A DNA stretch of 42,554 bases. Origin: an uncultured Brachyspira sp. GTDB lineage: Bacteria; Spirochaetota; Brachyspiria; Brachyspirales; Brachyspiraceae. Positions 1-42,554 of the stretch are shown piece by piece (within the stretch, counting starts at the first letter, position 1; every line of letters begins with the position of its first letter). The notes below the pieces were generated by a model, which worked only from the letters and a program-made list of their open reading frames with translations, ran no database searches and was not told where the DNA came from. Position numbers and translations under genes: made by a program. The DNA lies in contig NZ_CALXRM010000025.1 in assembly GCF_944390845.1 (NCBI RefSeq), positions 1-42,554 on the forward strand. Direction: 5' to 3'.

Positions 1-9
1 CTGTTTCAT

Positions 10-69
10 AGGTATTCCTTTGGGTTTATTTGTAGCAATTTAAATTATAAGGAATACCTTCTTTTTTTA
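10..69 (+). terminator. Hairpin plus T-run, possible terminator of an upstream gene
   Basis: An 11-bp perfect stem (10-20 with 49-59) encloses a 28-base loop and is followed by a run of seven T. This is terminator-like for a plus-strand gene lying outside the window. The right arm of the stem is part of the repeated 68-bp element; the left arm is not. The large loop makes the call uncertain. Confidence 0.4.
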
Positions 70-104
70 AACTAAAAGTGTGCAATATCTATGGCTCTTA
101 AACA
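37..104. repeat. Left arm of 68-bp terminal inverted repeat
   Basis: This stretch is the reverse complement of 42479-42546 with one mismatch (position 72 against 42511), 67 of 68 bases. It ends 96 bases before the gmhA start. Relative to the neighbouring gene it reads in the same direction as the right copy does relative to proB, so both copies are gene-upstream elements in the same sense. No convincing protein is encoded. It could be a dispersed upstream element, or a repeat at which a draft contig was broken. Confidence 0.85.
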
Positions 105-123
105 CATTCTAATATTAAATAAT

Positions 124-152
124 CTTGTAAAAATAATAATATTGTATATAAT
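124..152 (+). promoter_or_regulatory. Probable promoter of gmhA
   Basis: A -35 like TTGTAA (124-129) is followed after 17 bases by a perfect -10 TATAAT (147-152), placing the transcription start near 159, about 42 bases before the gmhA start codon. Confidence 0.5.
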
Positions 153-200
153 TTATTTCATATTTTTAATCATTTGATAAATTAATAATGGAGGAATTTA

Positions 201-827
201 ATGATAGAAGAATTGATAAATAGATTACCAAAATTGGAAGGAATGAAAGAAAATATAGAAAATACTATAAATGAATGTATAAAATGCTATGAAAGAGGAA
301 ATAAAATACTAATAGCAGGAAATGGCGGAAGTGCATGCGATAGTGAGCATATAGCAGGGGAGTTATTAAAAAGTTTTTTAAAGAAACGCCCTATAAAAGA
401 AGAAATAAGAAATGAGCTTTTAAAAATAGAAGATGGAGAGTATATAGCAAATAATTTGGAATCTCCATTAAGAGCCGTTGCTTTGACTTCACATTTGGGA
501 CTTTCAAGTGCTTATTTGAATGATAAAGAGCCATATTTAGTATTTGCCCAGCAATTATTGGGCTTTGGTGATAAAGGCGATATTTTCTTTGCTATAAGTA
601 CTTCAGGAAATGCTAAAAATATTATTTATGCTGCTAAACTTGCTAAGGCTATGGGTATAAAAGTTATTTCTTTTACAAATGAGAATGGAGGAAAACTTGC
701 TGAAATGGCAGATATTGCAATTAAAGCACCTGCTAAAGAAACACATATTTCACAAGAATATCATGAGGCAATATACCATGAAATTTGTATAAGAGTAGAG
801 GAGCATTTTTTTAAGGAAAATAGATAA
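201..827 (+). CDS. gmhA: Phosphoheptose isomerase GmhA
   Basis: Cytoplasmic SIS-fold isomerase that converts sedoheptulose 7-phosphate to D-glycero-D-manno-heptose 7-phosphate, the first step toward heptose for lipooligosaccharide or other glycans. The 208-residue product has the family signature GNGGSACDSEHIAGEL at 40-55. Zinc ligands of the family can be placed at His50, Glu54, Gln185 and His193, with the same 4- and 8-residue spacings as in E. coli GmhA. Residues about 60-88 form a longer charged loop than in the E. coli enzyme. A GAGG Shine-Dalgarno at 191-194 sits at good distance from the ATG. It is monocistronic, with its own promoter and a convergent bidirectional terminator shared with fabF. 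No other heptose pathway gene is in the window. Confidence 0.93.
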   Translation: MIEELINRLPKLEGMKENIENTINECIKCYERGNKILIAGNGGSACDSEHIAGELLKSFLKKRPIKEEIRNELLKIEDGEYIANNLESPLRAVALTSHLGLSSAYLNDKEPYLVFAQQLLGFGDKGDIFFAISTSGNAKNIIYAAKLAKAMGIKVISFTNENGGKLAEMADIAIKAPAKETHISQEYHEAIYHEICIRVEEHFFKENR

Positions 828-871
828 ATATAATTAAATGCTATTTTTATTTGAATATATTTTAGAAATAA

Positions 872-908
872 AAAAGCTCTATTATTTTTTATTAATAATA
901 GAGCTTTT
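872..908. terminator. Bidirectional terminator between gmhA and fabF
   Basis: A perfect 15-bp stem (872-886 with 894-908) with a 7-base loop has an A-run on one side and a T-run on the other, so it can stop transcription arriving from gmhA (plus) and from fabF (minus). Confidence 0.9.
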
Positions 909-928
909 ATTTTATAAAAAATTATAAA

Positions 929-2182
929 TTATATTCTTTTGAATACTATAGAAGCATTATGTCCGCCAAATCCGAAAGAATTGCTTATAGCATATTCTAT
1001 TTTGTAATCTTGAGCAGTATTAGCAACTACATCTAAATCACATTCAGGATCTTGTTCTTCAACGTTGATAGTAGGGTGAACCTTACCTTCAATCATACTC
1101 ATAACTGTAGCAATAGCTTCTATTGCGCCAGCAGCACCTAAAGCATGACCAGTCATTGATTTTGTAGAGTTAATTTTTATCTTTTTAGCATGATCTTCGC
1201 CTAAAGCTTTTTTTATAGCTTTTACTTCTGCTATATCTCCAACAGGAGTAGAAGTACCATGTGTATTAACATAATCAATTTTGTCTGGTGATATTTGTGC
1301 ACTTTGAATAGCTAAAGACATAGCTCTAGCACCCATAGCACCGTCTTCTAAAGGAGCAGTAATATGGTTAGCATCAGCAGTAAAACCATAACCGCAAACT
1401 TCAGCAAGTATATTAGCATTTCTTTTCTTAGCATGCTCATATTCTTCAAGTATTAATATTCCAGCACCTTCAGCAATAACAAAACCATCTCTGCCTTTAT
1501 CGAAAGGTCTTGAAGCTTTAGTTGGTTCATCATTTCTAGTAGATAAAGCTCTAGCATTATTAAAACCAGCAATAGTAAGAGGGTTAATAGTAGCTTCAGA
1601 ACCTCCAACTACCATAATATCAGCTTCATTGTCTTTTATGTGTTTATAACCTAAACCTATAGAATGGTTTGAAGAAGCACAAGCAGTAACAGTACTGTAG
1701 TTAGGGCCGTTCATACCATATTCCATTGAAATTAAGCCAGGTGTCATATTTATTATCTGCATAGGTACAAAGAAAGGTGATACTCTGCTAGGGCCGTCAG
1801 CAAGTATAACATTATGATTTGATAAAAGAGTAGTTATACCACCAATACCGCTACCAAGAACACAACCAGCTCTTAATGGATCAAAGCCTGTTTTAGGTTC
1901 TATACCAGCCTGCTTAAAAGCATGATGTGCAGCATATATTCCAAAATTAATGAAAGGATCTAATCTTCTTAACATTTTTTTATCAGAATAATAGTCGCCT
2001 TCAACTGGTAAAGCTTCAGCACCGATTTTAGTAATAAGTTGCTCTTTTTCAGGATCAAAGTATTTGCTTAATGTTTTAATTCCAGAAACACCATTAAGTA
2101 AATTATCCCAGAAAGTTTTTACGTCATTTCCTAAAGAACTTACTATTCCAAGTCCTGTGATCACAACTCTGCGTTCACTCAT
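929..2182 (-). CDS. fabF: 3-oxoacyl-[acyl-carrier-protein] synthase II FabF
   Basis: Condensing enzyme of type II fatty-acid elongation: it joins malonyl-ACP to an acyl-ACP with release of CO2. The 417-residue length is normal. The thiolase-fold catalytic residues are visible: nucleophile Cys168 in VTACASS, His308 in NTHGTSTP, and Lys341 and His346 in STKSMTGHALG. The Gly-rich C-terminal segment FGFGGHN is also present. An AGGAG Shine-Dalgarno precedes the ATG. It is the last gene of the fabG-acpP-fabF operon, a very common bacterial arrangement, and is separated from acpP by a terminator-like hairpin that probably lowers its transcript level relative to acpP. Confidence 0.97.
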   Translation of the reverse strand: MSERRVVITGLGIVSSLGNDVKTFWDNLLNGVSGIKTLSKYFDPEKEQLITKIGAEALPVEGDYYSDKKMLRRLDPFINFGIYAAHHAFKQAGIEPKTGFDPLRAGCVLGSGIGGITTLLSNHNVILADGPSRVSPFFVPMQIINMTPGLISMEYGMNGPNYSTVTACASSNHSIGLGYKHIKDNEADIMVVGGSEATINPLTIAGFNNARALSTRNDEPTKASRPFDKGRDGFVIAEGAGILILEEYEHAKKRNANILAEVCGYGFTADANHITAPLEDGAMGARAMSLAIQSAQISPDKIDYVNTHGTSTPVGDIAEVKAIKKALGEDHAKKIKINSTKSMTGHALGAAGAIEAIATVMSMIEGKVHPTINVEEQDPECDLDVVANTAQDYKIEYAISNSFGFGGHNASIVFKRI

Positions 2183-2214
2183 ATATAAAACTCCTATAAT
2201 TTTGCCGTTATATT

Positions 2215-2253
2215 AAAAAATTCCCGTAAAAGACTTTAGGCTGTTTACGGGAA
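2215..2253 (-). terminator. Intercistronic terminator/attenuator between acpP and fabF
   Basis: Perfect 10-bp stem TTCCCGTAAA/TTTACGGGAA (2221-2230 with 2244-2253), 13-base loop, followed on the minus strand by six T. It lies inside the operon, so read-through must supply fabF unless fabF has its own promoter in the 38 bases that follow. Confidence 0.8.
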
Positions 2254-2269
2254 AATCTAAATATAATTA

Positions 2270-2506
2270 TTATTTTTTATGTTCTTCAATATATTTTGCA
2301 GCGTCAGCTACATTTTTGATTTTTTCTTGATCTTCTTGAGGAATTTTGATGTCATAGCGTTTTTCTAATTCCATGATTAATTCAACTAAGTCAAGTGAAT
2401 CAGCGTTTAAGTCGTCTACGAAAGAAGCTGTATCAGTGATTTTGCTTTTGTCTGAGATGTTTAATTGATTAGCAACAACATCTTTGATTTCATCGATTAA
2501 TGCCAT
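2270..2506 (-). CDS. acpP: Acyl carrier protein AcpP
   Basis: Small acidic four-helix carrier that holds growing acyl chains on a 4'-phosphopantetheine arm. The 78-residue protein has the attachment motif DLNADSLDLVEL with the modified serine at Ser37. Length and acidity are typical. An AAGGAG Shine-Dalgarno lies at ideal spacing before the ATG. It sits between fabG (88 bases upstream) and fabF, and the strong hairpin directly after its stop codon is expected to make a short, abundant acpP message. Confidence 0.97.
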   Translation of the reverse strand: MALIDEIKDVVANQLNISDKSKITDTASFVDDLNADSLDLVELIMELEKRYDIKIPQEDQEKIKNVADAAKYIEEHKK

Positions 2507-2594
2507 TTTTAATCTCCTTAATATTAAATATTATTTTTTATTAATAAAGTGCTTTTTAAAGCAACATTTATATGCTTTTTTATTTTAATTTTTA

Positions 2595-3344
2595 TTACAT
2601 TGACATACCGCCGTCAACAGCGATAACTTCTCCTGTAATATAATTGCTCATATCTGAAGAAAGGAATAATACTAAATTAGCAACATCTTCTGCTGTTCCT
2701 AATCTTTTTAATGGAGTAATACTCATAATTCCTTTAACTGTATCTTCAGGCAATACATCTGTCATATCTGTTTGTATAAAACCTGGAGCTATAGCATTTA
2801 CACATATATTTCTAGGTGCAAACTCTTTAGCCATAGATTTAGTAATTCCTATAATACCAGCTTTAGCTGCAGAATAATTAACTTGTCCTGCATTACCCAT
2901 TTTACCTATAACACTAGATATATTAATTATTTTGCCTTTTCTAGCTCTAAGCATATTTTTAGCAGCTTCTCTTGACATATAGAAAGCACCAGAAAGATTA
3001 GTTGAAATTACATCATTCCAAGCGTTATCGTCCATTTGTATAACTAACATATCTTTAGTTATTCCTGCATTGTTTATAAGTATGTCAATGGAATTGAATT
3101 TTTCTATAGTTTTAGCAACTACTTCTTTACAAGATTCGCTTGATTTAGCATCATGCTGTAATGCTAATGTTTCTACATTGTAAGCAGATTTTAATTCTTC
3201 AGCAACTTGTGAAGCTTTTTCAAAATTAGTAGCAGTGATTACTAAATTTACGCCTTCTTTAGCCAAAGTTTCTGCTATTTTTTTACCTATTCCTCTGCTT
3301 GAGCCTGTTATTATAGCTGTTTTATTTTTTAGATTTAAGTCCAT
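2595..3344 (-). CDS. fabG: 3-oxoacyl-[acyl-carrier-protein] reductase FabG
   Basis: NADPH-dependent short-chain dehydrogenase that reduces beta-ketoacyl-ACP in each fatty-acid elongation cycle. The 249-residue protein has the Rossmann motif TGSSRGIG at 13-20, NNAG at 91-94, and the catalytic set Asn116, Ser144, Tyr157 and Lys161 (YSAAK). The C-terminus ITGEVIAVDGGMSM is the classical FabG ending. It is the first gene of the fab operon, and a near-consensus promoter lies about 75-100 bases upstream. The Shine-Dalgarno is weak (AAAGGG). Operon context makes the FabG role much more likely than another SDR activity. Confidence 0.95.
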   Translation of the reverse strand: MDLNLKNKTAIITGSSRGIGKKIAETLAKEGVNLVITATNFEKASQVAEELKSAYNVETLALQHDAKSSESCKEVVAKTIEKFNSIDILINNAGITKDMLVIQMDDNAWNDVISTNLSGAFYMSREAAKNMLRARKGKIINISSVIGKMGNAGQVNYSAAKAGIIGITKSMAKEFAPRNICVNAIAPGFIQTDMTDVLPEDTVKGIMSITPLKRLGTAEDVANLVLFLSSDMSNYITGEVIAVDGGMSM

Positions 3345-3417
3345 ATTTACCCTTTTTTAGATATGTAAAGACATATATTATAACAAAAAAATTTTTCATT
3401 AGTTAAATATACGCTAT

Positions 3418-3446
3418 ATTAAAACAAAATATACTAAATTTGTCAA
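3418..3446 (-). promoter_or_regulatory. Promoter of the fabG-acpP-fabF operon
   Basis: On the minus strand a perfect -35 TTGACA (3446-3441) is followed after 17 bases by TTTAAT (3423-3418). The inferred transcript start, near 3411, leaves a leader of about 65 bases before the fabG ATG. Confidence 0.7.
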
Positions 3447-3468
3447 GTAAATTTTATTAATTTAAAAT

Positions 3469-3497
3469 TTTCGACTTTTTTGGTTTAAAAGTCGAAA
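3469..3497. promoter_or_regulatory. Palindrome upstream of the fabG promoter
   Basis: An 11-bp inverted repeat TTTCGACTTTT/AAAAGTCGAAA (3469-3479 with 3487-3497) lies about 23 bases upstream of the fabG -35 box. It could be a regulator binding site or a weak terminator of a transcript from the repeat region. It does not match the FapR or FadR operators I know. Confidence 0.4.
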
Positions 3498-3599
3498 TAG
3501 TTAATTCTTACTATTAGAAATAATAGCTAGGAGTATATAACTATTTTTAATTTAATTAACAAAATATATTGAAAATATTTAAGTTTGTCGATTTTTATG

Positions 3600-3965
3600 C
3601 TGTTCTTTTTCCATCGCAAGCCATACCTAATAGGGATTGCCTATGGTAGTGGTGACTTCGCAAAGAACCTTATATCCTCAATAAATTCGGATACGCTTCG
3701 CGAAAGTGCAAGTATAAAATTAGTACTAAATCATATTAAAGTTGTCTTACATGTAAGATAATTTATTAAATTAAAGCCAAAATGTAGCCTTTCGCCGAAG
3801 GCGGGCTGTGCCTGCTTCTTTGTGGCAATACCACCCTAAAGGACTTCCTATGGTCGCAGGCACTCCTTTCAGTCGCAAAAGAACTGGGGGGCAAATCCAG
3901 CACAAACAATAAAATTGAAAAACTAAAATTGACAAAATATAATTGTTTAGATATATACTATAAAA
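3600..3965 (+). repeat. Dispersed intergenic repeat, copy A
   Basis: The gap 3345-4070 holds no credible gene. From about 3600 it contains GC-richer sequence that aligns in the same order and orientation with 11200-11478: the block around ATTAGTACTAAATCATATTA, the TTTCGCCGAAGG hairpin block, GCTTCTTTG, AAAAGAACTGGG, and finally a stretch of about 20 identical bases starting TGACAAAATATAATTG (from 3930). Internal structure includes a perfect 14-bp palindrome TCTTACATGTAAGA (3745-3758) and nested stems AGCC/GGCT (3775-3778 with 3804-3807) and GCCTT/AAGGC (3787-3791 with 3798-3802). Function unknown. Confidence 0.65.
3929..3957 (+). promoter_or_regulatory. Promoter-like element at the edge of repeat copy A
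   Basis: TTGACA (3929-3934), a 17-base spacer, then TATATA (3952-3957). The element is conserved in repeat copy B (11444-11472). It points at no protein gene, only at the hairpin terminator at 4012-4048, so any transcript would be about 85-95 bases long. Confidence 0.4.
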
Positions 3966-4011
3966 TTGTATAATGTTTTATTAATGTTAATTTTATAAAA
4001 TTTAAATAATA

Positions 4012-4048
4012 AAAAACCTCTAGTATACATAAATTACCAGAGGTTTTT
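4012..4048. terminator. Bidirectional terminator after the phosphohexomutase gene
   Basis: A 10-bp stem AAAAACCTCT/AGAGGTTTTT (4012-4021 with 4039-4048), extended inward by three more pairs after one mismatch, has A- and T-runs on its two sides. It ends the long minus-strand operon and could also end a short plus-strand transcript from 3929. Confidence 0.85.
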
Positions 4049-4070
4049 GTATTATTTATTTAAAATAATA

Positions 4071-5519
4071 TTATTTTTTAGTTTTTTTACTTGCTGCTTT
4101 TTTTGGCTTTTCTTCTTTAGCTTCTTTAGGCTCTTTAACTGCTTTAGTTGTTTTAGCTGCCTTTTTAGCAGTTTTTTCGCCTTTTATCATATTCATTGCT
4201 ATTTCAATTAATTCTTTAGCTTCTTTTTTGCTTTTAGCTTCAGTAATAATACGAACTATAGGTTCAGTATTAGAAGAACGTACATGAAGCCAGCCGTTTT
4301 CTAAATCTATTTTTATACCGTCAATAGTTGTAATTTTAGCTTTAGGATATTCTTCTTTTACTTGTTTTAAGAAATTATCCTCATCTATTTTTGCTATTTC
4401 TAATTTTTCTTTAACTATTTCATATTTTGGTATTTCATTAACAAGTTCTGTAATAGATTTCCCTGTTGTAGCCATTAATTCTAATATTAAAGATATACCT
4501 AAAAGTGAATCTCTGCCGGGAGTTACAGCAGGAACTATTATTCCTCCATTACCTTCGCCTCCGAAATATAATTTATTTTTTACAACATGTGAAGAAACAT
4601 TTATTTCTCCTATTTTTGTACGGTCAACAGAGTATCCTTTTTCCTTAGCTAAGTCATCTATCATTCTTGAAGTTGATAAATTTACAGCTGCATTTCCTTT
4701 TCCTACATGCCATAAATATTTAGCACATAAAGCTAAAGTATATTCTTCGCTTATTATTGTACCATCATCAAGTACCAATGCTAATCTGTCAGCATCTGGG
4801 TCTTGAGTAAATCCAATATTTACTTTATTTTTCTTTACTAAATCAGATAAACTTTTCATGCTTGCAGCAGAAGGTTCAGCGACATGGGCAAATTTTCCTG
4901 TATGTACATTGTTTATTGAAACTTCTTTTACTCCCAATGCTTTAAGTAGGGGAGGAGTTGCAAATAAACCTGTACCATTAACATAATCGCATGCTACTTT
5001 GAAATTAGCTTTTTTTATTTTTTCAACATCTATCCATCTTAATATACGTTTAATATGTTCTTCTATAGCATTATCAATCTTTTCATAAGTGCCTGTTTCT
5101 AATGCTTTTACAAATCTTGAAGATTTTTTATCATAAAGCTTCATAAGTTCATTAACAGCTTTTTCATCTAAGAAATGTCCGCCTTTTCCTATAAGTTTTA
5201 ATGCATTCCATTCTATAGGGTTATGGCTTGCTGATATCATTATACCGCCATGTATTTTTAATTTTTCAACCATATATAATGCAGTTGGTGTTGGTGTTAT
5301 GCCTATATCTATAACATTTATACCTGATGCCATTAATGTTGAAACAACGGCATTTAATATTGATTCTCCTGTTATTCTTGTATCTCTTGCCACTAAAACT
5401 TTTGCTTTTTTTGGAAAAAGACATGCGAATGCTGAAGTATAATCTACTACAGTTCTTATATCTAAACCGTCCCCTATTATACCTCTTATTCCTGATATAC
5501 TTGTTTTTAATGTCGGCAT
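4071..5519 (-). CDS. Phosphohexomutase (phosphoglucosamine/phosphomannomutase type) with basic tail
   Basis: Alpha-D-phosphohexomutase that moves a phosphate between C6 and C1 of a sugar through a phosphoserine enzyme. Motifs in order: the N-terminal GIRGIIG, the active-site loop SASHNP with phosphoserine Ser98, the metal loop DPDADR at 240-245, the sugar-specificity loop GEGNGG at 321-326, and the phosphate-binding RSSNTEP at 414-420. GEGNGG fits the glucosamine/mannose branch more than glucose-only enzymes, but substrate cannot be fixed from sequence. After about residue 448 comes an unusual tail of roughly 35 residues made almost entirely of Lys, Ala, Glu, Thr and Pro. A GGGAGA Shine-Dalgarno precedes the ATG. 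It is probably the last gene of the run starting at 10985. Confidence 0.88.
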   Translation of the reverse strand: MPTLKTSISGIRGIIGDGLDIRTVVDYTSAFACLFPKKAKVLVARDTRITGESILNAVVSTLMASGINVIDIGITPTPTALYMVEKLKIHGGIMISASHNPIEWNALKLIGKGGHFLDEKAVNELMKLYDKKSSRFVKALETGTYEKIDNAIEEHIKRILRWIDVEKIKKANFKVACDYVNGTGLFATPPLLKALGVKEVSINNVHTGKFAHVAEPSAASMKSLSDLVKKNKVNIGFTQDPDADRLALVLDDGTIISEEYTLALCAKYLWHVGKGNAAVNLSTSRMIDDLAKEKGYSVDRTKIGEINVSSHVVKNKLYFGGEGNGGIIVPAVTPGRDSLLGISLILELMATTGKSITELVNEIPKYEIVKEKLEIAKIDEDNFLKQVKEEYPKAKITTIDGIKIDLENGWLHVRSSNTEPIVRIITEAKSKKEAKELIEIAMNMIKGEKTAKKAAKTTKAVKEPKEAKEEKPKKAASKKTKK

Positions 5520-5584
5520 TAAATTCTCCCTGAATAATTATTTAAAATAATTTTTATTGTTTATATATTTTTATCATAATAAAA

Positions 5585-6760
5585 TTAAATATGATGTATA
5601 TTTGCTATTCTGTTCATACAGTTTTTATATTCTATAAAAAAGGCTTTTATGTCAACTATATTAATATAATTATTGACTGATATTTGGGCTCCTCTTATTT
5701 TATTAAATTCTTTTTTTAATATTTGTGTATCTTTGACATTTATTATCGTTTTTATATCATTAAGAGTATATAATAAATTAACTGAGTTACTTCCTTCGGT
5801 GATTGTTTCTGTTTTTAATATGTAATATAGAGTTATTAATATTTTTGCAAGAATATCATCAGTATTAAGTACTATTATTTTTAATATAGTATTTCTTATT
5901 TTCATGCATACCATTTTTGAATAGTAAAGTTCTACAGATTGATCATTTTCCATAATACTTATTAATTCATCTTTTGTTAATACTTTTATTGTAGAATCTT
6001 CTAAAATGACAGCACATGTAGATAAAGGCTGATATGATAAAATTGGTTGGTATCCATCTATCATATGATTTTTTGAATAAATAGCTCTTGTAACCTGCTC
6101 TAAATTTACTATATTGTATATACCTATTTTTCCTGATTCGATTATATATACTTTATCTGTATATTCTAATTCTGTATAAATGCAATATCCTTTTTTATAC
6201 TTGTAAAGATTGTTGCTTATTTTTTTAGGTTCTTCTATTGGAGTTATTTCAGATAAATATTTATTTACTTCATCAATTTCTTCACATTTAGGAAATGATT
6301 TAATATATTCTTTACATAGTTTATATGATATATTGTGAAATCCGTTTTTATGATAAACTTTTATCATATTAAGAATTTCTTCTTTAGTTTTTCCATTAGT
6401 AATTTCTTTATTTTCTGATAATAATAAATAATATCTTCCAAGCCATTTTTCAAATGCTGAATCTAAATTATCTGCTATTTTTACCATCAATTCTTTATTA
6501 TTCATTTCTATTATATCATCAATTTCTATTTCTATGACTTCAACATCTTCTAAAGCTTTTATATTAAAAAAATACGGTTCATTTAAAAAGGCATTTACTA
6601 AACCTATTATATCACCTTTATTGAATTCTATATTAAAATTAAAAGTACCATAGGATATAGCTTTACCTTTAGTTATAATATAAAAAGAGTTTTTTGGATT
6701 TTGATCTTTAATATAAATCATAGACGATTTTTTGAAATTTAAATTAGTGTATCCAATCAT
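5585..6760 (-). CDS. Protein with two cyclic-nucleotide-binding-like (CRP/cNMP) domains
   Basis: The 391-residue protein contains two regions with the cNMP-binding beta-roll pattern, roughly residues 10-90 and 185-265. Each has the typical 'i.sG....' turn (YIITKGKAISYG; YIIESGKIGIYN) and a following D-I-x-G- or Y-Q-like segment. The linker (about 95-180) is helical. The C-terminal 120 residues look helical and may form a degenerate winged helix, but I see no clear helix-turn-helix. It could sense a ligand and regulate transcription, or act as a signalling scaffold; the true ligand is unknown and canonical phosphate-binding residues are not obvious. The Shine-Dalgarno is weak (GGAAT). Gaps of 57 and 65 bases to its neighbours fit an operon. 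Confidence 0.65.
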   Translation of the reverse strand: MIGYTNLNFKKSSMIYIKDQNPKNSFYIITKGKAISYGTFNFNIEFNKGDIIGLVNAFLNEPYFFNIKALEDVEVIEIEIDDIIEMNNKELMVKIADNLDSAFEKWLGRYYLLLSENKEITNGKTKEEILNMIKVYHKNGFHNISYKLCKEYIKSFPKCEEIDEVNKYLSEITPIEEPKKISNNLYKYKKGYCIYTELEYTDKVYIIESGKIGIYNIVNLEQVTRAIYSKNHMIDGYQPILSYQPLSTCAVILEDSTIKVLTKDELISIMENDQSVELYYSKMVCMKIRNTILKIIVLNTDDILAKILITLYYILKTETITEGSNSVNLLYTLNDIKTIINVKDTQILKKEFNKIRGAQISVNNYINIVDIKAFFIEYKNCMNRIANIHHI

Positions 6761-6817
6761 AATTATTCCATATCAATATAATTTATTATAGTACAATATT
6801 TTATTTTTACCAATATG

Positions 6818-7375
6818 TTATACATTTTTATAATAATCGCAATTTACTGAATGGTCATTTATTATTCCAATAGCCTCTAAATAACTATAAATAATTATAC
6901 TTCCCGCAAATTTAAATCCCCTTTTGTTTAAATCTTTACTTATAGTATCAGATAATTCATTTCTTGCCGGAAGCGGATCATCATCATTTAATTTATTATC
7001 TATTTGTTTATAATTTGTAAAAGACCATATATATTTGTCAAAGCTTCCAAATTCTTTTTGTACTTCAATAAATTTATTTGCATTTATTATAAGTGCATTA
7101 ATTTTTCTTTTATTTCTTATGATTCCTTTATCGTTTAACAATTCTTCTATTTTTTCATTATCGTATTTAGATATTTTTTTATAATCAAAATTATCAAATG
7201 CTTTTCTCATATTTTCTCTTTTATCTAGTATGCATTTCCAGCTTAATCCAGCCTGCATACATTCAAGTATAAGCATTTCAAATAATTTATTTTCATCATG
7301 ACAAATTCGGCACCATTCTTCATTATGATATTTTATTTCTATTTCACTTTTAGCCCATTTACATATTTTTTGCAT
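6818..7375 (-). CDS. tag: DNA-3-methyladenine glycosylase I (Tag)
   Basis: Base-excision repair enzyme that removes 3-methyladenine from alkylated DNA. The 185-residue protein opens with CKWAKS and has the Tag zinc-snap residues Cys5, His17, His175 and Cys179 at the same numbers as I recall for E. coli Tag, plus Glu38 in LILECMQAGLSW, the pocket glutamate of the family. Length is normal. The gene lies 15 bases after the anti-sigma-like gene on the same strand and is probably co-transcribed with it. No obvious Shine-Dalgarno is visible, so translation may rely on coupling. Confidence 0.94.
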   Translation of the reverse strand: MQKICKWAKSEIEIKYHNEEWCRICHDENKLFEMLILECMQAGLSWKCILDKRENMRKAFDNFDYKKISKYDNEKIEELLNDKGIIRNKRKINALIINANKFIEVQKEFGSFDKYIWSFTNYKQIDNKLNDDDPLPARNELSDTISKDLNKRGFKFAGSIIIYSYLEAIGIINDHSVNCDYYKNV

Positions 7376-7390
7376 TAATATAATAGTCCT

Positions 7391-7882
7391 TTATTCTATA
7401 TTTACTGTACATTCATAGTTATCTACTTTTATGTTATATGTTCCGTTTTTTAGAGTTGTAGAATAATTATCTTTTTCTCCAAATATATTTACTATTTTTT
7501 CCCCATTATAATCTATAACGCACCAATTTTTTATATTGCTTATATTAATATAATATTCATTATTGCTTTTGCTTATTTCTATATTTTTAAAAACATATAT
7601 TTCATTCTCTTTATCTCCTCTTGATGCTAGAGGTGTTATTTTGCTGAAATAAAGCATATAATCTATTATGTTATTTCTTATGTTTATAATAGACTTTTGT
7701 TTTGACTCCTTAAACATATCAGAGTCTTCTACATTTTCCATAATAAATAAATCATTTTTTAAGCTGCTTACTTCTTTTTGTAGGGATATATCTATTTCAA
7801 GAGCTTTTAAAAACTCATCAGATACTTTAATACCATTGACATAATTGATAATTTCTTCTTCTGTATAATTATATTTATCCAT
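7391..7882 (-). CDS. Possible anti-sigma-factor-like protein
   Basis: I do not recognise a named family. The first 50 residues (EEEIINYVNGIKVSDEFLKALEI and on) have the shape of an anti-sigma N-terminal domain: an acidic helix, Y-x-x-G, then a helix ending in a conserved-looking 'l..e...l' pattern. The zinc His/Cys ligands of ZAS domains are absent. Residues 95-163 are predicted all-beta (alternating hydrophobics, short turns with Asn and Gly). There is no signal peptide or membrane segment. It starts 3 bases after the stop of the sigma-70-like gene, the usual position of an anti-sigma factor. The role is inferred mostly from position. Confidence 0.45.
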   Translation of the reverse strand: MDKYNYTEEEIINYVNGIKVSDEFLKALEIDISLQKEVSSLKNDLFIMENVEDSDMFKESKQKSIINIRNNIIDYMLYFSKITPLASRGDKENEIYVFKNIEISKSNNEYYINISNIKNWCVIDYNGEKIVNIFGEKDNYSTTLKNGTYNIKVDNYECTVNIE

Positions 7883-7885
7883 ATA

Positions 7886-8764
7886 TTAATCCAATAAATT
7901 ATTAAAATTTTCTTTTAAGCTAGATTTTATTTTATTTATAATTTTTGTAACTATATTGCTTGTAATATTTAAAAGTTCAGCTATGAAATTATAAGGTACA
8001 TTTATTTTTATAGAATGAAGTTTTTTTATATAATTTTGTTTTTTGCTTGCTAAATGAACTGTAAATATTCCTCTTTTATGATTTTCTTCTATTTGAGCAT
8101 TTACTTTTGCTATTTTGTCCTGCTGTTTTATTATGTCATTATATTTGTTTATGTATGTTGCTCTTGCTTTCTCTACTATTGAATATGCTTCTTCATAATT
8201 TATATTAAAATATTTCATTAAAGGATTTATTATTAAATTTATAAACAATTCAAGATTATGTATAAAGAAAGCTATTGAATCTCTATCATTGAATTTGTTT
8301 TCTATATATTTGAATATATTCAAAGCTAATTCTTCTATATTGTCATCACCATTATAATTTTCAGTATATTCATTGATAGAGTAGGACTTAGTATCATAAA
8401 GTACATCATGCAATGTCATAGCCTCTCTGCTGCATAATGGAGCATCGATGGATATTTCTTTTTGATTATGTTTTTCTTTTCTTTTTTTATGATCTATGAA
8501 ATTTAAATAATGACTTCTTAATGTATATGTGAACCAAGTTATAAATTTAGCATCTGTTTCATTGTATTTTAATATTATATTTTCAAGTCTTTCTATATAG
8601 TATGAATAAAATTCCAATGCATTATCATGAAAAGCTCCAAAAACTTTTCTTGGATAATTGTATATATAATGTGACAAATGTTCGTTTATTTCTCTTAAAG
8701 CAATAATACTTCTTGTAGCTTTGTACTCTGAAATAGTCTTTTTTATAAACTCATCATCAATCAT
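7886..8764 (-). CDS. Divergent sigma-70 family RNA polymerase sigma factor
   Basis: Residues about 25-100 resemble sigma region 2: a helix with the pattern ALEFYSYYIERLENIILKYN, then FITWFTYTLRSHYLNFIDHKKR, which matches the 'F..Wl...lrn...d..r' core used for promoter opening and core binding. The C-terminal 45 residues (IAELLNITSNIVTKIINKIK) resemble the region 4 helix-turn-helix. The middle (120-240) is longer than in typical ECF factors and mostly helical. I start at 8764 rather than the upstream ATG at 8776 because GAGGA is correctly spaced for 8764. The start overlaps the DUF721 gene's stop by 8 bases, implying translational coupling. The downstream gene may encode its antagonist. It could also be a sigma-derived regulator that no longer binds polymerase. 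Confidence 0.6.
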   Translation of the reverse strand: MIDDEFIKKTISEYKATRSIIALREINEHLSHYIYNYPRKVFGAFHDNALEFYSYYIERLENIILKYNETDAKFITWFTYTLRSHYLNFIDHKKRKEKHNQKEISIDAPLCSREAMTLHDVLYDTKSYSINEYTENYNGDDNIEELALNIFKYIENKFNDRDSIAFFIHNLELFINLIINPLMKYFNINYEEAYSIVEKARATYINKYNDIIKQQDKIAKVNAQIEENHKRGIFTVHLASKKQNYIKKLHSIKINVPYNFIAELLNITSNIVTKIINKIKSSLKENFNNLLD

Positions 8765-9212
8765 TGTCTTCCTCATATTTTAATATATTATAGAATATTT
8801 CTTTCATTCTTTCATCTTGAATATTGGATTCTTTTATTACATTGTCAATCCATTCTTTATGTTCTTTTCTAATTTCTTTTTTAGTAGTTTTTTCAGTTTT
8901 AGGAATTTCTTGTACTCTATTATTAACTTCTCCGATTCTAGTTTTTAATTCAGTAACTTCTATATTTGTTTCTTTTTTTATATTTTTGAATATATTTGAT
9001 CTATTCATAAATATTTCATTAGCCCATACACTATCTATTATAGTAACGGTTAAAACAGAATTTCTAAAGAATGATGGATAGCATATTTTTGATAATACTT
9101 TCCCCATAATATCGTCCCACTTTTGAGATATTTTTATGTAATTAGCTAAATTTATATTTTGGTATGATTTTATATTAGAATATTCTTCTAATATATTTTT
9201 TATTTCACGCAT
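8757..9212 (-). CDS. DUF721 / DciA-like protein
   Basis: The first 90 residues match the DUF721 pattern: a helix, then W-x-x-I-x-G-x-x-L (KWDDIMGKVLSKICYP), a 'g.L.v.v.ds.wa.el' strand-helix (VLTVTIIDSVWANEI) and a final strand. In several bacteria DUF721 proteins (DciA) help load the replicative helicase; that role here is by family only. The C-terminal 55 residues are highly charged (KTEKTTKKEIRKEHKEW) and probably extended or coiled. I prefer the start at 9212 over an ATG at 9236 because AGGG lies about 8 bases upstream. The 3' end overlaps the sigma-like gene. Confidence 0.7.
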   Translation of the reverse strand: MREIKNILEEYSNIKSYQNINLANYIKISQKWDDIMGKVLSKICYPSFFRNSVLTVTIIDSVWANEIFMNRSNIFKNIKKETNIEVTELKTRIGEVNNRVQEIPKTEKTTKKEIRKEHKEWIDNVIKESNIQDERMKEIFYNILKYEEDND

Positions 9213-9259
9213 AATAATAACCCTATTAAACATCATACAATATTTTTTTATATTATCAA

Positions 9260-10153
9260 TTAGTTATTAGTATTTTGTATATTTGTTTCTGTTATTATAG
9301 TATTAGTATTTACATTAGTTATTATGGTATTTGTTATAATAGTATTAGTAATATTATTTATAACATTATTTGTATCTATTTGGTTAGTGTAATTGTTTTC
9401 TAATTCTATAGGCTTTACTTCTAAATCTTCATCGTAAGTGAGTTTTGAATTATCATTTGTTGATTTAGATGCCGTATTTTCTATTATTAAATCATTAGTG
9501 TTTCCAGATATTCTTGCAAGTATCGTTCTTGTTCTATTTACAGAGTCTTTTAATCCTTTATATTTAGGATTTATTTTATATGCTTCTTCATAAGTATTTA
9601 ATGCTGAACTGAAATTTTTATCTCTTTCATAAGTGGCAGCCAAATTAACCATATAAACTACATTGTTTGGACTATATACAGTTGCTTTTAAGAAAGATGA
9701 TTCCGCTTGCTTATAATCTTCTATATATAGATATAGAAGTCCCAAAAAATTATTCATATAAGCATCATTAGGTTTTAGATTTACAGAATATGTAATAGAT
9801 TCTATTGCTTTATTAGTATCGCCTAATTTATATAATGCATATCCTTTTTGGAAATGAAGCTTTGCAGAAAATCTGTTAACTATTATTCCGCTTCTTGCTG
9901 CTCTAAGCATATTTGTATAATCTTTTAAATTCATATAAGAATTGGCAAGATTTTCAAAATATTCTATTCTTAATACAGGAGAATTAGCTATTTCATATTC
10001 AAATAGTTCTGCTGCTTTTTTATAATTTTTTGCATTGTAATATCTGTATGCATTTGATAAATTTTTTTTATTGTATATAAATACATCATTAGTTTGAGAA
10101 AACAATGATAGTGTAAATATACAAAAAATAATAAAGACCTTGTTAACGTCCAT
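9260..10153 (-). CDS. Exported TPR protein with Asn/Thr/Ile-rich tail
   Basis: A signal peptide (MDVNKVFIIFCIFTLSLFSQ) is followed by about five tetratricopeptide repeats (roughly residues 25-200), with typical 'A...y..al.l.p....a' spacing such as the repeat around LGDTNKAIESITYSVNLKPN. The last 45 residues are nearly all Asn, Thr and Ile in short approximate repeats, an unusual low-complexity tail. Likely a periplasmic or surface scaffold; partners unknown. The start at 10153 is chosen over an in-frame ATG at 10183 because only it puts the signal peptide at the N-terminus. It overlaps the upstream gene by 11 bases, so the two are translationally coupled. Confidence 0.75.
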   Translation of the reverse strand: MDVNKVFIIFCIFTLSLFSQTNDVFIYNKKNLSNAYRYYNAKNYKKAAELFEYEIANSPVLRIEYFENLANSYMNLKDYTNMLRAARSGIIVNRFSAKLHFQKGYALYKLGDTNKAIESITYSVNLKPNDAYMNNFLGLLYLYIEDYKQAESSFLKATVYSPNNVVYMVNLAATYERDKNFSSALNTYEEAYKINPKYKGLKDSVNRTRTILARISGNTNDLIIENTASKSTNDNSKLTYDEDLEVKPIELENNYTNQIDTNNVINNITNTIITNTIITNVNTNTIITETNIQNTNN

Positions 10154-10985
10154 CTTTTTTGAAACTTTGTAATCTAAAGTCATTTATCATAGCATTAGCA
10201 TAAGCTACTGTAGCATCATATATTTCTTCTTTACTTTTGCCTTTAAAGAATTTATATACTCTAGGAGATTGAGTATTTAAATAATCTGGAAGAACCATTT
10301 CTCCATCGCTAGTAGCTTTAAGTGCTATAGATTTAATATTAGATAATTTCTCTATAAATGCATGAAGGAAGAAACCTGATTCTTTTAATATAAATTGTTC
10401 AGCTCTGCTTGAGTTATCACCATTATTTAAAGCAAAAATATAATCAGCAAATATCTGAGGTACTTTTGTTTCACCTACAGGTATGATAAATTTTTGGAAT
10501 TGATTGTCATAATCTTTGATAGCACTTTCTACAACATAATCGCTAGCAGGTCCGCAGCAAAAGAATCTTATAACAGAAAAACAATTATATAATTCTTTGA
10601 AAGCACCATATAAATGTTTTATTTCTTCATCTGCTCTAGGATGCATATCTTCTAAAGGATATTTTTCTGTAGCACTTTTGAATCTCTCTATCATATTATC
10701 AACTTTATCCATAAAAGAATTTTCTTTAGCTTTTTCTTCTTCAGCCTTTTTTCTTTGACGTTCTAATTCTCTATCTCTTAATGTAGTTTTTATATCTTCT
10801 AATATTTTTATTTCAACTATTAAGAAGTTTGATAAATCTTGTCTGTTTTGTAAAGCTTCTCTATATCTGTCATTAAAACTATTTACATTATAAATTTTAC
10901 TGCCGTATTTTTCAGCACCTTGTTCATACTCGCGTCTTATTTTTGCCAAAGTAGCATTAATTTCTTTATCACTTAAACTAGCCAT
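10143..10985 (-). CDS. Conserved-type hypothetical protein, coiled coil
   Basis: I do not recognise this 280-residue cytoplasmic protein. It has no signal peptide and no membrane segment. Residues about 60-95 (ending RDRELERQRKKAEEEKAKE) are strongly predicted as a charged coiled coil, and a Cys-Cys-Gly at about 153-155 follows the aromatic stretch IRFF. The rest is mainly helical. A strong AAGGAG Shine-Dalgarno shows a real, well-translated gene. It is the first gene of the minus-strand run and overlaps the TPR gene, which suggests a shared function. Confidence 0.7.
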   Translation of the reverse strand: MASLSDKEINATLAKIRREYEQGAEKYGSKIYNVNSFNDRYREALQNRQDLSNFLIVEIKILEDIKTTLRDRELERQRKKAEEEKAKENSFMDKVDNMIERFKSATEKYPLEDMHPRADEEIKHLYGAFKELYNCFSVIRFFCCGPASDYVVESAIKDYDNQFQKFIIPVGETKVPQIFADYIFALNNGDNSSRAEQFILKESGFFLHAFIEKLSNIKSIALKATSDGEMVLPDYLNTQSPRVYKFFKGKSKEEIYDATVAYANAMINDFRLQSFKKDGR

Positions 10986-11199
10986 TTTTAAGACTCCTTT
11001 TTTAATTGAAAATATTTATAATTCCATTAAACCGTGTAAAATATCATTACAATATATCGAAAACTTTTACTAATTAATTATACAATTTTTTTTAAAATAA
11101 ATCCAGCATGAAAAATATTGTTTCTATATATCTTTTTTGTATATACCAAAAATTTTTAACTTTCTCAACCGATGCACTTTATATAGAATTATCAACTTT

Positions 11200-11478
11200 T
11201 TTACCGCGACTTCGTCCAAGTTGAAAAAACTGCAATTAAAAAATTAATACTAAATTATACTAAAATGTTTTATATGTAAGATAGGCTAAAAATGCAGTTT
11301 TTCGCGAAGCATATCCTATCTTATCTAGAATATAAGCTTCTTTGGGGTACCAGAGAGTAAATGTAAAAGAACTGGGATGCTGCACGCTGTGTACTTCGTA
11401 AGGGCAAAGCCCTAGATATAAAAACAAAAATATAAATTGATTTTTGACAAAATATAATTGTTTAAGTATATGCTATCT
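11200..11478 (+). repeat. Dispersed intergenic repeat, copy B
   Basis: The gap 10986-11685 has no credible gene. Its middle aligns with 3690-3963 in the same order: AATTAATACTAAATTATACT, ATGTAAGATA, the TTTTTCGCGAAG block, GCTTCTTTGG, AAAAGAACTGGG and a block of about 20 identical bases starting TGACAAAATATAATTG. Copy B keeps a hairpin where copy A has one, but with different bases: AAGATAGG/CCTATCTT (11278-11285 with 11315-11322), with ATGC/GCAT inside. Copy A's palindrome is decayed here. That both copies stay foldable while diverging suggests a structured element. Confidence 0.6.
11444..11472 (+). promoter_or_regulatory. Promoter-like element at the edge of repeat copy B
   Basis: TTGACA (11444-11449), a 17-base spacer and TATATG (11467-11472); the spacer is nearly identical to that at 3935-3951. 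Downstream, on the plus strand, there is only the foldable region 11568-11666 and then the 3' end of an opposing gene. Confidence 0.35.
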
Positions 11479-11567
11479 TGGATAAAATAGGAGAGTGGAA
11501 ATTACAAAAAAGATATATTTTAGCTATGAATAAAAATCATCATATAAAATTGAATATGAGATATACT

Positions 11568-11666
11568 ATTCAGGTCTTATAATTAATGTAATACAAACCT
11601 TTATGAAAATGGATTTTTATTTACATTATATATTAAGTTTAAAATACTATATTATAAAACCTGAAT
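11568..11666. other. Long-range foldable region beside the UPF0597 gene end
   Basis: A 16-bp inverted repeat with one mismatch (11568-11583 with 11651-11666, core ATTCAGGT/ACCTGAAT) encloses a second stem AATGTAA/TTACATT (11585-11591 with 11621-11627). No T-run follows, so it is not a standard terminator. It could be a 3' processing structure for the minus gene or a small structured RNA. Confidence 0.4.
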
Positions 11667-11685
11667 AATAATAAATATATAATGA

Positions 11686-12954
11686 TTACTTATCTATCAT
11701 TATATTAAGTATTTCTATATCAGTACCTTTCATACCTTCTTTAGCCATTCTTCCAATACTGTCAATAGTAGCTTCTATATCATCTTTTACAAGTCCATCA
11801 CCAGATTTAAATACTTTGCCATCTTTTGCTAAATTGTATGCAAGTATTCCGCAATCAACAGCTTCAGAAATTTTTGATGCACAAGAAGCTTTAGCACCAT
11901 CACAAACCATACCGCCTATTGTACATAATGCATTAGTTATTGTGTCTGAAATTATTTTATAGTCAGCATCATTAAGATAAGCTATTCCGGAAGCAGCTCC
12001 AGTAGCGGCACAAACAACTCCGCAGAATGCTGATAATTTTCCTATATGTTTTTTTTGAAGTATAGCTATTAAATTGGATAAAACTAATGCTCTATATAGT
12101 TTTTCTTCAGACACTTTCATGTCTTCAGCGTATATAATTACAGGCATAGATACAGTTATACCTTGGTTTCCGCTTCCAGAATTAGTTACTACTGGCATAG
12201 GACAACCTCCCATTCTTGCATCAGAACCTGCAGAAGCATAAGCTTTAGCTCTGTTTCTTACATCATTTCCATAATATTTCATCAATGTTTTTCCTACAGA
12301 AGAACCATAGTCATTTTTTAGACCTTCATTTGCTATATTTGAGTTTAATTCTATTTGTCTTTGTATAACTTCTTTTATATCTTCTATATTAACTTCATTG
12401 GCAAAATTTAAGATTTCTTTTATATTTAAAGAATCTCTGTCAGCAGAATCCTTTTGACCTGCTGAATTATCAGAAGTAAATAATTCTTTGCCGTCTTTTA
12501 TTATTCTTGTTATATTAGTGTGGGCATTTTTTATTTCAACTAATGCTGATGAATTTTGATATTTAGCTTCTATTATAATATGTAGATTTTCAGAGCCTTC
12601 TATTAAATCACATTTACAAAAACCTTTGCTTATAAGTTCTTTAGTTTTTTCTATATCTTCCGGTTTGATAGTTGATAATACTTCAAGATTTTTGTTAGGA
12701 TCTCCTCCAACTAAACCTAAAGTAGCAGCAATATCAATTCCTTTTAATCCTCCGGAATTTGGAACAGTTACACCTTTTACATTTTTAATAATGTTTCCGC
12801 TGCATTTAACAGTTATTGAGTCAGGTATATTTCCAATAACTTCTCTAACTTTTGCTCCAGCATAAGCTATTGCTATAGGCTCTGTACAGCCAAGGGCAGG
12901 TATTAATTCTTCTTTTAGAATATTTATGTAATTATCATATAATATTTTATCCAT
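11686..12954 (-). CDS. UPF0597 / L-cysteine desulfidase-like (serine dehydratase alpha-like) protein
   Basis: A 422-residue cytoplasmic protein of the UPF0597 (YhaM/CdsB) family, related to the iron-sulfur subunit of serine dehydratase. Members studied in other organisms split L-cysteine to sulfide, ammonia and pyruvate; substrate here is inferred. Visible features: the N-terminal LGCTEPIAIAYA with a conserved Cys, CSGN, the glycine-rich VTNSGSGNQGITVSMP, and the C-terminal cluster GGMVCDGAKASCASK, whose cysteines probably bind an Fe-S cluster. I start at 12954, where GAGGTG is well placed; the longer frame to 13023 adds an unlikely AT-rich extension. It is divergent from galK. Confidence 0.83.
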   Translation of the reverse strand: MDKILYDNYINILKEELIPALGCTEPIAIAYAGAKVREVIGNIPDSITVKCSGNIIKNVKGVTVPNSGGLKGIDIAATLGLVGGDPNKNLEVLSTIKPEDIEKTKELISKGFCKCDLIEGSENLHIIIEAKYQNSSALVEIKNAHTNITRIIKDGKELFTSDNSAGQKDSADRDSLNIKEILNFANEVNIEDIKEVIQRQIELNSNIANEGLKNDYGSSVGKTLMKYYGNDVRNRAKAYASAGSDARMGGCPMPVVTNSGSGNQGITVSMPVIIYAEDMKVSEEKLYRALVLSNLIAILQKKHIGKLSAFCGVVCAATGAASGIAYLNDADYKIISDTITNALCTIGGMVCDGAKASCASKISEAVDCGILAYNLAKDGKVFKSGDGLVKDDIEATIDSIGRMAKEGMKGTDIEILNIMIDK

Positions 12955-13191
12955 ATTATAACACCTCTTTAAAATGATATTCATCACATTAAATATTATA
13001 TTATTCTTTATTGCCAAAATCAATATTTTTAATAAATTATTTGTTTTAGTTTTTGAAAAAATTTACGATTTATTACTTTATACAGTTTATTATATGAATA
13101 ATATTATTTTTTTTAGGATAGTTTAGTTTATACTATTGATTTTTTTTCATTTTATGATATTTATAACAGATAATTTTTGAGAGATATAATT

Positions 13192-14373
13192 ATGATACCT
13201 AGATTACATTTAAAAATAGTAGCAAGATTTAGAGAAGTTTTCGGACATAAGGGAGATACAAAATTATACTTTGCTCCCGGAAGAGTTACAATAATAGGAG
13301 AGCTTATAGATTATTCAGGCGGGGATACTATAACTTCTGCTATAGACAGAGGTACTTATATAGTAGCTAGAAAAAGACCTGATAATAAAATTAATATATA
13401 TGCTCATTCTTTTAAAGCCAGAAAATCATTTACATTAGAAGATTTAGAGAAAAATAAAGAAGATGAATGGGCAATTTATTTCAAAGGCGTTTATTCTGTG
13501 CTTTTAGAAAAAGGCTATAAACTTCATGGAATGGATTTGTTCGTTTATACAGATTTACCTTTTAATACTTCATTAGCTTCTTCAAGTTCTTTATGTGCTT
13601 GTTTGACTTATGCTACTTTAGATATTAACAATATAAAAGATGTAGATCCTATTGAAATGGCAAAATTATCTTATGAAGGTGAGATAAAATATGCTTCTCA
13701 TAGAACTTCTTTAAGCGACCATGTTACTATATTCATGGCAAAAGAAAATACATTATTTCTATTTAATATGAAAACACTTAAATATGAATATTTTGATTTC
13801 AATTTAGGTGATTGCTGTATGGCAGTAGTTAATAGTAATAAAAAGAGAACTTCCAGCGACAGTGAATATAATGCTAGAAAAAGAGAATGCGAAAATGCAT
13901 TGAAAAAACTTAAAGAAAAGAAACCTAATTTAAAATCTCTATCAGATTTAAAGCCTAAAGATGCAGATTTTATAAAGGAAACTTTGCAAAATAAAGAACA
14001 AAGACGTGCTTTATATGTTTCAGCAGAGCAGGATAGAGTTAATCAAGCTGTAAAAGCTATAAAAAAAGGTTCTGTAAAAGATTTAGCTAGTTTGATATTA
14101 AAAACACATGATGGTTTAAGTAAGTTATATGAAGTATCTACTGCTGAATTAGATATTTTAGTTGAAGAATCTACTAATATGGACGGCGTTTTAGGGGCTA
14201 GAATGATAGGAACTGGATTTGGCGGCGGAGTATTATTATTCTTAAAGAAAACTGAAGTTGAAAATGTTATAGAAAATCTATATGCTAGTTATAAAGAAAG
14301 AACTAGAAGAGATGCAGATGTTTATATATTAAAACCATCTAATGGTACTCGCATATTGCCTACTGAAGAATAA
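13192..14373 (+). CDS. galK: Galactokinase GalK (GHMP kinase)
   Basis: Phosphorylates galactose to galactose 1-phosphate, the substrate of GalT (encoded at 40282). The 393-residue protein has the galactokinase signature region GRVTIIGELIDYSGG (30-44), the GHMP ATP loop as LASSSSLCACL, and the C-terminal GARMIGTGFGGGVLLFL. The usual GEHTDY is changed to GELIDY, losing the conserved His, and the ATP loop is less Gly-rich than normal, so substrate range could differ. I start at the ATG 13192 with GAGAG upstream; the in-frame TTG at 13177 has no support. It is followed after 36 bases by prfB. Confidence 0.8.
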   Translation: MIPRLHLKIVARFREVFGHKGDTKLYFAPGRVTIIGELIDYSGGDTITSAIDRGTYIVARKRPDNKINIYAHSFKARKSFTLEDLEKNKEDEWAIYFKGVYSVLLEKGYKLHGMDLFVYTDLPFNTSLASSSSLCACLTYATLDINNIKDVDPIEMAKLSYEGEIKYASHRTSLSDHVTIFMAKENTLFLFNMKTLKYEYFDFNLGDCCMAVVNSNKKRTSSDSEYNARKRECENALKKLKEKKPNLKSLSDLKPKDADFIKETLQNKEQRRALYVSAEQDRVNQAVKAIKKGSVKDLASLILKTHDGLSKLYEVSTAELDILVEESTNMDGVLGARMIGTGFGGGVLLFLKKTEVENVIENLYASYKERTRRDADVYILKPSNGTRILPTEE

Positions 14374-14409
14374 TTTTTGGAAGTGAATTAAGTAAATTAG
14401 GAAAATCTT

Positions 14410-15514
14410 ATGACATTATCTGAGATAAAAAATATAGTATCAAATATTAAGGAACAGTCAGAAATTTTAAGGGGGTATCTTTGACCCTGATTCAATATAT
14501 AAAAGGGTAAAAGAAATTGATGAAATATCTTCTAAAGATGATTTTTGGAATGATAATATAGCAGCACAAAAACTTATGAAAGAGAGAATGCTGCTTCTTG
14601 ATAAAATAGAACCTGTTGAAAATTTGATAAAGAATTCTAATAATATATATGAATTAGTTGAAATGGCTATAGAGTCAAATGACCCGGAAATGGAAAAAGA
14701 ATTAGAAACAGAATGCTTGGAATTGCAGCGTGTTTTTGATGAATTAGAAACAAAGAACCTTTTCTCTGGTGAATTTGATAGTAAGAATGCATATTTAACA
14801 TTGAATGCTGGAGCAGGCGGTACTGAAAGCTGTGACTGGGCTTCTATGCTTTCAAGAATGTATGTACGTTTTTGTGAAAGACATGGTTTTACAGTGGAGA
14901 CTACTGATGAATTGCCTGGCGATGAAGCTGGTATAAAACAAATAAGCTTTTATGTACAAGGGCTTTATGCTTACGGTTATTTGCGTTCAGAAATTGGAGT
15001 TCATAGACTTGTTAGAATATCTCCTTTCGATGCCAATGCTAAAAGACATACTTCATTTGTAGCAGTAAGTGTTATGCCGGACATAGATGAAGATATTGAA
15101 GTTGAAATAAATCCTGCTGATTTAAGGATAGATACATATAGAGCTTCTGGAGCAGGCGGACAGCACGTTAATAAAACTTCATCAGCCATAAGAATAACAC
15201 ATATACCTACAAATATAGTAGTTCAGTGTCAGGCAGAAAGAAGTCAGCATAACAATAAAGATATGGCTATGAAAATGCTTAAGGCTAAACTTTATCAATT
15301 AGAAAAAGAAAAATTGGATAAAGAGAAGCAAAAAATAGCTGGAGAAAAAACTGATATAGCTTGGGGAAATCAGATTAGAAGTTATGTTTTCCAACCTTAT
15401 CAGATGGTTAAAGATTTAAGAACTGGTCATGAAACTGGTAATATGAACTCTGTTATGGACGGAAATATAGATGAATTCATTTCTGCTTATCTAAAACAGC
15501 AAATAAAAAAGTAA
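14410..15514 (+). CDS. prfB: Peptide chain release factor 2 with programmed +1 frameshift
   Basis: Recognises UGA and UAA stop codons and triggers peptide release. The gene begins at ATG 14410 (AGGA upstream) and reads 24 codons to an in-frame TGA at 14482-14484. Its context AGGGGGTATCTTTGAC (14470-14485) is the classical autoregulatory shift site: internal Shine-Dalgarno, CTT slippery codon, weak UGAC stop. After slipping one base, reading resumes with GAC at 14483 and continues to 15514, giving 367 residues, the normal RF2 length. The stop-recognition tripeptide SPF lies in RISPFDANAKR and the catalytic GGQ in GAGGQHVNK. Translation from the internal ATG 14576 would lose about 55 residues and is not the true start. 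Confidence 0.96.
14470..14485 (+). promoter_or_regulatory. RF2 programmed frameshift site
   Basis: AGGGGG (internal Shine-Dalgarno), TAT, CTT, TGA, C. This is the same arrangement as in E. coli prfB: low RF2 makes ribosomes pause at the UGA and slip +1 on CUU, so RF2 controls its own synthesis. Confidence 0.96.
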
Positions 15515-15572
15515 AAAATGGTTTATTCTGATCTTTTTATGTAAATAAAATTTAATAATATTATGTTACTTA

Positions 15573-15601
15573 TTGACATTTTTAGACATAGATTGTATAG
15601 T
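15573..15601 (+). promoter_or_regulatory. Promoter of the first beta-barrel gene
   Basis: Perfect TTGACA (15573-15578), 17 bases, then TATAGT (15596-15601). The transcript start near 15608 lies 21 bases before the chosen ATG and rules out the longer reading frame starting at 15563. Confidence 0.8.
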
Positions 15602-15628
15602 GTAGATATACTAAAGATGGAGAATATT

Positions 15629-16201
15629 ATGGTTAAAAAGATTACACTTATCTCTGCTATGATATTAATTTTAGCAGTTGCCATGCCAAAAAAAGCACAA
15701 GCTGCTTATTCTGATGGTGCAGCAATAGGTGCTTCATTGTTTTTTGGTTATCCAAACCAAGGTTTGACTTTAGTTGGTCAATTTAAAGGTGTTCCTTTGA
15801 TGTTTGGAGTTCAAGCTGTAGCAAATCCTTTTGGAAATTATCCTTATTTTGGTATTGGTCTTACTATGGACTGGTGGGGCTTAAAAATACCTTTGGGAAA
15901 AGCAGGTGAATCTGATGTACATTTCTACTTAGGACCAGGACTTGCTGCCGATGCTGCTTTTGGATCTAACTATTGGTCTGTTAATGCTGGTTTAAGAATG
16001 CCTATAGGTTTTTCATTCTTGATTAAACAAAAATGGGAAATTTTCTTAGAACCTGCCCCTGTTGTTAATGTACTTCATGCTGATGGAGATGGAGTTTCTT
16101 TACTTGGTTTATATTTGGGTGATGATGATAGACATGATCGTTGGTACTTTGGTCACTTCTTACATTTGACATTCCAATTTGGATTCAGATATTGGTTCTA
16201 A
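15629..16201 (+). CDS. Small outer-membrane beta-barrel protein, paralog 1
   Basis: A 190-residue exported protein. The signal peptide MVKKITLISAMILILAVA...AQA is cleaved before YSDGAA. The mature part alternates hydrophobic and polar residues in Gly/aromatic-rich strands and ends in FRYWF, the terminal aromatic signature used for barrel insertion by BAM. It resembles small spirochaetal barrel proteins (the Borrelia BAPKO_0422-type family comes to mind), but function is unknown. It is 133 bases upstream of a clear paralog sharing DWWGLK, GPG.A, NYW and the C-terminus. GGAG at 15619-15622 and the promoter at 15573 fix the start. A terminator follows. Confidence 0.78.
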   Translation: MVKKITLISAMILILAVAMPKKAQAAYSDGAAIGASLFFGYPNQGLTLVGQFKGVPLMFGVQAVANPFGNYPYFGIGLTMDWWGLKIPLGKAGESDVHFYLGPGLAADAAFGSNYWSVNAGLRMPIGFSFLIKQKWEIFLEPAPVVNVLHADGDGVSLLGLYLGDDDRHDRWYFGHFLHLTFQFGFRYWF

Positions 16202-16225
16202 TTTTATACAGTATTGAAATTAATG

Positions 16226-16252
16226 GCCCCGTTAATAACGGGGCTTTATTTT
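16226..16252 (+). terminator. Terminator of the first beta-barrel gene
   Basis: GC-rich perfect stem GCCCCGTTA/TAACGGGGC (16226-16234 with 16236-16244) followed by TTTATTTTTTTT. Confidence 0.88.
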
Positions 16253-16334
16253 TTTTAAAGATAATTTATTCACTTTTCGATATTATTTTTTATATTTATA
16301 AATAGTTTTTTAATTTAAATGGGTTTGTTTTATT

Positions 16335-16907
16335 ATGGCTAAAAAGATTATAATTTATACATTGATAATAATGTCTTTTACTTCTGTATTTTCATTATCG
16401 TCAAAATTGTATGCTAATTATCCAGAAGGGAGTGCGGCTGGTTTTTTTCTTAGATTTAGTTTCCCAAGTCAGGTATCTCTAGGTGTTACTGGTAAATTTG
16501 ATGTTGTGCCGTTTATGTTTAGCGGTATATTTAATGTTGGTATATCAACTAAAGGCTGGTCTTGGATGGGTCTAAGTGTTAGTGCTGATTGGTGGGGATT
16601 AAAGTACAGAATAGGAAAGGTTGGGAAATCAGATTCTTGGCTTTATTTCGGGCCTGGTGCTGAGGCTGTAGCTGAGTTTGGAAATAATTATTGGAATTTA
16701 GGTTTAGGTTTCAGGCTTCCTCTTGGTATTTCATTCATTGTTGATAGAGATTGGGAAATATTTTTACAGATTGCCCCTGGGCTCAATGTAATAGCTGTTG
16801 GTAATGAGGGATTCGGAACTTTTGGTTGGTATCCTAGTCATACAGGTTGGACTTTCTCTAAATTTTTTAGATTCTCTGGTGATTTTGGATTTAGATATTG
16901 GTTCTAA
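16335..16907 (+). CDS. Small outer-membrane beta-barrel protein, paralog 2
   Basis: A 190-residue paralog of the preceding protein with the same plan: signal peptide (MAKKIIIYTLIIMSFTSVFSL, cut near YANYPEG), a Gly/aromatic-rich strand-rich body containing SADWWGLK, YFGPGAEAVAEF and NYWNLGLGFRLPLG, and the identical C-terminal FGFRYWF for outer-membrane insertion. The two copies have diverged well beyond a recent duplication. It lies after the terminator of paralog 1 and must have its own promoter in the AT-rich gap; I cannot identify it with confidence. The Shine-Dalgarno is weak. It is followed by a strong bidirectional terminator. Confidence 0.75.
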   Translation: MAKKIIIYTLIIMSFTSVFSLSSKLYANYPEGSAAGFFLRFSFPSQVSLGVTGKFDVVPFMFSGIFNVGISTKGWSWMGLSVSADWWGLKYRIGKVGKSDSWLYFGPGAEAVAEFGNNYWNLGLGFRLPLGISFIVDRDWEIFLQIAPGLNVIAVGNEGFGTFGWYPSHTGWTFSKFFRFSGDFGFRYWF

Positions 16908-16953
16908 TAGGTTTTGATTATTGATTTACTGTTAGAATTGAATATTATATAAT

Positions 16954-16989
16954 AAAATGGGTATTCAAATATTTATGAATACCCATTTT
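16954..16989. terminator. Bidirectional terminator between barrel gene 2 and pgsA
   Basis: Perfect 14-bp stem AAAATGGGTATTCA/TGAATACCCATTTT (16954-16967 with 16976-16989) with an 8-base loop and a T-run on each strand; it serves both convergent genes. Confidence 0.9.
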
Positions 16990-17022
16990 TTATATAGTTA
17001 TTATTTATAGTTTATCACTTAA

Positions 17023-17580
17023 TTATTTTTTGTTTGCTTTTCCAGTTATTAAAGGCATATAATCAAAAAATGAATATATAGTTATTATTGTAACCACTAA
17101 TAAACTGTAATATGTTATTTGTTCATAAGGAAGAACTATATCTGTATGTTTTAATATTTTCAATAGGAATATTATAACTACAGCAGCAGCTCTTGAGGCA
17201 GTTTTTAATTTACCGCTAAATTTGGCAGCAACGGCAAAACCTCTAAGTCCGCCTAAAATTCTTATAAACATTGAAAACATATCCCTATAAAGTGAAATTA
17301 TATACATCCATATAGGCATAGAACCTTCATATAAGAAGATTGTAAACATTGTTATATGAAATACTGTATCAGCAAAAGGATCCAGTACTTTACCTAAATC
17401 ACTTACAAGATTAAATTTCCTTGCCATAGCACCATCTAAAGCATCTGTTATCTCTAGTATAATAAGAAATATTAATGCCAATACTGCACTTATCATAGAA
17501 TTATAAAAATATAAAAATATAACAAGCGGCGATAAAACTATTCTGCTAATACTTAGTAAATTAGGTATTTGCTTTTTCAT
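17023..17580 (-). CDS. pgsA: CDP-diacylglycerol-glycerol-3-phosphate phosphatidyltransferase-like (PgsA)
   Basis: Inner-membrane CDP-alcohol phosphatidyltransferase; PgsA makes phosphatidylglycerol phosphate from CDP-diacylglycerol and glycerol 3-phosphate. The family motif D-x2-D-G-x2-A-R-x8-G-x3-D-x3-D is complete: Asp46, Asp49, Gly50, Ala53, Arg54, Gly63, Asp67 and Asp71. The 185-residue length and four to six hydrophobic helices match PgsA. The alcohol substrate cannot be proved, so another CDP-alcohol transferase is possible. AGGAG lies upstream of the ATG. It is the last gene of the ABC-transporter/DUF4340 operon, 30 bases after the DUF4340 gene. Confidence 0.82.
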   Translation of the reverse strand: MKKQIPNLLSISRIVLSPLVIFLYFYNSMISAVLALIFLIILEITDALDGAMARKFNLVSDLGKVLDPFADTVFHITMFTIFLYEGSMPIWMYIISLYRDMFSMFIRILGGLRGFAVAAKFSGKLKTASRAAAVVIIFLLKILKHTDIVLPYEQITYYSLLVVTIITIYSFFDYMPLITGKANKK

Positions 17581-17610
17581 AATTGCTCCTATATATTATA
17601 TTTATAAAAA

Positions 17611-18633
17611 TTATTGCCTCATATTTTCATCTAATCTCATACTTTCTTCTGCCATATCAGCATAAGGATCTTCCGGAGTTTCTTCCTTTTCATCATCTTC
17701 TGTTTTGATATAATAACTTCTGTCACGCATAGCAGCAGCATATACTGAATAATCAACTTCATATATTATTCCGCTTTCAGGTTTTACATATACTCTGTTG
17801 TCATTATTATCATATATTATATCATAACTCTTTTTAGTGTTATCTTCCATATATATTGTTATTTTAGCATCTGGTATTTTGAACATTCTCTCTAAATATC
17901 TTATTGTATTATTATCATATACAAATCCTATAGCTTTTACTAAAGATAATGTTTCAAAATCTCTGTATGCTTTATTTAAATTGATTTCTTCATCTACACC
18001 ATCAACAACCCAATTAGTTCTATTTTCTTTTCTTATTGTATTTGTATAATCTCTTATATTACTTTCTGTTTCCACTACAGATTCTATGTATATTTGCTTG
18101 TCAAATATTTGTTTATCTCTCAACATATCAATAGTTTTCTTTAAAGCTTCTATATATACGAATTCTATGCTGAAATATTCGTCATTATATTTTACATAGT
18201 ATCTTTCTTCATCAGGTGTTTTATTTCCTACAAAGATTTTATATTCTTTATCACCTTCCCATACTGTAAATTCATTGCTTGGATTTTCTAAACCGAATGA
18301 ATCTATTTCAGCAAGGTTTGTTATAATCATGTCTATATTAAGAGTATTGAAGTTCTTTACATTAGCAAAAGCTTCTAATTGATCTATTTTATAATCATTA
18401 GAAGGTGAAGTTACTTTCCAAATATCATTTATTTTTTCAACTATTATTGGTTCTTCAGCGTATCTTAATTCATATTTTGTAACATTTGTTTCATTAAGTT
18501 CGAAAATTTGTTTTCTAGGTTTATTTGCCTCTACAGTTATACGTTTTTGTCTTGTAGTGTAGAAAGCTACAACGCTTATTACAGCTAATACTACAAGTAA
18601 AATTATTATTTTTGTCAGATTTTTATTCTTCAT
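17611..18633 (-). CDS. DUF4340 domain membrane-anchored protein
   Basis: A 340-residue protein with one N-terminal membrane helix (about residues 8-27) and a large outside domain. The DUF4340 pattern is visible: 'W.v..P....d...ie.l...l..l', with a segment around IDSFGLENPSNEFTVW and then 'i.vG..tp....yYvk'. DUF4340 proteins usually sit beside GldA/GldF/GldG-type ABC systems, as here. Function is unknown; a periplasmic partner of the exporter is likely. The last 30 residues are acidic and Glu-rich. AGGATA is a usable Shine-Dalgarno. Unlike many such clusters, no GldG-like gene separates it from the permease. Confidence 0.75.
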   Translation of the reverse strand: MKNKNLTKIIILLVVLAVISVVAFYTTRQKRITVEANKPRKQIFELNETNVTKYELRYAEEPIIVEKINDIWKVTSPSNDYKIDQLEAFANVKNFNTLNIDMIITNLAEIDSFGLENPSNEFTVWEGDKEYKIFVGNKTPDEERYYVKYNDEYFSIEFVYIEALKKTIDMLRDKQIFDKQIYIESVVETESNIRDYTNTIRKENRTNWVVDGVDEEINLNKAYRDFETLSLVKAIGFVYDNNTIRYLERMFKIPDAKITIYMEDNTKKSYDIIYDNNDNRVYVKPESGIIYEVDYSVYAAAMRDRSYYIKTEDDEKEETPEDPYADMAEESMRLDENMRQ

Positions 18634-18674
18634 TTTTATATATCCTATTTTTATTTTATTTTCTATATCGTAAA

Positions 18675-19409
18675 TTATTTTCTATTTTCCAGCATAATAT
18701 TTGCTAAATATATAAATATTACAGTAACAGACAAGAAATATATAATATCTCTTAAGTCTAATACGCCTCTTGCTATATTGGCAAAATGATAATCACCGCT
18801 TATAACTTCTATAATATTAACAGCTGCTGGGAAAAGCAAAGTTAAATATCTTAAAAACATATTCAATGATATCATAATTGCAAGTCCTACAATTAAAGCC
18901 ACTATTTGATTTTTAGTTGTAGATGATGCGAATATTCCTATAGCACATAATGCCATAATAAGAAATACACTTCCAATATACCCAGTAATTACAGGGCCTA
19001 TATCTAATCTTCCCAAAAATGTTAATGTTATAGGGTAGAGTATAGTAGGTATTAATGCAAAAAGCATAAATATTACTGCTGAAAAGAATTTTCCAAGTAT
19101 AATTTCTAATGGCGAAACTGATTGAGTGCTTATGAGCTCATAAGAACCGCTTGAAAATTCACTTGATAAAAGTCCCATCGTTATAGGCGGTATTATAAGC
19201 GAAAGTATTAGCGGCAATATGCTGAAAAAGTCCTGCATATCATTTTGCTGAAGTATAAAAAATCTTGAGAAGAAATATACTCCGCTTACTATCAAAAATA
19301 TTGCTGAAAATATATATGCTATAGGTGAAAAGAATATATGTCTTAATTCTTTCTTTAATATAACATTAGATTTATTAATTGTTTTATTAATTGAAAATGT
19401 ATTCTCCAC
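18675..19409 (-). CDS. ABC-2 type transporter permease (GldF/NatB-like)
   Basis: A 244-residue integral membrane protein with six predicted helices and the ABC-2 permease layout: an N-terminal cytoplasmic stretch ending KKELRHIFFSPIAYIF, a first helix, then the 'LP.iLslIiPpiTMgLls.E...Gs.ElL.tqpvs' region with SGSYELISTQSVSPLEI, where the coupling helix meets the ATPase. It starts with GTG, directly after the ATPase stop codon (TAAGTG), using AAGGAGAT inside the ATPase gene as Shine-Dalgarno, so the two are tightly coupled. Substrate unknown. Confidence 0.85.
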   Translation of the reverse strand: MENTFSINKTINKSNVILKKELRHIFFSPIAYIFSAIFLIVSGVYFFSRFFILQQNDMQDFFSILPLILSLIIPPITMGLLSSEFSSGSYELISTQSVSPLEIILGKFFSAVIFMLFALIPTILYPITLTFLGRLDIGPVITGYIGSVFLIMALCAIGIFASSTTKNQIVALIVGLAIMISLNMFLRYLTLLFPAAVNIIEVISGDYHFANIARGVLDLRDIIYFLSVTVIFIYLANIMLENRK

Positions 19410-20357
19410 TTATTTATCTCCTTTAGTCAATGTATGGAACACTTCTTCTAAATTCTCTCTTTCCTTCATCATTTCAAATACTATCCAATCAGTACTTTTT
19501 ATTAATTTGTAAATTTTTTCTCTAGGTTCCTCATCATTTGAATATATGACAATATCTTTTAAATTTTCATTATTTTCTGCTTTTACATCATAAACATTTT
19601 CTATAGTTTTTAATTTTTCTATTATTTTGTTATTATCATCATTTGTTTTTATTGATAATTTTATTCTAGTAGATACTTTATTTTCTTTGCTGTTATTTAA
19701 GCTTAAATGCTTAGGATCAGCATCAGCAATAACATTTCCTTGATTTATTATGATAGCCCTTGAACAAGTAGCTTCAACTTCGCTTAATATATGTGTTGAT
19801 ATTAGAACAGTTTTTTCTTTTCCTAATTCTTTAATAAGCTCTCTTATTTCTACTATTTGGTTAGGGTCAAGTCCGTTAGTAGGCTCATCTAATATAAGTA
19901 TTTTAGGGTCATGTATAATGGCTCCGGCAATACCTACACGCTGTTTATAACCTTTTGAAAGCTCGCCTATAGACTTGGATATAACATCTTTAAGATTGCA
20001 TGCATCTACAACATAATGAAGCCTGTCATTTAATCTGCTTCTTTCAAGTTCCTGAATTTCTGCCATATAAACAAGATAATCAAATACGCTCATATCATCA
20101 TAAAGAGGTGCTGATTCAGGTAAGTATCCTATAACTCTTTTTACTTCTCTTTCATTATTTAATATACTTTTTCCGTCAATAATTGCATTTCCGCTTGTTG
20201 GTGATAGGTAGCAAGTTAGTATTCTTAAAGTAGTAGATTTGCCTGCTCCGTTTGGGCCAAGTATTCCTACTATTTCACCAGCATTTATTTCAAAACTCAC
20301 ACCTTTCAAAGCATGAAAATCGCCGTAATATTTACTTAATTTCTCTACAGATATCAT
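19410..20357 (-). CDS. ABC transporter ATP-binding protein (GldA/CcmA-like)
   Basis: A 315-residue cytoplasmic ATPase that powers the ABC-2 permease encoded next to it. Walker A GPNGAGKST (34-42), the ABC signature LSKGYKQRVG (133-142), Walker B ILILDEP (153-159), D-loop GLD and switch His in STHILSE are all intact. The Q-loop region reads IGYLPES, as in the drug/polysaccharide ABC-2 exporter subfamily. The C-terminal 95 residues form an extra alpha/beta domain that ends in EEVFHTLTKGDK. It is the first gene of the four-gene minus operon; I could not single out its promoter in the AT-rich divergent gap with ravA. Confidence 0.9.
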   Translation of the reverse strand: MISVEKLSKYYGDFHALKGVSFEINAGEIVGILGPNGAGKSTTLRILTCYLSPTSGNAIIDGKSILNNEREVKRVIGYLPESAPLYDDMSVFDYLVYMAEIQELERSRLNDRLHYVVDACNLKDVISKSIGELSKGYKQRVGIAGAIIHDPKILILDEPTNGLDPNQIVEIRELIKELGKEKTVLISTHILSEVEATCSRAIIINQGNVIADADPKHLSLNNSKENKVSTRIKLSIKTNDDNNKIIEKLKTIENVYDVKAENNENLKDIVIYSNDEEPREKIYKLIKSTDWIVFEMMKERENLEEVFHTLTKGDK

Positions 20358-20462
20358 TTTATTCCTTTATTAGTTATAATAATTTATTATTAATTAAAAA
20401 AATCAAAATATATAGGTAGAAAAACATTATAATATATATAAAGTAAAAAAACAATTATTAAG

Positions 20463-20491
20463 TTGTTAATTAATATAGTTCAAATTATAAT
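20463..20491 (+). promoter_or_regulatory. Promoter of ravA-viaA
   Basis: TTGTTA (20463-20468), 17 bases, then perfect TATAAT (20486-20491). Transcript start is predicted near 20498. Confidence 0.6.
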
Positions 20492-20517
20492 ATTAATAAA
20501 AAAATTAAGGTGTTATG

Positions 20518-22191
20518 ATGGAATTAAATAAAGAAAAATTGACTTATATTATAAATAAACTTTCAGATGGACTTTATGAAAAAGAGGATATTATATCATT
20601 TACTTTTTTATGTGCATTAGCCGGAAAATCAGTATTTTTATACGGCCCTCCAGGTACTGCTAAAAGTTTAATAGTGAGAAGAATAGCATCAGCTTTTAAA
20701 GATTCTAAATATTTCGGTCAGCTTATGAATAGATTTACAACTCCTGAAGATGTATTCGGTCCAGTGAGTTTATCAAAACTTAAAGAGGATAAATTTGAAA
20801 GACAAACTGAAGGTTATTTACCTAAAGCAGATTTTGTATTTTTAGATGAAATTTGGAAAAGCAGTCCTGCAATATTAAATACATTATTAACTATAATAAA
20901 TGAAAAAATATACAGAAATGGAAGCATTGAAGAAAAAGTGCCTTTAAAAATATTAGTTGCAGCAAGTAATGAAACTCCTCCTAAAGGTCAGGGACTTGAT
21001 GCTATGTATGATAGATTTATAATGCGTTTATTAGTTAATCCTGCTAAAGATATAGATAATTTTAAATCATTAATAGTTGATAAAGATGTTGATTTTAATG
21101 CTGACTTAAACGAGGAAGATAAAATATCAGCTGAAGATTTGGAAAGTTTAAAAAATGATATAGAAGAAGTGGAAGTACCTTCTAACATTATTAATATTAT
21201 TATTTCAATAAAAAATGAAATAGATGAATATAATAACGGAAATAATGAACCTATTTATATTTCAGATAGAAGATGGAAGAATATTGTTTATATATTAAAG
21301 GCTTCTGCATATTTTTCAGATAGAAAAGAAATAGTTCCTTCAGATTGTTTTTTAATTTCTAATTGTATTTGGACATTAGAAGGAAATATTAATGCTGTTA
21401 ATAGCATAGTAAAAAAATCTATAATGCGTTTTTTGAATGATAATATTGATGACTTTGATTATGATAAGATATATGATGAAGCAGAAGAACTTAGAACAAA
21501 TATAGATAAAGATTCTATAAGTGACAGAGATGAGTATGAAAATGAAATTAATATAAATGGTAAAAGGTATTTTTATATAGATGTATTTTATGAATATAAA
21601 AATACTTATGGAAATAATAGTATGAGCAATGTGAAATTTTATATTGAAATTGATAAAATAAATAATAATACTCAATTTAGTCCTTTAATAAATGTATATG
21701 ATAATGATGCTTTTAATAATTCAAATACTAGAAGCCCAAGATATAATAACTATTATAATAATTATAGTAATTTGAAAAATGCTAATGATTATGTTGTAGC
21801 TGATAGTGTATTTTGTTTATTTACAAATTCAAATACTATTCAGATAAAAACTAATAATTATTACAGCCGTTTTGTTAATCAAGATGGAGATGTGGTATCA
21901 TCATTAAATGTATCTATTCCTTTTAAGTTTAGAAAAGGAGATATAAAACCTATAGAAATAAATAAAAAAAATAGTTATATGCATGTTTGCTCTGATTTGC
22001 TTGATACGTTAAATAATAAAATAGAGTCTTATGAAAGTAATTTAAAATCTATGATTGAACAATGCGATTCTGTTTTTATAAATGAAAAATATTTACAAAA
22101 ATTTATTTATAATAATGATTATTTATCTAGTTTGAAATCTCTTAAAATTAATATTGAGCATTGTATAGATAAATTAAAGAGTAATTATTAA
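20518..22191 (+). CDS. ravA: MoxR-family AAA+ ATPase RavA-like
   Basis: A MoxR-class AAA+ ATPase that, with a VWA partner, is thought to act as a chaperone or complex-maturation machine. The N-terminal 260 residues hold Walker A GPPGTAKS (43-50), Walker B FVFLDE (106-111), sensor-1 in AASNE, and the arginines of DRFIMR near 166-170. The segment NRFTTPEDVFGPVSLSKL is typical of RavA. Beyond about residue 340 the protein carries a long strand-rich region with an Asn/Tyr-rich stretch (NNYYNNYSN near 415), unlike the compact LARA domain of E. coli RavA. The second of two adjacent ATGs (20518) is better spaced from AAGG at 20507-20510 than the first (20515). It is followed after 8 bases by viaA. 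Confidence 0.85.
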   Translation: MELNKEKLTYIINKLSDGLYEKEDIISFTFLCALAGKSVFLYGPPGTAKSLIVRRIASAFKDSKYFGQLMNRFTTPEDVFGPVSLSKLKEDKFERQTEGYLPKADFVFLDEIWKSSPAILNTLLTIINEKIYRNGSIEEKVPLKILVAASNETPPKGQGLDAMYDRFIMRLLVNPAKDIDNFKSLIVDKDVDFNADLNEEDKISAEDLESLKNDIEEVEVPSNIINIIISIKNEIDEYNNGNNEPIYISDRRWKNIVYILKASAYFSDRKEIVPSDCFLISNCIWTLEGNINAVNSIVKKSIMRFLNDNIDDFDYDKIYDEAEELRTNIDKDSISDRDEYENEININGKRYFYIDVFYEYKNTYGNNSMSNVKFYIEIDKINNNTQFSPLINVYDNDAFNNSNTRSPRYNNYYNNYSNLKNANDYVVADSVFCLFTNSNTIQIKTNNYYSRFVNQDGDVVSSLNVSIPFKFRKGDIKPIEINKKNSYMHVCSDLLDTLNNKIESYESNLKSMIEQCDSVFINEKYLQKFIYNNDYLSSLKSLKINIEHCIDKLKSNY

Positions 22192-22199
22192 GGTTTTGT

Positions 22200-23663
22200 A
22201 TGAATATTGATAATATTGACAGCATATTAAAAGAAACTAAATCTATAATAAAAGAAAGATTTTCTCAGTATGATATTTTTATGAGCAATGATGATATGCA
22301 AAAAGAAATTACTAAGAAAATAAATGATTTTAATTATAATTTAGAGAAACATTTAAAAGATGATAATCCATTTAAAGATTTATATTCTGTTTATGAAGAA
22401 GCTAAAAATAGTTTTATAGAAAATGAAGCTGATAAGGAGGCACTTTTTAAGGATATTGAAAATTATAGATTAATTGCAGGCGATGAGAATGCAGAGTTCT
22501 TTTATTCAAAAATAAATTCTTTAGAGGAAGATGAATATAATAATGAAATAATAGCCATTAGGAAATCAGTTTTAAATAGTTGGAAAGATGAACTTGATAA
22601 ACAATATATGAATTGGGTATTAGATGAAATAGAAAAATACAGAAATAAATTTTTTCAAGATATAGAAAAGTTTTTTGATTATTTGAATGATTTGAAATAT
22701 ATACAAGATACATTCGGAGAGGATATAGGTTTATTGTTTGATTTGGGTATAGGAAAATTATTGAAAAAGGATATTGAATATATAAAAAGACTTTTGAATT
22801 TATTAAAAGAAAATTCTGATATAAAAAGATTATGCGATATTCTTGGAAGATTTATAAAGTCTGAAGAAACCATAAAAATAGAAAAGATTTTAAGAAAAGA
22901 AAGTTTCAGCACAAAAATAAAAGATATTAATTCAGAAGAAGAAATAGTAGGTATAACATATTCAAAAGATATACATAATATACTTCCTCAGGAAAAACTT
23001 CTTTTAGCTGAAGGAGTACTTGAAACTTTATTTGGGGTAAAATATTTTGAAAATAGGCTTTTAACTTTCAAAAAAGAAGGATATATTGATTCTTATTATG
23101 ATGCTGATATTGAAGAAGAAATTCAGGTAAAAGAAGAAGATAAAAAAGGGCCTATTATAATATGTGTTGATACAAGCGGTTCTATGAAAGGCGTTCCGGA
23201 AACAGTTGCAAAGGCTATTACATTATATTTAGCATCAAGAGCAATGAAACAAAAAAGAGATTGTTATCTTATAAATTTCAGCACGCAAATAAAAACAATA
23301 GATTTAACATATCCAAATACTATTGATAATTTAATTGATTTTTTAAGATTAAGTTTCAATGGAGGTACGAATCCTATACCAGCATTAAGGCATGCTATAA
23401 AAACTATGAATAGTGAAAATTATAAAAAATCTGATTTGCTTTTTATATCCGATTTTGTATTTAATGGATTTACTGATGAAGATTATAAATTGGCTGAAAA
23501 CAAAAAGAAAAATGAAAATAAATTTTATTCTCTCATAATAGGAAATACTAATATGCTTAATACTGAAAAAAGCTTGTTTGATTATAATTGGTATTATGAC
23601 AGTTCTACATCATCTATTAAAGAAATCACAGAAAATATGTATTCATCTATAATTAATTGCTAA
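22200..23663 (+). CDS. viaA: VWA-domain protein ViaA-like
   Basis: Partner of the MoxR ATPase. The N-terminal 300 residues are helical and charged, as in ViaA; the C-terminal von Willebrand A domain (about 317-487) has an intact metal site: Asp324, Ser326 and Ser328 in DTSGSM, Thr390 in NGGTNP, and Asp418 in ISDF. The 487-residue length matches ViaA. It is translated from ATG 22200 with AAGG at good distance, 8 bases after ravA, so the two form one operon. Client proteins are unknown; respiratory and Fe-S complexes are clients in E. coli, which need not hold in this anaerobe. Confidence 0.85.
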   Translation: MNIDNIDSILKETKSIIKERFSQYDIFMSNDDMQKEITKKINDFNYNLEKHLKDDNPFKDLYSVYEEAKNSFIENEADKEALFKDIENYRLIAGDENAEFFYSKINSLEEDEYNNEIIAIRKSVLNSWKDELDKQYMNWVLDEIEKYRNKFFQDIEKFFDYLNDLKYIQDTFGEDIGLLFDLGIGKLLKKDIEYIKRLLNLLKENSDIKRLCDILGRFIKSEETIKIEKILRKESFSTKIKDINSEEEIVGITYSKDIHNILPQEKLLLAEGVLETLFGVKYFENRLLTFKKEGYIDSYYDADIEEEIQVKEEDKKGPIIICVDTSGSMKGVPETVAKAITLYLASRAMKQKRDCYLINFSTQIKTIDLTYPNTIDNLIDFLRLSFNGGTNPIPALRHAIKTMNSENYKKSDLLFISDFVFNGFTDEDYKLAENKKKNENKFYSLIIGNTNMLNTEKSLFDYNWYYDSSTSSIKEITENMYSSIINC

Positions 23664-23711
23664 TTATTTTATTAAAATGATAAATAAATATAAAAAAATG
23701 ATATTATTTTC

Positions 23712-23742
23712 TTGACTGTTATTTTTTTCATTGTATTATAAT
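23712..23742 (+). promoter_or_regulatory. Promoter of rnc
   Basis: TTGACT (23712-23717) followed by TATTAT (23734-23739, 16-base spacer) overlapping TATAAT (23737-23742, 19-base spacer). The predicted transcript start near 23749 lies before ATG 23767 and excludes the longer frame beginning at 23731. Confidence 0.6.
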
Positions 23743-23766
23743 TCTATCTTTTTAGGTAGTTATTGT

Positions 23767-24489
23767 ATGAATATAGAAGAAATCTTAACTAATTGTCAAG
23801 AAACTATAAAGTATGAGTTTAGAAATAAATCTCATCTTTTGGAAGCTATTACTCATAGAACTTATGCTAATGAGTCAAAAAAGAAAATGAAATATAATCA
23901 GAGATTGGAATTTCTTGGGGACTCTGTACTTTCTCTTATTATGTCAGATTATTTGTTTAGAAAATATAATACAAGTAAAGAAGGCTTATTATCAAAAGTA
24001 AAATCATCTTTGGTATCTCAAAAGAGTTTAGCAGATATTTCAAAGGAACTTAAACTTGGTAATTTCCTACTTTTAGGACATGGAGAGGAGGCTTCAGGCG
24101 GACGTTATAGAGATAATATGCTTGAAGATTTGTTTGAGGCTATAGTTGGAGCTATATATTTAGATTCTGGTATAACTAATGCTACTAGATTTGTTATGAT
24201 GGCTTATAAAAATAGACTTAATAATTTAGATATTGATAATTTTGATAAAGATTATAAAACTATATTCCAAGAATTGATACAGAAAAAACATAAAACAAGC
24301 CCGATATATAAGTCTTATGAATTTCATGATGAAAATAATCATGAGATGTTTAAAGCTGAACTATATGTTAATGATAAAAACTTTGCTACAGGTATAGGTA
24401 AAAGCAAGAAAGAGGCAGAAACAGAAGCAGCTAAAAAAGCATTGGATAGAATAGAGAAGGCTAGTATAACAATAAAGAAAAATAAATAA
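23767..24489 (+). CDS. rnc: Ribonuclease III
   Basis: Double-strand-specific endonuclease that processes rRNA precursors and structured mRNAs. The 240-residue protein has the nuclease signature RLEFLGDSV (46-54) and the four acidic metal residues Glu48, Asp52, Asp121 and Glu124, with the same spacings as E. coli Glu41, Asp45, Asp114 and Glu117. A double-stranded RNA-binding domain follows (about 160-235: FQELIQKKH, then GIGKSKKEAETEAAKKAL). The start at 23767 is favoured by AGG at 23754 and the promoter just upstream. It has its own terminator and is followed by the tandem repeat array. Confidence 0.95.
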   Translation: MNIEEILTNCQETIKYEFRNKSHLLEAITHRTYANESKKKMKYNQRLEFLGDSVLSLIMSDYLFRKYNTSKEGLLSKVKSSLVSQKSLADISKELKLGNFLLLGHGEEASGGRYRDNMLEDLFEAIVGAIYLDSGITNATRFVMMAYKNRLNNLDIDNFDKDYKTIFQELIQKKHKTSPIYKSYEFHDENNHEMFKAELYVNDKNFATGIGKSKKEAETEAAKKALDRIEKASITIKKNK

Positions 24490-24503
24490 TAATTTGAATG
24501 TTG

Positions 24504-24535
24504 AAATACTAAAAAAGATCAATTTTAGTATTTTT
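24504..24535 (+). terminator. Terminator of rnc
   Basis: Perfect 11-bp stem AAATACTAAAA/TTTTAGTATTT (24504-24514 with 24523-24533) with an 8-base loop and a short T-run. Its 3' half grades into the degenerate first unit of the tandem array. Confidence 0.7.
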
Positions 24536-24581
24536 GTTAATTGAAAATAGTAATTAATAAATAAGTTGAACATAGTGATAA

Positions 24582-24984
24582 ATGTGTCAACTTTAGTTTG
24601 CATCTATTAATAGCGAATGCGAACATAGCAATAAACAAATAAGCCTAAATAGTTGACAATTTTGGTTTTTAGTTTATTAATTGGAATGCGAACATAGTAA
24701 TAAACCAAGTGAGCCGAAGCAGATGACAACTTTAGTTTGCATCTATTAATAGCGAAGGCGAACATAGCAATAAACGAATAAGCCTAAATAGTTGACAATT
24801 TTGGTTTTTAGTTTATTAATTGGAATGCGAACATAGTAATAAACCAAGTGAGCCGAAGCAGATGACAACTTTAGTTTGCATCTATTAATAGCGAAGGCGA
24901 ACATAGTAATAAACCAAGTGAGCCGAAGCAGATGACAACTTTAGTTGGCATCTATTAATAGCGAAGGCGAACATAGTAATAAAG
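24582..24984. repeat. 69/70-bp tandem repeat array upstream of rpe
   Basis: The gap 24490-24992 is mostly a tandem array. Clear units: 24582-24650, 24651-24720, 24721-24789, 24790-24859, 24860-24929 and a partial 24930-24984; a degenerate unit precedes them from about 24521. Two unit types occur. Type A starts AGATGACAACTTTAGTTTGC, type B starts AGTTGACAATTTTGGTTTTT. The order is A-B-A-B-A-A. The two B units are identical over 70 bases, and A-B is itself repeated with a 139-base period. Every unit shares GCGAACATAG(T/C)AATAAA. Type B has a stem GTTTATTA/TAATAAAC (24672-24679 with 24698-24705). The last unit runs straight into the rpe Shine-Dalgarno. Confidence 0.95.
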
Positions 24985-24992
24985 GAAATGTC

Positions 24993-25640
24993 ATGGATAA
25001 TATTATAATAGCACCATCAATACTTACAGCATCATTTACAAATTTGGAAGGAACTATCAGAGAGCTTGAAGAAGCAGGAAGCGATTATCTTCATTTGGAT
25101 ATTATGGACGGAGTATTTGTTCCTCAGATTACATTCGGAGCAAAAGTTGTTTCAGATATAAAAAAAGTAAGTAAAATACCTCTTGATGCACATCTTATGA
25201 TAGTTAATCCAGAAAAACATATAGATGATTTTGCTAAGGCAGGCTGTGATATTATAAGCGTTCATTTTGAGGGTAATATACATATTCATAGATTAATTTA
25301 TCAAATAAAAGCACATAATATAAAAGCTGGTATTGTACTTAATCCTCATACTAGAGTTGATGTTATAGAGCCTATTATTGATGATATTGATTATTTGCTT
25401 ATAATGAGTGTAAATCCTGGATTCGGCGGACAGAAATTCATTGAGTCATCTATAAAAAAAATAGAAGAAGCTAAAAAATTAATAGGTGATAGAGATATAA
25501 TTCTTGCAGTTGACGGCGGAGTTAATTTAAGAACTTGCGGTAAAGTATTAGAAGCAGGTGCAAATTTCCTTGTAGCTGGAAGTGCAATTATTGACAGCGA
25601 TAATAAAAAAGATACTATTAATAAATTGAGAGGAAATTAA
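24993..25640 (+). CDS. rpe: Ribulose-phosphate 3-epimerase
   Basis: Interconverts ribulose 5-phosphate and xylulose 5-phosphate in the pentose phosphate pathway. The 215-residue TIM barrel has the metal ligands His34 and Asp36 (LHLDIMDG), His67 (DAHLMI) and Asp174 (AVDGGV), with catalytic Asp36 and Asp174 in place, plus the phosphate-binding VNPGFGGQKF. I start at 24993, preceded by AAAGGA at 24981-24986; the longer frame from 24945 would translate part of the tandem repeat into a non-homologous N-terminus. The last array unit ends eight bases before the start codon, so the array lies in its 5' leader or promoter region. Confidence 0.95.
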   Translation: MDNIIIAPSILTASFTNLEGTIRELEEAGSDYLHLDIMDGVFVPQITFGAKVVSDIKKVSKIPLDAHLMIVNPEKHIDDFAKAGCDIISVHFEGNIHIHRLIYQIKAHNIKAGIVLNPHTRVDVIEPIIDDIDYLLIMSVNPGFGGQKFIESSIKKIEEAKKLIGDRDIILAVDGGVNLRTCGKVLEAGANFLVAGSAIIDSDNKKDTINKLRGN

Positions 25641-25724
25641 TTTTATAAAATATCCATAGAGCTGTTATTAATATTTATTAATTTAGTTTTGATATAAGTC
25701 TTATATAACATAAGAAAGGGAAAA

Positions 25725-27725
25725 ATGGAAGAATTAGATAATAACAATAAAAACGAAGAAGAAAAACAAAATGAAGATTCTCCAAAAGTATTTATAAATA
25801 ATGCTCAAATTCTTGAATCAGGTCAAATATTAATAACTCCTCCAAAACCAGATGAAAAAACTTTTGAAGATTGGAAAAGAACATCAAAAGAATATGCTGA
25901 TAAAGGCGAATATGAAAAAGCTATAGAAGCATATTTTAGAATACTTTGGACTGATCCTAATAATACAGAATATTGGGAGCATTTAAGTTATTTATATTTA
26001 AATGGCGGAAGATATAATGATGCAGTATATGCTATATCAGAATGTGTAAAATTATCTCCTAATAATCATAAATATCTATATAAGCTCAGCGGATTATATA
26101 TATTAAATGAGAATTATAAAGAAGCAGAAAATCATTTATTAAATGCCATAAGATTAGATGTTAATAATTATAAATATTTTCAAAGACTTGGAATAGTTTA
26201 TTATTGTATTAATCAATATGATAATGCTTTAAGTTTAATTATTAAATCTATAGAATTACGAAATGATGATTATAATAATTGGATTTTATTAGCTTATATT
26301 TATGATGCTAAGTGTGAATATGATGAAGCTATAAAATCTACATTAAAATATTTAGAGCATACAGAAAAAACAAATGAATGTTTTGCATATCAATATCTTT
26401 CTATACTATATATGAAAAATAAGCAGTATAATACGGCAATAGAAACATTATCAAAAAACTTAGATTTGTATCCTAATGATGATTTTAATTATAACTTGCT
26501 TGCAAATGTTTATATATTAACAAATCAATATAAAGAAGCTATAGAGGCAGCATCAAAAGCTATTGATTTAAATAAAGATAATGTTTGTAATTCGTATATA
26601 TTAGCTGAGGCATTTTATGAAAATAAAGATTATGATAAATCTATAGAAATATTATTGAATACATTAAAATTATTAAAAGACAATCACAAAGAAGAAAAAT
26701 TAATAAATATGAAATCTAGAAAATTAAAAAATAGAATAATTGAATTGAATGATAGATCTATAGAAGAGCTTTGTAAAAATTTAGATTTAGATGAAAAAAA
26801 TTATGATTATTATCATTTATTAGGAAAAGCATATAATAAGATTGGAGAGTATAATAAATCAATATGTTTTTTCTTATTAGCGTATGAATTAGATAATGAT
26901 AATATTTACAATCTTCATTGGATTGGTTCTACATACAATCAAAATAAAAATTATAATGCATCAATAAATTTTCTATTAAAAAATATAGATTTAAGCAGCA
27001 GCATTATAGATAGTTATTATTGGCTTTCTGATTCCTATTATAATATAGGTAAATATGATAAAGTTATAAAGAATTCATCAAAAATAGATAATTTAAAAAT
27101 ATATGATGACAATATAAAATACTTATCAATATTAGGAAAATCTTACTACAAATCAGAAAAATATGAAAAATCTTCTTCCATTTTATCGAAAGTTTTAGAA
27201 AAAGATGAAAACAATTTGGAGGTTTTAGCTTTATTAGGAAAATCATATAGTTCTATTAACAATCATAAAAAGGCAATAGAAATTTTTATTAAATATGATA
27301 GTTTAAATCCTAATGATACAGATAATTTAAAATCTTTATCAAAGTCATATTATGATATAGGAGAATATAATAATGCTATCAATATTTTTTTGAAATTAAC
27401 AGAATTACATCCAGATGAGGCAGAATATTGGTATTATTTAGGTAATTCATTGAAAAATACTAATCAAAATAAAGAAGCTAAAGAAGCATATAAAAAAGCT
27501 TTGAAAATAAATCCTTATAATCAAACATATAAAGAAGGCTTAAAAAGTGTAGGATCAAATTTTTTAAAGTATGCATATATTTGGGTAGCAATTTTGTTCA
27601 TTTTGGTTCTTATTGTATGCGGTATATTTTTATTTAAAGCAAAAGCTAATCTTGGTATGGCATTACCTTTATTTACAGTGATTTTTGTTCTAATGTTTAA
27701 GACAGTTTCATTATTAAAAAAATAG
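25725..27725 (+). CDS. Large TPR-repeat protein with C-terminal membrane anchor
   Basis: A 666-residue protein. After an acidic Asn-rich N-terminus (1-45) come about 15 tetratricopeptide repeats through residue 605, with the classical 'W..lG..y...g.y..Ai..y.kal.l.p.n' pattern (for example YWEHLSYLYLNGGRYNDAVY and YWYYLGNSLKNTNQNKEA). Two hydrophobic helices close the protein (about 616-636 and 642-662). No signal peptide, so the TPR domain most likely faces the cytoplasm with a tail anchor. It is probably a protein-assembly scaffold; partners unknown. AAGGG precedes the ATG. It stands alone between rpe and the rarD-like gene. Confidence 0.8.
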   Translation: MEELDNNNKNEEEKQNEDSPKVFINNAQILESGQILITPPKPDEKTFEDWKRTSKEYADKGEYEKAIEAYFRILWTDPNNTEYWEHLSYLYLNGGRYNDAVYAISECVKLSPNNHKYLYKLSGLYILNENYKEAENHLLNAIRLDVNNYKYFQRLGIVYYCINQYDNALSLIIKSIELRNDDYNNWILLAYIYDAKCEYDEAIKSTLKYLEHTEKTNECFAYQYLSILYMKNKQYNTAIETLSKNLDLYPNDDFNYNLLANVYILTNQYKEAIEAASKAIDLNKDNVCNSYILAEAFYENKDYDKSIEILLNTLKLLKDNHKEEKLINMKSRKLKNRIIELNDRSIEELCKNLDLDEKNYDYYHLLGKAYNKIGEYNKSICFFLLAYELDNDNIYNLHWIGSTYNQNKNYNASINFLLKNIDLSSSIIDSYYWLSDSYYNIGKYDKVIKNSSKIDNLKIYDDNIKYLSILGKSYYKSEKYEKSSSILSKVLEKDENNLEVLALLGKSYSSINNHKKAIEIFIKYDSLNPNDTDNLKSLSKSYYDIGEYNNAINIFLKLTELHPDEAEYWYYLGNSLKNTNQNKEAKEAYKKALKINPYNQTYKEGLKSVGSNFLKYAYIWVAILFILVLIVCGIFLFKAKANLGMALPLFTVIFVLMFKTVSLLKK

Positions 27726-27892
27726 TAAGTAATATTTGTTATTAAAAAACTTAAAAATAAACTCTTGTAATATCTACAAATAAGTTTCATAAAGTATAAG
27801 ATTGAATTTTTTATAAATATTTGAATTTAATATATTGAAAATATTTTTATTAAATTTTATTATTACCGTCAAAAAATATTTAGGATATATTG

Positions 27893-28750
27893 ATGTCAAA
27901 TAATAATAATAAATCTATTTTACTGGCTTCGACAGCGTATATAATATGGGGGCTTCTTCCTCTTTATTGGAAATCAGTTCAAAATTTTGATTCAGCTTTT
28001 GTTTTGGGAATCAGAGTTATAACTACTTTTATATTTACTTTAATAATTATAATATATAAAAAATCAAATCTGTATAGAGGTATTAAGCCTTTAATATCTA
28101 TAATAATAGCTGGAATTTTCTTAGGACTTAATTGGTATTTATATATTTATACTGTTAATTCAGGGCATGTTCTTGAGGCAGGACTAGCTTATTATATAGC
28201 ACCTATTTTAAGTATATTAGTAGGTATTATAGTTTTTAGAGAGAGAAAAACTCCATTGGAATATGCAGCAATTATTTTAATGTTTATAGGAATGATTTAT
28301 CAAACTATCACATTAGGCAGACCTCCTATAATGGCATTTTTTATAGGGCTTACTTTTTCAATATATGGTTTATTTAAAAAACTTACAATATATTCAAGTT
28401 GGGAAAGTTTATTTTTAGAAACAGCTGCTATATTAATTCCATCAATAATTTTAAGTACAATATATTTTCCTAAAACTTCTCAGCCTATTCATTCTTGGGT
28501 ATCATTGATGTTTGCAGGAGTTGCTACAGGAATACCTTTATATTTATATGCCAAAGCAGCTAAAGGACTTCAAGTTTCTACTCTTGGATTTCTACAATTC
28601 TTGCTTCCGTTTTTTGCTACTTTACTTGCAATTTTTGTTTATAAAGAAGAAGTTAATTTGAATAGAGCTATTACTTTGGGCATAATAATATTAGCTGCTG
28701 TTCTTTATGCTATATCTATATTTAAAAATTCTTCTAATAAAAATAATTAA
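27893..28750 (+). CDS. rarD: RarD-like EamA/DMT-family permease
   Basis: A 285-residue inner-membrane protein with ten predicted helices and two EamA halves. The N-terminal AYIIWGLLPLYWK and the mid-protein LNWYLYIYTVNSGHVLEAGLAYYIAPI pattern are characteristic of the RarD branch of drug/metabolite transporters. The substrate is unknown; RarD proteins are annotated as chloramphenicol-sensitivity proteins but this is weakly supported. I start at ATG 27893 with AGGA at 27882-27885; the TTG at 27890 is less likely. It ends in a bidirectional terminator. Confidence 0.85.
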   Translation: MSNNNNKSILLASTAYIIWGLLPLYWKSVQNFDSAFVLGIRVITTFIFTLIIIIYKKSNLYRGIKPLISIIIAGIFLGLNWYLYIYTVNSGHVLEAGLAYYIAPILSILVGIIVFRERKTPLEYAAIILMFIGMIYQTITLGRPPIMAFFIGLTFSIYGLFKKLTIYSSWESLFLETAAILIPSIILSTIYFPKTSQPIHSWVSLMFAGVATGIPLYLYAKAAKGLQVSTLGFLQFLLPFFATLLAIFVYKEEVNLNRAITLGIIILAAVLYAISIFKNSSNKNN

Positions 28751-28768
28751 GTATTATAGATAATATAA

Positions 28769-28804
28769 AAAAGCCTTAAGTAATTTTTCTTACCTAAGGC
28801 TTTT
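28769..28804. terminator. Bidirectional terminator after the rarD-like gene
   Basis: Stem AAAAGCCTTA/TAAGGCTTTT (28769-28778 with 28795-28804), one mismatch, then four more pairs (28780-28783 with 28790-28793) and T-runs on both strands. It serves the rarD-like gene and the opposing exported-protein gene. Confidence 0.85.
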
Positions 28805-28826
28805 ATAACTATTTTATATATATTAA

Positions 28827-29573
28827 TTATTTTTGTATTCTCTTTCTAAAATATCCTGATAAATCAACAGGAGTTTCCTCAAGCCAAGAAGACATAATAC
28901 ATTCGTATCTTCCTTTGCTTTTACTCAATTTGTATATTTGATATTCAACTCTGTCATTTCCGCCGTCAATGGTTTCTCTTGATTCTACTAGCATCTCATA
29001 TATTCCGTCACCGTCTATATCTTCAAATATATTATCCATTTGTGTTACTACGGAACTTTTCATAGAATTAATTTCTTTATAAAATGATATATCAGCAATG
29101 AATTTTATACTTGCACCATCTATTCTAAACATATACATATAAATATCTCTGTCTTTTCCATTTTCATTTATGATATAATATTTAATTATTCCAACTTCAT
29201 TTTTTTTGTCATAAAAGTTCTCTAAATCTACTGCAGTATTTTTACCGAATTTATCAGTACTGTATGAGAATTCTTCTTCTCCGTTATTGTATATGCAAAT
29301 TTTATTTCCCTGTGCTGAAGATATCAAAGCAATAAATTCATTTCCTTCAAATGGAAGAACATCAGCTATAACTATAGAATTTACTTTGTAGCCTTTAGAT
29401 TCTAAATTTTGTTTTAAATTTTCAGCTTGAGTATAATCATTATTATTTATATCATCACTTTTATAATATACAATATCTCCATTATTTGAAAGATTAAATA
29501 GACTTTCTACATCAATGGCATAAAGATTTATACTTAAAGCTAAAGAAGTTATAATTAATAATAATTTTTTCAT
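28827..29573 (-). CDS. Exported protein with calcium-loop-like motif
   Basis: A 248-residue protein with a clear signal peptide (MKKLLLIITSLALSINLYA, cleaved before IDVE). The mature part is strand-rich. A DIDGDGIYEMLVE segment near 190 resembles FG-GAP/EF-hand-like calcium loops found in beta-propeller or periplasmic proteins. No lipobox, so probably soluble periplasmic. I do not recognise the family. It lies 28 bases after another exported-protein gene on the same strand, so they form a two-gene operon. The Shine-Dalgarno is modest (CTGGA). Confidence 0.6.
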   Translation of the reverse strand: MKKLLLIITSLALSINLYAIDVESLFNLSNNGDIVYYKSDDINNNDYTQAENLKQNLESKGYKVNSIVIADVLPFEGNEFIALISSAQGNKICIYNNGEEEFSYSTDKFGKNTAVDLENFYDKKNEVGIIKYYIINENGKDRDIYMYMFRIDGASIKFIADISFYKEINSMKSSVVTQMDNIFEDIDGDGIYEMLVESRETIDGGNDRVEYQIYKLSKSKGRYECIMSSWLEETPVDLSGYFRKRIQK

Positions 29574-29601
29574 AAGTTTCCAGTCCGTAATTTTTTATTT
29601 T

Positions 29602-30255
29602 TTAAGAAGTTTTTATATCAACAAATTCTATTTCAGAATTTACCTTACCGTCAGAGCTTTTATATTTTATGATTTTTGGAATAATATAATCTTCTATACT
29701 TTCGTAGGTTATAGAAACATCATATATTTTAGATTTTTTATTATAATATTCAGCTTTTTCTATTAGCAAAGTTTCTTTATCTACTATGTATGTAATTGTG
29801 TAATTGCTGTTCTCGCCTTTTGCTCTCAATGTTATTTCATATTTATCTTTGTTTTCTTCAGCAGTTTCATAAGTGAATTTTTTTGATAATGAGGCATAAT
29901 CATCGCTTTCACCAACAATAGTATAAATACCAACCGTTTCTAATGCCCCATCAAAAACAGAAAACATATTTCTATAAAAACTATCAACATTTTCAAGTAC
30001 TAGGGTAGGTTTGCCGCCTTGAGAAAAAGTGAATTTTAATTTTATATCTTCTTTTGTTTTTGAGTAGCTTTTAGCAGGTATAGTATCAATTTGTCTTTGT
30101 ACTATTTTACCGTTTATATATGCTTCAATTTTTTTGGGATATATAGCAGAATATTTCTCTCTTATTTGTTCGTATAAAGATTCAAAGTTACTTGAAACAT
30201 CTTGCGAGTATGCTGTGATATATAATAAAATAAATATTAATATTATTTTTTTCAT
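29602..30255 (-). CDS. Exported protein resembling outer-membrane lipoprotein-sorting (LolA-like) proteins
   Basis: A 217-residue protein with signal peptide MKKIILIFILLYITAYSQ. The mature part has long amphipathic strands and the pattern 'k..y.i.L.ak....y.i.y.vdk.tlli.kaey......i.dv.i.Y......ip..i.y', similar to LolA/DUF4292-type proteins that bind lipid chains. The match is by shape only. I start at 30255, where AAGGA is well placed; the longer frame to 30297 adds a basic extension ahead of the signal peptide. It is the first gene of the two-gene minus operon. Confidence 0.6.
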   Translation of the reverse strand: MKKIILIFILLYITAYSQDVSSNFESLYEQIREKYSAIYPKKIEAYINGKIVQRQIDTIPAKSYSKTKEDIKLKFTFSQGGKPTLVLENVDSFYRNMFSVFDGALETVGIYTIVGESDDYASLSKKFTYETAEENKDKYEITLRAKGENSNYTITYIVDKETLLIEKAEYYNKKSKIYDVSITYESIEDYIIPKIIKYKSSDGKVNSEIEFVDIKTS

Positions 30256-30456
30256 AACTATCCTTTTTCTTATTCTCGTAAAATTTTTTATTAGCAATAA
30301 TAAAAAATAATATTATATTTTTTTTACAAATGTAATATTTTTCGTTTTTATTTAAATGATATATTTCATCTAATAATATAAGATAATTAAATTTTGTTGC
30401 TTTGTTTGCTGCTATGAATTTATGAAAATATAAAATGTTTTAGCAAAGCTGAAATC

Positions 30457-30485
30457 TTGACTTTAATCTTAAAGTTTGTTATACT
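30457..30485 (+). promoter_or_regulatory. Promoter of the 30529-33839 operon
   Basis: TTGACT (30457-30462), 17 bases, then TATACT (30480-30485). The transcript start is expected near 30492, giving a leader of about 37 bases. Confidence 0.75.
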
Positions 30486-30528
30486 TGCAGTATCAAAATA
30501 AAACAAATATAATTTATGGTAAGTATTT

Positions 30529-30834
30529 ATGAGCGAAGAACAAAATGAACAATTGTCAGAAACAGGTATTTATTGTGCTAATTGCAGATATTGCGTCTTG
30601 TTTAGAAAATCTAGCGGCATAGACGGCAATCAATATTTGCTAAGAGTAAAATGCACACAAGAACAATGGCGTAAAAAACTTGGAGAAGAAAAGATGTACA
30701 AGTATTTTACAGTTGCCAGAAGAACAGTGGAAAAGTGTGACGACTATAAGGAAATGGGAGATTTAAGAAGTTTCCTAAAAGCTTTACGCAAAAGTTTGCC
30801 TGTACGTGATGAAGTATATACTATAAAAAAATAG
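30529..30834 (+). CDS. Small cysteine-rich conserved-type protein
   Basis: A 101-residue cytoplasmic protein of unknown function. Cys16, Cys19, Cys22, Cys42 and Cys70 could bind zinc (CANCRYC is a compact ligand cluster). It is basic toward the C-terminus (KALRKSLPVRDEV). It is the first gene of a four-gene operon with a near-consensus promoter. Its TAG stop is followed at once by the next gene (12 bases to the chosen GTG). A nucleic-acid or ribosome-related role would suit the company of rsmA but is only a guess. Confidence 0.7.
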   Translation: MSEEQNEQLSETGIYCANCRYCVLFRKSSGIDGNQYLLRVKCTQEQWRKKLGEEKMYKYFTVARRTVEKCDDYKEMGDLRSFLKALRKSLPVRDEVYTIKK

Positions 30835-30845
30835 TGGAATTTTTG

Positions 30846-31280
30846 GTGAAAAAAAGTTTTGTTTTTTTAGTTGTACTTTTATTTTTACTAATTTCATGTG
30901 CCTCTGCTGTTAAAATATCTGTAGAGGAAGAGAGATACCCTAGAATAATAGCAGAGAAGGCTTATACTGAATTTGGTAATAAAAACTACAAAAAAGCTAT
31001 AGCATATTATCAATACATAATAGATAATTTTGATAGGGAAAATTATGCTAAAGATGTAGCTTGGGCCTATTATGAAATAGGTTTTTGTTATTACTATCAA
31101 AATAAGTATAAAGAAGCTTTAAATTATTTCGATATAGTTATAAATAATTTTACAGTTTTACCTCCTAGAATTCTGGCTCAGAAGGTTATGCAGGATATTT
31201 ACGATAAAAAGCCTAAATTAAAACCCGTAGAGATTATAGAAGAGGAAGTAGAAGTTATTGAAGAAAATATAGATTCATGA
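30846..31280 (+). CDS. TPR lipoprotein
   Basis: A 144-residue lipoprotein: signal peptide ending in lipobox LISC with Cys18 as the lipidation site, then about two tetratricopeptide-like repeats (RIIAEKAYTEFGNKNYKKAI; AWAYYEIGFCYYYQNKYKEA) and an acidic Glu/Val tail. The plan resembles a short BamD/YbgF-like outer-membrane-associated TPR protein, but it is too short to be BamD. I choose GTG 30846 with GTGGA upstream; GTG 30834, which overlaps the preceding stop as TAGTG, is an alternative adding four residues. It overlaps the next gene by 4 bases (ATGA). Confidence 0.7.
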   Translation: MKKSFVFLVVLLFLLISCASAVKISVEEERYPRIIAEKAYTEFGNKNYKKAIAYYQYIIDNFDRENYAKDVAWAYYEIGFCYYYQNKYKEALNYFDIVINNFTVLPPRILAQKVMQDIYDKKPKLKPVEIIEEEVEVIEENIDS

Positions 31281-33004
31281 TGAAAAAAGAACATAGCATA
31301 ACTACTAGACTTGTATTAGACTTCTTAATAATGAGTATTGTAAGTATAACCATAATACTCGTATTATATGTTTTATACTCTAGGGGGGCAGGTAGAGATT
31401 ATTCACTGTTTACTTATGTATTATTAAGTTTGATATTTTATAAAACTTATATGCCTTATATAATATCTTTATCTGTATATTTTGCTTTTTTCAAAGCTAA
31501 GTTCTTATATCAGGAAAGTGTATCTAAAGTTATAGCAGTACCTATTGCTACCATTGTATTAATGGTAGTTTTTTATGCTGTATATGATTATTCTTTTGTA
31601 AATATTTTTATCTCTACAGTAAGAAATCATAATGCTGAAAGAGATATGCAAGTATACTATGAATATGGTCTTAAGTTAAAAAATGAAGCTTATGAAAAAG
31701 CTAGAAATGAGTTTTTAAATGGTAATTTAGAAATGGCTTCATCTTTTGCAGAAGAAGCGTTATTTTATGATAAAAATGACGGAAATACTTTGCTTCTTAT
31801 AAAAGGTATTCAGGAAGAGAAAAGAAAGAAACATATTAGGCTTCATAAAACAGAAGTTGATAATATTAATAATTTGATAAAACAAGGTACAAGAGCATTT
31901 AGTTTATCAAATTATAATGAAGCATATAAGTATTTTGATAAAGTTGTATCATTAGATAAATATAATCCATTAGCATTATATTATATAAATAGAATAAGCA
32001 TAGCTAATAATGAGAAACCGCTTTATCATAGTACTACTACGGAAGAAGCTTCTACATACAGCAGATTATCAGAAATCATTACTCTTTATGAAACTGGAAG
32101 ATTATGGGAAGCTTATGATGGAATTTCTAAATTGTATATGGAAGCTCCTACAGTTGCAGAAGTAAATAACTATTATTCTATTATAAAAGATGCTATTAGC
32201 AGATACGATTTCTTTATAAAAGAAGCTAGAGAAATCAGAGAAGCATATATTAATAATCCTGCTATCTTACAATATTCTTCAGCATTGAATCATAATGGCA
32301 TCAATTTAATGGTGGATAAAAATATTTTATTATCATCAGCAAGCAGTGCTATTTTTAAAGATAGTTTTTATCTATTTGATATTTCTTTAATTAAATTAGA
32401 TGATGAATTGAAAATTATTTCATGCGAAGATTATATGTATGGAAAAATAGCTGATGTATTTAAAGGAACGAATAATAATAAAAATATAATTTTAAAAGGA
32501 CACTTTGATACTGTAAATAAAAATTATACATTTGATGATACAAATAGTATAATTATTCCTATATCTATATCAGATAATACTATAGATGTTATCAAAAATT
32601 ATGCAAGTTTAGAGTTAAAATATATAAATTTATCTGATTTATTTGTTTTGAGAAAAGAAATTACTAAATTTGGATATTCAGATAAAGATATAAATTTTGA
32701 ATTAATAACAAAAAGTATAGAACCTATAACATTTTTATTGTTATTTGTTATAATAGCTTATTATTCATTTAGATTTAGAATGTCAACTTGTACAGATTAT
32801 TTCCATATATATAATAGAGTTACTGGAGTAGTTGGTACATTGCTTTTAAGCTTAGTATTTAAAGTAATTGTAAGCTATATATCTATGCTTCTTGTTATGG
32901 TATCTCAAATTACTTTAAGTGTAATTATTATTATTGTTATAGCTTTGATATTGATATTAATAGTATTATTCCAAATGGCTAGAATTCCAAGAGATGTTAG
33001 ATAA
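31277..33004 (+). CDS. Multi-pass membrane protein with central TPR-like domain
   Basis: A 575-residue protein I do not recognise. Three N-terminal membrane helices (about 12-34, 43-70 and 83-105) are followed by a helical TPR-like region (115-260, for example GTRAFSLSNYNEAYKYFDKV), a strand-rich domain (330-460), and three C-terminal helices (about 483-500 and two between 510 and 570). The layout suggests an inner-membrane protein with a large extracytoplasmic or cytoplasmic middle domain. The start overlaps the lipoprotein stop (ATGA) and its end overlaps rsmA by 11 bases, so translation is chained. It may work with the TPR lipoprotein in envelope assembly. Confidence 0.65.
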   Translation: MMKKEHSITTRLVLDFLIMSIVSITIILVLYVLYSRGAGRDYSLFTYVLLSLIFYKTYMPYIISLSVYFAFFKAKFLYQESVSKVIAVPIATIVLMVVFYAVYDYSFVNIFISTVRNHNAERDMQVYYEYGLKLKNEAYEKARNEFLNGNLEMASSFAEEALFYDKNDGNTLLLIKGIQEEKRKKHIRLHKTEVDNINNLIKQGTRAFSLSNYNEAYKYFDKVVSLDKYNPLALYYINRISIANNEKPLYHSTTTEEASTYSRLSEIITLYETGRLWEAYDGISKLYMEAPTVAEVNNYYSIIKDAISRYDFFIKEAREIREAYINNPAILQYSSALNHNGINLMVDKNILLSSASSAIFKDSFYLFDISLIKLDDELKIISCEDYMYGKIADVFKGTNNNKNIILKGHFDTVNKNYTFDDTNSIIIPISISDNTIDVIKNYASLELKYINLSDLFVLRKEITKFGYSDKDINFELITKSIEPITFLLLFVIIAYYSFRFRMSTCTDYFHIYNRVTGVVGTLLLSLVFKVIVSYISMLLVMVSQITLSVIIIIVIALILILIVLFQMARIPRDVR

Positions 33005-33839
33005 TTTATACTCAAAAAAAGAAGTAATAGAATATTTAAAAGATAAATCTATATTTCCAAACAAAAATAGAGGTCAAAATTTTTTATGCGATAGAAATAT
33101 AGCATATAATATAGCATCTACAGTTCCAGAAAATTATTCAATAGGTGAATTTGCTTTAGAAATAGGCGGAGGACTTGGAGCTTTAAGTAATATGCTTGTT
33201 GACATATATAAAGAAAATTTGACTATAGTAGAATATGATAATGCTTTATATAATCATTTAATAGAGAAATTTCAAAATATTAATATAATTCATAAAGATA
33301 TACTTACTGTTGATATTTCAAATTCAGAAAATAAATATGATGTTTATGGAAATATACCATATAATATAGCAAGCCCAATAATGGAGTGGCTTTTAGAAAA
33401 ATCTTACGGTAAATGGAATTATGCTGTTTTTATGGTTCAAAGCGACTTTGCAAATAGATTGATAGCCAAAGAAAATACAGAGGATTATTCTTCTTTAACT
33501 TTATTTGCTAATTTTATGTCAACTATAAAATTGGAATATAATGTTTCCAAAGATGTTTTTTATCCTATACCAAAAGTTACATCGTCTATTATAAGTGTAG
33601 TACCTAAAGAAGTTGATGTTAATATGATAGAAATATTCAAATCTTTATCAAAAACTTTATTTCATAATAGAAGAAAAACAATAAAAAATAACTTTGTTAA
33701 TTCACCTTATTTAAATATAGATAAAAAATATGCTGATGAAATATTAAAGAAAGCCAATATAGATGGAAATATAAGAGGTGAAACTTTACATATAGATAAA
33801 GTTAAAGAATTAGCTTCTATATTACTTGAATATATTTAA
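32994..33839 (+). CDS. rsmA: 16S rRNA (adenine-N6,N6)-dimethyltransferase RsmA (KsgA)
   Basis: Dimethylates two adjacent adenines in the 3' terminal helix of 16S rRNA during small-subunit maturation, using S-adenosylmethionine. The 281-residue protein has the family N-terminus NRGQNFLCD, the SAM loop ALEIGGGLGALS (54-65) and the catalytic NIPYNIASP (120-128). The C-terminal FHNRRKTIKNN is typical. Overlap by 11 bases with the upstream membrane-protein gene indicates translational coupling. Its stop codon overlaps the stop of the opposing gene (33836-33839). Confidence 0.95.
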   Translation: MLDNLYSKKEVIEYLKDKSIFPNKNRGQNFLCDRNIAYNIASTVPENYSIGEFALEIGGGLGALSNMLVDIYKENLTIVEYDNALYNHLIEKFQNINIIHKDILTVDISNSENKYDVYGNIPYNIASPIMEWLLEKSYGKWNYAVFMVQSDFANRLIAKENTEDYSSLTLFANFMSTIKLEYNVSKDVFYPIPKVTSSIISVVPKEVDVNMIEIFKSLSKTLFHNRRKTIKNNFVNSPYLNIDKKYADEILKKANIDGNIRGETLHIDKVKELASILLEYI

Positions 33840-34387
33840 TTATTAGTGTTATTTTCTAATATTCTTACTGAATTTATAATATTATTTATTTCTTTATCAT
33901 CTTTTTTACTGTTAGCATTATACATACACATTATTTGAAGCAGTGCATTATCATGAAGCATTAAAAAAGACTTATGATATGTTTTATTTGGGCCATAATA
34001 AAAACTGAGTAAAATTTGATAGGAGTTTTCATATCCTTCTACTGGGCCTTCATTAACTATCTGAAATTCTTGTATTGCCTTGTTGTTTCGTAGTCCATCT
34101 ATTACTGTGTTTCTTGCATTTTCCAAACTTACTCTTCCGCTGTAAGCTAGTTTATATTTTATATATACTACAGTATATATAGCTGTTTTTCTTTCAACTC
34201 CATAAGATTCACTAAATTCCACAGAATTATCAACAGCAACAGTGTTATCTAAAAAACCTTTTTTAAAATCTTTTGGAATATCTACAGTTATATCATTAAA
34301 TGTTATAGTTGTATTTTGAGCTTTGCATGCATATATAGGCAATATTAATATGCTAATTATAAAAATAATAATTATATTTTTCATCAT
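33836..34387 (-). CDS. Small exported protein
   Basis: A 183-residue protein with a hydrophobic signal segment (MKNIIIIFIISILILPIYA) followed by Cys; IYAC could be a relaxed spirochaetal lipobox. The mature part looks like an alpha/beta sandwich with the pattern 'f.d.tvdiPkdfk', followed by 'y....y.v..i.y', resembling small PsbP/DUF1795-type periplasmic proteins. Assignment is weak. Two adjacent ATGs (34387, 34384) lack a clear Shine-Dalgarno. Its stop codon overlaps that of rsmA on the other strand, leaving no room for a terminator. Confidence 0.6.
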   Translation of the reverse strand: MMKNIIIIFIISILILPIYACKAQNTTITFNDITVDIPKDFKKGFLDNTVAVDNSVEFSESYGVERKTAIYTVVYIKYKLAYSGRVSLENARNTVIDGLRNNKAIQEFQIVNEGPVEGYENSYQILLSFYYGPNKTYHKSFLMLHDNALLQIMCMYNANSKKDDKEINNIINSVRILENNTNN

Positions 34388-34553
34388 ATATTTATTATAT
34401 ACTATTAATGTATTTTTTAAAGTGTAAAATTTATTATATTATTATTTTTTTAGAAAAATTAAAAAATTATTTTTACATTACTCTATAATTTTTTATATTT
34501 ATATTATAAAATTTTATGATTAATAAGTGTAAATTTGAATAAAGGAAGTATTA

Positions 34554-35987
34554 ATGAGAAAAACTAAAATAATAGCGACTTTAGGCCCTAGATGGTCTAG
34601 TGAAGATATGGTAAAAAAGATTATAGAGAATGGTGCTGATGTATGCAGATTAAACTTTTCTTTTGGTACTTATGATGAGCATTTGGAAAGAATCAATATA
34701 ATAAGAAAAGTTTCAAATGATTTAAAAAAGCCTGTGGCTATACTTGCAGATTTACAAGGTCCTAAAATAAGAATAGGAAAATTAAAAGAACCTATTACAG
34801 TAAAAGAGGGCGATACAGTAAAATTAAGCGGTTATAAAGAAACAAATGATGAAAGTATAATTCCTACAACTCATAGTAATATAGCTCATGATGTAAAAAA
34901 TGGATCTATGCTTTTGATAGCAGATGGAACAATACAATTAATAGTAGAATCTAGTGATGAAGCTTCAAAACTTGTTGTATGTAAAGTTATAACCGGAGGA
35001 ACTATATTAAGCAGTAAAGGTATTAATTTGCCGGGAGCACATGTTACAACAGAAGTTTTAACGGAAAAAGATGTTAACGATGCTTTATTTGCTGCAAAAA
35101 ATGGTGTTAATTATTTAGGAATGAGCTTTGTAAGAAGAGATGAAGATGTAATCAGACTTAGAAAGATTTTAGATGATAATAATTTACAGCATGTTGGAAT
35201 AGTATCTAAAATAGAAAATACTGAATCTTTAGAAAATTTAGAAAATATAATAAAGCATTCTGATGGTGTTATGGTAGCTAGAGGAGATTTAGGTGTTGAA
35301 ATACCTTTTGGAGAAGTACCAGTTTGGCAAAAGAAAATATTAAAAATGGCTAACAATATGGGTAAAATTACAATAATAGCTACTCAAATGCTTGAAAGTA
35401 TGACAAAAAGCCCTGTTCCTTCAAGAGCTGAAGCAAGCGATGTCGCTAATGCTGTTTTAGATGGTACCGATGTTGTTATGATGTCTGCAGAAACTGCTTC
35501 TGGTGATTATCCGGTAGAATCAGTAAAAGCTATGGTTTCTATAGTTGAAGCTGCTGAAAAATCTATTGTAAAAACATCTCATGAAAATATGACATATTTA
35601 GACAGAGGCCTTAATGATGCTTTGGCAGATAGTGCATCTTATTTATCATATAGTTTGCCTAATAAAATAATAATAGCTCTTTCAAGGTCTGGAAGAACAG
35701 TTAAAAATTTATCTAAGAAAAGACCAAAAACTCCTATTGTATTTATGTCAGCTGATAGTAATTTATGTAATAGTCTTGCTATATGTCATAATGTTTATAC
35801 TATAAATATGCCTGAAGATTTGAACTTTAGTGCAGGTATTAGTCATAGCGGTCAAATTGATATACTTGAAGATACTTTAGTTAAACATAATTTGGCTTCA
35901 CATGGAGATACAGCTATACTTGTCAGCGGCAGTAAATGGCAGGGAAGATGGCAGGAAAATAGTGTTCGTATAGTTACAATACACTAA
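34554..35987 (+). CDS. pyk: Pyruvate kinase
   Basis: Last step of glycolysis: phosphoenolpyruvate plus ADP to pyruvate and ATP. The 477-residue protein shows RKTKIIATLGP, the Arg32/Asn34/Ser36 set in CRLNFSFG (the common His after Ser is Phe here), the catalytic Lys in VSKIENTESL, the metal site in MVARGDLGVEIP, and the signature IIATQMLESM. The C-terminal regulatory domain is present (SRSGRTVKNL and VSGSK). It has an AAAGGAAG Shine-Dalgarno and a factor-independent terminator. Confidence 0.96.
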   Translation: MRKTKIIATLGPRWSSEDMVKKIIENGADVCRLNFSFGTYDEHLERINIIRKVSNDLKKPVAILADLQGPKIRIGKLKEPITVKEGDTVKLSGYKETNDESIIPTTHSNIAHDVKNGSMLLIADGTIQLIVESSDEASKLVVCKVITGGTILSSKGINLPGAHVTTEVLTEKDVNDALFAAKNGVNYLGMSFVRRDEDVIRLRKILDDNNLQHVGIVSKIENTESLENLENIIKHSDGVMVARGDLGVEIPFGEVPVWQKKILKMANNMGKITIIATQMLESMTKSPVPSRAEASDVANAVLDGTDVVMMSAETASGDYPVESVKAMVSIVEAAEKSIVKTSHENMTYLDRGLNDALADSASYLSYSLPNKIIIALSRSGRTVKNLSKKRPKTPIVFMSADSNLCNSLAICHNVYTINMPEDLNFSAGISHSGQIDILEDTLVKHNLASHGDTAILVSGSKWQGRWQENSVRIVTIH

Positions 35988-36007
35988 TATCAATATTATG
36001 AAATTTT

Positions 36008-36038
36008 AAGGATCACTATATTTAGTGGTCCTTTTTTT
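36008..36038 (+). terminator. Terminator of pyk
   Basis: An 11-bp stem with one G-U pair (36008-36018 with 36023-36033), 4-base loop, followed by seven T. Confidence 0.88.
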
Positions 36039-36132
36039 ATAATAAATTTAAATATTTTTATTATTACTGCTTGAAGTAATATTTTTATGATGTATAATAT
36101 TTGAATTAAAATAATTGTATGGAGTTGCTATT

Positions 36133-37524
36133 ATGCATAATGAAAAGAGGGAAAGATTATCAAACAGGCTCGGTTTTTTATTAGTATCAGCAGGCTGTGC
36201 TATAGGGCTTGGAAATATATGGCGATTCCCTTACATAACAGGTAAATATGGCGGAGCTGCATTTGTACTTATTTATTTAATATGTTTAGCAGTTGTAGGT
36301 CTTCCAATACTAATAATGGAATTCAGTATAGGACGTGCTGGTCAAAGAGATATTGCAGGTTCTTATAAAGTATTAGAAAAAGAAGGTTCAAAATGGCATC
36401 TAATAGGATATGTACAAATGCTTGGCTGTCTTATACTGATGATGTTTTATACCAGTGTTACAGGCTGGACTATTACTTATGCTTATTATATGGCTACTGG
36501 TGCTACATTAGGATTAAGTCCAGATGGAGTTGCACAGTTCTTTGGAAATATGCTTTCTAATCCTAAAGTAATGGTTATAAGTTTATTTATAGCTGTATTT
36601 TTAGGGACATTGATATGTTTTAAAGGTCTTCAGGGCGGAGTTGAAAAATCTTCTAAATTTATGATGTCATCATTATTTGTTATAGTTATAGTTCTTATAA
36701 TAAGATCTGTAACTTTAGATGGTGCTATAGAAGGCATAAAATTCTATTTACTTCCAGATTTATCAAAGATGTTTAACGGAGGAATAGAGAATTTTTTTGA
36801 AGTTATATATGCCGCAGTTGGCCAGGCATTTTTTACATTGGGTATTGGTATAGGAAGCATGACTATATTTGGAAGTTATATAGGAAAAGAGAAATCTATT
36901 ACCAATGAATCTATAATAATAGTAATATTGGATACTTTAATAGCATTTCTTTCAGGTCTTGTAATATTTCCGGCATGTTTTGCTTTTGGAGTAAATCCGG
37001 GAGAAGGTGCCGGACTTGCATTCGTTACATTGCCTAATATATTTAATTCTATGCCTTTGCCTAGATTATGGGGAACATTGTTCTTTATTTTCTTATCAAT
37101 GGCTGCTTTAACTACTGTTGTTACAGTATTTGAAAATTTGATTGCATTTACAATGTCAGAATTTAATATGAAGCGTAATAAAGCATCTATAATAGTTGGT
37201 ATAGTTGTATTTATATGTTCTTTAAGTACTGCTTTGGGTTTTAATGTTTTATCATTTATTCAGCCTATGGGAGCGAATACAAGCTTCTTAGATTTATTTG
37301 ATTTTATAGTTAGTTATAATTTAGTTGAGCTTGGAGGAATATATATAATAATATTCTGCGTATCTAAATATGGCTGGGGCTGGAATAATTTCTTGCAAGA
37401 AGTTGATTCTGGTACCGGAATCAAGTTTCCAAATTCTTCAAGATTTTATGTAACTTATGTTCTTCCAATAATATTATTTGCTATGTTTATTATTAATTAT
37501 ATATATAAATTTTTTATTAATTAA
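36133..37524 (+). CDS. Sodium-dependent neurotransmitter:symporter (NSS) family transporter
   Basis: Inner-membrane Na+-coupled transporter of the NSS (LeuT-like) family, most likely for amino acids or tryptophan-type substrates. The 463-residue protein opens with the family signature RLGFLLVSAGCAIGLGNIWRFPYITGKYGGAAF, the unwound TM1 with sodium ligands, followed by PILIMEFSIGR. Eleven to twelve helices are predicted; eukaryotic-type glycosylated loops are absent. I start at ATG 36133 with GGAG at 36121-36124; the TTG frame from 36115 is unlikely. It is monocistronic between two terminators. Confidence 0.92.
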   Translation: MHNEKRERLSNRLGFLLVSAGCAIGLGNIWRFPYITGKYGGAAFVLIYLICLAVVGLPILIMEFSIGRAGQRDIAGSYKVLEKEGSKWHLIGYVQMLGCLILMMFYTSVTGWTITYAYYMATGATLGLSPDGVAQFFGNMLSNPKVMVISLFIAVFLGTLICFKGLQGGVEKSSKFMMSSLFVIVIVLIIRSVTLDGAIEGIKFYLLPDLSKMFNGGIENFFEVIYAAVGQAFFTLGIGIGSMTIFGSYIGKEKSITNESIIIVILDTLIAFLSGLVIFPACFAFGVNPGEGAGLAFVTLPNIFNSMPLPRLWGTLFFIFLSMAALTTVVTVFENLIAFTMSEFNMKRNKASIIVGIVVFICSLSTALGFNVLSFIQPMGANTSFLDLFDFIVSYNLVELGGIYIIIFCVSKYGWGWNNFLQEVDSGTGIKFPNSSRFYVTYVLPIILFAMFIINYIYKFFIN

Positions 37525-37544
37525 ACTACTATATTAAATATAAT

Positions 37545-37573
37545 AGCCAAGTACATTTTATGCTTGGCTTTAT
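37545..37573 (+). terminator. Terminator of the NSS transporter gene
   Basis: Stem AGCCAAG/CTTGGCT (37545-37551 with 37563-37569), extended by a G-T and an A-T pair, followed by TTATTT. Confidence 0.75.
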
Positions 37574-37624
37574 TTATAAAAAATATTATTATTGTAAATA
37601 TAAATTATTTTTTTGAGTTTTTTT

Positions 37625-38407
37625 ATGACTGGTATTTATTTCAGCGGTACAGGCAATAGTAAATATTGTTTGGAATATTTTTTGGAATGCTATACTGATA
37701 ATTATAAAATATTTTCTGTAGAAGAATTAAATAATAATAAAGAATTAATTAATGAAATTTCTAATGATGAAAATATATTTATTTCTTATCCTATTTATTT
37801 TAGTTCAGTACCTAGAATATTAATGGAGTTTGTGAATAGTAATGGAAGTATTTTTAATAATAAAAAAGTATTTATAATAGCTACTATGTATATGTTCAGC
37901 GGTGATGGTGCTGGAGTATTGGCAAGAGAATTAAAAAAATATAAAGCTAATATAATTGGAGCAATTCATTTAAAAATGCCTGATTCTATAAGCGATGGAA
38001 AATTTACCTGCAAAACTATAGAAAATAACACCAATATGATAAGAAAAACAAAATTAAAAATAGAGGAAACAGTAAAATTATTAAAAAATGGGAAATATCC
38101 AAAAGACGGACTTAGTTTTTTAAGTTTTATGCTTGGATATTTATCTCAAAGAGCTTGGTTTGGTAATAGAGATTTTAGTAATAAATTAAAAATAGATGTA
38201 AGTAAATGTATAGGATGCGGAAAATGTGTTAAATTATGTCCTATGAAAAATTTAAATTTGAATGAAAATAAAAAGGCTTGCAGTAATCATAATTGTACTT
38301 TGTGTTATAGATGTGTAAATGAATGTCCGGTTCAGGCTATTACTTTGCTTGGTAAAAAAGTTTTTTCACAATATAGCATTAAGGACTGTTTAAATTTACT
38401 GAAATAG
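37625..38407 (+). CDS. EFR1-type flavodoxin-ferredoxin fusion
   Basis: A 260-residue electron-transfer protein. The N-terminus MTGIYFSGTGNSKYC is a flavodoxin-type FMN phosphate loop, and the first 150 residues follow the flavodoxin fold. The C-terminus holds a double ferredoxin cluster: Cys195, Cys198, Cys201 and Cys205, then Cys224, Cys227, Cys230 and Cys234 (CIGCGKCVKLCP; CTLCYRCVNECP), enough for two [4Fe-4S] clusters. Cys219 is extra. It matches the EFR1 family of anaerobes. Partner and donor unknown. I start at ATG 37625 so that the FMN loop sits at the N-terminus; the TTG at 37613 is possible. Confidence 0.88.
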   Translation: MTGIYFSGTGNSKYCLEYFLECYTDNYKIFSVEELNNNKELINEISNDENIFISYPIYFSSVPRILMEFVNSNGSIFNNKKVFIIATMYMFSGDGAGVLARELKKYKANIIGAIHLKMPDSISDGKFTCKTIENNTNMIRKTKLKIEETVKLLKNGKYPKDGLSFLSFMLGYLSQRAWFGNRDFSNKLKIDVSKCIGCGKCVKLCPMKNLNLNENKKACSNHNCTLCYRCVNECPVQAITLLGKKVFSQYSIKDCLNLLK

Positions 38408-38447
38408 TTTGATATTTATTGTATAAATTTTAGGAGCTGATAATTAA

Positions 38448-38870
38448 ATGACAGATGAGGAAATATATCAAAAAGTAGAAAAAAGATTTTATTCTCAAGA
38501 TTTTTTGTCTTTCGTTGGAATGAAACTGGAGCATGTTGAAAGAGGCAAGGTTATAATATCATGCGAAAATAAAAAAGAGTTTTCTCAGTATTTAGGCTAT
38601 ATGCATGGCGGAATGGTTGCTGCTTTGGCTGATACTGCAGGAGGTAATGCTGCTTCTACCGTTCTTGAAAAAGGAAAAGGAGTAGTAACTTCCGAATTGA
38701 AAATACATTTTTTAAAGCCTGTTGTTTGTAAAAAAGTAATAGCAGTAGGCGAGGTTATTAGTGAGGGAAAAAATCTCATTATAGTAGAATCAGTAGTGAA
38801 AGATGAAGAAGATAATATGCTTTCAAAAATGATAGCAACTATGTTTGTAATTGATACTTCTTTAAAATAA
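38448..38870 (+). CDS. PaaI-family hotdog-fold thioesterase
   Basis: A 140-residue acyl-CoA thioesterase-like protein. The family core HGGMVAALADTAGG (53-66) with the helix-N-terminal His-Gly-Gly and Asp62 is intact, followed by the strands TSELKIHFLKP and AVGEVISEGKN. Such enzymes cleave short- or aromatic acyl-CoA esters; the substrate cannot be told. AGGAG lies well spaced upstream. It may be co-transcribed with the EFR1 gene, 40 bases upstream. Confidence 0.87.
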   Translation: MTDEEIYQKVEKRFYSQDFLSFVGMKLEHVERGKVIISCENKKEFSQYLGYMHGGMVAALADTAGGNAASTVLEKGKGVVTSELKIHFLKPVVCKKVIAVGEVISEGKNLIIVESVVKDEEDNMLSKMIATMFVIDTSLK

Positions 38871-38979
38871 TATTTTTATATTTAAAATACAAAAATTATT
38901 AATATTTTATTTTATGAATTTAATATATTTTAAAAGCTAATAATTTTTAATAATAAATAATTTTTATGGAGTTTTTAAT

Positions 38980-39771
38980 ATGATTATAGGTTTTATTGGT
39001 GCTGGTGCTATGGGCGGAGCTTTAATAGAAGGATTTATTAAATCTGGAATAGAGTATACAAATATCATAGCAAGCGTAAAAACTATGGAAAAAAAAGATT
39101 ATCTTGAAAAGAATTTAGGAATAAAAGTTTATACTGACAATAGAAAAGTAGCTTCTGAGGCTGATGTATTATTTATAGCAGTTAAGCCGTATATGGTTAG
39201 AGCTGTAGCTGCTGAAATATCATCATCTATTAAAGTTGGTGCTACAATAATAAGTGTTGCTGCTTCTATATCTAAAAAAGATTTAGCTATGTATTTTAAC
39301 GGAAGCAGAATAGTAAGAATAATGCCTAATACACCTGTAAAAACTTGTAATGGTTTTATATCCGTTGTAGAAACAGAAAATAAAGTTGTGGAAAATGGTG
39401 TTGTAGAGCTATTAAAACGTGTTGGAATGGTTAAGGTGATCAAAGAAGAACAAATACATGCTTATAATGCTATGGCCGGATGTTCTCCTGCATTTATGTA
39501 TATATTAATAGAGGCTATGAGTGATGCTGGTGTAGTTATGGGAATAGACAGAAAAACTTCTATAGAAATGGCTGCTCAAGTATTTAAAGGTACAGGAGCA
39601 ATGGTTTTAGAGTCTGGAAAGCACCCAGCACAATTAAAAGACGGAGTATGTACACCTGGCGGACTTACTATTAAAGGTGTTGAAGTATTAGAGGAAAAAG
39701 GACTTAGAAGCGGACTTATAGAAAGTGTTATTGCTAGTTATAATAAGTCAATAGAAAGTGAAAAAAAGTAA
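38980..39771 (+). CDS. proC: Pyrroline-5-carboxylate reductase
   Basis: Final step of proline synthesis: reduces pyrroline-5-carboxylate with NAD(P)H. The 263-residue protein has the Rossmann loop GAGAMGG (7-13), the mid-protein RIMPNTPVKTCNG, and the C-terminal P5CR signature region with AGCSPAFMYILIEAMSDAGV and CTPGGLTIKGVEVLEEKG. GGAG precedes the ATG. proB, the first step of the pathway, is 1.5 kb downstream on the other strand; proA is not in the window. Confidence 0.96.
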   Translation: MIIGFIGAGAMGGALIEGFIKSGIEYTNIIASVKTMEKKDYLEKNLGIKVYTDNRKVASEADVLFIAVKPYMVRAVAAEISSSIKVGATIISVAASISKKDLAMYFNGSRIVRIMPNTPVKTCNGFISVVETENKVVENGVVELLKRVGMVKVIKEEQIHAYNAMAGCSPAFMYILIEAMSDAGVVMGIDRKTSIEMAAQVFKGTGAMVLESGKHPAQLKDGVCTPGGLTIKGVEVLEEKGLRSGLIESVIASYNKSIESEKK

Positions 39772-39854
39772 AAATTGTACTATAATATATATACAATAAA
39801 TAATTTTTTGTATGAAATAAACAAAATTATGATAATCAAATTAAAAAATTCTAT

Positions 39855-39882
39855 TTGACTTTTTTAATTCAATTATTATAAT
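39855..39882 (+). promoter_or_regulatory. Promoter of the response regulator-galT pair
   Basis: TTGACT (39855-39860), 16 bases, then perfect TATAAT (39877-39882). The transcript starts near 39889, about 20 bases before the ATG. Confidence 0.7.
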
Positions 39883-39909
39883 ATGAATATAAGATATATG
39901 GAGTAAAAT

Positions 39910-40272
39910 ATGCCTAAGAAAACAATTTTAGTTTTAGACGATGAAAAGAGCATTAGAACTCTCTTTGAAGAAGAGTTTAAAGATGAGGGATATGATGTAG
40001 TATCCACTGATAGTGGAGAAGAAGCCTTAGAAATGCTTGACAAAGGTACTCCTCATATTGATTTGATAACTTTGGATATAAAAATGCCAAAAATGGACGG
40101 TTTAGACTTTTTAGCCAAAGTTAGAGAGAAACATAGAGAGTTACCAATTATAATATGTACAGCTTATAACAATTATAGACATGAGTTCTCTGTTTGGAAT
40201 GCTGACGGTTATATATTAAAATCTGGTAATCTTACAGAGATTAAGGACAAGATAAAGAGACTTATAGGTTAA
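39910..40272 (+). CDS. Stand-alone response regulator receiver protein
   Basis: A 120-residue CheY-like receiver with no output domain. The acidic pocket Asp10/Asp11, the phosphoacceptor Asp56 (LDIKMPKMDG), the switch Thr84 and the conserved Lys104 are all present. No histidine kinase lies nearby, so its donor is encoded elsewhere; a Spo0F-like phosphorelay or CheY-like role is possible. GGAG at 39900-39903. galT follows after 9 bases and is probably co-transcribed. Confidence 0.88.
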   Translation: MPKKTILVLDDEKSIRTLFEEEFKDEGYDVVSTDSGEEALEMLDKGTPHIDLITLDIKMPKMDGLDFLAKVREKHRELPIIICTAYNNYRHEFSVWNADGYILKSGNLTEIKDKIKRLIG

Positions 40273-40281
40273 ATATTTTTT

Positions 40282-41283
40282 ATGCCACATATTCGTAAAG
40301 ACCCTGTAACAAAGCAGTCTGTTATTATTTCATCGGAAAGGACAGGAAGACCTAGTGATTATGTTAATATGAATGAAAAGCATGTAGCTAATTCTGAATT
40401 AAGTTGTCCTTTTTGCCGCGGCCATGAGATGAAAACACCTGATCCTGTTTATACGGTTTATGCTGAACAGGAAGAAATTTGGCAGGTCAGAATAGTGCCT
40501 AATAAATATCCCATAATATCTGAAACTCGTGAAAATGAATTGCCTAAAACAAATAAGCTTTTTTGTGCAAGCAGTTCTAAAGGGTTTCATGATGTTATTA
40601 TAGAACACCCTAATCATCATTTTAATTTTTATCATGCTCAAACAGAGGATTTTTTCTATATATTTAAAGCAGTAATGATGAGGCTTAAAGATTTAGCTAA
40701 AAATAAAGATATGTTATACAGCCTTCATTTTAAAAATTTCGGACCTGAAGCTGGTGCCAGTCTTTCCCATTCCCACTCACAAATTATTACAACACCTTTC
40801 ATACCTATACAAATGCTTGATGAAATTAACGGTGCTTTAGAATATTATAATGAAAATCAAAGATGTGTTTATTGTGATATAATAAAAGAAGAAAAAATAA
40901 TTAATAAAAGAGTTATATGTGAAAATGACAGTTTTATAGCTATTTCTCCTTTTGCCTCAAGGTCGCCTTATCAAATATATGTAATACCTAAACAGCATTC
41001 AAACAGTATAACTTATGCATCTAGTCCTCAAATATTAGATTTTGCTAGTTTACTTAAGAATATATTTGATAGATTGTATAAACTTCTTGGTGAAGTAAGT
41101 TTCAATTATGTGCTTCATACACTTTTGCCAGTACTTGAAAATAAATATGATCATTCAAGTCATTGGTTTCTAGATATAATGCCAAAAATGAGTAAATTGG
41201 CAGGTTATGAATTAGGAAGCGGAGTATTTATTAATTCAATTACACCTGAAGATGCTACCGAACACCTTAAATCTGTATTATAA
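40282..41283 (+). CDS. galT: Galactose-1-phosphate uridylyltransferase GalT
   Basis: Swaps the sugar of UDP-glucose for galactose 1-phosphate in the Leloir pathway, through a uridylylated His. The 333-residue HIT-superfamily enzyme shows the first zinc pair Cys42/Cys45 (CPFC), a His near 112, and the motif HSHSQ (163-167). By alignment with E. coli His164-Pro-His166, His163 is the zinc ligand and His165 the nucleophile, with Pro replaced by Ser. A second CVYC pair follows at 195-198. The substrate could be another sugar 1-phosphate, but galK in the window supports GalT. Its stop overlaps the end of proB by 6 bases. Confidence 0.88.
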   Translation: MPHIRKDPVTKQSVIISSERTGRPSDYVNMNEKHVANSELSCPFCRGHEMKTPDPVYTVYAEQEEIWQVRIVPNKYPIISETRENELPKTNKLFCASSSKGFHDVIIEHPNHHFNFYHAQTEDFFYIFKAVMMRLKDLAKNKDMLYSLHFKNFGPEAGASLSHSHSQIITTPFIPIQMLDEINGALEYYNENQRCVYCDIIKEEKIINKRVICENDSFIAISPFASRSPYQIYVIPKQHSNSITYASSPQILDFASLLKNIFDRLYKLLGEVSFNYVLHTLLPVLENKYDHSSHWFLDIMPKMSKLAGYELGSGVFINSITPEDATEHLKSVL

Positions 41284-42423
41284 TATTACTATATAATCTC
41301 TAGTAATAACAGCATCGTAATTTTTATATCCCAATATTTTTAATATATCATCAGAATGATGGCCTATTATTTTTTCTACATCATCAGAGTTATAATTGAT
41401 TATACCTCTTGCAAATTCATTTCCGCTTTCATCTACAATGCTTACTATATCGCCTTTTTTGAATGTATTAACTACTTTTATTACACCTATAGGAAGTAAA
41501 CTTGATTCTTTTTCTAAAACTGCCTTTTTAGCTCCGGCATTTACTATTAATTTTCCTATTATAGTTGTAGCATAAGCAATCCATCTTTTTTTAGTGGAAA
41601 GTTCGCTTGTTTCTTCAACAGGGTAGAATATTGTTTTATCTTTAGTTTCAAATATATCATTAAGAACATTAGGTCTTTTTCCATTTGCTATGAATAATGC
41701 ACATCCGGATCTTGTAACTATTTTAGCAGCCTGAAGTTTTGTTTTCATTCCGCCTCGTCCGCCTTTAGAAGCATCAAGACCTAAACTTTCTATTTCCTTT
41801 GTTACTTCAAATACTTCATGTATGAATTTAGCATTAGGATTAGTTTTAGGATTATCATCATAAAGACCATTTATATCAGAAAGTATTATAAGTAAATTAG
41901 CATCTAGTTCGCTTGCTACTAAAGCAGATAGTTTATCATTATCAGAAAAACTTATTTGTGTAACATCATATAATTGTTTAAGTTCATCACTAGAAACTGT
42001 GTCGTTTTCATTTATTATAGGTATAACTTTATATTTTAAAAGCATACTTAATGTAGAATTAAGATTTAAATATCTTCTTCTATTAGAAAAATCTTCTTCA
42101 GTTAATAGAATTTGAGCTGTTACTATATCGAATTTTGAAAATCCGTCTTCATATATAGACATAAGCTGAGATTGTCCTATAGCAGCACAAGCCTGTTTTA
42201 GAGCAACTTCATCTAAATCTTTTACATTAATTTTTTTAGCACCAAGTCCAACAGCTCCGGAAGTTACTATTAAAACTTCTTTTCCCATTCTATGGAATTT
42301 TGCTATTGCCTCTATAAAAGAATATATTCTAGCTAATGAAATATATCCTTCATCATTTCTTAAAACATTTGTACCAAATTTGAATACTATTCTATTTATA
42401 TTGTTTAAATCTATCTTTTTCAT
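41278..42423 (-). CDS. proB: Glutamate 5-kinase with PUA domain
   Basis: First step of proline synthesis: ATP-dependent phosphorylation of glutamate. The 381-residue protein has an amino-acid-kinase domain (1-265) with KFGTNVL (15-21), VTSGAVGLG (53-61), NENDTVS (138-144) and the nucleotide loop GRGGMKTKL (222-230), followed by a PUA domain (about 290-375), which is the long ProB form. No clear Shine-Dalgarno precedes the ATG. The leader is about 55 bases from the right arm of the terminal repeat. It is convergent with galT, with overlapping ends. Confidence 0.96.
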   Translation of the reverse strand: MKKIDLNNINRIVFKFGTNVLRNDEGYISLARIYSFIEAIAKFHRMGKEVLIVTSGAVGLGAKKINVKDLDEVALKQACAAIGQSQLMSIYEDGFSKFDIVTAQILLTEEDFSNRRRYLNLNSTLSMLLKYKVIPIINENDTVSSDELKQLYDVTQISFSDNDKLSALVASELDANLLIILSDINGLYDDNPKTNPNAKFIHEVFEVTKEIESLGLDASKGGRGGMKTKLQAAKIVTRSGCALFIANGKRPNVLNDIFETKDKTIFYPVEETSELSTKKRWIAYATTIIGKLIVNAGAKKAVLEKESSLLPIGVIKVVNTFKKGDIVSIVDESGNEFARGIINYNSDDVEKIIGHHSDDILKILGYKNYDAVITRDYIVIL

Positions 42424-42478
42424 GCGAAGTATTATAAATTAAAAATTAAAAAAATAAAGTTATAATTTACTATTTATT

Positions 42479-42546
42479 TGTTTAAGAGCCATAGATATTG
42501 CACACTTTTATTTTAAAAAAAGAAGGTATTCCTTATAATTTAAATT
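42479..42546. repeat. Right arm of 68-bp terminal inverted repeat
   Basis: Reverse complement of 37-104 with a single mismatch. It lies 55 bases upstream of the proB start and, read on the minus strand, has the same orientation relative to proB as the left arm has to gmhA. Homology stops 36 bases from the left edge and 8 bases from the right edge of the window. No gene is seen in 42424-42554. Confidence 0.85.
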
Positions 42547-42554
42547 TCTAGAAA

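Follow-up and report, generated by a model that had tools for sequence, protein, structure and literature searches.

What the repeats in front of rpe are, and whether their number matters to that gene, are the questions raised by one locus of an uncultured Brachyspira species. In the 42,554-nt stretch of DNA analyzed here (the window), rnc is followed by a 460-nt gap and then by rpe, and the gap holds a tandem array that ends at the rpe ribosome-binding site. We find that the rpe array belongs to an apparently undescribed family of small hairpins that spread in Brachyspira and its prophages. Reasoning from sequence, and with slightly better than even confidence, we read the family as a mobile, structured RNA leader element that would act in cis, either on translation or on the decay of the mRNA.

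The array between rnc and rpe

The tandem array is real by both TRF (24588–24983, period 70/139, scores 487/648) and a repeat search. It consists of six tandem units (Table 1), three intact and three decayed, with unit borders and copy counts taken from a covariance model, R1. The sequence-only reading had described A and B units around a common core, and much of that description stands. The core GCGAACATAG(T/C)AATAAA occurs exactly six times (24619, 24688, 24758, 24827, 24897, and 24967), the two B units are one identical 64-nt sequence, and the last unit reaches the rpe Shine-Dalgarno (SD) sequence. A 139-bp A-B block is duplicated (24585–24723 and 24724–24862, 98% identity) and followed by an extra 70-bp step, and the array is, as had been supposed, recently duplicated in part. 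The proposed layout is right in its A/B alternation but not at its left end, where 24521–24560 belongs not to the array but to an AT-rich inverted repeat 3' of rnc and to its flank. Sequences similar to this inverted repeat occur in other array-bearing species; its terminator-like role is uncertain, and it is missing from the terminator-scan output. A CRISPR was ruled out, as whole units repeat without unique spacers, and a protein-coding repeat was ruled out because the 69/70-bp steps break the frame.

Table 1. Features of the rnc–rpe region, in window coordinates
Feature	Position	Strand	Evidence
rnc (ribonuclease III), upstream neighbor of the array	23731..24489	+	ORF; Pfam Ribonuclease_3 + dsrm
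AT-rich inverted repeat AAATACTAAAA-8 nt-TTTTAGTATTT, 3' of rnc	24504..24533	+	read directly
Decayed leading unit	24575..24633	+	39.3 bits, model R1
Type B unit 1, decayed, hairpin lost	24639..24702	+	36.5 bits; fold z +0.57
Type A unit 1, intact, structured	24709..24772	+	85.8 bits
Type B unit 2, same sequence as B unit 1	24778..24841	+	36.5 bits; sequence identity
Type A unit 2	24848..24911	+	84.7 bits; fold z -2.5
Type A unit 3, adjoining the SD	24918..24981	+	88.5 bits; fold -16.7 kcal/mol, z -3.5
Type A unit 3, outer helix	24918-24919/24971-24972	+	
Type A unit 3, tandem G·A	24920-24921/24969-24970	+	
Type A unit 3, helix	24922-24924/24966-24968	+	
Type A unit 3, GAA/GAA loop	24925-24927/24963-24965	+	
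Type A unit 3, 10-bp stem	24930-24939/24944-24953, loop TTTA 24940-24943	+	
Type A unit 3, bulge and tail	bulge 24954-24960; tail 24973-24981	+	
rpe SD AAGGAA, reached by the last unit's tail	24982..24987	+	read directly
rpe (ribulose-phosphate 3-epimerase), ATG at 24993	24993..25640	+	Pfam PF00834, E 8.7e-72

Type B had been credited with a stem and taken for a second functional type, but the predicted fold of the B unit does not surpass those of its shuffles (z +0.57, against -2.5 to -4.5 for single A-type units), and the unit is better described as a decayed copy. The TTGACA noted in it falls in its degenerate stem, and the promoter role suggested for the array finds no support either, with 1 promoter-like site found in the region versus 3.4 expected from shuffles. 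Half of the six rpe units have lost their fold, so that the length of the array is not necessarily a measure of functional dose. The last A unit is the genome's top match to R1, and the predicted fold of the full 481-nt rpe leader has partial pairing between units rather than unit-by-unit folding. The outer pairs of rpe-locus units are GU/AC in most species and GC/GC in G009. The rpe gene itself matches that of B. pilosicoli T010 at 80% and that of Brachyspira sp. G79 at 86%.

At the orthologous rnc–rpe gap, R1 finds seven units (plus one weak) in G009, six in the window, four in G012, at least three in G013 (split over two contigs), one in G005, one decayed unit in G004, and none in the remaining genomes that gave the rpe locus, a comparison based on one genome per species. 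Two genomes, with two contigs each, have seven and four units, so the array is not an artifact of a single draft assembly. Because unit number differs so greatly between species (0–7), the earlier idea of a variable-number locus is plausible. By our model of the leader, unit number at rpe would alter leader structure, and not promoter spacing.

A genus-wide family with a conserved fold

A DNA search with the array finds many further places in genomes of the same genus and none in other genera, and the 17-base core recurs in the genome outside the array. R1 counts 77 copies of the ~64-nt unit in the genome from which the window comes, a minimum given that no more than 150 candidates were scored. 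R1 matches occur in 22 of the 26 Brachyspira-genus genomes, with copies absent or rare in G001, G010, G014, G031, and G034, while about 270 other Spirochaetota, searched with stricter filters, gave no R1 match. As draft contigs end inside arrays (G013 C92/C103 and C166; G000 C101), short-read copy numbers may be underestimates. No Rfam family matched, either at the gathering score or at E up to 5, and blastn of plasmid and phage record collections found none, with records possibly left out or too distant. No published description of such Brachyspira repeats was found in the open-access papers searched. One IMG/VR match, L288, was set aside as a GC-rich chance match (68% GC).

Intact units have one fold, in which helices are parted by tandem G·A mismatches and a hypervariable 10-bp stem with a UUUA loop is followed, at the 3' end of the unit, by an A-rich tail. 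The consensus reads 5'-GU-GA-GCC-GAA-GC-(10-bp stem)-UUUA-(stem')-7/8-nt AU bulge-GC-GNA-GGC-GA-AC-AUARCAAUA. In other copies of the family the scaffold is conserved, and the stem differs by locus yet remains self-complementary. In an alignment of 21 units made on sequence only (A1), 89.9% of cells are paired, and covariation is 0.410 versus 0.191 in shuffles (0/500 as high) and at most 0.134 when partners are slid; RNAalifold, unaided, returned essentially the same fold from a sequence-only alignment. A further 96 distinct units from four other genomes, in an alignment fitted to the structure, have 94.1% of cells paired, double changes in all 17 pairs, and covariation of 0.630 versus 0.192. 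The fold is kept by compensatory change across the family, and the covariation is very strong.

GA/GA flanks both sides of the outer helix in 18 of 21 A1 units; among wider matches, the counts are 21 of 32 and 37 of 56. The same G·A rule also appears with other helices, such as GC-GA-GUAU-GA-GCC...GGC-GA-AUAC-GA-GC at L277 and AAUAAAC-GA-GC...GC-GA-GUUUAUU at AKR and flavodoxin genes.

Several variants were seen beside the typical unit. A long-form subfamily (L194, L202, L203, L205, L235, L238, L256, L264), mostly remote from start codons, has a common ~40-nt AT-rich 5' arm, AATAATAATTTTTAAATATTAGAATTGAAATATAAAA. Another (L207, L215, L224, L235, L245, L252, L264, L319) keeps the GA/GA borders around a long outer helix, GCGATAAAC...GTTTATCGC, and ends in TAGCAATAATA. 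L267, L268, L213, and L007 carry an extra mini-hairpin, GGCACCC-TTAC-GGGTG(A/C)C or similar, between scaffold and tail. Three units with a ~260-bp period form a higher-order composite repeat 3' of eno (L200, 2513-3099).

Placement at ribosome-binding sites and the sense strand

Placement was analyzed in 121 arrays from five genomes, counting each ATG at -6 to +45 nt from the array 3' end that opens an ORF of 70 codons or more. Of the 121, 65 have a start codon of the same orientation next to their 3' end, versus 1 of 121 in the mirror control, where the single case, at the 5' end, is the divergent start of an antisense ORF over rnc. At random points, such a start codon is present in 10.7% of cases, a figure raised by internal ATGs, and about half of the arrays lie away from start codons. 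The usual junction is CATARCAAYAATAGGAG-N(5-8)-ATG, and an SD follows the element in 49 arrays. Counted as RCAAYAATAGGAG, in place of RCAAYAATARGGAG (one base off), the tail-SD motif has 17 genome sites versus 1 reversed, and most of these have a hairpin directly upstream, including types missed by R1. No common function was seen among the genes downstream of arrays. Given its fixed orientation at the ribosome-binding sites of many genes, the element probably affects mRNA translation. Judged by position, a copy whose tail ends 0–14 nt 5' of the AUG almost certainly lies in the mRNA, unless transcription starts inside the tail.

A second arrangement splits the ribosome-binding site. Ten arrays, which include orthologous or duplicate copies of one gene, have the SD 5' of the element and the ATG 0–3 nt after the tail. 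A strong SD lies just 5' of the element in 9 of 16 arrays without an SD after it versus 2 of 105 elsewhere (Fisher p 5e-8), and one IMG/VR prophage contig has three split cases, all upstream of genes in the tail region, which include baseplate J. In most of the ten arrays and three phage cases, the predicted fold leaves both SD and AUG accessible; not all do so, and poorly folding predictions include L192 (SD 1% open) and one L289 case (AUG 16% open). Structure between SD and AUG is known from phage T4, where it shortens the distance from 27 to 11 nt in gene 25 and from 22 to 5 nt in gene 38 (PMC3014915). The likeness is one of form; about 70 nt in Brachyspira would become about 11 in our model. 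In contrast to the single, non-mobile T4 cases, the Brachyspira element is a dispersed repeat family in the spacers of several unrelated genes.

The non-Watson-Crick pairs within the helices bear on which strand is used, as G·U should be tolerated and A·C should not if it is the sense RNA that counts. In a set picked by scaffold with no structure model, with the hairpin axis placed by Watson-Crick pairs only, G·U outnumbers A·C by 22 to 4 (p 5e-4, inflated, as are all wobble p values here, by kinship among the sequences). In model-aligned sets with one unit per locus the counts are 66 to 15. When arrays are split by position, the bias is stronger in SD-adjacent arrays (61:15) than in other arrays (44:19). 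This large excess of G·U points to sense-strand RNA.

The tandem arrangement and the variation of unit number between species would fit the earlier proposal of a function at the DNA level, as a protein-binding array or a promoter-spacing variable-number repeat upstream of rpe. However, the stem sequence is hypervariable while its pairing is kept, the asymmetry of G·U over A·C is unexpected for a duplex or cruciform, promoter-like sites are not in excess, and the fixed distance is to the SD or AUG rather than to a promoter. We therefore regard a DNA-level function as very improbable.

As an RNA leader element, the family would occupy mRNA leaders and intercistronic gaps, either with the A-rich tail against the SD or with the hairpin between SD and AUG, and would act in cis on translation initiation of the downstream cistron. 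The folded hairpin may insulate the ribosome-binding site from upstream RNA and leave A-rich, single-stranded RNA next to it as a standby stretch; in the split form, the hairpin would close the gap and bring a remote SD to about 11 nt from the AUG. The hairpin may also block or invite ribonucleases, and the units would multiply in tandem, with interior stems exchanged between copies. A rival reading is that the elements are mainly ribonuclease landmarks, whether as RNase III sites or through 5' protection, and that they determine mRNA half-life or keep cistrons apart while initiation is not directly affected. Long, stable stems in intercistronic positions would suit such a role, RNase III is encoded by the upstream rnc, and for repeats such as ERIC and Correia elements a triggering of mRNA cleavage has been reported (PMC3049150). 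Yet rnc adjoins only one of dozens of loci, and the contact of the tail with SD or AUG, like the split SD-hairpin-AUG cases, is left unexplained, which makes this reading unlikely in our judgment.

Mobility and relation to known repeats

Occupancy of orthologous sites shows turnover of the family, noting that arrays in different species are not independent events. Between gap and pgk, 3' of a conserved stem-loop, some species have the element and others lack it. This stem-loop, which has a T-run (AAAGGGTG...CACCCTTTAAATTTTT, e.g., L303, L308), is kept across most of the genus, whether the element is there or not. For the prophage gene MKSFANII, the site is empty in ten IMG/VR prophages and holds a remnant in one; G032 has one element, and the window's genome has two, the first of them flanked on either side by a copy of a 25-bp stretch. 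In one prophage (L340, ~980-1000), only AGTAGGAGCATAGCAATAATA precedes the ATG at a site that holds a full element in relatives; this may be what was left when the hairpin was lost, with SD and tail kept. Immediate flanking direct repeats of 19–70 bp occur at 10 of 105 arrays at score >= 16 versus 1.2 expected from mispaired flanks. The 70-bp, nearly exact direct repeat flanking the element at L254 is too long for an ordinary transposon target duplication. Together, empty sites and flanking duplications indicate mobility. At the LrgB-like, serA, and pgk orthologous sites, the junction is kept and the hairpin is different, and one stem recurs at unrelated loci, so that interiors are swapped or replaced.

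Much of this would also be expected of a purely parasitic, MITE-like repeat, as pneumococcal BOX and RUP have been argued to be, whose placement is set by target preference (an A-rich motif, e.g., RCAAYAATA before SDs) and whose hairpin would promote its own mobility and be of no use to the host. Patchy occupancy between species, empty sites with long flanking duplications, decayed copies, copies in prophages, and downstream genes without a functional theme all fit, and the same case has been argued for BOX (PMC3049150). However, an extra reason would be needed for the constant sense orientation relative to SDs (65:1) and for the G·U bias of the sense strand, the SD junction is kept at orthologous sites while interiors change, and BOX, RUP, and SPRITE show the opposite pattern, being enriched between convergent genes (PMC3049150). 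We consider the purely parasitic reading possible, though on the doubtful side.

BOX of Streptococcus pneumoniae, together with RUP and SPRITE, is also a useful comparison in other respects (PMC3049150): these are small, dispersed, modular repeats with a variable number of tandem inner modules and predicted stem-loops if transcribed, found in few related species and partly common to genomes. The differences are that boxA, boxB, and boxC were not recognized in the Brachyspira family (by Rfam scan only, none at E up to 5), that the Brachyspira family lies at ribosome-binding sites in sense orientation (65/121), and that its stems are replaced wholesale while pairing and G·A mismatches are retained. 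ERIC/RU-1, RU-2, Correia/NEMIS, and other bacterial MITEs, as far as the abstract and outline of a review describe them (PMC2229807), are likewise small, non-autonomous mobile sequences with transcribed structure near genes; they differ in length, sequence, and taxon, and tandem arrays, a hypervariable stem, and an SD junction are not listed in that abstract and outline. The generic MITE trait, a target-site duplication or clean empty site, is present in the Brachyspira family. The ends of the element pair through the outer helix, and no partner transposon was identified.

Short, imperfect, dispersed intergenic palindromes, sometimes clustered, also recall REP/BIME repeats, which are moved by a RAYT (Y1 transposase). 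In Brachyspira, though, PF01797 was found by Pfam in 0 of 26 genus genomes, with 5 of the control genomes positive, and this origin, refuted within the sensitivity of Pfam, has next to no probability left.

Bacterial repeats of the small, dispersed sort are mostly regarded as inert or as terminator-like parasites. Here, one Brachyspira family is tied in one orientation to the ribosome-binding sites of metabolic and phage genes, with its fold kept and its sequence replaced, and what is new is this set of unusual features within a known kind of small dispersed structured repeats such as BOX. A more speculative extension of the leader-element reading, which we consider unlikely, is that the copies could be portable translation-initiation modules, in which a hairpin installs itself in or beside a ribosome-binding site, keeps or creates translation by folding (SD-hairpin-AUG), and spreads by an RNA-based, strand-specific route that leaves long target duplications of variable length. 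Brachyspira now has a described repeat family, where the open-access papers searched yielded none. If the leader-element reading is confirmed, the family would be a case of translation initiation rewired by a mobile element, and the 0–7 hairpins before rpe would offer a natural leader series for the tuning of expression by hairpin number.
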